Translations under genes and position numbers: made by a program
Shown: positions 1-64,000 of the stretch, in pieces
Layout of the letters: each line of letters opens with the position of its first letter
Position numbering within the stretch: position 1 is the first letter of the stretch
Notes under the pieces: model-generated
Database searches by the model: none
The model's input: only the letters and a program-made list of their open reading frames with translations
Told to the model about the DNA's origin: nothing
DNA from: Cloeon dipterum
Lineage: Eukaryota; Arthropoda; Insecta; Ephemeroptera; Baetidae
Length of the DNA: 64,000 nucleotides
Assembly (NCBI RefSeq): GCF_949628265.1
Contig: NC_088787.1
Coordinates: 24,914,501 to 24,978,500 of the forward strand
Reading direction: 5' to 3'

Positions 1-445
1 AGCAACTAACTGGGGATAAAGGATTGGTTTAAAAGAAATACACGTGCATGAAGGTAATTTAATGAAATTTTAGTTTAAGCTCTGCGCAGAATTTACTCAG
101 AAGGATGGATAGCTATAATTGCGAACTTTTTGAAATGAAAAAGTTAACTTAATTTATTATTCAATGAATTTTTAATTTTTCATCTGAGTGAAACTTGCGC
201 CGAGCGAATTTAATTTAAATAAATCATAATATCTTGTTTCCACGTACAATGTATGCTTGCATTTTTTATAGAGGATTGTTTAAGGTGACCTTTAATCCCA
301 GCATTCTTCAAATAAAATAGATCTGACTCACTCACTAATTGGTTTCAGTCGAGATGTTTTTCATTATCATTTCATCAGAAATTAATTTATTCTTGTTTAC
401 TTTTTACTTTAAAACAGGTTTAAAAATTTCATAGTTGCAACTATC
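1..445. repeat. Dispersed repeat, copy A (window-edge copy)
   Basis: This segment is repeated in the same orientation at 1845-2272. Shared landmarks in the same order are the opening agcaactaactggggataa, a gctctgcgcagaatt block, ttcaatgaatttttaattttt, tagaggattgtttaaggtga, ctgactcactcactaatt and acaggtttaaa followed by catagttgcaac. The copies differ by many substitutions and small indels. It may extend leftwards beyond the window. No coding potential was seen. It is probably a non-autonomous mobile element or an old local duplication. Confidence 0.8.
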
Positions 446-890
446 CTAGGAAACAACCTTGACTTTAGCGGTCCAGCCCATTTCTGTTGCCAAGGTCTTT
501 AGCGAAATTTCCTCAAACGAATATAAAAAGAGGGAGAGAGAGATATGTTATTATCCTAAACAAACAAACTCGGTTTTCGTGTCAAGAGAATCTGTCAACG
601 CACCAGCGCTTCGCGACTTGCTGCTAATTGCCTGACTGCCAAAGCAGTGAGAAAAAAATCAGCAAACAGGTTGCTTCCCCACCCACCCTGACGGAGCAGG
701 GGTGATCAACAGGTGTGACTGGCACCTATGTGTTTAAATTATTAATTGACCCTTTGATCCCAGTGAAGGTGGCTCAGCCCGAGGCCCTGTCAACGCACGC
801 CCCTTTCTTCTCGCGACGGCGAAAGTAATAGCGAGCTCCCACAAAATAGAAAGGACTAAAAAGAAAATAAAAAAACGGCACACGCACTCA
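446..890. other. Non-coding interval between repeat A and putative first exon
   Basis: No supported open reading frame. It becomes moderately GC-rich to the right and includes a short purine run (gagggagagagagata near 530). If the minus-strand first exon at 891-1240 is real, this stretch is the beginning of its first intron, which runs off the left edge. Confidence 0.4.
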
Positions 891-1240
891 CCGAATTAAA
901 ATGACAGCGATCACAGCCGCTGGACTCGCCTCATGTCGTGCGGTGCTCTCGTTCGTGTCTCACTCAGTCGGACGATACCCAGCTGTCGGACGGTGAACTG
1001 CGGCTCGGACGAACCTCCGGGTCAACGCTGTCAGTGCTTGGCTGCCGACGGCGACCGCGATAATAACAACAAGTCGTAGCCGCGATCACGGCCGCCTCGT
1101 TTCCTGCTCTTCGCTCACATCTCTCTCTCTCTCTCTCTCGCTCTCTCGCTGATCGCACATCGGCGGCCGCAGCGCACTAAACAGGAGAAAGGCCCACTTG
1201 CAGCCGGTCGGGGACGCCATCTTCCGGGCGGTTCGATAAT
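891..1240 (-). promoter_or_regulatory. Putative promoter/5' non-coding first exon of a gene extending left of the window
   Basis: A GC-rich island in AT-rich surroundings. Read on the minus strand it ends in a consensus splice donor, cg|gtgagtgcg, at 890/891. It contains a GA/CT microsatellite and several short overlapping reading frames without family resemblance. GC-rich sequence, CT repeat and strong donor together suggest a 5' untranslated first exon whose coding exons lie beyond position 1. It could instead be an isolated regulatory island. No start codon can be assigned. Confidence 0.35.
1119..1151. repeat. (CT)n/(GA)n microsatellite
   Basis: About ten tandem CT dinucleotides followed by ctcgctctctcgct. 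Such GA/CT tracts in insect promoters can bind GAGA-type factors (known in flies, inferred here). It lies inside the GC-rich island. Confidence 0.85.
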
Positions 1241-1844
1241 GCGAAGAGCCGAGGATGGTTTCGAATTTTGGTGCAATCTGATGATTATTTTTACAAATTA
1301 ATGAAAATTAATTATTCAGAATTCTCGAGTTTACATTCATGTACATTTTTTCACCGGTCTCAGAATAACCAAAAAGAAAAGAAACAATTCTCTTTGAAGT
1401 AAATAAGCCGGTCGTAAAGATAACCCCAAAACTATAAATGCTACAAATAAATACTGCGCACACGTACGTCAATGAAAATATCTTAATGTGATTTTTGCGT
1501 GAAGATCAGAGTTATATATAAGACGAAAAGTATTACTCACATTCCAAGAAATAGTGAAACCGCTTTAAAATGCTTATCGTCACTTATCTCATATTTTTAT
1601 ATCGAAATTCAGTCATATCATTAAAGATAAATACTGTTATACACCTGTTATCACTGTACAACTATAATTACAGTCACGTAAAAGTTTACAAATTCTCACT
1701 TCCGCATTTATTTTAATTTGATCTAGAAATTATTTATAATTCTCATACTCATTGAAAATCGCCCGACTATTTTTATACGTAGTTGTAGTTCAAAAAACTA
1801 TAATTATTTATTTACACAGGAGTAATTTCTATTTCTTCGAAGTA
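1241..1844. other. AT-rich interval without recognisable genes
   Basis: Separates the GC-rich island from repeat copy B. It has frequent stops in all frames and no recognised motif. Confidence 0.6.
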
Positions 1845-2272
1845 GCAACTAACTGGGGATAAAGGATTGGTTTAAAAGACATACACGAGCATGCAGGATA
1901 ATTTAAAACGGAATTTTTATTTACCACTGGACAAGCTCTGCGCAGAATTAACTCAGGAGGATGAAAAAGTTAAACAAATTTAAGAAGCATTAATTTAATT
2001 AATTTCATTTATTTAATTTTATTATTCAATGAATTTTTAATTTTTATCTCCTCCTGAGTAAAATCCGCGCAGAGTGAATTTAATTTAAATAAATCATATA
2101 TATCTTGTTCCCACTTACAATGTTTGCTTTTGTGTTATGTTTTTTATAGAGGATTGTTTAAGGTGACTTTTAATTCCAGCATTCTTCTAATAAAATAGCT
2201 CTGACTCACTCACTAATTAGTTTAAGTCGATACTTTAAAACAGGTTTAAATGATTCATAGTTGCAACCTAAA
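1845..2272. repeat. Dispersed repeat, copy B
   Basis: Second copy of the segment at 1-445, same orientation. Within it, the block near 1934-1961 (ctctgcgcagaattaactca then ggaggat) recurs inverted near 2049-2077 (ctcctcctgagtaaaatccg then cgcagag). This gives an imperfect ~28-bp inverted repeat around a ~90-bp AT-rich loop. Copy A keeps a more decayed version of the same pair. The arrangement fits a small inverted-repeat element more than a gene fragment. Confidence 0.8.
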
Positions 2273-3305
2273 CAAACTGGGTTCTTAAATGTACGACTTT
2301 GGCAAGAATAAACAACAAATTTTATTATCTTTTCTGCTGCCAACAGATGATAATGGAGACCGCATTTATACACGATACAAATTGTTTCTTTACTTTATCA
2401 TTTGTAGGCAGAGCCTATTTTGCTTCGATAAAATTTAATGAATGTTTTTTAAACTATTTTTTTCCATTAAGAACCAAACATTTAAAATTCATACGAAAAA
2501 GGATCGAAGCAAAAGCATTAGCTATAGGTAGCACCAGTTTTTGGATCACCTGAACTACCTTTACCCTGAGTTTTAGTTAAGTTTTTTTAGTTTAAGCTTT
2601 TTATTTTGATTAAGTCAATATTTACAGGGGCAACTTATTAAAATACGTCAATTTCTATCCTAACCTACTGATTAATAGCGATCAGGGGTTTTATTCATAC
2701 AATATGGTTTGAATAAGGAATACAAGGAATGATATATACAAATCAATTTGGTCTTATTACTACTACTTAGCCTTTAATTAATGCCAATGATTTTAATTCC
2801 ACTACATTGGTTCGTTATACGTGACTATATTTTATAGGTTATATTTTTGTTAATTTTCCTTTACAAAATTAGGCTTGACTAAAAATGTGCTTCGATGAGA
2901 AACTCACTTTTACCTTGTTCTATTTCAAATTTCTGCTACCGCAAAAATCACTTTTAAGCGAGGCAACCGGCGCATCATCGGCGTTCGGCGGACTGCATAA
3001 GTTAGTTGTTCTCATTTCAGGCGCCCATTTCAAATGCAAATAACTTTCCCCTACCTTTTTAAATTTTAGCAGGAAAAATCTAATAAAAAAATCTATTTTT
3101 TTTTGTTCAGTTTTTAAATTTGGATTTTAAACATTATACAACTTGAACGTATCTCATGAAAAGGTATTTTTAAATAATTTTTCTGAAAGGAATGACAAGA
3201 CGACTTTACGTGCTATTGATATTGAGCACTGTTCGTATGAAACAAGCAGTGCTAATAAAAATTTACAATATTATCTTTGGTATATACACGGGATTAAATA
3301 CAATT
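2273..3305. other. AT-rich interval without recognisable genes
   Basis: Open frames of 64-84 codons occur but lack any motif, composition bias or splice context that would support them. This is the 3' flank of the membrane-protein cluster. Confidence 0.6.
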
Positions 3306-4052
3306 TTAAAAATTCTTGGACCGAACTGCATCTCTGAGAGGTAAAGAATGCTCGTCATTTTTTCGGCGCCTGAAAATTTGAAGCAGAAAATAACAGCCAA
3401 AAAATAGCATTAATCCGAGTGAGAAAATTAAGAAAACGTCGAAAGAAGCGTAAGCTCTTTTTGTTCTTGCAATTGCCTCGGCGTACTTGGACAATACAGT
3501 TTGGTACGTGGGAAGCTCTTGCATACGCAGCCGGACTTGCTCGGCGGTGTTGTCATCGAGGGGCTCGATCGAAGCGTGCCCGCCGCTCAGGTCGGACACG
3601 TGAAGGAACATTTCGCACAACCACGGGAAGGACGTAACTTGGAGGAAGGTGACCTTCATTCTCTTCCATTCATCCCAAAGCACGACGCAGGTTCGACTCA
3701 CTTCCGGGCTGAACAGAATGAAGCCCTTGATCGGCACGGAATTTTGGCCTTCAGCCGTGTCTGATTGTTCCAACTCTGCATTTTCCTCCAGCGCCTCGTG
3801 CTTGTGCAGGAACCACTCTGCCGTCGTGTTATCCACGGCTTTCCAATCAGCGAGCAACATCTCGAAAAATAAGTATTTTTCTGTTTCCAAATCGGGCAGA
3901 TCTTCGTCGAAGAGGCTCCGGCCAAAAGGGAATTTAGGAATTTCCAGCCACCAGGCTTTGGCCTGCTCAATCGAGCTGCATTTTCTCTTAAAGGACGACG
4001 CTTCGGTCCAAACTCCGAGTAAAACCAGACTGGTCAATAGTACCAAATGCAT
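3306..4052 (-). CDS. Orphan type I membrane protein, cluster member 1
   Basis: A 248-residue protein of unrecognised family. It has a signal peptide (residues 1-19), an ectodomain of about 180 residues, one transmembrane helix (about 204-226), then a basic RRRK stop-transfer and a ~20-residue tail. The family signature C-x5-AKAW is at Cys25/31-34, and the second family cysteine is Cys146 in the motif LC. Cys122 is private to this copy. One NxT glycosylation site is at Asn75. Member 2 shares SPEV, VVLWDE and IEPLDD..AEQ and is its closest relative here. The coding region is uninterrupted. A splice acceptor (tttttttcag) lies 3 bp before the ATG and a strong donor (ctccag|gtaaga) at 4225/4224, implying a 169-bp intron in the 5' UTR. 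The function is unknown. The architecture suggests a cell-surface protein. Confidence 0.8.
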   Translation of the reverse strand: MHLVLLTSLVLLGVWTEASSFKRKCSSIEQAKAWWLEIPKFPFGRSLFDEDLPDLETEKYLFFEMLLADWKAVDNTTAEWFLHKHEALEENAELEQSDTAEGQNSVPIKGFILFSPEVSRTCVVLWDEWKRMKVTFLQVTSFPWLCEMFLHVSDLSGGHASIEPLDDNTAEQVRLRMQELPTYQTVLSKYAEAIARTKRAYASFDVFLIFSLGLMLFFGCYFLLQIFRRRKNDEHSLPLRDAVRSKNF

Positions 4053-4055
4053 TTT

Positions 4056-4290
4056 CTGAAAAAAATATGACCAAAATTTAATTGAAATAAAAAAATGCAG
4101 TTAAATACACGGTCAAGCTTTGACAGATGAAAGAAGCTCTCAAAATTCGTGAGGAACTCAACAACCGTTTGCTCTAGACACCCGTAAAGAATAACACTGT
4201 AAGTGAAAACAAATTATTTCTTACCTGGAGAAAGTTCAATAATGGCCTTTCTGAAACGCGGCGAAGGTGGAGAATTCAGCAGTGGATGGC
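4056..4290 (-). promoter_or_regulatory. 5' UTR intron and non-coding first exon of cluster member 1
   Basis: On the minus strand the intron runs from a ctccag|gtaaga donor (exon edge 4225) to a tttttttcag acceptor (edge 4055). The upstream exon lies within roughly 4225-4290. An aatatag motif near 4290 could be a weak TATA element. The same layout recurs in members 2 and 4, which supports it. Confidence 0.5.
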
Positions 4291-5663
4291 TATATTCGCA
4301 CTGAAGTGTTCCAAGTAATGAAAACTGTTACTGATTGAACAGTGGTCCGCGCTAAAAGCCTGTTGCTTCGATTTCATTTTGCTGCAAATAATTGAAATAG
4401 ATTATAGTCATGTTTTCATTTTTACACTTATAACAAAAATAGTAGCATAATATATTTTTAAAAAGCAATAATAAATTCAAACTAAAAGTAAAACTTCCCT
4501 GTCATTAAATTTCGTATTTTTATTTATATTAATGCACTTCTTAATCTACAAAGAACATGGAAATGGTGCTTAAATGGTCACGTTATTTTGCTGTTGGAGG
4601 AACTTTTTTATTTTCATTAAAACAGGTATGCTGAACCAGTTAATGCTGAACTCGACATGCAAATTCCTTACTCAAATTGGACTGGTTATTGTAGATGATT
4701 CGAATGAAGTGGAAATACCAGGGATTTCAAATAACCAATTTTATTTAATGAATATTATAGCTGTTATAGGCGCAGAGAGCTTGAAGAAAGAACCTCTGCA
4801 ATGGGAGAATAAGTATTACATGATTCTTATTTATGACGTAATTGAAAGTGAAGACACGGAAAAATAGCGTCAGCTTACAAACAAATGAAGCAATTTGCAG
4901 TGGCGTGTTATGTATTTTTAATTTCGAAAATAACCTGACGGAGCAATTTCATTTAATAATTTACTCTTTAGAAATTCATGTAAAATGTTGTGATTATTGC
5001 ATTTGGAAATTTCTAGAAGAAAAATATTGCAGGAAGACTTTTTCTGCCGCATTCTGTCTAACAATGATGTTTCCTGCTCCGCTTTGTACGCACAGTCTCA
5101 AAATTTGTTTTGAATTAAGCAACCAGCGCCACATCGATGCCAAGCAAACTGTATAATATGTTTCATTATTTTCAGGATTAACTAATTTATTTTATTATTT
5201 TTCAAGTATCCCACATTGATATCCGAGGTTTTAATTTATTGAGCAATTGAGATAGCAACCGCTGGTCAAAGACGCTATTTTGGCTCAGGAAATTTATTCC
5301 TTAAAAGAAAAATGCGAGACTTGTGAAAAATATCATATCCAAAAGTGTACAGCAAGAAAACTTACTTTGAGAGAAGCAGCAAAAATGTGTAAAAATTGAT
5401 TAACCTTTAGATGTAGAGTGTTGCACGCATATTTTGCGTTTAATAAACCATTAATAATAATAAAAGAAAAATGCGAAATAGTTTTAAATTGCTGTATGAT
5501 AGATACTTACATGTGATACAACACTGATTAAAACATTTTCGGGATATGAATTAAACATATAATTTTGAAGTTTCCGTTGCTTATTCTTTACACCGCGGCT
5601 GAAATGGCTTTGTTTGAATTAAAAGGCATGTTGTACTTAAATAGTTCAAGTAATTTTCATCTT
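4291..5663. other. Intergenic interval between cluster members 1 and 2
   Basis: AT-rich with no signature of the cluster family and no other recognisable protein. Plus-strand frames of 97 and 104 codons at 4574-5156 have no recognisable features and are treated as chance. Confidence 0.55.
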
Positions 5664-6437
5664 TTAATCATTCTTGGTACATTTACTCTGTTCGAATTTA
5701 GCAAAAATAGGTAAAGGAGGTCCAGGATCCTGTTCGAAATCTGGACACAACCAAAATTTGATGCGAGATAAGCAGGATCCAACGCTGAAGAACAATGCAA
5801 CAACTAGGATTAGCACAAGGAAATTGGTGCCAAAGCCGTGCGAGCTTTCGTTTATTCTGATTTCAGGTAAAGCTATTTTGTAGGAAGGCAGCAATTGTAC
5901 ACGAAGCACGATTTGCTCAGCGATGGCGTCGTCGAGGGGCTCGATCATCGCGTCTTGGCCGCCACTCAGAAGGAGGATAATTTCACACAGTGAGGCAAAC
6001 TTGATGTCTTTCAACAATGCGGCCTTCACCTCACTTTCGTCCCAAAGCACGACACTAGTGCTAAGCACTTCAGGGCTGTCTATCATAAACCCCTTTATCA
6101 TTGGCACTAATTCCCAGCTTTCATTCCCAGTCGTGTCCAATTTGGCTTTCTTTTTGAGTGCCTCAAACTGGTGCATGAACCACTTTGCTAATGGCGGCCT
6201 GTCAACAGGTGTCCAATCTTGTAGATTTAACAACTTGGGAAATATATTAGTGTTTAAGTCGGGTAGAGTCGTGTCCAAGAGATTGGAGTCGAAAAGAGTT
6301 TTGGGGACTCTAAACCTCCATGCTTTAGCCTGCGCAATCGATCTGCATTTTTCCTTGAACTTGAATAGCTGCGTCTCGGCCCCGTAGCTGATCCTTGCAA
6401 GCGAAAGAATAAGGCTGATCAACAGAAGGAGACGCAT
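5664..6437 (-). CDS. Orphan type I membrane protein, cluster member 2
   Basis: 257 residues in one coding exon. It has a signal peptide (1-19), the C-x5-AKAW signature at Cys31/37-40, conserved second cysteine Cys151 within LC, the IEPLDD..AEQ block (about 165-174), a transmembrane helix at about 205-222 and a ~35-residue proline- and cysteine-containing tail. Potential N-glycosylation sites are at Asn105 and Asn197. Similarity to member 1 runs from the signature to the membrane helix, so the two arose by tandem duplication. A 5' UTR intron is indicated by an acceptor six bases before the ATG and an aaa|gtaagt donor at 6682/6681. The family is not recognised and the function unknown. Confidence 0.8.
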   Translation of the reverse strand: MRLLLLISLILSLARISYGAETQLFKFKEKCRSIAQAKAWRFRVPKTLFDSNLLDTTLPDLNTNIFPKLLNLQDWTPVDRPPLAKWFMHQFEALKKKAKLDTTGNESWELVPMIKGFMIDSPEVLSTSVVLWDESEVKAALLKDIKFASLCEIILLLSGGQDAMIEPLDDAIAEQIVLRVQLLPSYKIALPEIRINESSHGFGTNFLVLILVVALFFSVGSCLSRIKFWLCPDFEQDPGPPLPIFAKFEQSKCTKND

Positions 6438-6442
6438 TTCTT

Positions 6443-6760
6443 CTGTAAAAGTACTCTAGTCAATTTAAAAATCGAGGGCATATATCTGAAAAAAGCTTTG
6501 AAAACCGAAATGATTGAAGTGTTCTTGAAAATTAAAAAAAAACTCACTAATTGATTATTGATTCCTCTGAATGCGCGAGATAGGTTAAAAAAAGTAACAT
6601 ATAATAGATTGTTGCTGTAAGTTAGAAGAGAGGAAGCAAGGGTTGACGCTTAATTGCATTAGGTTAGTTATCAAAACTTACTTTTTTCACAATACAAAGT
6701 ATCGCCACCAGCCTTATTCAAATAACCGCAAAGAAACCTTCGAGCCAAAAGTAGACGAGA
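6443..6760 (-). promoter_or_regulatory. 5' UTR intron and first exon region of cluster member 2
   Basis: The intron is about 239 bp, from exon edge 6682 (donor aaa|gtaagt) to exon edge 6442 (acceptor ttttacag). The transcription start is not resolved. Confidence 0.45.
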
Positions 6761-7089
6761 GCACAACTAATAATTATGGGCCACTGATTACGACTGATTG
6801 TTAACGCCACGGTTAAACTTTCAACTCGATTTGATGAACTAACGGTATAGAATTTATCGTTTTCACGGCACACATTGTTTAATAAAAAATATTTATAATA
6901 ATGTCATAGATAACACAGAGTATAATTCACCTTGTATATTAGGCATAATTAAAATTATCTGTTAAGAAGGTTTTATAAATTACTATGAGGCATTGTTTGA
7001 TAAAGTCCTGTTTTAAATATCGAACATCTCTTGATCTGTTTGCAACAACAAATTTGAGAGTGTCGTCAGCGTCAGGTTTCATAATCTAC

Positions 7090-7828
7090 CAAAAAGGAGG
7101 ATCCCAGGGAACGGAATAAATAATAGGAGTCTGCTTTATGTATGTTAGTGTGCTTTGGGAAACAAAGTCGGTATGCCCTCTCATTGCTTGCAAAAAATTC
7201 TGCTCGATTTGCTCAGCGGGCGGGGGCGTTGTCGAAGGGTTCGATTAACGTGTCTCGGTCGCCGCTCAAGGCGCCCACATACATAGGATCAGGTTGCACC
7301 AAGAATAGACTGAATATGAAACCTGAGTGACCTTCACTATCTTCCTTTCGTCCCAAAGTGCGAATCGAGCCCTGTTTATTTGTTATCATTAACCGTTTCT
7401 ATGTAAAACAAGCCTGCAGTGCCTTGCAGAGATGCACAAGCTGCTCTGCTATCGATATACGTTTTCAGCATTAACGGTGATCCAAGCAGCAAAATTAACA
7501 ATCAACACGATACATTCTATGTTTTTCAGTATAATACAGAGCTCGATCATTGTCGAAGATGCTCGATTAAATTTTGAAATTTTGCATTTGTTGCGGCTCT
7601 TTGCAACACAGCGAAACCAGAATTATCGCAAAAGTGCATTTTGCAACATTTTTAATAAAAAAAAAACGGCAGATAAGGCCGAGGACTGTCACGATAGTAT
7701 TTCAAGCCTAAATGAATTTTCACTTGGCTCATCATCATCCCATCGCATTTTCTCTTGAATTCGCGTCGGCCCCTGTACCGATCGCCCAAAGCAAAACCAG
7801 AGGCTGATCAACTCTATAGCAAACGCAT
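7090..7828 (-). pseudogene. Decayed copy of the cluster membrane-protein gene
   Basis: On the minus strand the expected start context is present (acceptor tttacag, then ATG at 7828 encoding M-R-L-L), but codon 5 is a TAG stop. Further on, ttcaagagaaaatgcgat matches the region leading to the first family cysteine of member 2. At 7165-7270 the sequence matches the AEQ/IEPLDD coding block of members 1 and 2, and at 7330-7372 the block around VVLWDE. Stops and frameshifts separate these islands, and the middle is diverged or carries foreign sequence. The retained 5' splice acceptor shows a DNA-level duplication rather than a retrocopy. Confidence 0.7.
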
Positions 7829-8785
7829 TTTTTCTGTAAATAGGGCATTTTCTGAAAAATATATTTAGTATCATATCAAACAATAAGATATGAGGGCATT
7901 ATTACCGTCAAAAATAGGAAAACAATAAAGTAGTCGAAAATCTAAGTGCTACATCTTGATTCGTAAAGGATCAACACTCTTAAAATACATTAAAATAATA
8001 AATGATTGAGTAATAAACTGCTGTTACTGTTTTTAAAATCCGAAATACACGTTTTCGATGTAATCAGCGCTATGCCTCAATGTCATTATTTCATTCAAGT
8101 CCGCGTTTTCATAAAATTAGGGGGGAAATAAGATAATTATTATATTAAGCAAACATTAAAATTGAGAAAATGTTTACTTAGAAGCTAATTAATGCGACAA
8201 TTTCCTCTCGTTGTTTTCCGTGAAGCAATTTTTTTACATTTATTCACTTTCAACACCTTTTCCCCTTATTGACTGCAGCAAGAAATTTTGACTCAACATG
8301 AATGGATATATATAAAAAGAAAAATAATGAAAAAGCGCTATAATTATACTGTCGTCTCTGACACCACGTGCCACAACATGCTCCACGCCCGTGCTACAGT
8401 TGCGGCCGCTTCAGCGCCCGCTACTACTTCAACAGAACCGTGTTCTAATTAAAAAATATATATATACGCCAAAGGTATATTTTCAGATGGCTTTAACAGC
8501 AAAATAATAATAAAACACCGAGGTTGTTGCAATTCAAAATAGTGTGCCTTCATTGTTCATAGCCTGTTCTAAAAAATGCATCGTCCACAGTAAAATGTTT
8601 TGCCTTTTGCCTTTAAAGAAAATTTAAAATAGATGACTAAAATCGAATCCTAATGTGTTGTACCATTTTTGGTTGTATGTATGTTTTTTGGGTTTCCTCT
8701 AATCAAGTAGTAAAAATGCTTCCCTTTAAATCATGCACATTTTATTATCATCAAGAAAAACACTAATTTTGATGAATTGCGCCGT
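7829..8785. other. Intergenic interval between pseudogene and cluster member 3
   Basis: No supported gene. It contains a short GC-richer patch near 8365-8430. The right end is the 3' flank of member 3. Confidence 0.5.
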
Positions 8786-9547
8786 CTAGTAAAATCGGTT
8801 ATATGGATCATTTTTTACGTTCTCAGGCCCAAAACCTTTGACAAAAACCTTTGGATTGGCCTTCCTTCTTTGCATGCACCACGAAATGCAACAAAACATG
8901 AGCCAGATAATCGCAATCACTGAGATGATAACTGATCCACAGGCAAAAATAGCCAATGGGTACTTATTTTCGATGATCCAATAGATTATAATTGTGTACA
9001 TATAAACCGTCAAATCCATGAGCAGTTGCATCACCTCAGCATCATCTCTCATCAGCGGGTGCATGATACCTTCACGTTGTTGGCCAGTAATAGACAGGAT
9101 GGCCACGTGCTCCAACATTTTGCACACAGGTTTGAAAGCTGAGTCGAACATGAAGACCTTTGCCTCATCTGACTCATCGCCCAGTAGGATAAGGTAGTGC
9201 GAGTTATTCTCTTTTGGGTTGGCCACCAGGAAGCCGTTGATCCTGTTTTCGGGTTTCTCGTTATCTACGGCGCTCGCTACCAACTTGGTCGTTGCGTATT
9301 TTTTATTGAGCCATTCGGCCAGCATCTTGTCCAGCGTAAGCGAGCGTGCATCCCCGTTCATAACCGCGCAAATTTGGTCGGTGTGTTTTCCCATCATGTC
9401 GCTCTCACAGACAAGGCTTTGGTTGAAGGGAACTGCGAGTCTCCACGCCTTCGAACCGTCCATGCGGTCGCAAGGCTCCCTTATATCCTGAGCATTGCTT
9501 CCGCAGCACGCGATCGAAACCAATCCGACCACCAACAGCCAACGCAT
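8786..9547 (-). CDS. Orphan type I membrane protein, cluster member 3
   Basis: 253 residues in one coding exon. It has a signal peptide (1-19), a C-x5-SKAWR signature at Cys26/32-35 followed by VPFN (shared style with member 4), extra cysteines at 47 and 60 that could form a private disulfide, and the conserved second cysteine Cys142. A transmembrane helix at about 198-220 is followed by FCCISWC, a cysteine-rich juxtamembrane motif typical of palmitoylated tails, then a basic ~28-residue tail. The membrane-proximal ectodomain (about 175-195) is unusually hydrophobic, so a second membrane-associated helix is possible. Potential N-glycosylation sites are at Asn42 and Asn114. The family is not recognised. 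Confidence 0.78.
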   Translation of the reverse strand: MRWLLVVGLVSIACCGSNAQDIREPCDRMDGSKAWRLAVPFNQSLVCESDMMGKHTDQICAVMNGDARSLTLDKMLAEWLNKKYATTKLVASAVDNEKPENRINGFLVANPKENNSHYLILLGDESDEAKVFMFDSAFKPVCKMLEHVAILSITGQQREGIMHPLMRDDAEVMQLLMDLTVYMYTIIIYWIIENKYPLAIFACGSVIISVIAIIWLMFCCISWCMQRRKANPKVFVKGFGPENVKNDPYNRFY

Positions 9548-10137
9548 TTTGTCTTGAACAAAACATAATTTACTTTTATTTTGGGATAATTGAATAATAA
9601 TTATGATAAGTTTTCAAAATGGTAACATGGAGTTTTAAACGTGGATCTATTAAAAAAATAATAAATCATACCGCAAAGTATATTTTAATGCTATAACTAA
9701 ATTAATCAACTTCTAATTTCTTATTAATTATCCATTCAAGTACAAATTGCAATATTTAAACAAAAACTTCATTGATGCGGACACAACTGCGTACATCAAA
9801 TAAAATCATAAGCAAGTCACAAAATGTCACAAATTTAAAAGGAATCTCAGATAAAATGAAATAAACTTCCTAGTTATAGATTTACATTTGAAATGTCACT
9901 TACTATTAACTTTTCACTGCAGCAAAAAATCCCAAAGTTTTTGACCAGAAAATATTTAAGAGATGGCTCAGAACCCAAATATTTTAACTTAATTTTCTCA
10001 TTTTAAGCTTAATTACTTTTTACTAAGCTTAATGTAATATGCTATAAATTCAGTTTCCCCATCTCAATTCTAATTTCTTTTGAAATAACAAGACTGAAAG
10101 ATTTTCCCAATAATTTAAAAAAAAGGAATACCTTACC

Positions 10138-10235
10138 TCTTCCAAAAAATTTGAATTGTTGAAAAAGCGTCGCTTTACAGACGATTGCTGAAGTGAAAGC
10201 GAAGTTAGACGCGCGTGTTAGCTATATATATAGAA
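10138..10235 (-). promoter_or_regulatory. TATA box and non-coding first exon of cluster member 3
   Basis: A TATA element (ctatatatatag on the minus strand, 10223-10233) lies about 30 bp upstream of an initiator-like tcacttcag at about 10185-10195. A donor gaagag|gtaagg occurs at 10138/10137. The likely acceptor near 9551 (ttgttcaag) is weaker than in the sister genes. This is the clearest core promoter in the cluster. Confidence 0.55.
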
Positions 10236-10239
10236 GCTG

Positions 10240-10626
10240 TTTTCTGTCAATGTTATAAATAACACGCACATTATCTATTATTTCAAGTTGAAAACCCACT
10301 GATCGATTTAAACATCGTATGGATAATTATCGCCTCCTAATTAAACAGATAAGAGCTGAGAGTGAAAATTAATAACAATGAGTGACATTTTTACTTGATT
10401 GTATATCAATTTATTGATTTTAACACCTCTGGTAATACTGTGTATGTATTCATTCTCGTAAAAGCAAGCGCAAGTTTGTTATTATTGTGTTTCTTCCATT
10501 CTTAAAAATTATTTAAATTTTGAGGAGAGTGGCAAACAATTAATCTTTCTGTAAAACGAAAACACTTTAATATCTATCAAGTTGCGAATATTGATAATTT
10601 TCATAGCTCACATCTTAATTATTAAA
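10240..10626. other. Short intergenic interval between cluster members 3 and 4
   Basis: AT-rich, no supported gene. It is the 3' flank of member 4. Confidence 0.5.
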
Positions 10627-11394
10627 TCACATTTTCTCTCGCTGTGCTATTTTCTCGTACTTTGTCGGTGTCAATTTTTTTCCGCCAATTCTGAAATCAT
10701 CGGAATAAAGGTGTTTTCCTCTCGCAGATCTCGGGCCTGAGCTGCAGCACCATTCTAGGAGGCGGTAGCAGCAGTAGAAGGCCAAAAGGATGATCAGCAG
10801 AATATTGAGAAATTCCATGACGCTCGTCCAGTATGGTCCGACCACGTCCATTGAAGTCTTGACCCAGCTGTCGAGGCGCGAGGCCAGTGGCGGCAGCTGC
10901 AGCTGGATTCGCTCGCCGGTAACCTCGTCCACCGACTGTACGCCGCTGGACGCGCGGAGCAGCTTCGAGCACAGCGCAAGGAACGAAAAGGGGAGCAGAG
11001 CAGTCCATGCGGAATCTTCCTCTCCAGTCCACGCTACGATGACGGTCTGAGAGCCGCGGGAGAGCAAAAAACCCTGCAACAGAGACACGTTCTGCCAAAC
11101 GGTGGTGTTTGTTCTCCGGTCCTTCAAGGACTCGTGCTCGTTTCTGAAGAACTCGGATAACGTTCTATTGATTGCTACTCTCTTTGTGTTAAATATTGCA
11201 GACATCTCATCAGCATGGTTTCTTAAGAGCTTATGTTTGTCATCTTGAAAGATGGTGCGGTTGAAGGGAATTTCGATTCTCCACGCCTTTGCCAGCGCCA
11301 TCCCATTACACCGTTCCTCGTAGGAGAAACTCTTGCTGCTCCCAGACCTTCCAATAATCGTCAGCAAGATGTGAAAGTACAGCCACAGCATCAT
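10627..11394 (-). CDS. Orphan type I membrane protein, cluster member 4
   Basis: 255 residues in one coding exon. It has an N-terminal signal peptide (about 1-19), a C-x5-AKAWR signature at Cys29/35-38 then IPFN, and conserved second cysteine Cys142 in LC. Four potential N-glycosylation sites are at Asn45, 76, 96 and 102. A transmembrane helix at about 193-212 is followed by YCCYRLLEWCC and a ~40-residue strongly basic tail. It is the most upstream and most diverged member and lacks the IEPLDD block of members 1-2. The coding exon is GC-richer than its flanks. An acceptor (tgctttag) lies two bases before the ATG, and a donor (aag|gtatgt) at 11724/11723 marks a 5' UTR intron. Confidence 0.78.
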   Translation of the reverse strand: MMLWLYFHILLTIIGRSGSSKSFSYEERCNGMALAKAWRIEIPFNRTIFQDDKHKLLRNHADEMSAIFNTKRVAINRTLSEFFRNEHESLKDRRTNTTVWQNVSLLQGFLLSRGSQTVIVAWTGEEDSAWTALLPFSFLALCSKLLRASSGVQSVDEVTGERIQLQLPPLASRLDSWVKTSMDVVGPYWTSVMEFLNILLIILLAFYCCYRLLEWCCSSGPRSARGKHLYSDDFRIGGKKLTPTKYEKIAQREKM

Positions 11395-11396
11395 AC

Positions 11397-11850
11397 CTAA
11401 AGCAAAGTAGTTTCTGATTCTTTTGAAATCTTGCTTTTTAAAAAAATGATTTTATTGCCGTATTTTTAAAAACTAAAAAAAATTAGTAAATAAAAGCCTT
11501 AGTGATTTTAAATTTTCCTATGATATTTCAGATTATAAAAGACATCCAGACTCTTTCACATTTTGCATAGATCTACTACCTCGTATAAATTTGCCAAACA
11601 AACTTAATTTTTAAAAGTGCTTTTTGTCCTTAAATTATGCATACACTTATTAGCGGAAGTTGCATTCTAGTTGAAAACAAAAATCAAGCTAAAAGCTTTT
11701 TGCTATATATCTTCACAACATACCTTAAAAATATCCAGAAAGGAGATCAGTTTCCGCTCCTGGTTCTTCTAAAAGTTAACTCTCCGTTTGACTGACTGAA
11801 CAGACCCACGTATGGCTAGAAAGGGCTATTTTCATAATTCTCGTGTTGTT
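11397..11850 (-). promoter_or_regulatory. 5' UTR intron, first exon and promoter region of cluster member 4
   Basis: The intron is 327 bp (exon edges 11724 and 11396). The upstream exon probably begins at the initiator-like ttcagtcagtc near 11795 on the minus strand. An AT-rich stretch lies about 30 bp further upstream, but no clean TATA box is seen. Confidence 0.45.
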
Positions 11851-12734
11851 AAAAAACGTGGAGTTCATTACTGATTTAAAGGCTATTACGTAAGTTTTTT
11901 AAAAGTTAAGTAACGATGTCATTTTAATTTTTGCTAAAGTTGGTGTCTCAAAAAGATCATCATCAAGCAGGCGGCAGAGCAGAAGATTAAAGCAGAATAT
12001 ATTTAATTTATTTTTTTATTGTCTTTCAAAGAAGCACAAGGAGAGCATGATTATTATATAGCTTTTTTAAATACGTGGCAATGCACACTCGCGTTAAAAC
12101 TTATATTATATTGTCAAGCTCATGCGCCTTGTGTAGGAAAGGAAACTGTGCCGCCTAACACTCCTATCGTGCGGGTGGCATAGTCGTCAATATTTACTCT
12201 CACAATACAAAAAATAACGTTTTAGTGTCATGACCAGCAAAACACATTTTTGCCAAGTTTGATTTTAGCAGGCTGCTGCACAGGCGTTGATGGCAAATCA
12301 ATACATGCATGTAGATTGTAGGAGGCACGTCTGGTATGATGTCTCTGGCACCCTCGCTCGCGTTGTCGCGCAAAGTATTTTATCTGCAACTTGTTTCTCA
12401 TGCGAATGCAGGTTGATAATATTGATTGAAATTAGGTATTCAGCACTTCAATATTTGTTTTATTTTTGTTATTGCTGGGTGTGCTTTATTGAACTTAATG
12501 AGCTACACAGTCTGGAATTAGGCATTATCCTAATCACTGAAAGATTAAATAGAAAATAATGTGTGGGAAAACGATTGATTGCTTTTAAATGAACAACAAA
12601 TAGCCCACGTGTTTTTAATACAAAATTTGGAAACATCTTATTCATAGGCGAATGAATTTGATTTATAATTAAATATATGATACAAATTTGCGAAACACGG
12701 TGGGCAAAAAAGTGCGCATTTTCAGGTCACTCAT
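11851..12734. other. Intergenic interval between membrane-protein cluster and fibrinogen-domain gene
   Basis: No recognisable gene. A plus-strand 90-codon frame at 12287-12559 has no supporting features. Confidence 0.5.
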
Positions 12735-15700
12735 TCATGAGCCATGGAAGTCCAACGGACGGATTTTCATCTCTGTCCCAGCAAGGCTGTAGTCATCTCG
12801 CCATTTTTCCCAGATGATCCCCTGGAAGTCGGTTGCTCCCTCCGGATCCAGGAAGTACTCGCCATTCAGATTTGCCTCAAAACAGCTACATTGAGATTTT
12901 AAACTATGCCAAATTTAACATAAAATCATACCTGTGAAACCACCATCCGCTGGAGTACGTTTTGGCACAAGGACAGCATTCGGGCGCCTTGTCGTTTGTG
13001 CGATCGATCGTACTGAAAGGCGTGCCGTTGTGGGAACTGAACGAGTCAGACGCGTTGCCTGAGTAGCCGGCTAGTGTAAGACGGTAGTTGGTCTTCTCAG
13101 AACCCACCCTGAACAATGAATACTCGGCGAACCTATTAAAAAAATAATCAAGAAGGAAAATTGATTAAAAAATGCTGTCTACAGATTTGAGGAACTATCA
13201 AAATATTAAAATCTCATAGCCACTTTAAAATTATTAGGTTTTAGGAGTCAAAAAATCTTTTTCACCAAAGGCTAGAGCGAAACACAATTGAATTTTTGAA
13301 TTCAAAAGTTGATATGCTTGTGACTCGGGAAGAGACTGATTTTAATTTTATATTCAGATTTTATAATTAAAACAAAAACTTTCTTATGACAATTCGCTTT
13401 TACTTTTTTATATTTAATAATGAGTAAATTAGAATTGTGATAATAATGATATCCTGAAATATTTATGTTATAGCAGCACAAAACGTTTGATTTTCAAACA
13501 AAAATCCGGCATTTTAATTTATCATGAATAAAAAAATTTACAAATTTTGCTTTAACTTATGCAATCAGTATTGTGGCATTTGAGAATCAATTTTGTGCTT
13601 ACGTTTTGTTTCCTTCAAAGTCTTTCAATTCGATTCTGAGTTTAACTGGTCGGTCACCCGAGGTGACAAGGTGCAGAAAATCATTGCCGGCCCAAAACTC
13701 AGCGTTAAGGTCACCAAAGCCGCGTTTGTAGTCAGTCCAGCGGCGCGTGAAGTTCTCCAGGCGGCCGTTGAAGTTGCCCCTGCGCTGCACCACGGTCCAT
13801 CCTCCTCCTGCCGTCTGCTGGTCGCAGAAGAGGCGCTCACGCTGGCCACCTCCGTCCCACTCGGAGACGACGGGGGCGGTCGCCTCCTCTTCCTCTCGGT
13901 CGCCCAACAAACTGGTCACCCCGGACGGTCCGTTCACGTCGCTGCACAGCCACTGGAAGCGTTTGCCTCGACCAGTGCTTGGCTGGCTGGTGAGGGGCAC
14001 CGACGACTGTGTGCTCACGTCCTCGTAGTCCAGTAGGTTTGACGAGTCGGAAAAATCTTGCTCCTCGGCGTCCACTACTAGGGACTATAAAGCAAAATAA
14101 GTCAAAAAAGGGGACGTTAAATTTCAATTCCTGTGATTTTATTTTATGAAAAGAAAAAATATCAGAAATATTGCAAATAATGGCTCTTCTCTGTACGGAA
14201 ATTAAGTTTTCCTTGCTTTAAGTTATTTTTAATTTTAAAAGTTAACAAACATACACAATTTCCTGAAATTTTATAAGTCGATTTAACTGTCGAAAAAGTA
14301 AACATATAGCTAAGCAATTTAGTAATTAAAATTTATATAATATCTCATAATTAGACAAATATTGTGAAAATATACGCCTACATTTAAAATCAGAAAATTT
14401 GATTTTGCTTTTTAAAAATTCATGATTTTGCTAAATATTATTTGAGATATGTCGTTTTTGAACCACACGAACCAATTTTTGAGAGATTATAAGACTTGAA
14501 AAAAATTTAATGCGAAGATTTTTGATTAAACTCATTCTTTCTAATAATTTTTATAAATTAAATTTCTTCTTTTTGACATTTGTGTAAAAAAAATAACGTT
14601 GATTAGATTTTCCAGACTATGTTATGCCTTATAATTACTGTTAAATACATATACCTATGGAAATCGGACTCACGGGGCTCTCATTGGGGCAACTGGCATT
14701 GTAGGCAATGTTGTCGAGGATGAGATCCTCGAGGTGCTCAATTTCCTGGCTGGCATTGGCGAAGAGGTCGCGCATGTTGCGCAGAGACGTTTCTGTGCCC
14801 GCGGAAACGGCCGCGATGCACGAGTTAGTTGAGCGCACGCTGGCGTTGTGGGTCTCCTCTCGCAATTTTCGACAACACTCCGACCCCTGAAAATATTTAA
14901 GATTAATAGAGAAAAATTTCAAGCATGGAAAATTGGAAAAAGCTTACAATCGTTCTTTCTTTTCTAAATTTAGTTTTATCATCAGATTTTTATTCAACAT
15001 CTTTGTTTATTGCTCGATATTAATTATTAGTTGAGATTGGAGCAGCAAGACAAAAATGGAATTTAAAAGCCACAGTATACCTGAGCAGCATATCGCAGTG
15101 TGTGATTGGCGACCCTGAGCAGGTGGTCGTGACCCTTCTTGAGCTGGACGTTCGTGTCTTCAGCGCTTCTGACGGCTCGCTCGACACTCTCTAACGCCCT
15201 CCAGGTTCTCCGCAGAGGTGAGGCCATGCGGCGCCATACCCTCAGGTCGCCCCCGCGAATTTCTGCCTCGCCCTGGATAGTTAAAAGTCAGCAGCTGTCT
15301 TCTTGCATTATAAAAGAGAAGAATAAAGCACCTCTTCTGGCAGCCGGTCGAAAATGACGTCCACTTTTGAAGCGACATCCTGTAAGAGAGCTTCCAGAAC
15401 TGACGGTGCCTGGCACTTATGCGCCGAGTTTTTCTCCAGCAGCTTCTCTTCAGCTTTGGCTTGCGCAACCAGCTTGTCTACCTTCTTCTCTATCCCCTGA
15501 AATAGTTTAAGGCTTTTATATCCAAAAGATTATCTTACTAGACGACCAAAAACTTTTAAATTTGCTAAAAACATGGAATTTTTCAAAATGAGTAATTTGT
15601 GAGCGTTATTATTAAATTTTTAACAATTTTTTTCTATTTTCAAAGTATGGGATAAAATGTTGCCCTCATTGTATTAAACATTCATAAAAATTTTCAGGAA

Positions 15701-18700
15701 ACGTCAGTTTTTAAGATACAGAGGATCAAAGGTTGAAAAACGGGTTTTTTAGTTTTCCAGTAAATGGTAAGAAAATAAAAATTTTACGACCGGTTGATTT
15801 CAGCCCTCGAAGCATGCTGGCATGAAGTCAGATAAGACCAATCATACAGGTAAGAAATCAGACCCTGACCTCAGAGTAGCTCTCAAGCGATTGATATTAT
15901 TGATTCCAATGTGTAGCCACTTTACTGTATTGGTTCGAGCTGCGATATCTGCACACCATTGGAACTGTCAAGTCAAGAGCTTTCAAAGTATGTTCAATTT
16001 GACCCTTTGGAAGCCATCAGGGCGATAAAAAACACCCTGATGTACCTAAAATCTCGATACTGATTTCACACCCCGATTTTCCATGAAAACATAGCCTTAA
16101 ATTTTCTGTCAAATTAATTGGTTATTTCTACACCTAACAACAAACTAAAATAAAATAAAATGGTACCCAACAAAAAGTTGAGAAATTGTGATGGAAACAC
16201 CATATTTAAAAAATTGTGTTTATTGCGGATCAGCAAGGTGTATACTGCTTGAAATAAATCCTTGTTAAAAAATCCGCAAACTACTATTATTAAAATAAAA
16301 TAAAACTAGAGGATAATAAGCTTCTATAGCAACTAAATAAGCACGTGTCTTATTTTACCTTTAAGGCCATATCGTTAATAATAATATATGATGTTCTCCT
16401 CTGCTTTTAAACTAGATACAATTGCTCAATAATTTATGGCGCTCGCAATATTTCTTATCTCCCAAACCCTATCAAGATTGTTTATCTATTTATCGCATGC
16501 TCGCAATCTTCCCTTCTCCCAGTGCAGGCGAATAATAGGTATAAAGTAATAGTCGCGGCCTGTCACTGTCACTGGCTGATCTCTTCCTAATTTAAAAGCA
16601 CCTAAATGTGTGTCGGCCGCGCGCACGTGTGGCATGACAGGACGTCTTTCTCGCGATGCGAATCAAACGTACGTATATGCACATAGCACATATCTCAGGC
16701 TTTTTATGCGCATTATATGTGCCTCGTCACCGCCGAATCCCGGCTCCTGCCAACAGACTTTTAATGCCGCCAAGATTTACGACGGGCGAGAACGAGCAGC
16801 TATGGGAACACGCGCCCGCCCGCCAATGTACACGCTTTGTTTGTGTGCGGTGCGGACACCCACGCACACGCGTCCCGCGCGCCAACTAATCGCAGAAAGT
16901 GGGCGCAGCGCGCAAATTGCGCTTCCTAAAATGGAATCTAGACTCGTTTTTTTTGCTGCCGCCTCGAATTATTCCGAAAAACCGTGCGACGTGTTGGGGC
17001 TGAAGTGGCGAATGCGGACCACCTCACGCGATAAATAGATTAGCAAAACGACGAAGTGTCACATTTTTTTGCAGGTAGTCTCGTAGAAAAATGAGCAAAG
17101 AAAAATAACCCTTTCGAAAGTATCTTAACACACTTTTAAGTGGTTTTGAAAAAAAAAAACGAGTAATTTTATCCCACGTATTGACATTAAACTTCTTGTA
17201 CAGTTTTCGATAGTCATTAAGCCTGTAGAAATTAAGGTAACAAATTTTGCCACGTATGTTTTAAGTCTCGATTTTATACCAAAAATTAATTATGATGTAT
17301 ATACAGAATATGCGGCTGCAAATATTTACCTTGAGGGTGCTGAGAACGCCCCTGGTTGCAAACTCGCCAAGCAAGGGTGCTGCTGGTTCGCTGCTGGCGG
17401 TGTTCTCCTCAACGCTTTTAGCGATGGCTGCCAGACGCGTGTCCATCTCGTCCAACCGGCTGGACACGCGCTGCAGCTGTGCTTCGTGTGATCCCAAGAG
17501 CTCGTTCATTTTCGTGTCGAACTGTTCAAAACGTTCTTGCCCTCTGTGTAGCGATATAAAATAATATGCAAAATATTAGATTACTTATTGCCTAGATGGT
17601 TTAGATAATTTAAAAATAATGTAGCATTTTACTGGGAATAACAAAAATTCTCTAAGAAAAAAATCAGAAATTTAATTTAAGCTTTAGTTGGATGATATAT
17701 TTCATACCGTATTTCATTTTACTAAAAGCAAAAAATCCTTTATCGCAAAATCACATACTCCTTGAACAGATCGTGGCGAGAGGAACCAAAATCAAGCTAA
17801 AAATACTTAGCCTATTATTAGCCGTGCAATTGTAAAGAAAATCGGAGAAAAATCTATTTTAAAATTTTCTTCGTAACAAATTTCGTGCGCGAGTGACTCG
17901 TGACATTAATAAAATTTCGTTATTTTTTCCGTGTAACAATTTCATCCAATCGACTCCTTGCACAAGCTAACAATTAAAAAGGTTTATCGTCGTCCTTTTA
18001 CGCTCTCCTAAAGAAGGGTTTTTCAAAAATGGTGGAAGAGAAATCTCTACACTTTATTCCTCAAACTGAAAATACTCAGGTTATCTTAGAAAATTGATAG
18101 CAAAATGTTTGAGATGCAGAGATTTTAAAGGAGCACAAATAATTGTTTAGTTTTCAAATTCCAATATGAATAAAATAAAATCAAAACGAAAGCAAAGAGG
18201 CAAATAATAAAACGGAGCTTTCATTAATTAATATGGAGTTTAAAGTACAAAACTGATAATTGCTACGGATGATACAAACTTGTGCCTAATATATTTGAAT
18301 TTTCTCTTCTTGACACTTTTCTAACCTGCTAATGAAGTCCACTTTTCGATCCAGTGCCTTGATTTGCTCATTCCAAGCGGACACATGCAGCTGAAATGTG
18401 TCCCAGACGTGTGCTCTTTCCTAAGCAAAATTTATTTGGCAGTGGAGCGAAACTTCCTGAAATTGTCAAAAGGGCAGCTTACTTGCAAGTGTTTGACGTT
18501 GCTGTCTATGTGCCCCATTAACGTCGCTATTGACATAATCTTGGTCTCGAGTTTGCCCAAGTAGAGCGAGTTGAACTTCTCCAGCTGAACTGAGGGACAG
18601 ATAATTTCAGATTCGGTTTTTAATTTTCAGGGACATGATTTGGTAGGCGGAGTGATGAGAATTATTGTAACTGTTTTTATGGCCCGACTTGAATGTCTCC

Positions 18701-20206
18701 GCCGCCGCCTCTCATTATGTATAATTTTGTAAGCGGTACAATGACGTCATTCGGCATTAAAATTTAAATTTAGTTCGGATAAATTGTAAGCGCAGGCAGT
18801 AAGAATCTATTGTTCATGCTAATTAGGAAATATCGAATGACACACATTTTCGCGCGCAACAAAAGAATTAAGGGAAAGAATGTGAAAGTTCTGAATTGCA
18901 GACTTGAGACTTCTTTCGTCTTTCGCAAACACTGGCTGATCTTTTCAAGCCTGTGAGCATTATTTGGTCAAAACATTTTAAAAATAGCCTCCATGCTGCT
19001 CGAGACAGATTTTTGCGAACAAATGTTTACACAGCACACTGGCGTGCTCCCTCACATCAGAAGAAGTTTGCTTTGGCTAGAGACACTTAGTGCGTGCCAA
19101 TTTCTCGATTTGTTCAGCTGAATGCTGTTCAAAATAAACATGAAATTCTAAGAGCAAAATAGTTAATTTTGGGCAAAAATAGAACATTTCTTCAATTTTT
19201 TTTCCTACTGGCATTTTGTTTTTAAACCCTGTAAAATTTCACTAAATTTAATGGGTATTCAATGAAGTGAAATCCAGAATATTCAATTATTAGTATAAAC
19301 AAAAAAAATATTAACTCTTACGAACCAGTGACGTCCCGAATAGAGCTGACCAAGGCTTCTTGCTGCAAACTGGTGACGACAGAAGAGGTCGTCGGCGTCA
19401 CAGGACTCAAATCAATGTCGACGCCAGATGCAAGCAACCCCTGCATCAGTGCCAGCAGCAGGGCTACCTGTCAAAATCCCGAAATTATTTGAAAATTTCT
19501 CTCTCAGACGCGCTGGGGTCCCCACACACACACACGATATAAATTAACAAGCTGGCCGGCTGCGGCTTCTTGCTCCACGCTGTCTATTATCTGTGCGATC
19601 GCGGCGAGGGCAAAAAATAGAAAAAGCAGCAGAGACAGACGAGATGCTGTTAAGTTTCTTTCTTTCTTTGTGCCGGCGCGTGAGTAATAAATTAAACATC
19701 AAAACCACATGCACACGCTGCGTGTAGGGCCCTTGCTTATTTTTTGAATGCCGAAGAACACACACACACACATAATGTATTATGGGCTGGTTTTTTGCTC
19801 CTTTATGAGCCCGATCCGATATACCCAATTGAAGGTCCAGCAACTGCGTTGAGTCCTCTTTCTCGCTGTAGCAAATAACGAGTCATGAGTGCACGAGAAC
19901 AGTAAATTCACTCTTATCGTGAAAGGCTCGCTGAAAATTCAACCCACAATATCCTCTCTAACCATTGTTTTTACTGAGTCGATGCCAAACGATTTTAATA
20001 TATAAAAATAACGAGCACAAGCAAAGAAGCGCCATCAGAATCTACGGCATATATGATACATATGTTTTCAGTCAGAAATATTTTTTGTACCATTCTGATT
20101 AATTTAAAGATTATCCATAATTGGTACAAAATAAAAATTATCCAAGCGAACACAGACACAAGAAATAATTAAAGAGAAGAAAAACCTTTGTGGGAAGGAC
20201 GGTCAT
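12735..20206 (-). CDS. Secreted coiled-coil protein with C-terminal fibrinogen-related domain (Scabrous/angiopoietin-like)
   Basis: Proposed exons in transcript order: 20206-20186, 19467-19326, 18589-18483, 18420-18326, 17543-17330, 15496-15332, 15272-15081, 14886-14674, 14084-13603, 13132-12932, 12885-12735. Phases join to 660 residues. Exons 1-2 encode a signal peptide (starts MTVLPTK then VALLLALMQG). Residues about 55-380 are charged, heptad-rich coiled coil. The fibrinogen domain (about 425-655) shows GGGWTVVQRR, a WTDYKRGFG block, the calcium-loop-like FSTIDRTND, and GWWFHSC followed by NLNGEYF. Proteins of this layout are extracellular oligomers acting in signalling or lectin-like recognition. 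The fly protein Scabrous has the same order, but orthology is not proven. The donors after exons 1 and 2 (gttttt, gttcgt) are weak, so those joins are the least certain. Confidence 0.75.
16540..17040. other. GC-rich island inside an intron of the fibrinogen-domain gene
   Basis: Within the 15497-17329 intron, CpG-rich sequence with many CGCG/GCGC steps stands out from AT-rich flanks. A plus-strand frame runs through it (16610-17038) without recognisable protein features. It may be an internal promoter or enhancer, or a compositional accident. Confidence 0.35.
19518..19534. repeat. (CA)n microsatellite
   Basis: Short CA run in intron 1 of the fibrinogen-domain gene. A second CA run lies near 19755-19771. 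Confidence 0.75.
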
Positions 20207-23200
20207 TTTGGACGAGGAGGGTGAGTTGTCCTTCTCCCTCCGAAGACCGATTCTGGCGACACCGCAGGCAGTGGTCGCTCCTGGCTCCTTCCTTCGTTAC
20301 TGGTGCTCCGCGGCTCCGCGCGGACAAGTCTTTTCTGAAGTCAAGTAGTAGTGTTAGTGTTATCCCAAGTTTTTGCCAACTGCGCGCGCTTCTAGCCTTA
20401 TCCCCACCTTCCTCCAAAAGCAAAACTAGTTAGTACGAAGAGGAGTTTTAGACTTCTTTACAGAGATGGTACCTTTATGAAATTTATAAAATAGACCATA
20501 TAAAATACACACAAACTTGTAAAAAAATTATTACATTGGCATTAAAAGCTGACAAAACACTAAATAAATCTTAAAAGTAGCAAAGTTCTTGTCTTTCGAA
20601 ATTCATCTCTTATCTTCACTTCTCTGGTCTTTGGTCTCTGAATCACTACTCCTTCCGCAGCTTCACTCTTCCAGGCAAGCGGCAAAAAATATTAAAATTT
20701 AATGACACAAAGACAGCGAATAACGTGCGTATATAGTGTGTGTAGTATATGTCTTTATTGAGTAGATATGGAAAAGCTACAGTTCTCGCCGACTTTACCG
20801 TCTACACGCATCAAATCTGTCGTCCCTATACTAATAACATTGAAAGGCGAAAACTAACTTTTCCATATATGCATTGACGTGAGTGAGTGAGTATTAGAAA
20901 TTAGCAATAGCAAACTAACTTACGCTAATTTTAGGAGTTAACGTTTGTAATTATTGTTAGACCACACCAAAAACATGATTTTTTGTTATTACAATAATTA
21001 TTTATAATGATTTTGAAATATATTTGGTTGCCAAAAAGGAACAAAACATGTGTCATGAATAATAAGTATTTAAAAAGTCTACTCTCTATTTAAGCTATTT
21101 AATCACCTGGCTATAATTGGAAAATTTTAACCAACAATTCTTATAGAGTCATGGTACGGTTGCGGTATAGTTGCAAGATTTAAACTTGCTTGTTTTCACA
21201 GCTGATTTAATCAGTTTTAATAGCCAAGAGCCAAAATGCTATCCAAAATGCAAAATTTTTGAAGCAATGCATCATATTGCATTAAATAGAGCAATCATGA
21301 TGCATATCTAAATTTTTGTGCTATGGCAACTAATATGATACCGAATAGTATAATGATGACATGTGCGTGAGCGAGCAATCGCAGTGTTTTCTATTTTTTA
21401 TCTGGAAAAATTGGAGATGAAAAAAGACGCCCGTGACTAATAATAAAAAAATGTAATCTGGAGCGGCAAGGAAAGGAGAATCCCGCTGCGTAAGCAAACA
21501 AGGGGTATGACTGTATTGTGTGAGCTTGAAAAATGAGAAAAGTTTAGAAATTTAGCCAGGAGGTTCAGTTAACTGATAATTGAAGTTGAAAAAGTGGAAG
21601 AAAATGCTGTGTGGGAAAAGATCGGGCCGTGAAATTGAGCGGGGATAGCAGATGTCGAGGAAAACAGGAAACTTGTCTGCTCTGCGCGTAGATGATAATA
21701 TATAAATTATTTATTTTCATTCTTCAAACAATAAAAATACTCACAAATATAATCTTTTACTGAGGCAATTGAAGTTTATAATTTCGCCGAAAGCTTAAAT
21801 TTTGGAAATTCATAAAGAACACGACGTAATTTCATGGTTTTAGAGAGGTCTAGTTATATTATCATGAAAATCAACCTAAAGTTAAAAAAACCCTTCCGAT
21901 TTTGAGACGATTGTTGCATTCAATTTTTGTCGAAATATTATTTAATTTTTTGCTTAAAAGGTGCACGTGACATTCAATTTGTTGCGGGTCCCCTTCATTT
22001 TGGGGTTTTAATTTGGTCAAGAGTTGGTGATGTTGATCATACAGCATGACACTGAAGTTAGTGTTAGCTTGCTCTTTTAATGTTTAATAAATATTGAATG
22101 AAATTAATTTCTCTCTCCAGTCTCTCCCTTCCCTTACAGCAAAAAATAATTTGATAACATTGAAGAGCTAATGGAGAGGGGAAGATGATGCTCTTTCCTC
22201 CTTTTTCCTCCTTCTCATTTTTCATTCTCACTCCTCACTTGGTTCCGCCAATGTTGTAGGGATGCAAAGGCAAAGGCATTGCTTGAATGCGACAGAGACA
22301 GAGAGTCAGAGACGTCAAAAAATACACTGACCAGACCGGGAGGGCTTGTAAACTGGCCGAGACTGAACCAGACTGAACCGAGCAATAATTCAAACGAGAA
22401 ACGTAAAATGAGAAACGAGACTGCGAGCAACGAGTACAAACATATCTGTTAGTGATTTTAGTAGAGTGGCGCACCCCACCTGCCCCCTTGGCTTCGGCGC
22501 TTCGGCTAGTGTGGAAGTTTGTCTAGTACCGTGTGCACGTCATGGAGAAGAGATTGGACAGCGATAATACTGCTAATAACAAATAACAAGAAGGAAAAGG
22601 ATATAATAACGAGTAAGACGAATCAACGAAAGAGAGAGAAGAGCAGAGCAACCACTTCTTGTTAGTGGGTATTAGATTATCAGGTGAGATGACTAATTTT
22701 GGTATTATGTATTTTAGACCTAAATGACAACATGAAATTATGTAATAATTGTTACAGATATTACCTGCACAATACACACATTCATAACCACTCTGTCCCC
22801 TAAAATCGAATGTAAATTTTTTATGATGCATTCATTAGATTCATTCCATTAAAATAGACTAAAATAAATTTCTTTCATTGCATAGCTTATTATACAATAC
22901 ATTAACATATACGTCTTGATAACATCCGCACACGAAAATTATTTTTAATCAACGAGAGCTTATGTGTCTAATTCTCATTTGTATGCCTGTGCCGTGCTTA
23001 TAATACATAATATATCACTATTATGTGTCATGTTTTATACTAAATATAAACTGATACAAAAATTTTGTTTATACGGATTATACCTTGTGTCTCGAAAAAA
23101 AAAATCATTTCTGTGTCTTACTTCTAATTTTCCTAGACATTTCTGTGAATTGAACGAGGCTGATCAGTATGAAACAAGTTGCAGCGCACACAATTCTCCT

Positions 23201-23678
23201 TTGTCATACTGCTGGTGAACTGAGGGCGTTTGTGTAAATATGCCCGTGTTTTTTTATGAATTTTCTAGGCATCGTTCTCCGTAAATATGTGTTCCAGAAC
23301 TGCATTTTGATATCTTGTAATTGGCTCACTTCCGTGTACATATTTTTACTCACTATAATGTATGTATGTATTTTATTTTTCACGCACGGCAGATGTCACC
23401 AGGGGGATTTTTGCTATGCCACATTAATCAGAAATATTTTTCTTGCCTGACACTTACGGGCACACTTCAGATGTAGAAAATTTGTCATTTACGCTTCTCG
23501 CTCAGGCCGTTAAAACCATGTAAATTGAATTTTTTGGTTAGGGAACATGCGGAATTATTTCATGCTCGGGTTTTCGACTTCGAGGGAAATTCCCCGTTAA
23601 TTTATCTGGGCAAGCACTCCCGTGAATGTCTAAATTTTTTACTATGACAGATGTGAATCAGCTTGTTAAATACTTATC
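20207..23678. other. Divergent intergenic region between fibrinogen-domain and Piwi-like genes
   Basis: Starts with the 5' UTR of the fibrinogen-domain gene (GC-richer to about 20440). The rest is AT-rich without a recognisable gene and probably holds both promoters and non-coding first exons of the Piwi-like gene. Short frames near 22215-22831 and 22964-23450 have no supporting features. Confidence 0.5.
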
Positions 23679-23762
23679 GTGACTGTCCCCTATGAATACT
23701 ATTCATTTATAATTTCCCATGCGTTCGGCTTTCAGTTTTTCAGCCTAGAGCGTGTAGGAAAA

Positions 23763-26700
23763 ATGCTGCACAGCCTTGGTCTTTTCCCGTACAACAAAAC
23801 CAACAACACTGTGTTGACCAATGATGCCGGCCTACTGCTTGGTATGCCGCCCAACTTGGTCGGCAGTAATTTGCCTAACTTACAACAATGCTTGCCTGGG
23901 CTTACGGATACAGCCCTTTGGCATTTGCAGCCTGCTTACTGCATCACTCAGACACCTCCCGCACACTGCATTCCGCAGCCAATTCAGGTGAACACAAGTT
24001 TCACGAAGAACTGTTGAAAATTGTTATTCTTTAAATCCATTTTTTTCCTGAAGAGAGACATTTATTTTAACAGGATTCGTCTTGTCTTTAATTTAATTAA
24101 TGATTGAAAAGATAATTTATGGGCACTCGTATAATTTTAAAATTACCATTTATCTCCCTGAACAATTTAAAATGTTAGTATCTAACTCTAGAAGCAAATA
24201 TATATTTTTCATCATTAATTTTAACATCTTTTATTGGTTTAAAATAATTCCACAACACCTCACGCTCGAGCGGGTGTAATTCAAATAAAACTTCAAATTT
24301 TCCTTGAAATAATTATTAATTAGGGTTCCTAAATAATCGTTTTTAGTTAGAGAATGGCAATGGACAGGTGTACCCGCCGCCAATTGGTAGTTCATTGTCT
24401 CACGCCGTCATCCATCCTCCGACCAGCTTGTTTGGTGGCATCACGACCCCAGCGGCCACTCCGGCCGTCATTGCACCGCCAAGAGTGCTTGTTCAGCAGC
24501 CTTTGAAGCCGATGACCATTATGGATCCAATTCCGTTGCCGCAAGGTTGATTTTTTAACACTTAAGATCGTTAGATTTTTTGAATTAACTGTTCAGATGT
24601 TTACAATGGATCTGACTTTGACAACAACGGGGTTTCTTCCATTTTCGAATTCATTCCGATGCCAAAGAAGACCGATCTTACCACCGGAACTTCCAGCGGT
24701 CACTTAAGCCCAAAGAAGGAAAACGTGTTTCCAGAAGTTGAAGAACGCAAGATCAAAACTCCAGCACCGTTTGAGCCTGTGCTCCTTGAAGAGTGTCTGC
24801 CACAGCCTAATCCAATTACGATCGCAAAGAAGCCTGTTGATAAGCCAAAGCGATTGATTACAAGACCAGCCAAAATTTTGGACAAAAGAGGTGGGGATGT
24901 TTTGCAATATTTCATCATCTTGATTAAAATAATATATAATTACAGAGGAAAGAGCAAAGTATTTGGAGAAATTAAGTTATGTGTATTTTATTAATAAAAT
25001 CTCAAATGTAAGATTGCACATAGATCGAAAACCGTTTTAAAATTAAATGCTGTTAGATTTTTTAAATTTTTGCTTGTTAAATTATTTTATTAAAATTAAT
25101 AATCAATTAGTCATAAGCTTTTGCCTCTGTGTTAAACTAGTTTTGGATTTAATGTTTGGCAAAATTGAGGATTAAACTTAAGTCCTTTTAAATTGACTTC
25201 TTGAAAGAGTTATACTAAGTATATTATTAATTAAATATGAGTAATTGCTGAAAAAATGTAATCAAATGAATTTTTAGAATGATCGCATCGGTCTGGAAGT
25301 TTGTAGTACCAAGTAGTGGCAGAATCACCGTAAATTTATAGTAATTTCCAGTAAAATGTATTAAATAATATTTTTCGTTTTCAATGATGAAGAAATGCAA
25401 CCCCACAAAAGACAAATTTTGCACATGATTTTCTAGATTATGATAAATTTTCAGGTTGCACTGGCACAGTGTTGACTCTGCACGCAAACTTCTTCCCGGT
25501 CCACGTGGCTCAGATGCCGATTTACAAGTACTCATTGATCATCACCCCTAGCGTGCCCAACGAGAAGGGCGCTTTCCAGGGGGTGGTGCTTGGCTGCAGC
25601 CAGGCGCTTGGACACTTTGTTCTTCATTACGATTACATCTACTGCGCCAAGAAATTCATGGGAAATGTGCGTGACCCAGGCAGAAATTTACCTCAATGGA
25701 AATATTACATTTTTCTCTCTAGGCGCGCAAGTTGTTTAGCCAATACGAGGACAACACTTATCTGGTCACGCTGATTGAAGAAAATGGCGTTGGCAATTCT
25801 GAACGGGTGGTGGTCATCAACAAACTTCTTCGAAAGCTGCTGAAAGCGCTGAGCTGGTTCCAGGCTGGGAAAGTTTATTTTAGCAAGGATGACTCCTATC
25901 AGGTAAGTTAATTTTTCGGATAGATTTCAATAGAAGGTGAAATTTCTTTTATTCGTGAATGTTATTTGAGCTCAAGAAAATGACTTGTGAAGATGAAGAG
26001 AAAAAAACGAGCTTTTAAAGTGAAAAAATATTAATGACTTGTCTTGTGGATTTTGGTAAAGATACGATCCCTAATTGAGCGATCAGGCGGCTGGTCTGTG
26101 AAGCCAGGATTCTTACCAGTTGTGCTCAACTGCGAAACCGATATCTTGTTCAACGTTGACCTGGTGCACATGGTGATTCGACCAGACACTGCGTTTGAGC
26201 TTTACCAAGTCATGCAATCACGCAGCAAGAACTCAAACGCCGTCTTCAAGGAGGCCATCGTGGGCGAGCACGTGGTCACCATGTACAACGGTCGCGTTTA
26301 CAAGGTCAAGGACGTCACCTTCAAATTCAACCCGATGACTGAATTCAACTCTAATGACGGCCCAACCACCTTCGTGCATTTTTACCACCAGGTGACACTT
26401 CCATTTTCCTACTTTTCTATTCAGCTGGTGGTATTTCCTGATATTTTACGTTTTAGTTAGTTTTTCCATGGTTAAAGAAATGATAACCAATGATATTTTT
26501 CTCTAAAAGTAGCAGTAAAACAAAACAAAAACCTTTTCCTGATTCACTGCCCCCATTTTCCCTTCTAATTAAAGCCACGTAGTAAAATATCTTTCTTGTC
26601 AATTATGAACTAAAGTAATTGCTTGCTAGATATATAGGTAAAAACTATTGCTGAAAATCATCGCGAAACAAAAATCTGTTTTTCATCTTAACACATCAAA

Positions 26701-29243
26701 CAAATATGTCAACTGGAATCGTGACCCATTGCCCCATTTTTTGTTAGAAATATGGTGTCTCTATTGTGAACAAGAAGCAACCGCTGCTGATGGCACACAT
26801 CCTAAGTGAGGGAAAAGAAAAATCTGTAGTGTATCTTGTGCCTGAGCTGTGCTACCTCACTGGCTTCACGTCCGAGAATCGAAGGGACTTCTTCTTGATG
26901 AGGAACATTTATGACGAAATCTCCACCACGCCAAAAGTTGGCCAGCTGAAAGTTGGCCAGTTCGTCAAAACATTTTCCGAAGCCAAGAATGAAAAAGTAG
27001 GTGCAATCGCTGACAATTTTTTTAAATTATATTCACCACGAATTATCATCGCTGCGCAGGTACAAGAAATTTTGCGAGAGTGGAAATTGTCCTTTGGCAG
27101 CGAGATGGTCAGTTTCAAGGGACGACACCTGCCGGCCGAGCTGGCAAAGGTTCGCAGTGGACGCAACCCAAGTAGCGCCCGCAACCTCTTCGACTGGTCC
27201 GAGGACTTCCGCAGTACATATTCGCAATTTTTCCATAATTCACTTGACCATCAACCCTCTTTCTCACCCTCCAGCGTACCGAATGCTGCACTGCATGCCG
27301 ATCAAGAAGTGGGCCGTGTTGGTGCCCGCGCAGCATGTCAAGGCAAGCGACCGGTTCATTATATGTCTGCAGTCGACCTGCGCCGCGCTGGGCATCACCC
27401 TGGCCAAACCGTTCATCATACAAATCGAGTCTGACGAAGTCAACTGTTACCTGCGCGAACTGAAGAAGCTGTTCGCCAAGGAGAGGCCGCAAATCGTCGT
27501 TTTTATCTTGGCCTGTAACCGCAAGGACAAGTACAGCGCCATTAAGAAGTACTGCACCGTCGAACATGGAGGTTATTCCAATTCCAATTCGAAAATAAGA
27601 ATTTTTAACCAGAAATTAAGATAATAATATTTGTAGATTATTTCTAACGCTGGAACTCCTTTACTATTATGGAAAGAGTTATTATTTTATCATTTGCACA
27701 TTTTTAAAACGCATTTTTAGGAAAATAACTTTATTTGCCGCTTTTTTTAGACTAACCAATCTAAAGTGATTTCTTGCGCACTTACATGTTCAAAATGGCC
27801 CACTATGTGTTAAAACTTAGCTCAGGTTAACAAATCTGAAGTTTGCCAAATTTAATGCAACTTGTTATGCTATGGAAATCTCATCCTAAAATGTAAAATA
27901 ACTTAGTTTAAATTGTGCAACACGTATTCTACAATTGGTTTGAAATACTATGCCCATGAATTAATGAAAATGTAAAATTGTAGTTGCAAGTCAAGTGCTG
28001 ACAGTGAAGAGCATGGACCAGAAGTACGACTTCCCCGTGGCGAAGCGTTTGGCTGTGCAGCTGAACTGCAAGGTGGGTGGCACGCCATGGAGCGTGGAGG
28101 TGCCGCTAACGCTGGGCATGGTGATCGGAGTGGACATGAGCGTGGATACGCGCAACCGCAACTCCACCTTCTGCAGCGTGGTGGCCTCGTTCGACAGCGA
28201 CTTCTCGCGCTTCCATTCCGCCACCTTTGAGTTTGCCACTGGCGATTTTGAGCAGATGAGCGTGCAGCTGTGCGAGCATGTGACCATGGCACTGCAAAAC
28301 TTCAAGCTGCAGCACCACAACCTGCCCAAGGTCATCATTCTTTACCGCGACGGGGTCGCCAACCGAAAGCTGCAGCACATTTTCCACAGGGAGTTGCCGC
28401 TCATGCAGGTGCGTGAACTGCTTTCCATTTTTTTCCACATATTAAAATGCTGAATCAATATCAGAGCAACATTTTCAAATTATTTTAGTGGAGGATAAGA
28501 GCAAAGAAATGGACTTTCTATTTAATTTTTGGTGAGCTTTCCTATATTTATCTTAATAGCAACAACTATTGTATCTTGAATTTTTTAACTTATTTCATCC
28601 CAGTACGCCTGTTTTCCCAATTTGTTCATTCCTGATTAAATATAATCAGAGAGCAGTTAAAGAACTTCTCAAACCTGAAATTACTGGTCTTTGGCACTTT
28701 GTGATTGCAGAAATGGCTGAATGAAGTCTACAAAGGCAGTGAATGGCGGCTGACCTACGTTGTGGTCAATAAGCACAGCAACACCAAAATTTACGCCAAC
28801 GGAAACGCCAACCCGCCGACAGGAACGGTCGTTGACACTTGCATCACGAATCCTGACAGGTTTGAAGTTCTATTCTTTCTTTTTATTTCTTTATTCTCTT
28901 AACATGTTTTCTTGCCAGGTACGATTTCTTGTTACTGAGCGGCCAGACCCAGCGCAAGGCGGCTAGTTTCACCCACTACAACGTGCTCTTCGACAACACC
29001 AGTCTCACCCCAGATCGATTGCAGAGGCTCACGTACAAGATGACTCATCTCTACTTCAACATGAAGGTAATCTAATTAACCTAATCCCTGTGTGATAGTT
29101 AAAACAATGATTTGGTCCATTTTCAGGGTACTGTTCGTGTGCCCGCCCCTCTGCGTTACGCATCACGCCTCGTCGCTGTTGTAAGCAACATTTTGCACAA
29201 GCCACCACATCCCAACTTGAGCGATGTCCTGCATTTCCTTTAA
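23763..29243 (+). CDS. Piwi-clade Argonaute with altered slicer triad
   Basis: Thirteen exons: 23763-23987, 24347-24545, 24597-24890, 25455-25666, 25723-25902, ~26062-26391 (start could be 26080), 26748-26996, 27060-27213, 27275-27571, 27984-28408, 28711-28859, 28919-29066, 29127-29243. Phases join to about 992 residues. Order: a proline-rich N-terminal region (1-240) without RG repeats, N/L1 region from GTVLTLHANFFPV, PAZ (about 380-500), MID (about 620-715) with the 5'-phosphate pocket pattern Y..IKK...SQV, and PIWI ending LHFL. Piwi-clade signatures include SFTHYNVLFDN and LQRLTYKMTHLYFN. Catalytic aspartates are present in GVD (Asp764) and YRDGV (Asp836), but the motif normally YAHKL reads YASRL (Ser967). 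Piwi proteins bind piRNAs and silence transposons. Upstream sequence is open in frame, so the true start may lie in an earlier exon. Confidence 0.88.
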
Positions 29244-29308
29244 AAGTAGATCAAATGATTCTCAATTGTTGTTACCAATGCCCGTCTTAATAATTTGAAT
29301 TACTACTT

Positions 29309-29314
29309 AATAAA
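29309..29314 (+). terminator. Poly(A) signal AATAAA of the Piwi-like gene
   Basis: Canonical hexamer 66 bp after the stop codon. Confidence 0.7.
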
Positions 29315-29423
29315 ATAGATTGTAAAGTTGAAGTTATTTGATTTCATTTTTACTGGAAACGCTAAGGTTAGAATTGAATTGAAAAGAAGGAAAATTTTGT
29401 CTTAAAACCAGCGGCAAATTTAC

Positions 29424-29429
29424 TTTATT
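29424..29429 (-). terminator. Poly(A) signal of the IFRD1-like gene
   Basis: AATAAA on the minus strand, 57 bp after the stop. It faces the Piwi-like poly(A) signal about 110 bp away, so the two 3' ends converge closely. Confidence 0.65.
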
Positions 29430-29485
29430 GCTTAAAATGTACAATATGATGCAAAAACAACACAGGTTGGTTGGATTAAGCGTGG

Positions 29486-32400
29486 CTAGCAGGAGGCTGC
29501 TGCTGAGCGTTTGTCCCGGTTTTTGGACCTTGAGATGGTCCTCGCTTTGAAGGCAGCTGCGTTCATCAGGTGCTGGAAACCAAGGCAATCAATATAATTT
29601 GCATAGTATTGCCAGATACAAAATTTCAAACTTTCAAAATATCCGATTTGAAAATGGTCGAAATTTGCTAATTCATGTGTTAACTTAATTCTGTGGTACT
29701 CACCCTCTCGAGCTTTGTGACCTTATGGGTGGGTGTAGCCGCATTGATGGGATCACCTAGCTGGAACACCTGCCTGAGCAGGTCGTTCTGCGCGAGGTGC
29801 AGGTTGAGCCCAGAGCCGAGCACCTGGCAGAAGGCCTCATAGTGCTTGCGCAGGGCCCACGTGCCCAGCTCAAGACACTCCTGTCCGAAGCGGATTTTCA
29901 GCTCTGGCGCGCGGCCCTCCTCTATATAGGCCAGGATTTCGCGGAATGAGCTGCGTTGCGCCTTGCGCTCCTTCTTGGCACGGAAGCGGCTTGAGTCTGT
30001 TGCCAGCGCCGCCAGCAGCTCGCAAACCTACAAAAATCGTAAAAAAACAACATTTAAAGCACTACATTTTGAGAAGCAAATAAATGAAGAGATGGGATGT
30101 ATTATAAACTAGTCTAATAATTACCATTAATTTAATTCCCAAACCCAAACTAGGTTCCAGAACCAAAAACTCTTGAAAAATTTCATGATTAGGGCATTAA
30201 GTAAAATTATTTTATTTTTCATTTTAAAAAATAATTAAAAATAAATTGCTCTTTGAGGAAAATGCAAAAGTTATATAAATTCAGATAAATGTCCTGGAAG
30301 TGTGTAGTATGCGCTGAAAATTCAAAATAATACTCTAATTTGTGCATTTTGCTATTGTTACAGTCAAATCTATTTGATTTGATCAAAATTGCGCAATTAT
30401 TGAGGTTTGTGTAATCAGGCGTAAGTCTTCCAGTACAAAAGGAAAGTTTTTGCGCAGTTGAGTTGTTTGGTTTCCCTCCGCTAATTGTCTCAGTGATGTA
30501 AGCAGTATTATTTAGCATTACACCGTATTGCATGAGGTTAGACAAGTTCTCAATGGCTTTGATGACAGGTTGGAAAAAGAACAACAGTTATAGCGACTTG
30601 GTGTCATTTTTAACCAAGTGGATTTATTTTTATTAACATCAACTCATTTTTTTGTTTCGCGCGTTTAAGCAGTTCCTGCTTGTCACATTTTGAAAATATA
30701 TGATATTTTGATACATAACATTACACATTAAAAAAATATACACAAAATCATTTACACTACACCTACTATAAATTAAAAAATATTATTTTCCTTGTCTGAT
30801 CCTACTTTTCCCTAAAAATACGAAAAATGCAAACTTAAAGGTAACAAGACATTTTCTCACCTGTTCAGGAGCGTCCAGTGGTTTGATCTCGTGCATGACC
30901 GCAAGAGCCTCGCCAGCAGCAACGCGGACGTCGAGGTGTCCAGAGCCGAGCATGTCGATGAGGTGCTCTTGTCCGACGGCGTCCAGGTTCTGGCATCCAT
31001 CAACCGTGGCAAGCAGTGTCCAGCCGGAGAGGGCGGCTGCGTGCAGGGCGGCCGTATCGGCTGTAATATTTGGCGTGTGGCCATCACCTTTCAGGTACGA
31101 GCCGCTGAACACATCCGCCAGCAGCCGCTCGCTGGCCAGCGCCTCTGATGGCTCAAGCTCAGTGAGGAACGCCAGTACCGCCAGAGACCAACAGCACTGT
31201 GACAAAAATTGATAATTTTTTATTTAAGTTGACTGATTACTTGAAATTTAAAAGTTATAGAATACAAATTTTTAACTAAATTATTTTGACTTGCAAAAAA
31301 AATAATCCAGGCTATACTTCCAAAACAAAATCAACTAATCAGGTCTAACCAATTTGAAAAAAATAGCAGTTTCTAAGGAAATCTGTGATGAGACAGCTTC
31401 TTGTAGAGTTGAAATTTGTAAACTTTCAAGAATTATTAGAAACTCTAAGAGTTGTCACAGTAAACAATTAGAAATAAAAATTATTATTGAACGGTGGTGG
31501 AGGACAAACCTTAGCTCTGGCATGCGGATTGGCAGAAGCGTCAGCTGCTACTTGGAGCAGGGTTGTGGACAACGAGGCAGCCACTTCCTCAGCCTCATCG
31601 CAGGCGCCAAGACACACACAGAGCAGCGGCGCCAACTGGGCTGCAGCCTCCTGTTCAGCACCACGCCCCCGGCGCAGGCTTGCACGTATCGCTTCACTCA
31701 GCGTCATATATCTGCGAAATTTAGTTTTTTTTAAATAGCTGTCAAGCACCAAATTAAAAAAAAGAATTAAAAAGTTTCTCAAACAAATAAAAATAGCCTG
31801 TATAAAAAATATCCCATAAATTCAAATATTTATATAATATTTATATGTCACAGTTTATTAAATTTGGAAAATTAAATATCACTAGGACTGTCAAATTTAA
31901 ACCATCGATTATTTTATTCTAAGCTTCCAATCGTTCCGGGCCCGTCAATGCCTCAATTGAGCACGAATTACACAGTTTGAAGCCATTTGAACTTTGAACC
32001 ATGCAACGATAAAAAACTTCCTTACGATAAAAAAGCTTTCAAATTTAAAAAAAAACACATAAATGAAAATCGTAATACGTTTCCTTTGCTACGACTTTTG
32101 AGTGCAGTTGGAAAATTTTTTAAGGGATTTTTTTAGTTCGTTAGTTGAGGACAACTCTCCTCCCTAAGAAATTGAAAGAGTTGTGAAAATTTTCAATGAT
32201 TATGCAAAGTTTTAGGAGCAGAGACGTCAGTTAGGTATTAACCATGTCAAAAAAACCTTAAAAACAGTCTATAACCATCTAAATGGAACATAAAAAGTCT
32301 GAAAACACAGTCTTATTTTCACAGCCCTTAATTACCACTTAAATTATCATATAAGTGGCTGAGTTATCAGACGAGCATCTTTTTCTGACTAAATGTTTCA

Positions 32401-34357
32401 ATTGTTGTGCAAGTCTTAATCAGTGGCGATAAGCCAATCGATTGACATTTGCAACCCAGCTAAATATTTAGCCGTCTCATTTGTTTACTAATTCGCAACC
32501 AACCTGTCAAAAACGAAGTCAGGTAGGTACTTTTTCGAGAGAGCAGTCGCCATTGACTGGAGGGCCTGCGTGCGCGTTTGCGCCGATTTCTCGCTCAAAT
32601 TCTCCACGCATTCGAGCAGCTTCTCCTCAAACGCCTCCTCCTGCGACTTCTCGTCCACTTCGGCCTCAGCTATTTCGAAAATGCAGCGAATCAGTTGGCA
32701 TTTCCACGATCAGAATTTAAAAGCCCAATAATTTTACCTTCGTCAGGAATGGACGAGGAGGCGATGCTCACCACACTGGCGTTGTCCAGGATTGACTCAT
32801 CGTCAGAGACGTTCTCCACGCGGCCTCTGCCTGCAAAAACGCGATGTTTGCTCAGTTAGCCATGTTATTCAGAAAATTTGTCGCTTCAGATGTCAATAAA
32901 TAATTCCAATAATTTATTTTAAGCTCCTAAATATCAGTGAAAGGTAATTTCTATCGTTGTATATTTAGAGTCCTCGTTTTATTACTTTGTTGATTATTTA
33001 CACCGTACAATATAATTAGAAAAATGGCGTCCAACTAGTCACTCTTCAAAAACGTGAACAGATAAAAATATAATTTATGGAACAGCAGGCTGTCCCTTTG
33101 ATTTCGTCATCGGCAATACATTGATTAGATAGAACAACTGCAATTATTACGCAAATTATGCAATTTTTTCGCATCCTCCTGCAATCATTGCTCATACCAA
33201 ATCTCTACTAACTCCATTAAAAGGCAACGGAAAAGAGACAATAAATAAAAAATCAAACTTTAAAAATATTATTCACTATAGATCTAAATAAAAGAGACGA
33301 AGAAATTATAATAAAGTCACCTATTTCGACTAAAAACTATGTTAAGCATACATAAAATTTGTCTTTTATTTTCATCAGTATAGCAAGGCAAATTTAATAT
33401 TCTTTATTCAGCGGAAGCAACGGCTTCTGTTGGCAATAAATAATATTGTAAATTAAGGTGTCCGTGTTAAATTGGCAAAAACATTTTTTTTTTATTTTTT
33501 ATTTTTCAGCTTATGATAAATTGTCAATAAAGCGTAAGAATGAGGAGTTTACAGTTTAAATGAATACTATAAACAAAAAGGAGGAATTTGAACTATCATT
33601 ATAGCTTGGCCGGCTTCAGACTTCCGACACTCCTGGGAAAAAGAAAATAAAAGCGGAAAATCCACTGAGCAGCCAGAGCCAGACAAACTTGGTCAACGCC
33701 TCAATACGCTACAACGACCTTGCAAAATGCTTTAGTTTTGCTTCCACAACCTGTCTAGCAACGGTTGTGCAACTCTCGTTTCCGCGTGAGCACGAGAAGT
33801 GAGAGCAACCTCAGGTTATTAGCAATTATAGCTGACTTCCTACAATTTAAAATGTGCGTCAATAAAAAACTCATGCATAAAAAAATGACCCAAATTAATT
33901 TAAATCTAGCGTAATTTGGGCCTTTCAGAAATGTTTTGCTGTTCAAAAAAGAACGAAGGTTGCGAGACAATTTCGTCAATGTCAAAGCGAGTTGGCAATC
34001 GCGACGGGATTTTCGATGTGACGCACTTTGGCCCGCGGAGAAAATCACCCTTCGCCCACTGGAATGGCACGCCCTCTTGTAGAAGGGCCACGTGAGGCGA
34101 GGCCCGCGATACGCGATCGACGGCCCCCAGACCAGACGGCCCTAAACTGGGCCTGACTCGAGAAAGACCGACGTCACGAATGTTGGCTCATTCCGTGCAA
34201 AACGCGACACGGCTCGATAAAATAAAAACAGCCGCTCTCGAGGGTTCCACGTGACTCTCGGGGCTGTCTGGACCACGGGGGCCCGTCCCTTGACCCAGGC
34301 CCATGACTCACCGCGCTGGTGGCCGTTGGCGGACTTCTTTTTCCCTCCTTTCGGCAT
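29486..34357 (-). CDS. IFRD1: Interferon-related developmental regulator (IFRD1/IFRD2) family protein
   Basis: Seven exons in transcript order: 34357-34312, 32830-32738, 32669-32504, 31711-31510, 31196-30861, 30027-29704, 29572-29486. Phases join to 417 residues, close to the animal family length of about 440-450. It begins MPKGGKKK as in the family, continues with an acidic serine-rich segment, then an armadillo-like helical repeat domain (MTLSEAI, CCWSLAVLAF) and the hallmark C-terminal block HLMNAAAFKART followed by SRSKNRDKR. IFRD proteins are nuclear/cytoplasmic transcriptional co-regulators linked to differentiation, and ribosome association has been reported for some members. The 1.5-kb first intron is AT-rich and looks empty. 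Confidence is high for the family; IFRD1 and IFRD2 are not distinguished in insects. Confidence 0.92.
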
Positions 34358-36589
34358 ATTTCGGCGATTCGGCGGCCGACTCTGGTACAGCACGACGACG
34401 TCGACGGTGGCGGCCGACGATCAAGACCTTGGGCTGGCCGACCAGTGCTTTTCTGCTGCGACACTCGACACCGTATTCGACGAACGCACACTACTCTCTG
34501 AGGCCGAATTCGGCGCGACGCAGCACATGGTTCGGTGAAGAACTCGCCAGATGTGCGAAAAAGCTGATGCGAGTTGCGAGTTCGTGAGTCACTCTCTGGG
34601 CGCTCGCGACTTGCATGCACTCGCACACTACCGTCGTTTCGTCAGCCGAGGGAGGGCGTGCCTGCAAAAGGAGGGGGCGCCACCCGCATGCTTCGAATGA
34701 TTAGGCCAATAATGAAGCAGCTTTGAATTTCGCGCTCATTTCCGGAATGTATTCGCGCCTTCAGTTCATCAATCAAAAGTTGCATTTATATGTATAGTTA
34801 CTTCTTCATCCACTAGGTGTCACGAGCAGTCACAAGTAAGCCTGATTCGCTTGCTGGTTGCCAACAAATCTTTAGCGCGAAATTGACTTGGTTTGCCCGC
34901 GGCGTGATAGAACACGGACATGGGAACAACAAGCTCGTATTATTCGTATTATTCGTGTTTCGTGTATTGCTGGTTTCGAGATTCCACCATTCCCACTACT
35001 ACTGAGCACATTAGAGGACTATTCCTCTCGAGGGAATAGTCTGGATATTACTCGCTCGAAGCTCAAACTCCATAATTTTTAACATTTTTAATGCTTTTAC
35101 CGCTTTTACCTCATTTCGCCATCCGCACGATTTATTTTTTTATTACATCGCGCTGCGTCATTATTTCGTATTTTATATCACTCCCAAACAAATTTCCCAA
35201 ATTTCATAACAAAAGCCTTAAGACAGATACGTTATTTTTGAAACATGAAAGCATAAAAACGCCATTAAATCATCCGATTAGATAAACAAAAAAGCGATAA
35301 CTTTTTATAATTTGCTATCCTTTGGCACGATCGATCTAGATAAATCTATACAGGATATTTTTAAAACAATTTTTTTGCAATTATGACAATTATGCGTGCA
35401 TCGCTATTATAATAGTGGTTAGGAGATGAATCAGGATGAACGCACGTAATGTTATAAGCTTTTTACGCAACAGCTTACTAATAGGAAAAGTAATAATAAA
35501 TTATCATTGTTTCCGGGTGTTAAGTATTTTTCCATTTATCGTTACACAAAGAAAAAATATCGTTAGATATATTGGATCAGATGTTCTTTAATATTTTAAA
35601 CAATTTTATCAATGCGCTATAATATAATAATTACTCGGCTTCAACCCAGTCGCAACGCAACACAGTGGATTTTATTATTATTATTTATTATTATTATTAT
35701 TTATCCTCCGTGTTTATTTATAAGTACTGGAGGCACTACTTTTTGCAGTGCTGCTAAACAGTTGCAGATCTCTGTTGATTAATGCTACAATGCAAAGAAA
35801 CTTCAATGAATGATCGCAAAAACCAAAATGGACAATTTATGCGTTGCAGGTAGTCCGATTAAAAGGTTGAATTACCCCAAAGTTTTTTATGATATAATAT
35901 AATTATATACATTCAAAATGCAAAAATATTAGATAACGGTTTCTTACTCTCACATTTCGTTCAATTGAATTTTTTCGCACATTTTTTATACAAAGAGCAC
36001 AGCAAATTTTAAAAAGTTAAGTTAGTTGTTCCTAACTAAAAGACAAATTTTGCACTTAATAAAGTTGATCAATAAAATGGCAAAATACGGGATATGGTTT
36101 TGCGTGTTTTATAATAAACATTCGCGCGGAAATAATTTTTTCTTGTTTTCGGATTGCTCCCATGCTAAAAATATTGAGAAAATTTGTGTTTTTGCTTTTT
36201 TTCCCAGGTTTGCAACAACGAAACCATATAATCATTAAAACTTACAAATTTCTTAATCAGGCCAAGTTGTGGAAAGCTTTCGCAATTGAATGCAATAAAT
36301 ATATTAAAACAAATTTGAAGATTCAGAAGGCAGAGCGGTGGAACTAAGATTATACAAAAAGGTGCTAATATTCTAGAAACGTTCACGAGAGATGCCTCGG
36401 CAACAGCGAGAAACGACCTTAAAGGAGCGCTTTCTTTTTTCGCTCTGCACACGCACATCTGTCAAGTGCCATGCACGCTGTTGGTGGGCAAAAAATGGTC
36501 AGGTTGAGAGGAGGGGCACCTTCAGAGGAGAGAACGACTGCCCTAGAAATACGACCTAAGTCAGTCGCTGAGTGGAGACATTCGAAACC
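34358..36589. other. Divergent intergenic region, IFRD1-like to JHBP/takeout-like
   Basis: The first ~350 bp are GC-rich (34358-34720) and probably form the IFRD1-like promoter/5' UTR. The rest is AT-rich, includes a TTA/ATT microsatellite, and shows no gene. Confidence 0.55.
35671..35704. repeat. (ATT)n microsatellite
   Basis: Tandem TTA/ATT triplets with one interruption, in AT-rich intergenic DNA. Confidence 0.85.
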
Positions 36590-38142
36590 ATGTCGGTGCC
36601 TGCGTTCATTGCTTTTTTGGTGCTCGGCACCGTCAATCTGCAGGTGTTCGCCGCAAAGGACCTTGGTAAGACTTCTCTTCTAAATATTACTCGATTTATT
36701 AATTTATAGAGATTTCGTTCAAGCAAAAGCATAATAAATTCGTAAATCACGATAAGCATTTTTTAATTCAAGTTGAGCTGTGCGTGGCACTATTAAACTT
36801 AATTGGCACCGTGCGAATTTACCGCTATGTCACGCGAACAGCATTTTAAAACGGGCCGGTCTGTTTGATACTTTTCTCTATACGAAAAGAAGTCATCGAC
36901 TCTCGTTAAGAAATTCTGTCGCACACGGTGCCAAAACATGCTCACGCACCTATTGAATTCAAATTTATTTATTGTATCCATTATATACAAAACACGCAAA
37001 GTTCCTTCATGTAATTTGCGATCATTGTATTTATTGTTCTCCTCTATTCAACACCAAAAATTTTGCAGGTGCATTGTTGCAGCATGGCCAGTGTCCCGAG
37101 TGGGGCCAAATTTCTGCTGAATGCTATAAAACCCAGCTGAATGACTTGATCGCCGGAATCGCCCAAGGTAAAGTTTTTGCAGTGAGAATTACTAAGCAAA
37201 ACTGAGACGTTTCTTTGCTTGGAAACAGGCGTTCCGTCACTGGGCGTCCCTCGTCTGGAGCCTTTTGTCGCTGGTCCTCTCAATGTGACCGTCAAGATCT
37301 CTGACGACCAGAGCTTCGCCATGAGTCTCAATCGAATGACCTTCTCTGGCCTCAGCAACAGCAGAGTTTCCTCTCTCAAGTGAGTGCATGATTTTATTTA
37401 ACTTTTGTGAATAAAATAATTTATCTCTGTGCATAAAGGATCGGCAAGTACGACGATGAGCGCCCTGATGAATTCAGTCCCATTGAGGTGACCGTCGGTT
37501 TGTCCAAGCTCAGGATCAAAACTCCCTTCACCACCGAGGGCAAGTTTGTCCTCTACAGAACCACCGGAGGCGGACATCTCACTTTCACTTTTGGTAATTT
37601 AGTACCCATGCAGCAGCTATATTTGAATTTGTGTGAATGTAAAATTTTAACAGCAGCAGATGCTTGATTTACCGCTAAGTTTCAAGGTTCAATTTAATAA
37701 CATATTTTTATTTATCTCGCCTTCTTGTTTAGAAAGTGTGATTAAACTTTTTTCTCTCAGTTGATGTCGCCATGCGCGTCCGCGTCAAGTACAACGTGGT
37801 CAACCGTGACGGAGAGCGTTTCGCCGAGGTTCACTCCGCCAACGTTCAGGCCAGCGCTGCCAGGACCAATATCAACGTCGACAGCCTCAAGAACGACAAC
37901 GAGCTTGCCAGACGTAAGACCAACTTCCAATCTTAAGCAATTTTTAACGACCAGCACTCTCCGTTTCAGAAATGTTCAACACGATTCTGTCCGCGAGCAG
38001 CGACCAAATCTTCGAACTGATGTTCCCCTTCATCAACGACGAGTTCTCCAAGCTGTTCTTGAGCGCGGCCCGCAGCACCACCGCCAACCTGCCTCTCTCC
38101 AAGGTCTTCAAGCCCTGGCAGGAGCCGCCTTCCACCGCGTGA
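36590..38142 (+). CDS. Haemolymph juvenile-hormone-binding / takeout-like secreted protein
   Basis: Six exons: 36590-36665, 37069-37167, 37229-37379, 37439-37593, 37761-37913, 37970-38142. Phases join to 268 residues. It has a signal peptide (1-21), the family's N-terminal cysteine pair at Cys34 and Cys44 (CPEWGQISAEC), the conserved IPxL-like patch VPSLGVPRLEPF (about 60-71), a glycine-rich turn before TFTFVDVAM, and the usual helical C-terminal third. This arthropod family folds into a long tube that binds a hydrophobic ligand such as juvenile hormone in haemolymph or secretions. Which ligand this member binds cannot be read from sequence. AATAAA lies at 38293. Confidence 0.88.
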
Positions 38143-38292
38143 GTGGACTGATTGCCGTTTATTTAATATTATGTTTAAAGTTATGAGGGATGCGACAAAA
38201 AAACAATGAATATCCCGGCTTTAAGTTTATTTGGAAATTTTTGTGTACAATGTAGTATTGCTATAAATGTAGCAGACATGATCCATGACAAC

Positions 38293-38298
38293 AATAAA
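38293..38298 (+). terminator. Poly(A) signal of the JHBP/takeout-like gene
   Basis: AATAAA about 150 bp after the stop, inside the gap to the convergent zinc-finger gene. Confidence 0.6.
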
Positions 38299-38590
38299 GG
38301 CACATGGTGAACAATCGATACAAAATTTCCAATCCAAATCCGACACCTAATGCTCCTCGTATCATTATCAAAAAATCTTAAAAATGCTTGTTTGTATTGT
38401 TGATGATATTATTTGCCAGTGCAAGCCAAAGAATCGAAGAGTACCCACCGTGATCAATAAAGAAAAAACTTGTCGTATCTCCGTGTGCAAGAAAAACGTG
38501 AGAGAAAGTCCAAATGTCCAAACAGACTACGCTCAAGTCGGCGGCTTCGACGTTCATCTCTTGCACTCACTCAGTCGTTATGGGCCGCGT

Positions 38591-41500
38591 TTAGCCCTTG
38601 GCGAGGCGCAGCACGTGAAGGATCACCTCGTCGACGGTCTGGTTGTTGAGCAGAGTCTTCACGGCTGAATCGTCGATCACCACAGTGAACAGCAGCTTAG
38701 CGTTCTCGCGCAGACGGTCGATCGGCGAGTAGTCCTCGGCCAGCGCAGGCGTGTGTCCGCACCGACGAATCACCGCCTCCAGCAGTTTGTCTACAGTTTC
38801 GTCAGGCCAGCCAAACGCGGCCAGGGTTGCCTCATCCACCTGAAACAACATGGGTGATCGCGTTCATGATTTTGCTAACAGACAATAACATTGATAAAAT
38901 CTGGGAGGGAAAAGGTGAAAATTATGAGATTTTATAATTTAGCAGGGATGAAATAATCTAAGCTGAAAGAGAAAAATTTCTAAAATATGGTTTCAGTAAA
39001 ATAATTAATGAAGAACCAACAAAGTTCTTAAACACATTTGCGAATAAAAATTTGCAGGTCAGGGAGGAACCAACCTGGGATTCCCTAGTAGGCGAGACCA
39101 CAACTTATGTAATCGGACGCATGCAAAAGAAAAAATAACGTACCAGGAGGGAGAGCAGTTCTCTGATGGAGTCGGAGAGTGCCTTTTCAGACATCGATCC
39201 GCCAGTTTGCGTGGCGCCCATGAGGCCGGCCAGCTGCGTAGTAGTGGCGAGAGCGGCGCCCATCGACAGGCCAGTAGAGGCGGCGGCCTGGGCTGCCTGT
39301 GTGGCCAGTAGCTGCTGCTGCAGCTTCTTCTTTTCGGCCTCGGCCAAGATCTCCTCAAGCATGTCTCTGTGCTTAGAGCGCATGTGTCTGTGAATAGCAA
39401 TAATAATTTATAGTAAAAATGTTTATCAGCATGTGAAGGGGCGTTGGCGCACCTTAGGAGGCAGTCCTGGCGGATGAAAGCCCGGCCGCACTCGTCGCAG
39501 GAGCGCGGGGGCTCCTTGGTGTGTGTCAGCAAGTGGATCTTAAGGGAAGACTTCATAGCAAACTGCTTCTCACAGATTGGGCATTTGTGCGCTGGAACAT
39601 CAAAATTTAAATTAGTAAAATTCACTGAACAGAAAAAAATAATATTAAAAACGTTTCTTCCAGAGTTATTTTAAATTTTTTTACAATTTAATAAAATAAT
39701 GGGCATTGGAAGTTGGATTGCATGAACCAAGACTCACATTTGACGCCAGAGTGGAGGATGGTGTGTCTGGCGAGATCCTCTTTGCGCACAAACGTCTTGG
39801 AGCACTGGTCGCACTCGAACGGCTTGGCTCCCTCATGCACATACTTGGTGTGCATTGAGAGGCGGACGCGTCGGTTGAACGACTTGTTGCAAATTTGGCA
39901 GGTGAATCCGTACTCGCCAGTGTGGTGGAAGATGTGGCTGCGCAGCTGGCTCGCCTGGATGAATGACTTGCCGCAGTAGCCGCATGTGTGCGGCTTGACG
40001 CCAGTGTGCGTCTTCACGTGTCGGTTCAGAGTCTCCTTAGCAGCAAATTTAGCAAAGCACTGAAAAATATTCATCATTTCGGTCAAGCACGTTCTTTATA
40101 TTTTTTTAAAGATGTCCCAAATATTTTAAAAATTTGAACTGATAACTCTTAAAATTCAAATTAAAGGGCATATTAAATAAAATTCAAGCTCAAATATAAA
40201 ATGTAGAGACGCAAAAAGTACCTCTTTGCACTCGTAGGGCCTTTCACCGGTGTGCATGCGTCGGTGCTTCTTCATGGCGCCGCTCGATGGGAAAGTCTTC
40301 TCGCAGTACTCGCATGGGTACGGACGCTCGCCAGTATGAATGCGCACGTGGATCTGCAGCAAACTGGTGCCGTGGAACTCTTTGTGGCAATACTCGCAGT
40401 TGTACTTCTTCTTGCGCTTAACCTGGCCGGCGTGAGCTCGAAGGTGCTCGCGTAGGTTGTCCTTTCGGCTGAACATGCGGCCGCAAACCTGATAGACAAA
40501 ATCAACACAAAACATAAATAATAAAATTCTTTATTTACACGAAATGATTTTAAGAAAAAAAAGTTACTTGGTGAAACAGAACTGAAGTAAATTGTGCTGA
40601 GTGGAATTTTGCGAATATTCAGGATGATGTCCATGTGATGACAAACTTCAATGCTTTAAATTAAATCAAAATACATATATTATAGCTCATTGTGAGATTG
40701 TGAGCTATCCAATTTCAAGTAAGAATTCTACTACTCAAGTCATGAATTTAAGTTCCCACGTTGTTTGGACCACTTAACTTTTATTTATTTACAACAGACT
40801 TTGAAGTTACCTGGCATGGGTGGGAAGGTTTGGGCTTCCCATCGCATCCGGTCTGGATGACGTGACGCTCAAGATGGTACTTGCGGCTGAACATCTTGTC
40901 GCAGCGATTGCACGTGTACGGCTTGAGACCAGTGTGCGTGTACATATGACGCGCCAGGGTGCCCTTGTCAGGACAGCGAGCGTCGCACTCAGGGCAGCTG
41001 TAAGTCTCACCCTCCTGGTGGATCACGCGTCTGTGGCGCTCCAGGCTCGACTTCAGCTTGAACTTTTTTTGGCAGTCGACACACTCAAAGTCACCACCCT
41101 AGAATAGAAAACATGTAACGTAATTCACATGCTTTACAGTTTTACCAGGCCTGGAAATAATGAACAAAATTAGAGCGAAAAACTCACCGAGTGGGCCGTT
41201 TCTAGATCTTCAAAGCAGCAGTGGCATTTTCCATGAGCTGCTGGGGCGGCGGTCTCGTCAATCAGATTGTTGACTTTGGCCATCATGACGCCCTTCATCT
41301 GCTCGCTCAGGGTGATTTCGCCGTCCTCCAGCTCAACGAAATTGCTCCTGGCCTTCTGGATGATCTTGCGTTTGTTCTTCTTAGACGAAAATTCCTCACC
41401 AGGCGTCTGGCTGAACTCGTACACATCAAGTGGAGAGTGGTTCTGCTCTGAGGAGGAGCCAGGTTTTGGCTCATTGTCGATCAACTCTTTTAACTTCTTG

Positions 41501-42031
41501 CTGATTGCTGAAAATGGTTACAATTTTACTCAATATTCCGCAGGAAAAATATTAAGAGTCGACAAAGATTAATTTATTTCAGAAACAAAAAAGGTGTTAA
41601 AATCTTACTGGAAAGCCCAGCATTTTTGGCCTTGTTGGGGGTTGTCACGGGGGTTGAAACTTCCTCCTCCTTCTCAACAGTATTTTCATTGTTGACTTCC
41701 TTTGTTTTTTTCTTGTTCTGTTAATGTTTTAAGGGGAATTAATAATTTCCCTTTCGTAACTCAAGCTAAAGAGTGACTTACGGCGACTTTAGCCTGCTTA
41801 GCTGGCTTTGGCTCGCTTTTGGCGTTCTTAGCAGCATTTTTCTTGGCCGGCTTAGGCGGCGGCGCAGGCTTTTTGGTTTGTTTGGCGTTTTTCACGCCGT
41901 TGGTCAGGTCTTCTTTGTTGCGCGTAGACCGCCGAGTCTGCCTTGCAGGACTGGCAACGTCTGCGTTACAGAGTAAAAATGTTTAGAAACCGCCCAGACT
42001 GAAAGAAGAGTTATTGACAAGTACCTGCCAT
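38591..42031 (-). CDS. su(Hw): Twelve-C2H2-zinc-finger protein resembling insulator protein Su(Hw)
   Basis: Ten exons in transcript order: 42031-42025, 41960-41782, 41717-41609, 41507-41188, 41098-40811, 40488-40222, 40059-39738, 39591-39453, 39387-39144, 38839-38591. Phases join to 707 residues. The N terminus (1-62) is Lys/Pro/Ala-rich and histone-H1-like, then a charged region. Twelve fingers follow (about 208-550). Finger 3 is C2HC-type (final ligand in HVIQTGC) and finger 7 is split across exons. After finger 12 (CDECGRAFIRQDCLLRH) comes a glutamine/leucine-rich helix (MLEEILAEAEKKKLQQQLL), then a conserved-looking C-terminal domain ending in VDEVILHVLRLAKG. Su(Hw) binds gypsy-type insulators and has twelve fingers, including C2HC types, followed by a leucine-rich region. 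The resemblance is from memory and orthology needs checking. The zinc-finger assignment is certain. Confidence 0.8.
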
Positions 42032-43519
42032 TGCGAAATCTCTATCAAAACAAATGAGGTGGTGGAATAAATGAACTGAAACAAATCATAAACGAAACCA
42101 ACATTAGCTAAATAAAAATATAACACGAGAAAGCTTAAATTATAAAAAATTAATTTTAATGTTTAGAGAAAATAATAGCCATGGGATTTGGTTGTTCAAT
42201 ATTTTCTTGATTGCCTGACCTCACAGTTATGACATTCCAACTTTGAAGTTCTAATTAAAACAAACTGAAAAGTGATCATGAGCTGTTCCCAAATCTAAAA
42301 ATGGCTGTAGGAAATTCCTAAGATTCTATAGACTTTTCCAACACGTGTAGGAAATATGGAATTTATCCGCATTTCTTCAGTTTAAAAACTACAAACCATG
42401 TGGTGTGATCGTGTTCGTGCCTACAAGCAATTCTATGATGCACAATAAGTATTTTCAAAAATTTATGGACTGGACAAATCTACATCAGTCCGACACACAT
42501 AGCCAACGCGAAACGGCTGTGTGAAAACAATATGAACGCCTGCTGGGTATGCAGCCTGCCGCTGTGGATGCCGACGCATCCTGTAAGTTAGAGGGCCGTG
42601 CGTGACCTGTTGCTCGGCCGCTGGCCTACTTTACATTTTTGCCGCGGCCGCCGGTACGACTTCAACAGGCTTCGACCCGACTTTTGCCGCCAAAAATTAC
42701 CCTCGAAATAAAAATCAGGCGCAAGTAAGGGCTGGGGATCGGCGAAAGCCAGCGCTGGGGGGCTCGGCGGGGGCCCAGCCCGGAAGTGCCAGCGTATGCA
42801 ACCACCATTACGACAAAATGTAGGCCCCACGCAACACACGGCCGCTTTTTCTCGAGTCGGCGCCCTGATAGCCGGTCGACGACCATGCCGATGGAGGTCA
42901 ACGGTTGTGAATAATGCTTACCTTTCGAAAGAGGCCCAGTTGGGCCGGCTCACGGCCGATTGGGCCGAAATAAGTTGCGTCGAACCGAAAGCGACGCCCC
43001 TGAAAGTCGACTGCGTGCAGCGTCCTTAAGTGTTGTGCGTGCGCAGACGCTCGATGCGCCGTTCTCATTGGCCGATGACTCCCACCGGCCAAGATAACAT
43101 GAATGTTCAAATTGGGCGCGATGGTAGAAAAACTGGACGTATTTCTACCGGTACTTTCAATGCAAAGCAATCGGTAGGACGGGTTATTACCGCTACGTGA
43201 AAGGAATTTTATTTCGTAAATAATTAGTTCAAATATTTTTCAAGAACGTATGCACCTTATTTCGGCTTCCTCTAATAAAAAAACATATCAATATAGATTT
43301 CTATGAATTTAATGAATTACCATTTCAAAGTAATTAAGTATTTACTGCAATATATTTCTAAAAATAAAACACGATTTCATCTGGGAGAATTCATCCATTA
43401 TTTCAAGAAGTAAAGACACAACAGCATCGAATTTGTACATAAACACGCCTGGCATTGTAATAAAATAACTCTTGAGAGCACTCTCCCGCTGGGAACTCCT
43501 CAAGTATTTTGCATCATAG
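42032..43519. other. Intergenic region upstream of the zinc-finger gene
   Basis: A GC-rich, CpG-rich patch spans about 42540-43090. A minus-strand donor (cgaaag|gtaagc) at 42922/42921 suggests a non-coding first exon of the Su(Hw)-like gene there. The remainder (43100-43519) is AT-rich 3' flank of Nup155. No protein-coding gene was recognised. Confidence 0.5.
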
Positions 43520-46500
43520 TTATTGCATAGTCTTGAAAATGGACTGCACCCTCCTGAACTGTCCAATAAGCTCCTCAACGCACGTCTTAGTGTACAACTG
43601 GCTGAGGCATGAGGTTGCTACGTCGATGGCCAGAACAACAACCTCCTTGCGTCTCTGGATGGCCGGCATGTTGGCCGCCTCGCCGAGCAGCTCAGCCGCC
43701 GAGCGCATGATGTAATGCTCGTCTCCCGCTGGGCCCCAGGCCCACTCTGGCTGGCGCAGAAGACGTTCGTAGGAGCTCATGACACTTTCCAGTCCGGCCA
43801 CCTTCACCAGCGACTTGGCCACTGTGCCTGCGGGTGCACCCTCCTGGCAAGCAACAGCCTCCAGCTCCTTGGCAAGCAGCTCCAGCGGGAAAAGGTGGCC
43901 TTGTAGCAGCTTGCCCACTGATTCCACCCTCGAAATTAGTGCCTCTAATGGTCGAGTGTTGCAAATCTGCAGAAAAATATAATTTCAGCATTTAATATGG
44001 GTCTTTATTTAGAAGATAAAAATTCATTGCTTTAACCTGAAGTTAAAAATCTCAGAATTAAAAAAAACTTCTCTCGTCCTCTTATGGAAATCAAGAGGAG
44101 AATTTTGCGAGATGACGCACATTTGTAAAATATTAAAAAAAATCCAGACTCACCAATTGGTGCCAAATGTCATTAACAAGATTAGCATCCTCGTGGTTGG
44201 AGCACTGAAGGATGGCAAGCTGGCTCTCCCACAGCTGGAGGGGAACGGCATAAAGTTGGAATAAGTCTGTGATGGAGAGGAGAGTTTTGTTCAGCCGTTC
44301 AAGAAGTGCAGGGCTCAGGTTGTGGTCCATCTTTTGCACTTCCTCAAGAACCTAATTTAAATTGTTAAAAATATTTAATTTCTTGATAACGTCTTAAGTT
44401 GTCAGTCTCACCTTCAATTGCAGTTTCGCCACATCTAGTTGGTCTTCCAGCTCCTTGCTAAAGAGTCCTGTGGACTGGTTGTAGCCAGCTCCTGAAGAGC
44501 GAAGACTAAGCAGCGCCCTGGACAGGCAGTAAATGCGTTCAGACAGCGGCACGAGGGGCTCTGGCGTGACGGCCGCCTTGTGGAGGACGCTGGCGGCCAT
44601 GGCATGGCGGCCAGTCTTTTCATAAAGTGCCCACAGCAGCTCGGACACTTTCCTTTCGTCGCTTCCCTCAGCTGCAGATCAAAAGTTTGAGCTAAGCGCG
44701 AATAAGACAAATTAGCCCTCACCTCTGGATTTAATTTGGAGTCTTTGGAGGAACACTTCCAGTCCTTCAGGCGCGGGATCGTTTCTTTGCAGCAGTTCAG
44801 TTTGGATCAATCCTTTGCACAGAAGCCACTCGTAAACGGCTTCGCGCAGCAATGGGTCTGACTGTCGCAGGCAGCTCTGTAGGAGGATTCTTCCGTTGAT
44901 GTGGCCTTCAGACTGGCTGTACAGCTTGTCCAACGCGTTCACCGCCTCACTGTACGTTTCCATTCTCCGCCGCAGGCATTCCGCGCCCACAGTCTCTTCT
45001 GCTGGAAGTTCATTCTGAAAATAAAAAATGCTTTTATATTGGCTTTCCCCTGGATTAAAGATCTTTTTTATAACATAAACACAATTGAACTAATTATAGG
45101 AGCTTGTTAACTTAACATCGCCAAATTTACAAGAGGAAAAAATATTTCTTTTTAAAAAAAGCATTTTTGGAAAGGAATATAAAAAAGGGGTAATTTGGTG
45201 TTTAAATCTGAAATGTCACTACTTATTGTGAAATAAAAATGAGGTATCACCAACCGTGTAGTGCTTGAGTCCAAAATCATAGGGATCCACAGCTTTGGCA
45301 CAGGCCGTGCAGACACGCACAATACCATCAAATGATTTGAGTGCAAGCAGTTGTTGACAAACAGCAGAGAGGTCGACGTGCGGTGCGGCCTCTTGCAACA
45401 AGCGTAGACTGGTTACAAGCAAGCCATTCTTGGTCGACGGATCCTCCTCCTGCTGAGCCTGCTGCAACAACTGCTTAGCCTTGGCTGAGGCTGCGTCCTC
45501 CGAGCGGAACAGTGAGGGACAAGTGGTACGCAGCTTTGCGCTGATCGCGTCGATGGAGGCGTTGTCACCAAGGTAGAGACCAATAAGGCCGACCAGCAGA
45601 CCGCCGCAAACGTCTTGCCCGCACATCAGCAGCTCCTTGAACGTTGTCTTGGTCAACTGAGTCTGCAGGTCCGCGGACAGTTGCGGTGCGAGGACATGCA
45701 GCTGATGCTCACACACAATACGCCAGAGACCAAGCACCTGTAGCATAAAAATCAACAACATAACGTAAGTTCTTTAGAAGTTACTGGAAATTGCCACTGC
45801 CACGGCAAAATACATTAAAATATATAAAAATCATTATAACAAAGTCATAAAACATTACCTCAAGAGATTGGAAGACAAGTTGTTTGAGCGCCTCAAGCGA
45901 CTTTTTCTCTTCATTGTCGGCAAACGTTTCGTTTTGATTGTTGCGCACCATCAAATGGAGGTTGCGGCGGAGGAAGGCGGCCACAGCTTCCAGGTAGGTG
46001 CAAACTGCAGCCACCAGCTCAGAATCGCAGTTGCTGGTGAGTACGAGGCGCTTGTTGTCGGTCTGCACCTGCTTGCATGTGGCCATACTCCACAGGGGAC
46101 GTAAAATTCGCGACACCAAGATGTAGAGGCCTTCGTGCCGAGCAGAAATTCCCATGTTTGATACTGATGCCTGCGTGGGCGCTCTAGGAATACAAAATTG
46201 AATAATTTACAAAGAGCAAAATTGACTGCTGTTTATTGTTGAGTTCAATAGTTGCTGCTATCAAATCACTTAATTGGAGCATTGAATGCCAATAAACCAA
46301 TAAAAAAATATAAAGAACTTGCAGAGAAGATAAATACTAATTCGGACTAAGTCCGAATATATCAAGTAAATTTTTAACAAAAACCTAATTTGAATTTGTA
46401 TCTCAACCCCTTAAATAAATTATATAAATCAAATAATGCTATTTTTTGTGATTTTATCCATTTTACAGGCTGTGTAACAAAGAGGTCAACTAGACCTACA

Positions 46501-48895
46501 CATTCATTCTGTATCAATAACTGCCTGTGGCAAAAGTCATGTTTCCTGAACCAGTAGGGGAAAGCTACCTGAGAGGCGTGGACACGTTGCTAGGGTTGAA
46601 CATCAGAGGCGTGGCTGGAGCACTGACAGGAGCCTGTCGCCTTTCAGCACCCATCAACAGGTAAGCTCTCGTAGCGGCCTCCACGACACTGCTGTTAGGG
46701 TCGAAACAGGCGAGAACTAGGGCTGTGGCACACGCCTGCTCCTCGCCAAGGAAAGCGAAAAATCCCCTCGTCGCTGGGCTTTCTGGGCCACTGCCCAGCA
46801 GAATAGACTTTAACACATCTGAAGGACGCTGCTTGGCCAGGAGTGTGACGCCTTGCTTGCTCAACACTGCATATTTTGTCTGTAAAAATATAAAAATTGT
46901 GAAGGATGATCAACAAATTATAAATAGAATGAAAAGAATGCTGAGAAAATGTTTTCAGTGTTTTTTTTTTATCAAAATGAGCAGGAAAGTCAATTTAATT
47001 GGGTGATATGATTAAGGATTTTAACCTCACAGGTCTCCGAGCACACATAAAGTTCGCACCTGTAACTCCATATGTTGAGTGACAACGAGGGGCTCGCGAG
47101 AAGTGCCAGGGATCGACGGGGGCAGCTCGACAATCTCGTCAACGCTATCGTCCAGCTGCAGACGAGCCTCCGTTTCAGCGAGGTGCGAGGCTGAGGGCAG
47201 CAGGTCCCGGCTGAGGCAGGCGATTACGCTGGCCTGCTCCGCCCTCTGCTGCACCATCAGCGATGTGCCCCTGCGGCACAGGGCGCGGCACACGTGCTGC
47301 GGCGACGCCTGCGTCGCCCCGGCGGTGTAGCCAGGCGGCATCCGCACGTGCACCAGGTGCAGACCCTGCGGCCGCCCACTTCCGAGCCACTGGCCGCCCG
47401 CGGAGGCTGCCACAAGCGATGCGGGAACAAGTGTCGTCAGGTAGAGACGCACGCCCGACGAGGTCACACCCACAACGTGGAAGTGCGACGAGTCGGTCAC
47501 TTCCAGCGCCTGCAGACTCACCACTGGTTTGAAAACGCTTCCATCCAATGTGCGAACTATGCTGACTGCTTGTTGAACCAAGGTACTCTGTCAAATAAAA
47601 GAGCGCTAAGATAAAAAAAATACACACCCCTTGATGGTCTAAAAATCAGAGACGGAGAGAAATTAAGGCCAACACGTTTACATTTTCATTATGAAAAAGT
47701 GATACAGATTTAAAATATTTGGGTTTTCGACTATTGGTTTTTCTTGGTATATTTTTTTTTAAGAATTCTTAACTTAACTAAATGGAACTAAATTAAAATT
47801 ACCTCTGAAAGAGAGGCCAGCAGAGATGCATTTCCAGGCTCAGCTCCGAGTAAATATGCCCTAATGGTGCCTTTAGACGTGAGTGCGTAGAGAAGTCCTC
47901 GAGAATCATCGACAGCAATCTGTGTAATACTTTCCTTCTCGGAAAAGTTAACAAAAGACGGCACCAGCAGGGACAGCAGCCCATGGGAATGATTAATCCT
48001 TTTGCAGCTTTTGCCGAACCAGCCATCGTTGCCCTTATACACGATTTCGAAGAGGGAGCCCTCATCTCCACCCTGCCAGAGTATACATATTGAGAGTAGA
48101 ATTTAAATTTGCCACACAATTTGATGTACTTGGAAAATTCTGCCGTCGTTAGTTCCGACAGTGGTCGTGACACAAACGTTATCCAACGGCAACTGGAATA
48201 CCGAGTCTGGAATGAGGTTGAGGAGCTCCGAGCCAGCTGGCCCAGCGCTGAAAGTCACGCCAAGGATGACCACTTCCAAACAGGTGACCACAACCAGCAG
48301 GCGACGAACGTAGGGTTGAAAGACTCCCTGACGTGGTTTCACTAACGCCACACCAGTGATGGTTTCTGTCAAACGGTCGAAGTAGGCAGTGTCAATTCCC
48401 TGAGGAGAGAAAAACACAGCATAACATTTAAAAATATGATGAAGCAAAGGTAATACATGCCTGATCGTAAGACCAAAGGTATAAGTCGCTATCGATGGTC
48501 ATCCAAGCTCTGTGAATTTCTGGGAAGAGGCCTTGTTTGCTGTGGTAGTGAGAAGCTCTGATGTGCTGGCTGATTTCTCGAGGTAAAGGAACTTGTCCTA
48601 TGCTTACAATCTAAAACAAAACCTTAGAATAGTCCTAAGTGCGACAAAACGAGGAACATACATGTTTTGCATTTGCTCCATGGAGGAAAGAGTCAAACGA
48701 AACGTAAGAGTCGATGTCACTGAGTCCACTGGCCGTGTGAAGACAATGCTGGGAGACTTTCGTGGCTTCAAGAAGTGAAGGAAAGGTGCTGTCGGCGGCA
48801 AGCATACGCTCAACCGTGTTGCCTGCTGTGGAAAGCAGGTCCTGCGTCACCAGAGGTGCCGACATCATTCCCGTTTGGTTTAAAGACGAAAACAT
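43520..48895 (-). CDS. Nup155: Nuclear pore complex protein Nup155 (fly Nup154)
   Basis: Twelve exons in transcript order: 48895-48662, 48610-48461, 48399-48130, 48072-47803, 47587-47060, 46879-46569, 46183-45859, 45737-45255, 45014-44723, 44671-44412, 44351-44154, 43966-43520. Phases join to 1255 residues (vertebrate Nup155 is about 1390). The N-terminal half matches the Nup155 beta-propeller, with family motifs ALVKPRQGVFQPYVRRLL, INHSHGLLSLLVPSF and VHVRMPPGYTAG. The C-terminal half is the alpha-solenoid, with LWRIVCEHQLHVL, TTFKELL and PLQLWESQLAIL. Nup155 is an inner-ring scaffold nucleoporin needed for pore assembly. The intron after exon 2 begins GC rather than GT. The start codon begins MFSSLNQTG, in the right place relative to the propeller. 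The IFT54 gene lies head-to-head about 0.8 kb away. Confidence 0.94.
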
Positions 48896-49686
48896 GGTTG
48901 GTGTAGACTATGATCTGCAAACAGAACATGAACGTTTGAAATTTGCATCTTTTCGCACCACTGTCAATGAGGGAGGTTGAATGATGACCCAAAGAATCGA
49001 CTTGCAATGCTACATATTTTCACCTCATTAAAATTCGTACGGTTGCATTTAACTTTTAAGACTTTTATCCAGATTTTGGCGAACGTTTCACTGGTTTCTC
49101 TTGGTTTTAGGTTTTAAAAACAGCCAGCACCCAGACTTCTTGTAGGAGAGGCGCGTGTTTTCGATGTGAATCTTGAATGTTTTGCCGGCAACCAATTGAA
49201 GTGAGCAGTGTGAACACATTTACACATGGCCGCTACGCCCGAGGAATACCGGTAAAAATTGAAACGCCCGCGAATTTCAAACTAAAAGAATTCTCGATCA
49301 GCTATCATGTGGACTGGATAATTATCATAGAACGCATTAAAGACGTGAGAAATAGAAAAAAAGCAACCCCTTTAAGCTTATAAGGAAACCAAATATAGAA
49401 ATTAAATTTAAAAATTACCTCACTCAATGCAAATCATGAAATTATACGAATATTTTCAACGTAAATCACGTTCTCAACAAGGACAATAATTAATCATAAT
49501 GCGAGTTTTACTGTCAAGTTGGTCGTTTTGGTTTCCATGACAACATCTTTTGTTGGCTCGAATTCCAGAGCGAAAAGATACCCGCGAAATCTGGTGGAAA
49601 GTGGGACGAGTGCGACTGCACGTGCTGATTGCTTCGTGCTGATCTAAGCTCCTCCGCGACTGCAGCTTTCATGAGTGGTGTTGAAG
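48896..49686. promoter_or_regulatory. Shared divergent promoter region of Nup155 and IFT54
   Basis: About 790 bp between the two start codons, without recognisable coding exons. A possible splice acceptor (ctgtttgcag) 25 bp upstream of the Nup155 ATG suggests a 5' UTR intron there. No TATA box stands out on either side, which is common for housekeeping genes. Confidence 0.5.
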
Positions 49687-51841
49687 ATGGGAGAAGACAC
49701 AAAATTGGCCAACGCGGTGAAAAAAACGCAAGAGTGCTTGGGGAAATTTGTGAAAAAGCCACCCTTGACAGAAAAACTACTAAAGAAACCACCTTTCCGT
49801 TTTCTGCATGATATATTTACGGCTGTAAGGAGTCTTTTTGATTTTTGAAAAATTCTAAAAAAAATCACAAATCCAAATTTGATTAAAAGGTGATAAAACA
49901 ATACGGACTGATGGATGGATTATTCACCCCCGGAGAGCTCAATTCAGAAAATGTGAAAGAAAAAGAGGCCAAAATTGCTTTTCTTCAGAAAGTCGTCTCA
50001 ACAATAGGTTTGGACCTTTTTTATTCACTCCGCCAGCGGATTAATTAACAATTTTCCGTATGAAGCTTTAGTGACAGGGGAAAAAATTCAATGTAAGCCG
50101 TCAAAAGTAATAGCAGGTCAAGAGCCTGAGAGGACCAATGAACTTTTGCAAGCCATTGCAAAAGCGCTAGAGAAAAAGGTATGGTTCCCAGTTTAAAACA
50201 ATATAAAAACGCCAAAAATCATATTTTATTGTATTGACGGTAAAAAATACGCAGTTGGAGAGTACTGAAGCAGTCCAAATTGTTCTTGGTAAAGCAGTAA
50301 AAAATGGCGGTGAGCCAACAAGCACATCAAAAAAGAAAATAAGGGTCTGTGTTTTCGAAGTTGTAAAAATAAATAAAATATTATTTTAAACTTTTTGGTT
50401 CCAGGAAAGTAGTAAAAAGGTTAAAAGTTCTCCAGAAAAAATGAAATTAGAGAAATCCAAGGAAACTATCGCGAAAAAGATTGCTGTAGTAGAACAGCCT
50501 GCAAATAATACAATCGAGTAATTATATTTTATTAATCATGGAAATTTTTAAATTACATTCAGTTTAAGTAATTCACCTGCTGTGACAAATGCGCCTGAAG
50601 ATGCGCTGAATGGTGAGGAATCATCTAAGGCTGATGTTAATATTGAGTTTGCACCATCTGCGCCGGAATTGAGTCCAAAAACAGTGGAGCAAGAAGAACC
50701 CAATCAAGTATATTTTTTTTATAAAAATTTAACATTCGTAAAATTCCACTATAGGACGAGCCCGTTGAAATGAAAAATGCAGAGCCTAAAGAAGATGAAG
50801 CGGTGAAACTAAATGGAGAACAGCAAAAAGGGTTTGTCCTAGCATGACTAACAATTTTTAGAATTTGATGCACTTCAAATTTTCAGTAGCCCCCAGGAGC
50901 CATCAAACTCAAACAGCGGCGCAATTCTGCCGCGACCAGCCACAACGCGGCCAAGTTCAGCAAAACCGCGGCCTATCACAGCTCGGCCAGCAGCACCAAG
51001 GTTCAAAGAAAAAACGCAGTCGGCCGAAGAGGTTCTCGTCCAAGCAGAGTACGCTTTCTGATTTTTTTAAGATATATAGCAAATTAAAACGGTTCGAGTA
51101 GGAAAGCAGCCAGTCCACAGATACCATTCGTCATAGACGACGACGGTGACGGCGATTTTGTTGTTGAAGAAGCCTTGATAGATCCCAAAGTGGGTTCAAG
51201 ATATAAGATAATTAAAAAAATGATTTAAATAATTTGTTAAGGCTGAAAACACGGCTGATGCTTGGCAAGTGGCAGCCGCGGTGGAAAGCGCAGACCAGCC
51301 GCAAGGACACCTGATCTCGCAAATTTTAGGGACAAAAAAAGAGCTGGAGCCTGCAAAGGAATCTCCACTGGACCAAGTAGAAATAATTTATTCCAGCTCG
51401 CTCTCTTATTTGGAGAAAATTGGTTTAAGGAAACCCAATGGAGAGGACATGAGTTAGCGCGGCAAGAAACAAACAAACTGCAGGAAGGGTTGGAGAGCTT
51501 GGTCCGCTCAGTCAACCCTCTGGCCAGACTGCTCGACTTTCTCCAAGAGGACATTGAATCGATGCAGTCAGAGCTGGAGAACTGGCAAACTCAGCGAAAA
51601 AGCGTCAAAATGCAGATCAGGGCCGAAAAAAGGTAAAAAAGGCGTATCACCTGAGATCTGTTTGAAGTAAATATTATATTTAAGTTTAACTGAGGAGACC
51701 TTGGAGCCGCTGAGGGCGCAGTTAATTGAACTGGACAAGAAGCTTGAAAAGCAGGAGCAGTTGAACACGCTTGTTCGGACGCACGTCTTTTTGAATGACG
51801 ACAAACTGAGAAAACGGTTACAAAGCAGAACAGACACTTAG
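49687..51841 (+). CDS. IFT54: Intraflagellar transport protein IFT54 (TRAF3IP1/MIP-T3)
   Basis: Twelve exons: 49687-49824, 49890-50007, 50072-50178, 50255-50344, 50405-50517, 50563-50707, 50755-50831, 50887-51048, 51102-51189, 51242-51376, 51430-51632, 51685-51841. Phases join to 510 residues (vertebrate proteins are 600-700). The N-terminal calponin-homology-like domain has the family hallmark [19 protein letters not shown] and [16 protein letters not shown]. The middle is charged, Pro/Arg-rich and low-complexity. The C-terminal coiled coil carries [20 protein letters not shown]54 is an IFT-B subunit that binds tubulin and IFT20 and is needed for cilium assembly; in insects it is expected in sensory neurons and sperm. 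Introns are tiny (about 45-80 bp), unlike the kilobase introns nearby. Confidence 0.93.
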
Positions 51842-53308
51842 CACCTTTCAAAAATTGTCGATATTTGGGACCGCTGTAAATTACTAAGTGATACTATTGA
51901 ACAGATTAATAAATAAAATACTCATTGACATAGCCACTTTCCTAATTGAAGAAATCTGAAACCATTATTCAAGCAGTTAAGATCCAAAATACTTGATGAA
52001 AGGAAAAGACTATAAAATAAAATAGAGGATTAGTTAAATTAGTGAATTGAATGGAGAGCAATTCAAATATACAAATCACTGCTGGTATTGTTTTTACATT
52101 TAATATCACCTTTATTGTCTGCCAACATCTATTTTTGCTAGATTTTAATCCGAGCGCTGTTACTTTGTTTACAAATCAAGGCCGGAGGTGCATTTCAACC
52201 GATTGAGTCATCAAACAAGCTTAATTCTGACTATAATCATCAAAATATAAATTATGTCACGGTCGTGAATATGTTGGTTTTCTTTCAACAAAATTACTAG
52301 GAAATGGTCTAACGCATCCATAATTTACGGGAGGATAGTCTCAAAACTGATTTGAAAAACATTTTTGTATCAGTGGTCGTATTATGATAGAAATAATCGA
52401 GTTTCCCCATCCCTGTATGTGCAGTGTTAGATTAGTCATTCATAAAATTCTGGACTAAACGTGACATGATTATATAGGTTTACTTCCAGTCCAACAATAA
52501 CAATTCAACACAGAGAATCCCGAGATAAACCACCAAGTTCCATGCGTTTTAATCGATGCGTAGTTAATTAATTACAATTCAGCCTTGGGAAGTTAAATTT
52601 TCCAAATTAACTCACTGCTATCAGATATTCAGGGTTTATTAGTCATGACAGGCCATTTTCAGTGACGCCTGAGTGATATGTGAAACAGGTGATGTGTTAA
52701 AAAGAACCCCTGTCAAACATTTTTCCTTCTTAAAAATTATTTCAGGGACTTGCGGTAACATAAGAAATGTGCAATGATGAAAAGGCACTTGCATTAGCCT
52801 CTGCAACTAACACAACTACACTGTTTGACAATATGTTTGTTATATGCATACGTTTGTAATTTTCATTTAACATATTCTTTCATATTTCGGTACTTAACTA
52901 TTGCCATCCGACTTAAAATACAATTTTGTACGCGCTGGACTTCTAGAGTGAAAAAATAGTGGGGGATGAATCAGGGTAACAAATATTTGAGTGAGTTAAA
53001 TGAGCCCGCATTTTAACCAACCACACGCAAAAAAATATTTTTTTGCTAACAACTGGGTCTTCGGAGGGAACTATTATTTGTTATAATCATCAAAGTTAAA
53101 TAAGCTGCGAAGAGGGCCACATTGAATTATATTTAGTTATCTTTAATAAGTATTCCACTTTGTGACTTTAGAAAAAATATAACCAAAAATTAACAAGAAA
53201 CAAAACATCTTATCAAACTGGTAGAACGTTGGATAATTCAGGGGACCAATATAAGGGGAATTTAACAAATACCTAAGCTTTAACTGCGGTATGATCAGTC
53301 TGGCAGCA
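51842..53308. other. Intergenic interval between IFT54 and LysM gene
   Basis: AT-rich with no frame or motif of note. It contains the convergent 3' flanks of IFT54 and the LysM gene. Confidence 0.6.
51909..51918 (+). terminator. Poly(A) signal of IFT54
   Basis: Overlapping AATAAATAAA about 70 bp after the stop codon. Confidence 0.7.
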
Positions 53309-54644
53309 TCACAATTCAAATATGGCGTCCTGACTCTGCTCGAGTTTTTTCAATGAGTTCATCAGTTGGGGGTCTGTCTCACTTGATTGTGGCCGAAGCC
53401 GAGACACACACGGACGCCGACGAGAGCGACTCACACTGTCCACTTCCTCTTCCATGTAAAAACTTTAACAAAAAGTATATAATTTTCACTTAAATTTAAA
53501 CAACTATGAATTAAATAACACTGCATTTAAATATCATATTAAATGGATTGTTTTTAGATTTAAATATTTGCCTCTAACTTGAGTTTTAAATGAATTTCAA
53601 CTGACTTTTCATTGGCTGAATAAAAGAATAATTAAAAGAGCCTACTTAAATAAAGTGCTTTTCAAATAGATTTTGATTTCAATAATGAAGAAAACAGAGG
53701 ACTGTCCTCCGTTAGAAATACTGAGCACTGATAGGCATGAGAACTGACAACTTAAAAAAAAACATCTCTAACTTCAAGTGTAAGAGGTTCAATAAAAATG
53801 CTGACCGAACTGATAACTACTTTCAATCAGGTCAAAAGGTAGACAAACTCACTTGCTCCTTGCATTGAACTTGTTGACTTGGCTTTTAGTGTGAGCAATG
53901 GAAGAGTCAATTTTGCCCAGGAACTCAGTTGGACTTGGGTCGGACGGGTCGGCAAGCAAACGCACTGAAGGCCGACGCGCCTCCTGCAAAATGGCACTGG
54001 GCCGTTCCTCAGGACTGCTGCTGTCACTCGAATTGCCACTGTCGGCCGACGAAAGCGTGCTGAGACCTGAAGAAGAGGCTAAAGCCGAATCAGCTGCCAC
54101 TGGAATACGCAGCGTGCTACGCAAAAATAAACTGTCGCCAGTCCACAAACGGTTCACCCTACGAATCTGCTCCATCTGCAACATTTGTTCAGAAGCGCGT
54201 TTGAAATTTTCCTTCGTAAAACAACGTCTTGCTTTACGCCAGCCGTGTGTGCGAGTGACAAAGAAAGCAGCAGTGAGTTTCACAACAGAGATATATGTAC
54301 GAAGCATCAGGGGGGCTCCCTTTCCACTTGCTGGCGACGTTGATAACACTTAACGTCGTGCTAATTGAAAACAGTGTGATCTGCATTTCTAAAATCCTCC
54401 CTGCTATTTCTCTCACTCACAATCGGTCGGCGGGTGGGTGTATTTGAAAAAGGCTTGCACGCACCGTGGTGCCATATTTGAGGGCTAGACCCTGCAGGGT
54501 GTCGTTCTCGTCGATATCGTGCAAAATAGTTCGCATCAGCGTCTCTGGCGATCTGGATTCGTAGTTGCTGGTGCTTCCGTAGCGCTTGAACGACCGATTC
54601 AGGTTGGCGAAACACTGGCGCTCCTCAGGACCGCCGTCTGCCAT
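53309..54644 (-). CDS. LYSMD2: LysM-domain protein, LYSMD1/LYSMD2-like
   Basis: Three exons in transcript order: 54644-54465, 54175-53853, 53462-53309. Phases join to 218 residues, about the length of vertebrate LYSMD2. It starts MADGG, has the family's upstream RYGSTSNY patch, and one LysM domain split by the first intron (DTLQGLALKYGTT | MEQIRRVNRLWTGDSLFL then RSTLRIPV). A serine-rich linker and a conserved helix (EFLGKIDSSIAHTKSQV) follow. The family is intracellular with no signal peptide; its biochemical role in animals is poorly known. An in-frame methionine at 54671 and open sequence up to an acceptor near 54762 mean translation could start slightly further upstream. Confidence 0.88.
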
Positions 54645-54671
54645 GCTAACCAGGGAGTCACTCTGCAGCAT

Positions 54672-55439
54672 CGTCAGGGCTCGTTCGGTGGCAGCATTCC
54701 ATCCAATTTTATCTGCGACTGCTCTTCCGACTGTGCTGGCGACGCAGTTCACTCCACATTGCCTGTAAACAATTGGCTTTGAATAAATAATCAAACATCA
54801 AATTCCAGCCTTTCCAGCAAATTCTTCCCTACCTCCTATAGTTACCCAATGGACATAAAAAGGCTTGTTTGATCGGAACGAAATGGTGCAACCGATCTTT
54901 AAAATGTTATGTAAACATGGATGTTTGTTGTAATAATTGGGACATAGTCCATATGACACACCAAAACAATGGAAAAGTGTGAAACGAACCGTATTACGTA
55001 GATTTCTTGCAAGCAGCTCGTGCGTCCTATAGTAAGTTGACAGTTTAAGGAATTAAGACGTCAGTTTCTGTGCGGTTCAGATAAAATTGCGAAATATTCG
55101 TCCGTTTAAGTAGCAAATTAGGGGAGAAAACGATTGTGTGGCTCCACGAAAATATGGATCTAGTACTTTTGACTGAGCTTTGATCAAGAGAAGAGAAGGG
55201 GATGGTGAGTGTACCGAGTGGAGAGTAAACAGGGGAGTAGAAGACGAATGTGAAGTTGGCCGCTCGAGTTAGCCGCTCGCGAGAAGATAGCCGCTTTTTC
55301 AGCAATGCTGCCAACCTAAAATTTCTAAAACAAAAAGAGGGTCGTACGCATAAATTTAAGGGATGGGGGTGAATCGGATACTGCCCAAGTGAAGTAAAAT
55401 GCAACTCTTATTCGTAAAATAAAAATTTGAGCAAAAGAA
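54672..55439. other. Interval between LysM gene and satellite array
   Basis: Probably holds the LysM gene promoter and 5' UTR exon. A splice acceptor (tttacag) lies near 54762 on the minus strand. No other gene was recognised. Confidence 0.5.
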
Positions 55440-58400
55440 AAGGGTGCAAATTAAGGGCTTAAAATTCAAGGGGTGGTTCCTGAAGGGAGTTCGATCTCCA
55501 AACCCTTTTTAATTTATTTAAACCGATAAAAGCAATATTTCCTGCGAGTTTGAATAATTTTCACCGTTCCTAACTCGAGAAAATTAATTAAAACTCCGGA
55601 AAAAAGTCAATTTTGAGGGTTAAAAATTCGAGGGGTGGCTCCTGAAGGGAGTTCGATCTCGAAACCCTTTTTAATTTATTTAAACCGATAAAAGCAATAT
55701 TTCCTGCGAGTTTGAATAATTTTCACCGTTCCTAACTCGAGAAAATTAATTAAAACTCCGGAAAAGGGTCAATTTTGAGGGTTAAAAATTCGAGGGGTGG
55801 CTCCTGAAGGGAGTTCGATCTCGAAACCCTTTTTAATTTATTTAAACCCATAAAAGCAATATTTCCTGAGAGTTTGAATAATTTTCAACGTTCCTAACTC
55901 GAGAAAATTAATTAAAACTCCGGAAAAAAGTCAATTTTGAGGGTTAAAAATTCAAAGAGTGTCTCTTGAAGGGAGTTCGATCTCATAACCCTTTTTAATT
56001 TATTTAAACCAATAAAAGCAATATTTCCTGCGAGTTTGATCCAATTTCACCGTTCCTAACTTGAGAAAATTAATTAAAACTCCGGAAAAAAGTCAATTTT
56101 GAGGGTTAAAAATTCGAGGAGTGTCTCCTGAAGGGAGTTCGATCTCCAAACCCTTTTTAATTTATTTAAACCGATAAAAGCAATATTTCCTGCGAGTTTG
56201 AATGAATTTCACCGTTCCTAACTCGAGAAAATTAATTAAAACTCCGGAAAAGGGTCAATTTTGAGGGTAAAAATTCGAGGGGTGGCTCCTGAAGGGAGTT
56301 CGATCTCGAAACACTTTTTAATTTATTTAAACCCATAAAAGCAATATTTCCTGAGAGTTTGAATAATTTTCACCGTTCCTAACTCGAGAAAATTAATTAA
56401 AACTCCGGAAAAAAGTCAATTTTGAGGGTTAAAAATTCAAAGAGTGTCTCTTGAAGGGAGTTCGATCTCATAACCCTTTTTAATTTATTTAAACCAATAA
56501 AAGCAATATTTCCTGCGAGTTTGATCCAATTTCACCGTTCCTAACTTGAGAAAATTAATTAAAACTCCGGAAAAAAGTCAATTTTGAGGGTTAAAAATTC
56601 GAGGAGTGTCTCCTGAAGGGAGTTCGATCTCCAAACCCTTTTTAATTTATTTAAACCGATAACAGCAATATTTCCTGCGAATTTGAATAATTTTCACCGT
56701 TCCTAACTCGAGAAAATTAATTAAAACTCCGGAAAAGGGTCAATTTTGAGGGTTAAAAATTCGAGGGGTTGCTCCTGAAGGGAGTTCGATCTCCAAACCC
56801 TTTTTAATTAATTTAAACCAATAAAAGCAATATTTCCTGCGAGTTTGAATGAATTTCACCGTTCCTAACTTGAGAAAATTAATTAAAACTCCGGAAAAAA
56901 GTCAATTTTGAGGGTTAAAAATTCGAGGAGTGTCTCCTGAAGGGAGTTCGATCTCCAAACCCTTTTTAATTTATTTAAACCGATAAAAGCAATATTTCCT
57001 GCGAGTTTGAATGAATTTCACCGTTCCTAACTCGAGAAAATTAATTAAAACTCCGGAAAAGGGTCAATTTTGAGGGTAAAAATTCGAGGGGTGGCTCCTG
57101 AAGGGAGTTCGATCTCGAAACACTTTTTAATTTATTTAAACCCATAAAAGCAATATTTCCTGAGAGTTTGAATAATTTTCACCGTTCCTAACTCGAGAAA
57201 ATTAATTAAAACTCCGGAAAAAAGTCAATTTTGAGGGTTAAAAATTCGAGGAGTGTCTCCTGAAGGGAGTTCGATCTCCAAACCCTTGCCACTTCCTTTA
57301 GACTAATAAATGCAATATTTCTTGCGAGTTTGAATGAATTTCACCGTTCCTAACTCGAGAAAATTAATTAAAACTCCGAAAAAGGGTCAATTTTGAGGGT
57401 AAAAATTCGAGGGGTTGCTCCTGAAGGGAGTTCGATCTCCAAACCCTTTTTAATTAATTTAAACCAATAAAAGCAATATTTCCTGCGAGTTTGATCCAAT
57501 TTCACCGTTCCTAACTCGAGAAAATTAATTAAAACTCCGGAAAAAAGTCAATTTTGAGGGTTAAAAATTCGAGGAGTGTCTCCTGAAGGGAGTTCGATCT
57601 CCAAACCCTTGCCACTTCCTTCAGACTAATAAATGCAATATTTCCTGCGAGTTTGAATAATTTTCACCGTTCCTAACTCGAGAAAATTAATTAAAACTCC
57701 GGAAAAGGGTCAATTTTGAGGGTAAAAATTCGAGGGGTTGCTCCTGAAGGGAGTTCGATCTCCAAACCCTTTTTAATTAATTTAAACCGATAAAAGCAAT
57801 ATTTCCTGCGAGTTTGATCCAATTTCACCGTTCCTAACTCGAGAAAATTAATTAAAACTCCGGAAAAAAGTCAATTTTGAGGGTTAAAAATTCGAGGAGT
57901 GTCTCCTGAAGGGAGTTCGATCTCCAAACCCTTGCCACTTCCTTTAGACTAATAAATGCTATATTTCCTGCGAATTTGAATAATTTTCACCGTTCCTAAC
58001 TCGAGAAAATTAATTAAAACTCCGGAAAAGGGTCAATTTTGAGGGTAAAAATTCGAGGGGTTGCTCCTGAAGGGAGTTCGATCTCCAAACCCTTTTTAAT
58101 TAATTTAAACCAATAAAAGCAATATTTCCTGCGAGTTTGAATGAATTTCACCGTTCCTAACTAGAGAAAATTAATTAAAACTCCGGAAAAAAGTCAATTT
58201 TGAGGGTTAAAAATTCGAGGAGTGTCTCCTGAAGGGAGTTCGATCTCCAAACCCTTGCCACTTCCTTTAGACTAATAAATGCAATATTTCTTGCGAGTTT
58301 GAATGAATTTCACCGTTCCTAACTCGAGAAAATTAATTAAAACTCCGAAAAAGGGTCAATTTTGAGGGTAAAAATTCGAGGGGTTGCTCCTGAAGGGAGT

Positions 58401-61290
58401 TCGATCTCCAAACCCTTTTTAATTAATTTAAACCAATAAAAGCAATATTTCCTGCGAGTTTGAATGAATTTCACCGTTCCTAACTCGAGAAAATTAATTA
58501 AAACTCCGGAAAAAAGTCAATTTTGAGGGTTAAAAATTCGAGGAGTGTCTCCTGAAGGGAGTTCGATCTCCAAACCCTTGCCACTTCCTTTAGACTAATA
58601 AATGCAATATTTCTTGCGAGTTTGAATGAATTTCACCGTTCCTAACTCGAGAAAATTAATTAAAACTCCGAAAAAGGGTCAATTTTGAGGGTAAAAATTC
58701 GAGGGGTTGCTCCTGAAGGGAGTTCGATCTCCAAACCCTTTTTAATTAATTTAAACCAATAAAAGCAATATTTCCTGCGAGTTTGAATGAATTTCACCGT
58801 TCCTAACTCGAGAAAATTAATTAAAAATCCGGAAAAAAGTCAATTTTGAGGGTTAAAAATTCGAGGAGTGTCTCCTGAAGGGAGTTCGATCTCCAAACCC
58901 TTGCCACTTCCTTTAGACTAATAAATGCAATATTTCCTGCGAGTTTGAATAATTTTCACCGTTCCTAACTCGAGAAAATTAATTAAAACTCCGGAAAAGG
59001 GTCAATTTTGAGGGTAAAAATTCGAGGGGTTGCTCCTGAAGGGAGTTCGATCTCCAAACCCTTTTTAATTAATTTAAACCAATAAAAGCAATATTTCCTG
59101 CGAGTTTGAATGAATTTCACCGTTCCTAACTAGAGAAAATTAATTAAAACTCCGGAAAAAAGTCAATTTTGAGGGTTAAAAATTCGAGGAGTGTCTCCTG
59201 AAGGGAGTTCGATCTCCAAACCCTTGCCACTTCCTTTAGACTAATAAATGCAATATTTCTTGCGAGTTTGAATGAATTTCACCGTTCCTAACTCGAGAAA
59301 ATTAATTAAAACTCCGAAAAAGGGTCAATTTTGAGGGTAAAAATTCGAGGGGTTGCTCCTGAAGGGAGTTCGATCTCCAAACCCTTTTTAATTAATTTAA
59401 ACCAATAAAAGCAATATTTCCTGCGAGTTTGAATGAATTTCACCGTTCCTAACTCGAGAAAATTAATTAAAACTCCGGAAAAAAGTCAATTTTGAGGGTT
59501 AAAAATTCGAGGAGTGTCTCCTGAAGGGAGTTCGATCTCCAAACCCTTGCCACTTCCTTTAGACTAATAAATGCAATATTTCTTGCGAGTTTGAATGAAT
59601 TTCACCGTTCCTAACTCGAGAAAATTAATTAAAACTCCGAAAAAGGGTCAATTTTGAGGGTAAAAATTCGAGGGGTTGCTCCTGAAGGGAGTTCGATCTC
59701 CAAACCCTTTTTAATTAATTTAAACCAATAAAAGCAATATTTCCTGCGAGTTTGATCCAATTTCACCGTTCCTAACTCGAGAAAATTAATTAAAACTCCG
59801 GAAAAAAGTCAATTTTGAGGGTTAAAAATTCGAGGAGTGTCTCCTGAAGGGAGTTCGATCTCCAAACCCTTGCCACTTCCTTTAGACTAATAAATGCAAT
59901 ATTTCCTGCGAGTTTGAATAATTTTCACCGTTCCTAACTCGAGAAAATTAATTAAAACTCCGGAAAAGGGTCAATTTTGAGGGTAAAAATTCGAGGGGTT
60001 GCTCCTGAAGGGAGTTCGATCTCCAAACCCTTTTTAATTAATTTAAACCGATAAAAGCAATATTTCCTGCGAGTTTGATCCAATTTCACCGTTCCTAACT
60101 CGAGAAAATTAATTAAAACTCCGGAAAAAAGTCAATTTTGAGGGTTAAAAATTCGAGGAGTGTCTCCTGAAGGGAGTTCGATCTCCAAACCCTTTTTAAT
60201 TTATTTAAACCTATAAAAGCAATATTTCCTGCGAATTTGAATAATTTTCACCGTTCCTAACTCGAGAAAATTAATTAAAACTCCGGAAAAGGGTCAATTT
60301 TGAGGGTAAAAATTCGAGGGGTTGCTCCTGAAGGGAGTTCGATCTCCAAACCCTTTTGAATTTATTTAAACCGATAAAAGCAATATTTCCTGCGAGTTTG
60401 AATAATTTTCACCGTTCCTAACTCGAGAAAATTAATTAAAACTCCGGAAAAGGGTCAATTTTGAGGGTTAAAAATTCGAGGGGTGTCTCCTGAAGGGAGT
60501 TCGATCTCCAAACCCTTTTTAATTTATTTAAACCGATAAAAGCAATATTTCCTGCGAGTTTGAATAATTTTCACCGTTCCTAACTCGAGAAAATTAATTA
60601 AAACTCCGGAAAAGGGTCAATTTTGAGGGTTAAAAATTCGAGGGGTGGCTCCTGAAGGGAGTTCGATCTCCAAACCCTTTTTAATTAATTTAAACCGATA
60701 AAAGCAATATTTCCTGCGAATTTGAATAATTTTCACCGTTCCTAACTCGAGAAAATTAATTAAAACTCCGGAAAAGAGTCAATTTTGAGGATTAAAAATT
60801 CGAGGGGTGGCTCCTGAGGGGAGTTCGATCTCGAAACCCTTGCCACTTCCTTTAGACTAATAAATGCAATATTTCTTGCGAGTTTGAATGAATTTCACCG
60901 TTCCTAACTCGAGAAAATTAATTAAAACTCCGGAAAAGGGTCAATTTTGAGGGTTAAAAATTCGAGGGGTGGCTCCTGAGGGGAGTTCGATCTCCAAACC
61001 CTTTTTAATTTATTTAAACCGATAAAAGCAATATTTCCTGCGAGTTTGAATAATTTTCACCGTTCCTAACTCGAGAAAATTAATTAAAACTCCGGAAAAG
61101 GGTCAATTTTGAGGGTTAAAAATTCGAGGGGTGGCTCCTGAAGGGAGTTCGATCTCCAAACCCTTTTTAATTTATTTAAACCTATAAAAGCAATATTTCC
61201 TGCGAGTTTGAATGAATTTCACCGTTCCTAACTCGAGAAAATTAAATAAAACTCCGAAAATGTGTCTATTTTGAGGATTAAAAATTCTTT
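55440..61290. repeat. Tandem satellite array, ~36 monomers of 161-162 bp
   Basis: The landmark tgaagggagttcgatct recurs every 161-162 bp from 55481 to 61139, giving about 36 units. Each unit also carries aaaattaattaaaactccgg and caccgttcctaac. Two variants of one internal segment exist: an AT-rich one (tttttaatt[ta]atttaaacc) and gccacttccttt[ag]gacta-type. From about 57262 to 60010 they alternate, making a ~323-bp dimeric repeat. The outer units are mostly the AT-rich type. The last unit decays at 61250-61320. No open frame crosses the array. It is a classic satellite DNA block with higher-order structure; function, if any, is unknown. Confidence 0.97.
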
Positions 61291-61320
61291 GGTTTGTCCT
61301 GATTGGAGTTTAATTTCAAA

Positions 61321-63414
61321 AATATCTTCATCTGTTGCCAGTTTTTATTATAATATTGGCTTTGAATTGTAATTAGTCATACCGTCTGAAAATTTAGTAA
61401 GAAAATTCCAAACTATGAGCTAATGTGAAATGTTCGAATTTTACAAACCCAGCCGGCCTCTACTGATTTCAATGATACAGATTTTCCCTGTGTTGAGACG
61501 TACACTACAGAGTGACCTTTTGATTGAACAGTTCGTTTACGGGGATTTCCATTTCCGAGGGTATATTTTAGAGCGTAAAGTTTTTGCCTGTTCTGTCCTT
61601 TATCTGTTCCATTATTTTATTCTGTTTTCCTTTTCAGTACCGTCATTAATATACCTGTTTTCTCTGTTATCTTTTCATGATATAAATTTTAATGCGATAC
61701 AAAAAAAGTGATTGTTTTAGATATTTAATCTGTTCCAATATTCGTGAAAAGTGCGCCCAATTTTGAAGTAGTTAGAATATGGTGATCGAAATGAGAGAAA
61801 GACCATCTATATGAAAGGGTGTGCTTTAGTTAGGCGGGTTTAGACGATTTTTGGTTATAGGCGATTTTAAGTCGGTTTCAATCGTAATAATTTTCCATGA
61901 TTCTTGAAGATTTCATATTTTTGGAAAGAAATAGAGCACAGATAAAAATAGTCGATCGTCTAAGTTTCTATCAGAGTTCACCAATTTTGCAATTTAAAAA
62001 AAATACAACGTACGGATTTTAAAAAAAAAATATCCCAGTCTGGATTTTTTTGTATATTGAAATATTTTTAAAAAAATCGATTTTTAGGGCAGTTTGCACT
62101 TCCAAATCTCGAGTTCTAAACATCAGAATTGCAAAAACTAACCACCGTTAGACTCGTCCTCACCTGAACTAATGAGCCAAAGTGTTTAGGGGATGCTTTC
62201 CTTCATTCCCTTTCAACCCGATTGCTACAATTTTGATAAAAAAAACCATGTTACCATACATGCTCTGGGCTTAAAAATACCTAAAATTATCGAAATTATC
62301 CAAAAATTTCAATTAAATTATCACCATGTTGCACCCTACCCTGTCCCTTCTTTTAATAGGAAAATATTTTTAATTAAAATATTTATTAAAACAATAATCC
62401 AGAATTATAAAATGTTTTACTTTTTTACGAGGTGATTGAAGTATAGAAGCTTAGGGTGTATATAGGGTGACCACCCCTAAACCATTCAGCCGGTCAGAGG
62501 AGATCGAGACGAGTTCAATGGGGGTAGTATATTTAATTTTTGAGTAAAATTGTTTACGCTGCGGACAATTTTTTAGGCTAAATATTTATACTGTACATAC
62601 ATGAAAGAAAGTATGCGTTTTAAAACAGTATCAAAATGAAAGTTATGCTATCTTGTTTGTTTGCCGTTGCGTAATTGCAAACTCGTACCCTTTTAATATG
62701 CTTCCTATTTTTGCATTTACGTGGAATGTTCGTTTGGTTGTTTTGCCCATATCAAGATTTTTCAGCTTGGTCACCGCATCGTCCGCTTAGGACACGAATT
62801 TTAGCATTGTGTTCCACCGCATTTCCCCTCAAAATAGAGTTTTGGCGGCATAATATCTCTCATCATCATATCACACCCTGCGAAAAATCTTCATTGTTTT
62901 AATATTAGGGTAATATTATTTCCCAATAACCATTATTGTTTTAATATTGGCGTCTAATGTTATATCAATGTGAAAATGTGACTTTTTTCAATATTGTTCT
63001 AATATTGGCACCAATATTGGCCGCTATCATTGCGTTATTATTAATTTCAAATGGAAATTAAATGATGTCCTAATTTCCGTAGAATATTGGTAATTAGGGG
63101 TTTTCTGAATGAGATACATAGTTTTATTTAATTATTTTATATTTTTATTATATCTAGACAAATTATTGTAACACTTGTAAGTCACAGAAGAGTTATATAA
63201 CTTATAAAAAATTATTTATACGTCATTTCACATAAAACAGTTGGGTTTCTCTCTAGTCACAGCATTCTAGTTTTACAATGTACATTGAAGTGCACAGCAG
63301 GGATTGAGACAAAGTCGTTGGGTTTAAGTAGGGAAATACTTAAAATCAGCACTACATAATACATGTTGGCCACTTAGTCAAATCGTCGTCCTGTCGGGAC
63401 ACAGAGCGACGTCG
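61321..63414. other. AT-rich interval between satellite and fold-back element
   Basis: No recognisable gene; frames of 75-93 codons lack supporting features. Around 62905-63095 the word AATATTGG/TAATATT recurs many times, giving a locally repetitive texture. Confidence 0.5.
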
Positions 63415-63841
63415 ACACTGGCATGAATAAGGGGTGGTCAGAAATTGATGAGGGACTTGTCATGTGTGCTGATGGCCTGAACTTTATATTATACAGAGCG
63501 GCTATTATTGTTTCCCATTTTTGTCACTGTCAATGCGGCCCGTCGGGCCGAACGATTCGACAAAATCAAAAGTGACACACTAATTAAAATTAATTTGGCA
63601 TTTAATAATAACTGTCAGCTCTAGCATTGTTATTAACGAATTTTGAAAAATTTAAATGCAAAATTAATTTTAATTAGAGTGCCACTTTTGATTTTCTCAA
63701 ATCGTTCGGCCCGACGGGCCGCATTGACAGTGACAAAAATGGGAAACAATAATGGCGGCTCTGTATAATATAAAGTTCAGGCCATTAGCACACATGACAA
63801 GTACCTCATCAATTTCTGACCGCCCTTTTTGGTGCCAGTGC
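63415..63841. mobile_element. Long inverted-repeat (fold-back/MITE-like) element
   Basis: Two arms of about 180 bp (63415-63596 and 63659-63841) are near-perfect reverse complements around a ~60-bp AT-rich loop. The arms include the palindromic core cggcccgtcgggccg and the stretch gcctgaactttatattatac. Differences between arms are a few substitutions. No transposase is encoded. The structure fits a non-autonomous fold-back or MITE-like transposon copy. Target-site duplications could not be identified by eye. Confidence 0.85.
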
Positions 63842-64000
63842 TCATAAAAGTCATTAATATTTTTTAAGTCAAGGACCAAAGGTTCCAAAACGCCCAAATT
63901 AAAAAAAATGCAGTGAAGTGGTAGCAATAAGGTTTTTTTTATCAATTTTCACCAGTTTCTTGCAGGCCATGTTTTCACTTAAGTTTTCAATATTTTTCTA

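Follow-up and report, generated by a model that had tools for sequence, protein, structure and literature searches.

The window analysed here, 64,000 nucleotides of Cloeon dipterum DNA, contains a tandem array of four intact genes, each with a single-coding-exon open reading frame on the minus strand: W1 (3306–4052, 248 aa), W2 (5664–6437, 257 aa), W3 (8786–9547, 253 aa) and W4 (10627–11394, 255 aa). A broken fifth copy, also on the minus strand, lies at 7202–7864, where four blastn pieces (7202–7268, 7327–7358, 7801–7840 and 7845–7864) match W1 or W2 with E-values of 6.6e-9 to 5e-4 in a small search space. This relic has stops in all three frames, and a tblastn search that used every family protein as query (E<=0.05) missed it. 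Both this inventory and the constant order of parts described in the earlier note were confirmed: each of W1–W4 has a hydrophobic start as expected of a signal peptide, C-x5-[AS]KAW, an [LV]C whose cysteine follows the first by 113–121 residues, one strong C-terminal hydrophobic stretch and a short tail. The best 19-residue windows place the transmembrane (TM) stretch at 3381–3437 in W1, 5766–5822 in W2, 8900–8956 in W3 and 10756–10812 in W4, all on the minus strand. Identity to W1 is 45% for W2, 29% for W3 and 27% for W4. In whole-genome searches the four copies recover one another with E-values of 2.9e-5 to 2.9e-37, except for the W2/W3 pair, which show no mutual recovery at E<=10. Random substitution over the 317 differences between W1 and W2 left the W1 frame open in none of 4000 runs and, on the basis of this frame retention together with the mutual recovery of the copies genome-wide, we conclude that the array is not a product of chance.

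Whole-genome searches identified ten further intact paralogues, one of them ~50 kb from the array on the same contig (C2), eight on a second (C1) and one on a third (C3). There are therefore 14 intact members on three contigs, both tandem and dispersed, besides two truncated copies (C1i_tr and C1j_tr), which were excluded from the profiles and the 14-member alignment, and several relics, which were not counted as members. Tandem duplication stands as originally described. The family extends far beyond the array. The proteins are 204–257 residues long with an ectodomain of ~150–180 residues. Their two conserved cysteines and the strong divergence between copies are both supported, whereas the C-x5-[AS]KAW motif, which had been proposed to define the family, proves to be local: [AS]KAW is limited to the four window copies among the members examined (for the C3 copy, its absence and the two ectodomain cysteines were judged by eye). 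The core that is invariant over all 14 members reads C-x8-9-W-x3-[IV]P, GF and C.

Profile scans of Pfam and the PDB gave no convincing match for the family, which to that extent is rightly called unrecognised, and the Baculo_F model of Pfam (PF12259) matches 0 of the 14 members at E<=0.1. The PDB profile matches, with a best E-value of 0.024, are located mostly in the TM and Cys-rich tails and are regarded as chance rather than as true relatives. The KAW motif brought TREM/CD300-like Ig receptors into consideration; an Ig/TREM identity was rejected, there being no Ig model in the Pfam scans, and none of the best 60 of 68 PDB profile matches is an Ig entry by name. The two AF2 models obtained were poor (mean pLDDT 56.8 and 54.8). 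A BFVD structure search returned nothing at E<=0.001, IMG/VR scans with the four-window alignment and with one of the F-like proteins introduced below found no relative, and a PDB sequence search with the F-like protein F56 gave none at E<=1.

Elsewhere the genome carries longer, F-like genes of the Baculo_F class (PF12259), the type of Iris, errantivirus Env and baculovirus F. Profile comparison ties the short family to these genes, so that the statement that no family with this signature is known does not hold: on the sequence evidence, the first ~60 mature residues and the N-terminal (F2) portion of the F-like proteins are homologous. A profile of the 14 members without their signal peptides matches F59 (1.5e-6), F56 (6.9e-5), F58 (1.8e-4) and F57 (0.034), four of the five F-like proteins, better than the best of 4100 shuffles (0.31). 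The fifth, F64 (0.52), lies inside the shuffle range, and none of 273 window decoys is among the 41 matches listed. F-like loci L060–L063, for which a complete N-terminus was not available, were excluded from the profiles. In the reverse direction, 9/14 short proteins rank above every shuffle (best shuffle 0.29), headed by W4 at 2.5e-5; five are not outstanding, namely C1b and W1 together with W3, C1g and C3, the last three being absent among the matches listed. Alignment of the two families by hhalign gives a probability of 88 and an E-value of 3.1e-6 over 64 columns, with a score of 50.8 that is reached in none of 300 column shuffles (maximum 21.2).

Homology spans only these ~60 residues, and the E-values of single sequences are weak. 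The N-terminus of F59 (111 aa), searched against the whole genome at E<=10, gives 13 hits, comprising six F-like loci (one recognised as such from an adjacent Baculo_F hit) and seven of the short family (E 0.0012–0.58), and no locus outside these two sets in 190 Mb. Without the signal peptide there are seven hits, six F-like and the short-family member C2u (E 0.84). The equivalent query with C2u finds itself, W4 (0.0016), F59 (0.61) and C1e (1.1), while the C1e N-terminus yields 16 hits with no F-like gene among them and one unassigned at E 3.0. In the alignment, the first conserved cysteine of the short family is a glycine in the F-like proteins. Within the array, the F2-like segment corresponds to residues 21–95 of W1 (3768–3992, the hhalign range) and, approximately and by alignment, to 6147–6359 in W2, 9278–9484 in W3 and 11116–11322 in W4, all on the minus strand.

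Downstream of the F2-like segment comes a second module, which carries the conserved GF and Cys, and then one TM helix. No counterpart of a furin site or fusion peptide was found in the alignment of the short family with the F-like proteins. Comparison of the C-terminal half with F1 shows no demonstrable homology when the TM is excluded (the score is equalled in 240/798 shuffles). Inclusion of the TM brings this to 0/300, but narrowly (18.7 versus 18.5), and a collinear second hhalign hit has a P of 0.02. These last two results hint at a model of internal deletion, in which the C-terminal half would be the end of F1 plus the TM, but we do not adopt it, since the signal is gone once the TM is excluded.

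A splice-acceptor-like site directly ahead of the ATG is common to the short-family and F-like gene sets. On the minus strand of the window it is a CAG at 4056–4058, 3 nt upstream of the W1 ATG, and a TAG at 11397–11399, 2 nt upstream of the W4 ATG; a CAG at 6443–6445, 5 nt upstream of the W2 ATG, was recognised by eye and fails the strict pyrimidine rule. The strict rule is satisfied in 14/21 genes (12/16 short, 2/5 F-like) compared to 134/1399 background ATGs. This pattern makes one or more introns in the 5' leader of the family genes probable; the genes have a single coding exon, as first described, but not necessarily a single exon overall. An acceptor-like site in this position fits the splicing of gypsy env, described in PMC4276936 as the product of a spliced mRNA.

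Together, these data bear on whether the family is instead a host recognition family of immune or reproductive surface proteins with no envelope kinship, its likeness to F being a convergence of signal peptide and W-x3-[IV]P strand. The shortness of the similarity, the failure of every member to hit Baculo_F, the C-terminal half without a link to F1 and the C1e search devoid of F genes all speak for convergence. However, the shuffle controls were run without the signal peptide, the F59 N-terminus recovers no non-kin locus, and the acceptor precedes the ATG in both gene sets. We consider convergence unlikely.

Our preferred reading, which we hold about as firmly as we doubt it, is that these are small type I membrane proteins of the host whose origin is the F2 (N-terminal) part of an F-type envelope and which work by trans-interference. 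The source would be a Baculo_F envelope of the baculovirus F, errantivirus Env or Iris type; in the present proteins furin site, fusion peptide and recognisable F1 ectodomain are absent, and the GF/Cys module and TM follow the F2-like segment. The two conserved cysteines may pair as a disulfide, and the protein would be exposed on the cell surface or within the secretory pathway. There it could occupy the Env receptor, or mis-assemble with the F-type Envs that errantiviruses or other viruses produce, such that entry or cell-to-cell transfer would be blocked, and copies would diversify while their targets change.

The short family resembles Baculo_F proteins in its N-terminal ~60 mature residues, signal peptide and type I topology, but is without furin site, fusion peptide, F1 ectodomain and Pfam match, and its 204–257 residues compare with 484–645 in F56–F59. 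Iris is an env-derived host gene of Drosophila for which the title of a 2005 paper by Malik and Henikoff reportedly announces positive selection. The short family would likewise be an env-derived host gene with its reading frame maintained (14 intact frames), but Iris retains the Env architecture, whereas the short family keeps the N-terminal end only, its ectodomain has two cysteines and it exists in many copies. Vertebrates offer well-documented cases of envelope co-option; in Drosophila, PMC7231272 names one domesticated env, Iris. Refrex-1, a restriction factor of cats, is according to PMC5923473 a truncated Env acting through receptor interference; it shares with the short family an N-terminal Env fragment and signal peptide, but it is a gammaretroviral SU, secreted and without a TM, and its antiviral action has been measured, that of the short family being putative. 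HERV-T Env, according to PMC5388530, blocks infection via receptor depletion. By analogy, a decoy role against viral envelopes is plausible, and we infer that such interference is the best-motivated version of the recognition, immune or reproductive role put forward in the earlier note.

The match to the F-like N-terminus suggests that the host has put old parts of viral envelopes to new use, possibly as a block to viruses. If so, a multi-locus family would show how an Env can be stripped of fusion and reused with the N-terminal end alone kept, and its members would be candidates for interfering with errantiviruses or further viruses that bear F; the long F-like genes in the same genome make parent-type and truncated forms directly comparable. 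Going further, in a version we think unlikely, the family could be a repertoire of 'decoy F2' proteins, specific to this lineage and anchored in the membrane, at >12 loci on three contigs, with the fusion machinery discarded, a two-Cys module of its own and a diversified second half, providing an insect with germline-encoded antiviral interference.

Selection differs between parts of the family. The W1/W2 pair is under purifying selection (dN/dS 0.28, with near-saturated dS), whereas fast evolution is evident in the C1 tandem copies, for which dN/dS is near 1 (0.52–1.51 over 10 pairs) and whose frame retention is only moderately unlikely by chance (0.03–0.21; 5/10 pairs tested). The best grid omega for this tandem is 0.85 in the N part and 1.5 in the C part, and neither value departs significantly from 1. 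The C-part excess over 1 is no more than suggestive (2dlnL 2.75), and omega there drops to 0.87 once three more divergent C1 copies are included. Rates near 1 would suit reproductive proteins equally, and mammals use co-opted envelopes for placental fusion, a precedent for Env-derived proteins that function in reproduction or cell–cell contact instead of antiviral defence. Fusion itself is unlikely here because the fusion parts are absent, and we think such a role improbable, about on a par with convergence.

Derivation from an F-type envelope, our preferred reading, also assumes a direction of transfer. This genome has more copies of the short family than F-like genes, as might be expected if the short family were an older host gene and the source of the F-like N-terminus. 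Removal of the N-terminal segment lowers the Baculo_F score of F56, F59 and F57 by 18, 10 and 11 bits, respectively, with no loss for F64 (F58 was left out), although the N-termini of F56 and F59 in isolation do not match Baculo_F. Because its removal costs these bits, the segment is native to Baculo_F in three of the four F-like proteins tested, and the reverse direction is very unlikely. Least likely of all are small TM proteins carried by retroelements rather than settled host genes: according to PMC11952523, insect retrotransposons encode short TM proteins of the sORF2/FAST-like kind, a likeness by description, and some members have a Cys at the membrane, but window positions 2500–12500 hold no ORF of at least 160 aa beyond W1–W4, hence none of gag-pol size beside the array, and the proteins have a signal peptide and an ectodomain of ~150–180 aa.

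The four minus-strand open reading frames of the array lie where the earlier note placed them (W1 3306–4052, W2 5664–6437, W3 8786–9547 and W4 10627–11394, window positions), and the relic of a fifth copy (7202–7864) is backed by four short blastn pieces, with no support from tblastn. W1–W4 have a common layout comprising a signal-peptide-like start, a cysteine, a tryptophan separated from it by eight residues, GF, [LV]C, a single hydrophobic stretch and a short tail. A Pfam scan of these proteins gave no match above cut-off, and a scan of the 14 intact members of this short family gave eight weak matches (best E 0.0099, in one member). PDB profile searches with the family produced no credible match (best E 1 in one, 0.024 in the other).

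The array itself is real, and the family extends beyond it. Whole-genome searches (190 Mb, 10 contigs) located a fifth gene (C2u, 24867520–24868290, plus strand) some 50 kb away from the array on C2, the contig that carries the window at 24914501–24978500. They also located eight intact genes on C1 (five in tandem at 40.653–40.662 Mb, two at 40.15 Mb and one at 42.08 Mb) and one on C3 (7.43 Mb), together with two truncated copies and several relics. The proposed signature C-x5-[AS]KAW does not describe this wider set, [AS]KAW being found in 4 of the 14 rows listed, namely the four window genes; the core shared more widely is C-x8-9-W-x3-[IV]P. Invariant columns of the 14-member alignment include C29, W38, P43, G108, F109 and C142 (W4 numbering). 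Exactly two cysteines lie between signal peptide and transmembrane segment in 9 of the 13 full-length members listed (the exceptions are W1, W3 and the C1 members C1b and C1g), a pattern that fits the single disulfide suggested previously.

A weak short-family match at C2:5031126 (E 0.005) falls inside a 606-codon frame, the rest of which matches Baculo_F (PF12259; 4.6e-16). Searching the genome with Baculo_F gave nine loci at E≤0.01, eight of them over cut-off, and five yield F-like frames with an N-terminus: F56 (645 aa), F57 (575), F58 (484), F59 (596) and F64 (402). In these N-termini, G-x8-W-x3-[IV]P corresponds to the short-family core. A short-family profile without signal peptides matched F59 (1.5e-6), F56 (6.9e-5), F58 (1.8e-4) and F57 (0.034), the best of 4100 shuffles reaching 0.31; F64 (0.52) scored no better than that shuffle. 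With the reverse profile, 9 of 14 short proteins scored better than every shuffle, C1b and W1 fell among the shuffles, and W3, C1g and the C3 member were not among the 41 rows listed. Aligning the two profiles with hhalign gave a probability of 88 (E 3.1e-6, 64 columns), a score approached by none of 300 column shuffles. At E≤10, the F59 N-terminus (111 aa) had 13 matches in the whole genome, six F-like and seven short-family; stripped of its signal peptide it had seven, the six F-like genes and C2u (E 0.84). C2u similarly stripped retrieved four matches, itself, W4, F59 (0.61) and the C1 member C1e (1.1), and C1e, also stripped, retrieved 16, none of them F-like and one (E 3.0) unassigned.

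When the N-terminus is taken away, F56, F59 and F57 lose 18, 10 and 11 bits, respectively, from their Baculo_F match, and the match of F64 does not change; the segment therefore belongs to F in three of the four tested, which favours descent of the short family from F and not the reverse. Full-length F-like matches start at profile positions 28–31; taken by themselves, the N-termini of F56 and F59 have no Baculo_F match. The comparisons run revealed no source for the C-terminal half of the short-family proteins. Our preferred reading of the short family is a branch of F-type envelope genes that has been truncated and is maintained by the host. The earlier note's observation is confirmed and extended, and its interpretation is partly supported.

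Under a strict rule, a pyrimidine-rich CAG/TAG 2–7 nt upstream of the ATG precedes 14 of 21 genes (12/16 short, including one truncated copy; 2/5 F-like), against a background of 134 of 1399 ATGs. By eye, 19 of the 21 have a CAG or TAG no more than 12 nt from the ATG, the exceptions being W3 and the truncated copy C1i_tr. Because gypsy env is reported as the product of a spliced mRNA (PMC4276936), such an acceptor might be inherited from an env ancestor. At C1:42.086 Mb (locus L049), a truncated copy (6276–6683) and an intact one ~2 kb away (3755–4369) are near-identical (dN 0.012, dS 0.073, 106 codons), the truncated copy having CAT in place of the CAG before the ATG.

W1 and W2 have a dN/dS of 0.28 (dS 1.86), and their frame stayed open in 0 of 4000 neutral runs. 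Ratios in the C1 tandem range from 0.52 to 1.51 (10 pairs), with a best grid omega of 0.85 (2dlnL vs 1: 0.71) in the N part; the C part gives 1.5 (2.75), or 0.87 once three further C1 copies are included. Neutral probabilities of frame retention are 0.03–0.21 in the five pairs tested. For F57–F59 the best omega is 1.0, and frames were kept in 1/4000 and 0/4000 neutral runs. The window pair is therefore constrained, and the C1 and F-like genes evolve fast, the F-like frames being held open. These three F-like genes (575, 484 and 596 aa) lie within ~15 kb (C2:5017724–5032913), have dN/dS values of 0.80 and 0.87 in the two pairs compared, and form an Iris-like cluster in their own right.

By analogy, the short family could act in interference. 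Refrex-1, a truncated co-opted Env, and the co-opted HERV-T Env are described (PMC5923473 and PMC5388530, respectively) as blocking infection via receptor interference or depletion; a membrane-anchored protein resembling F2, the N-terminal part of the F-type envelope, and devoid of fusion parts could do likewise, or could instead disrupt F-type Env assembly. A possible target is provided by two near-identical partial Baculo_F loci, L060 (C2:1.25 Mb) and L061 (C4:12.79 Mb), which adjoin an integrase-like ORF (by eye; no Pfam match at L060) and may represent recent env-bearing retroelements. Among the titles listed by our literature searches, none concerned an insect family of truncated F-type Envs, and the words 'truncated' and 'receptor' did not turn up in the searched text of a study of silkworm endogenous retroviruses and the env genes they carry (PMC6085415). 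At C2:22.77 Mb (L056), the 645-aa F-like gene (1438–3372) stands ~0.8 kb downstream of an ORF (72–632) with a CCHC-like knuckle at its end, which looks gag-like by eye but has no Pfam match; this copy may still sit within provirus remains.

Adjoining the array is a minus-strand Fibrinogen_C exon (PF00147, E 5.9e-23; window 13599–14075), identifying a predicted fibrinogen-related protein gene. Plus-strand exons with PAZ (below cut-off) and Piwi domains (26766–28453), roughly 15 kb away from the array, mark a predicted Piwi-clade gene. Among solved structures, the Piwi exon is matched best by 'Piwi-like protein Siwi' and 'Protein piwi', which we take to be silkworm and fly proteins respectively; these matches suggest an insect-like host. 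Beside C1 members or relics, C2H2 zinc-finger ORFs recur (L048 4503–5003, L050 573–1373 and L055 5050–5874, Pfam-backed; L025 2483–3076, by eye), as do two mutually similar, unassigned ORFs (L048 6692–7057, L050 8263–8697), as if C1 members and these ORFs had been duplicated as a module.
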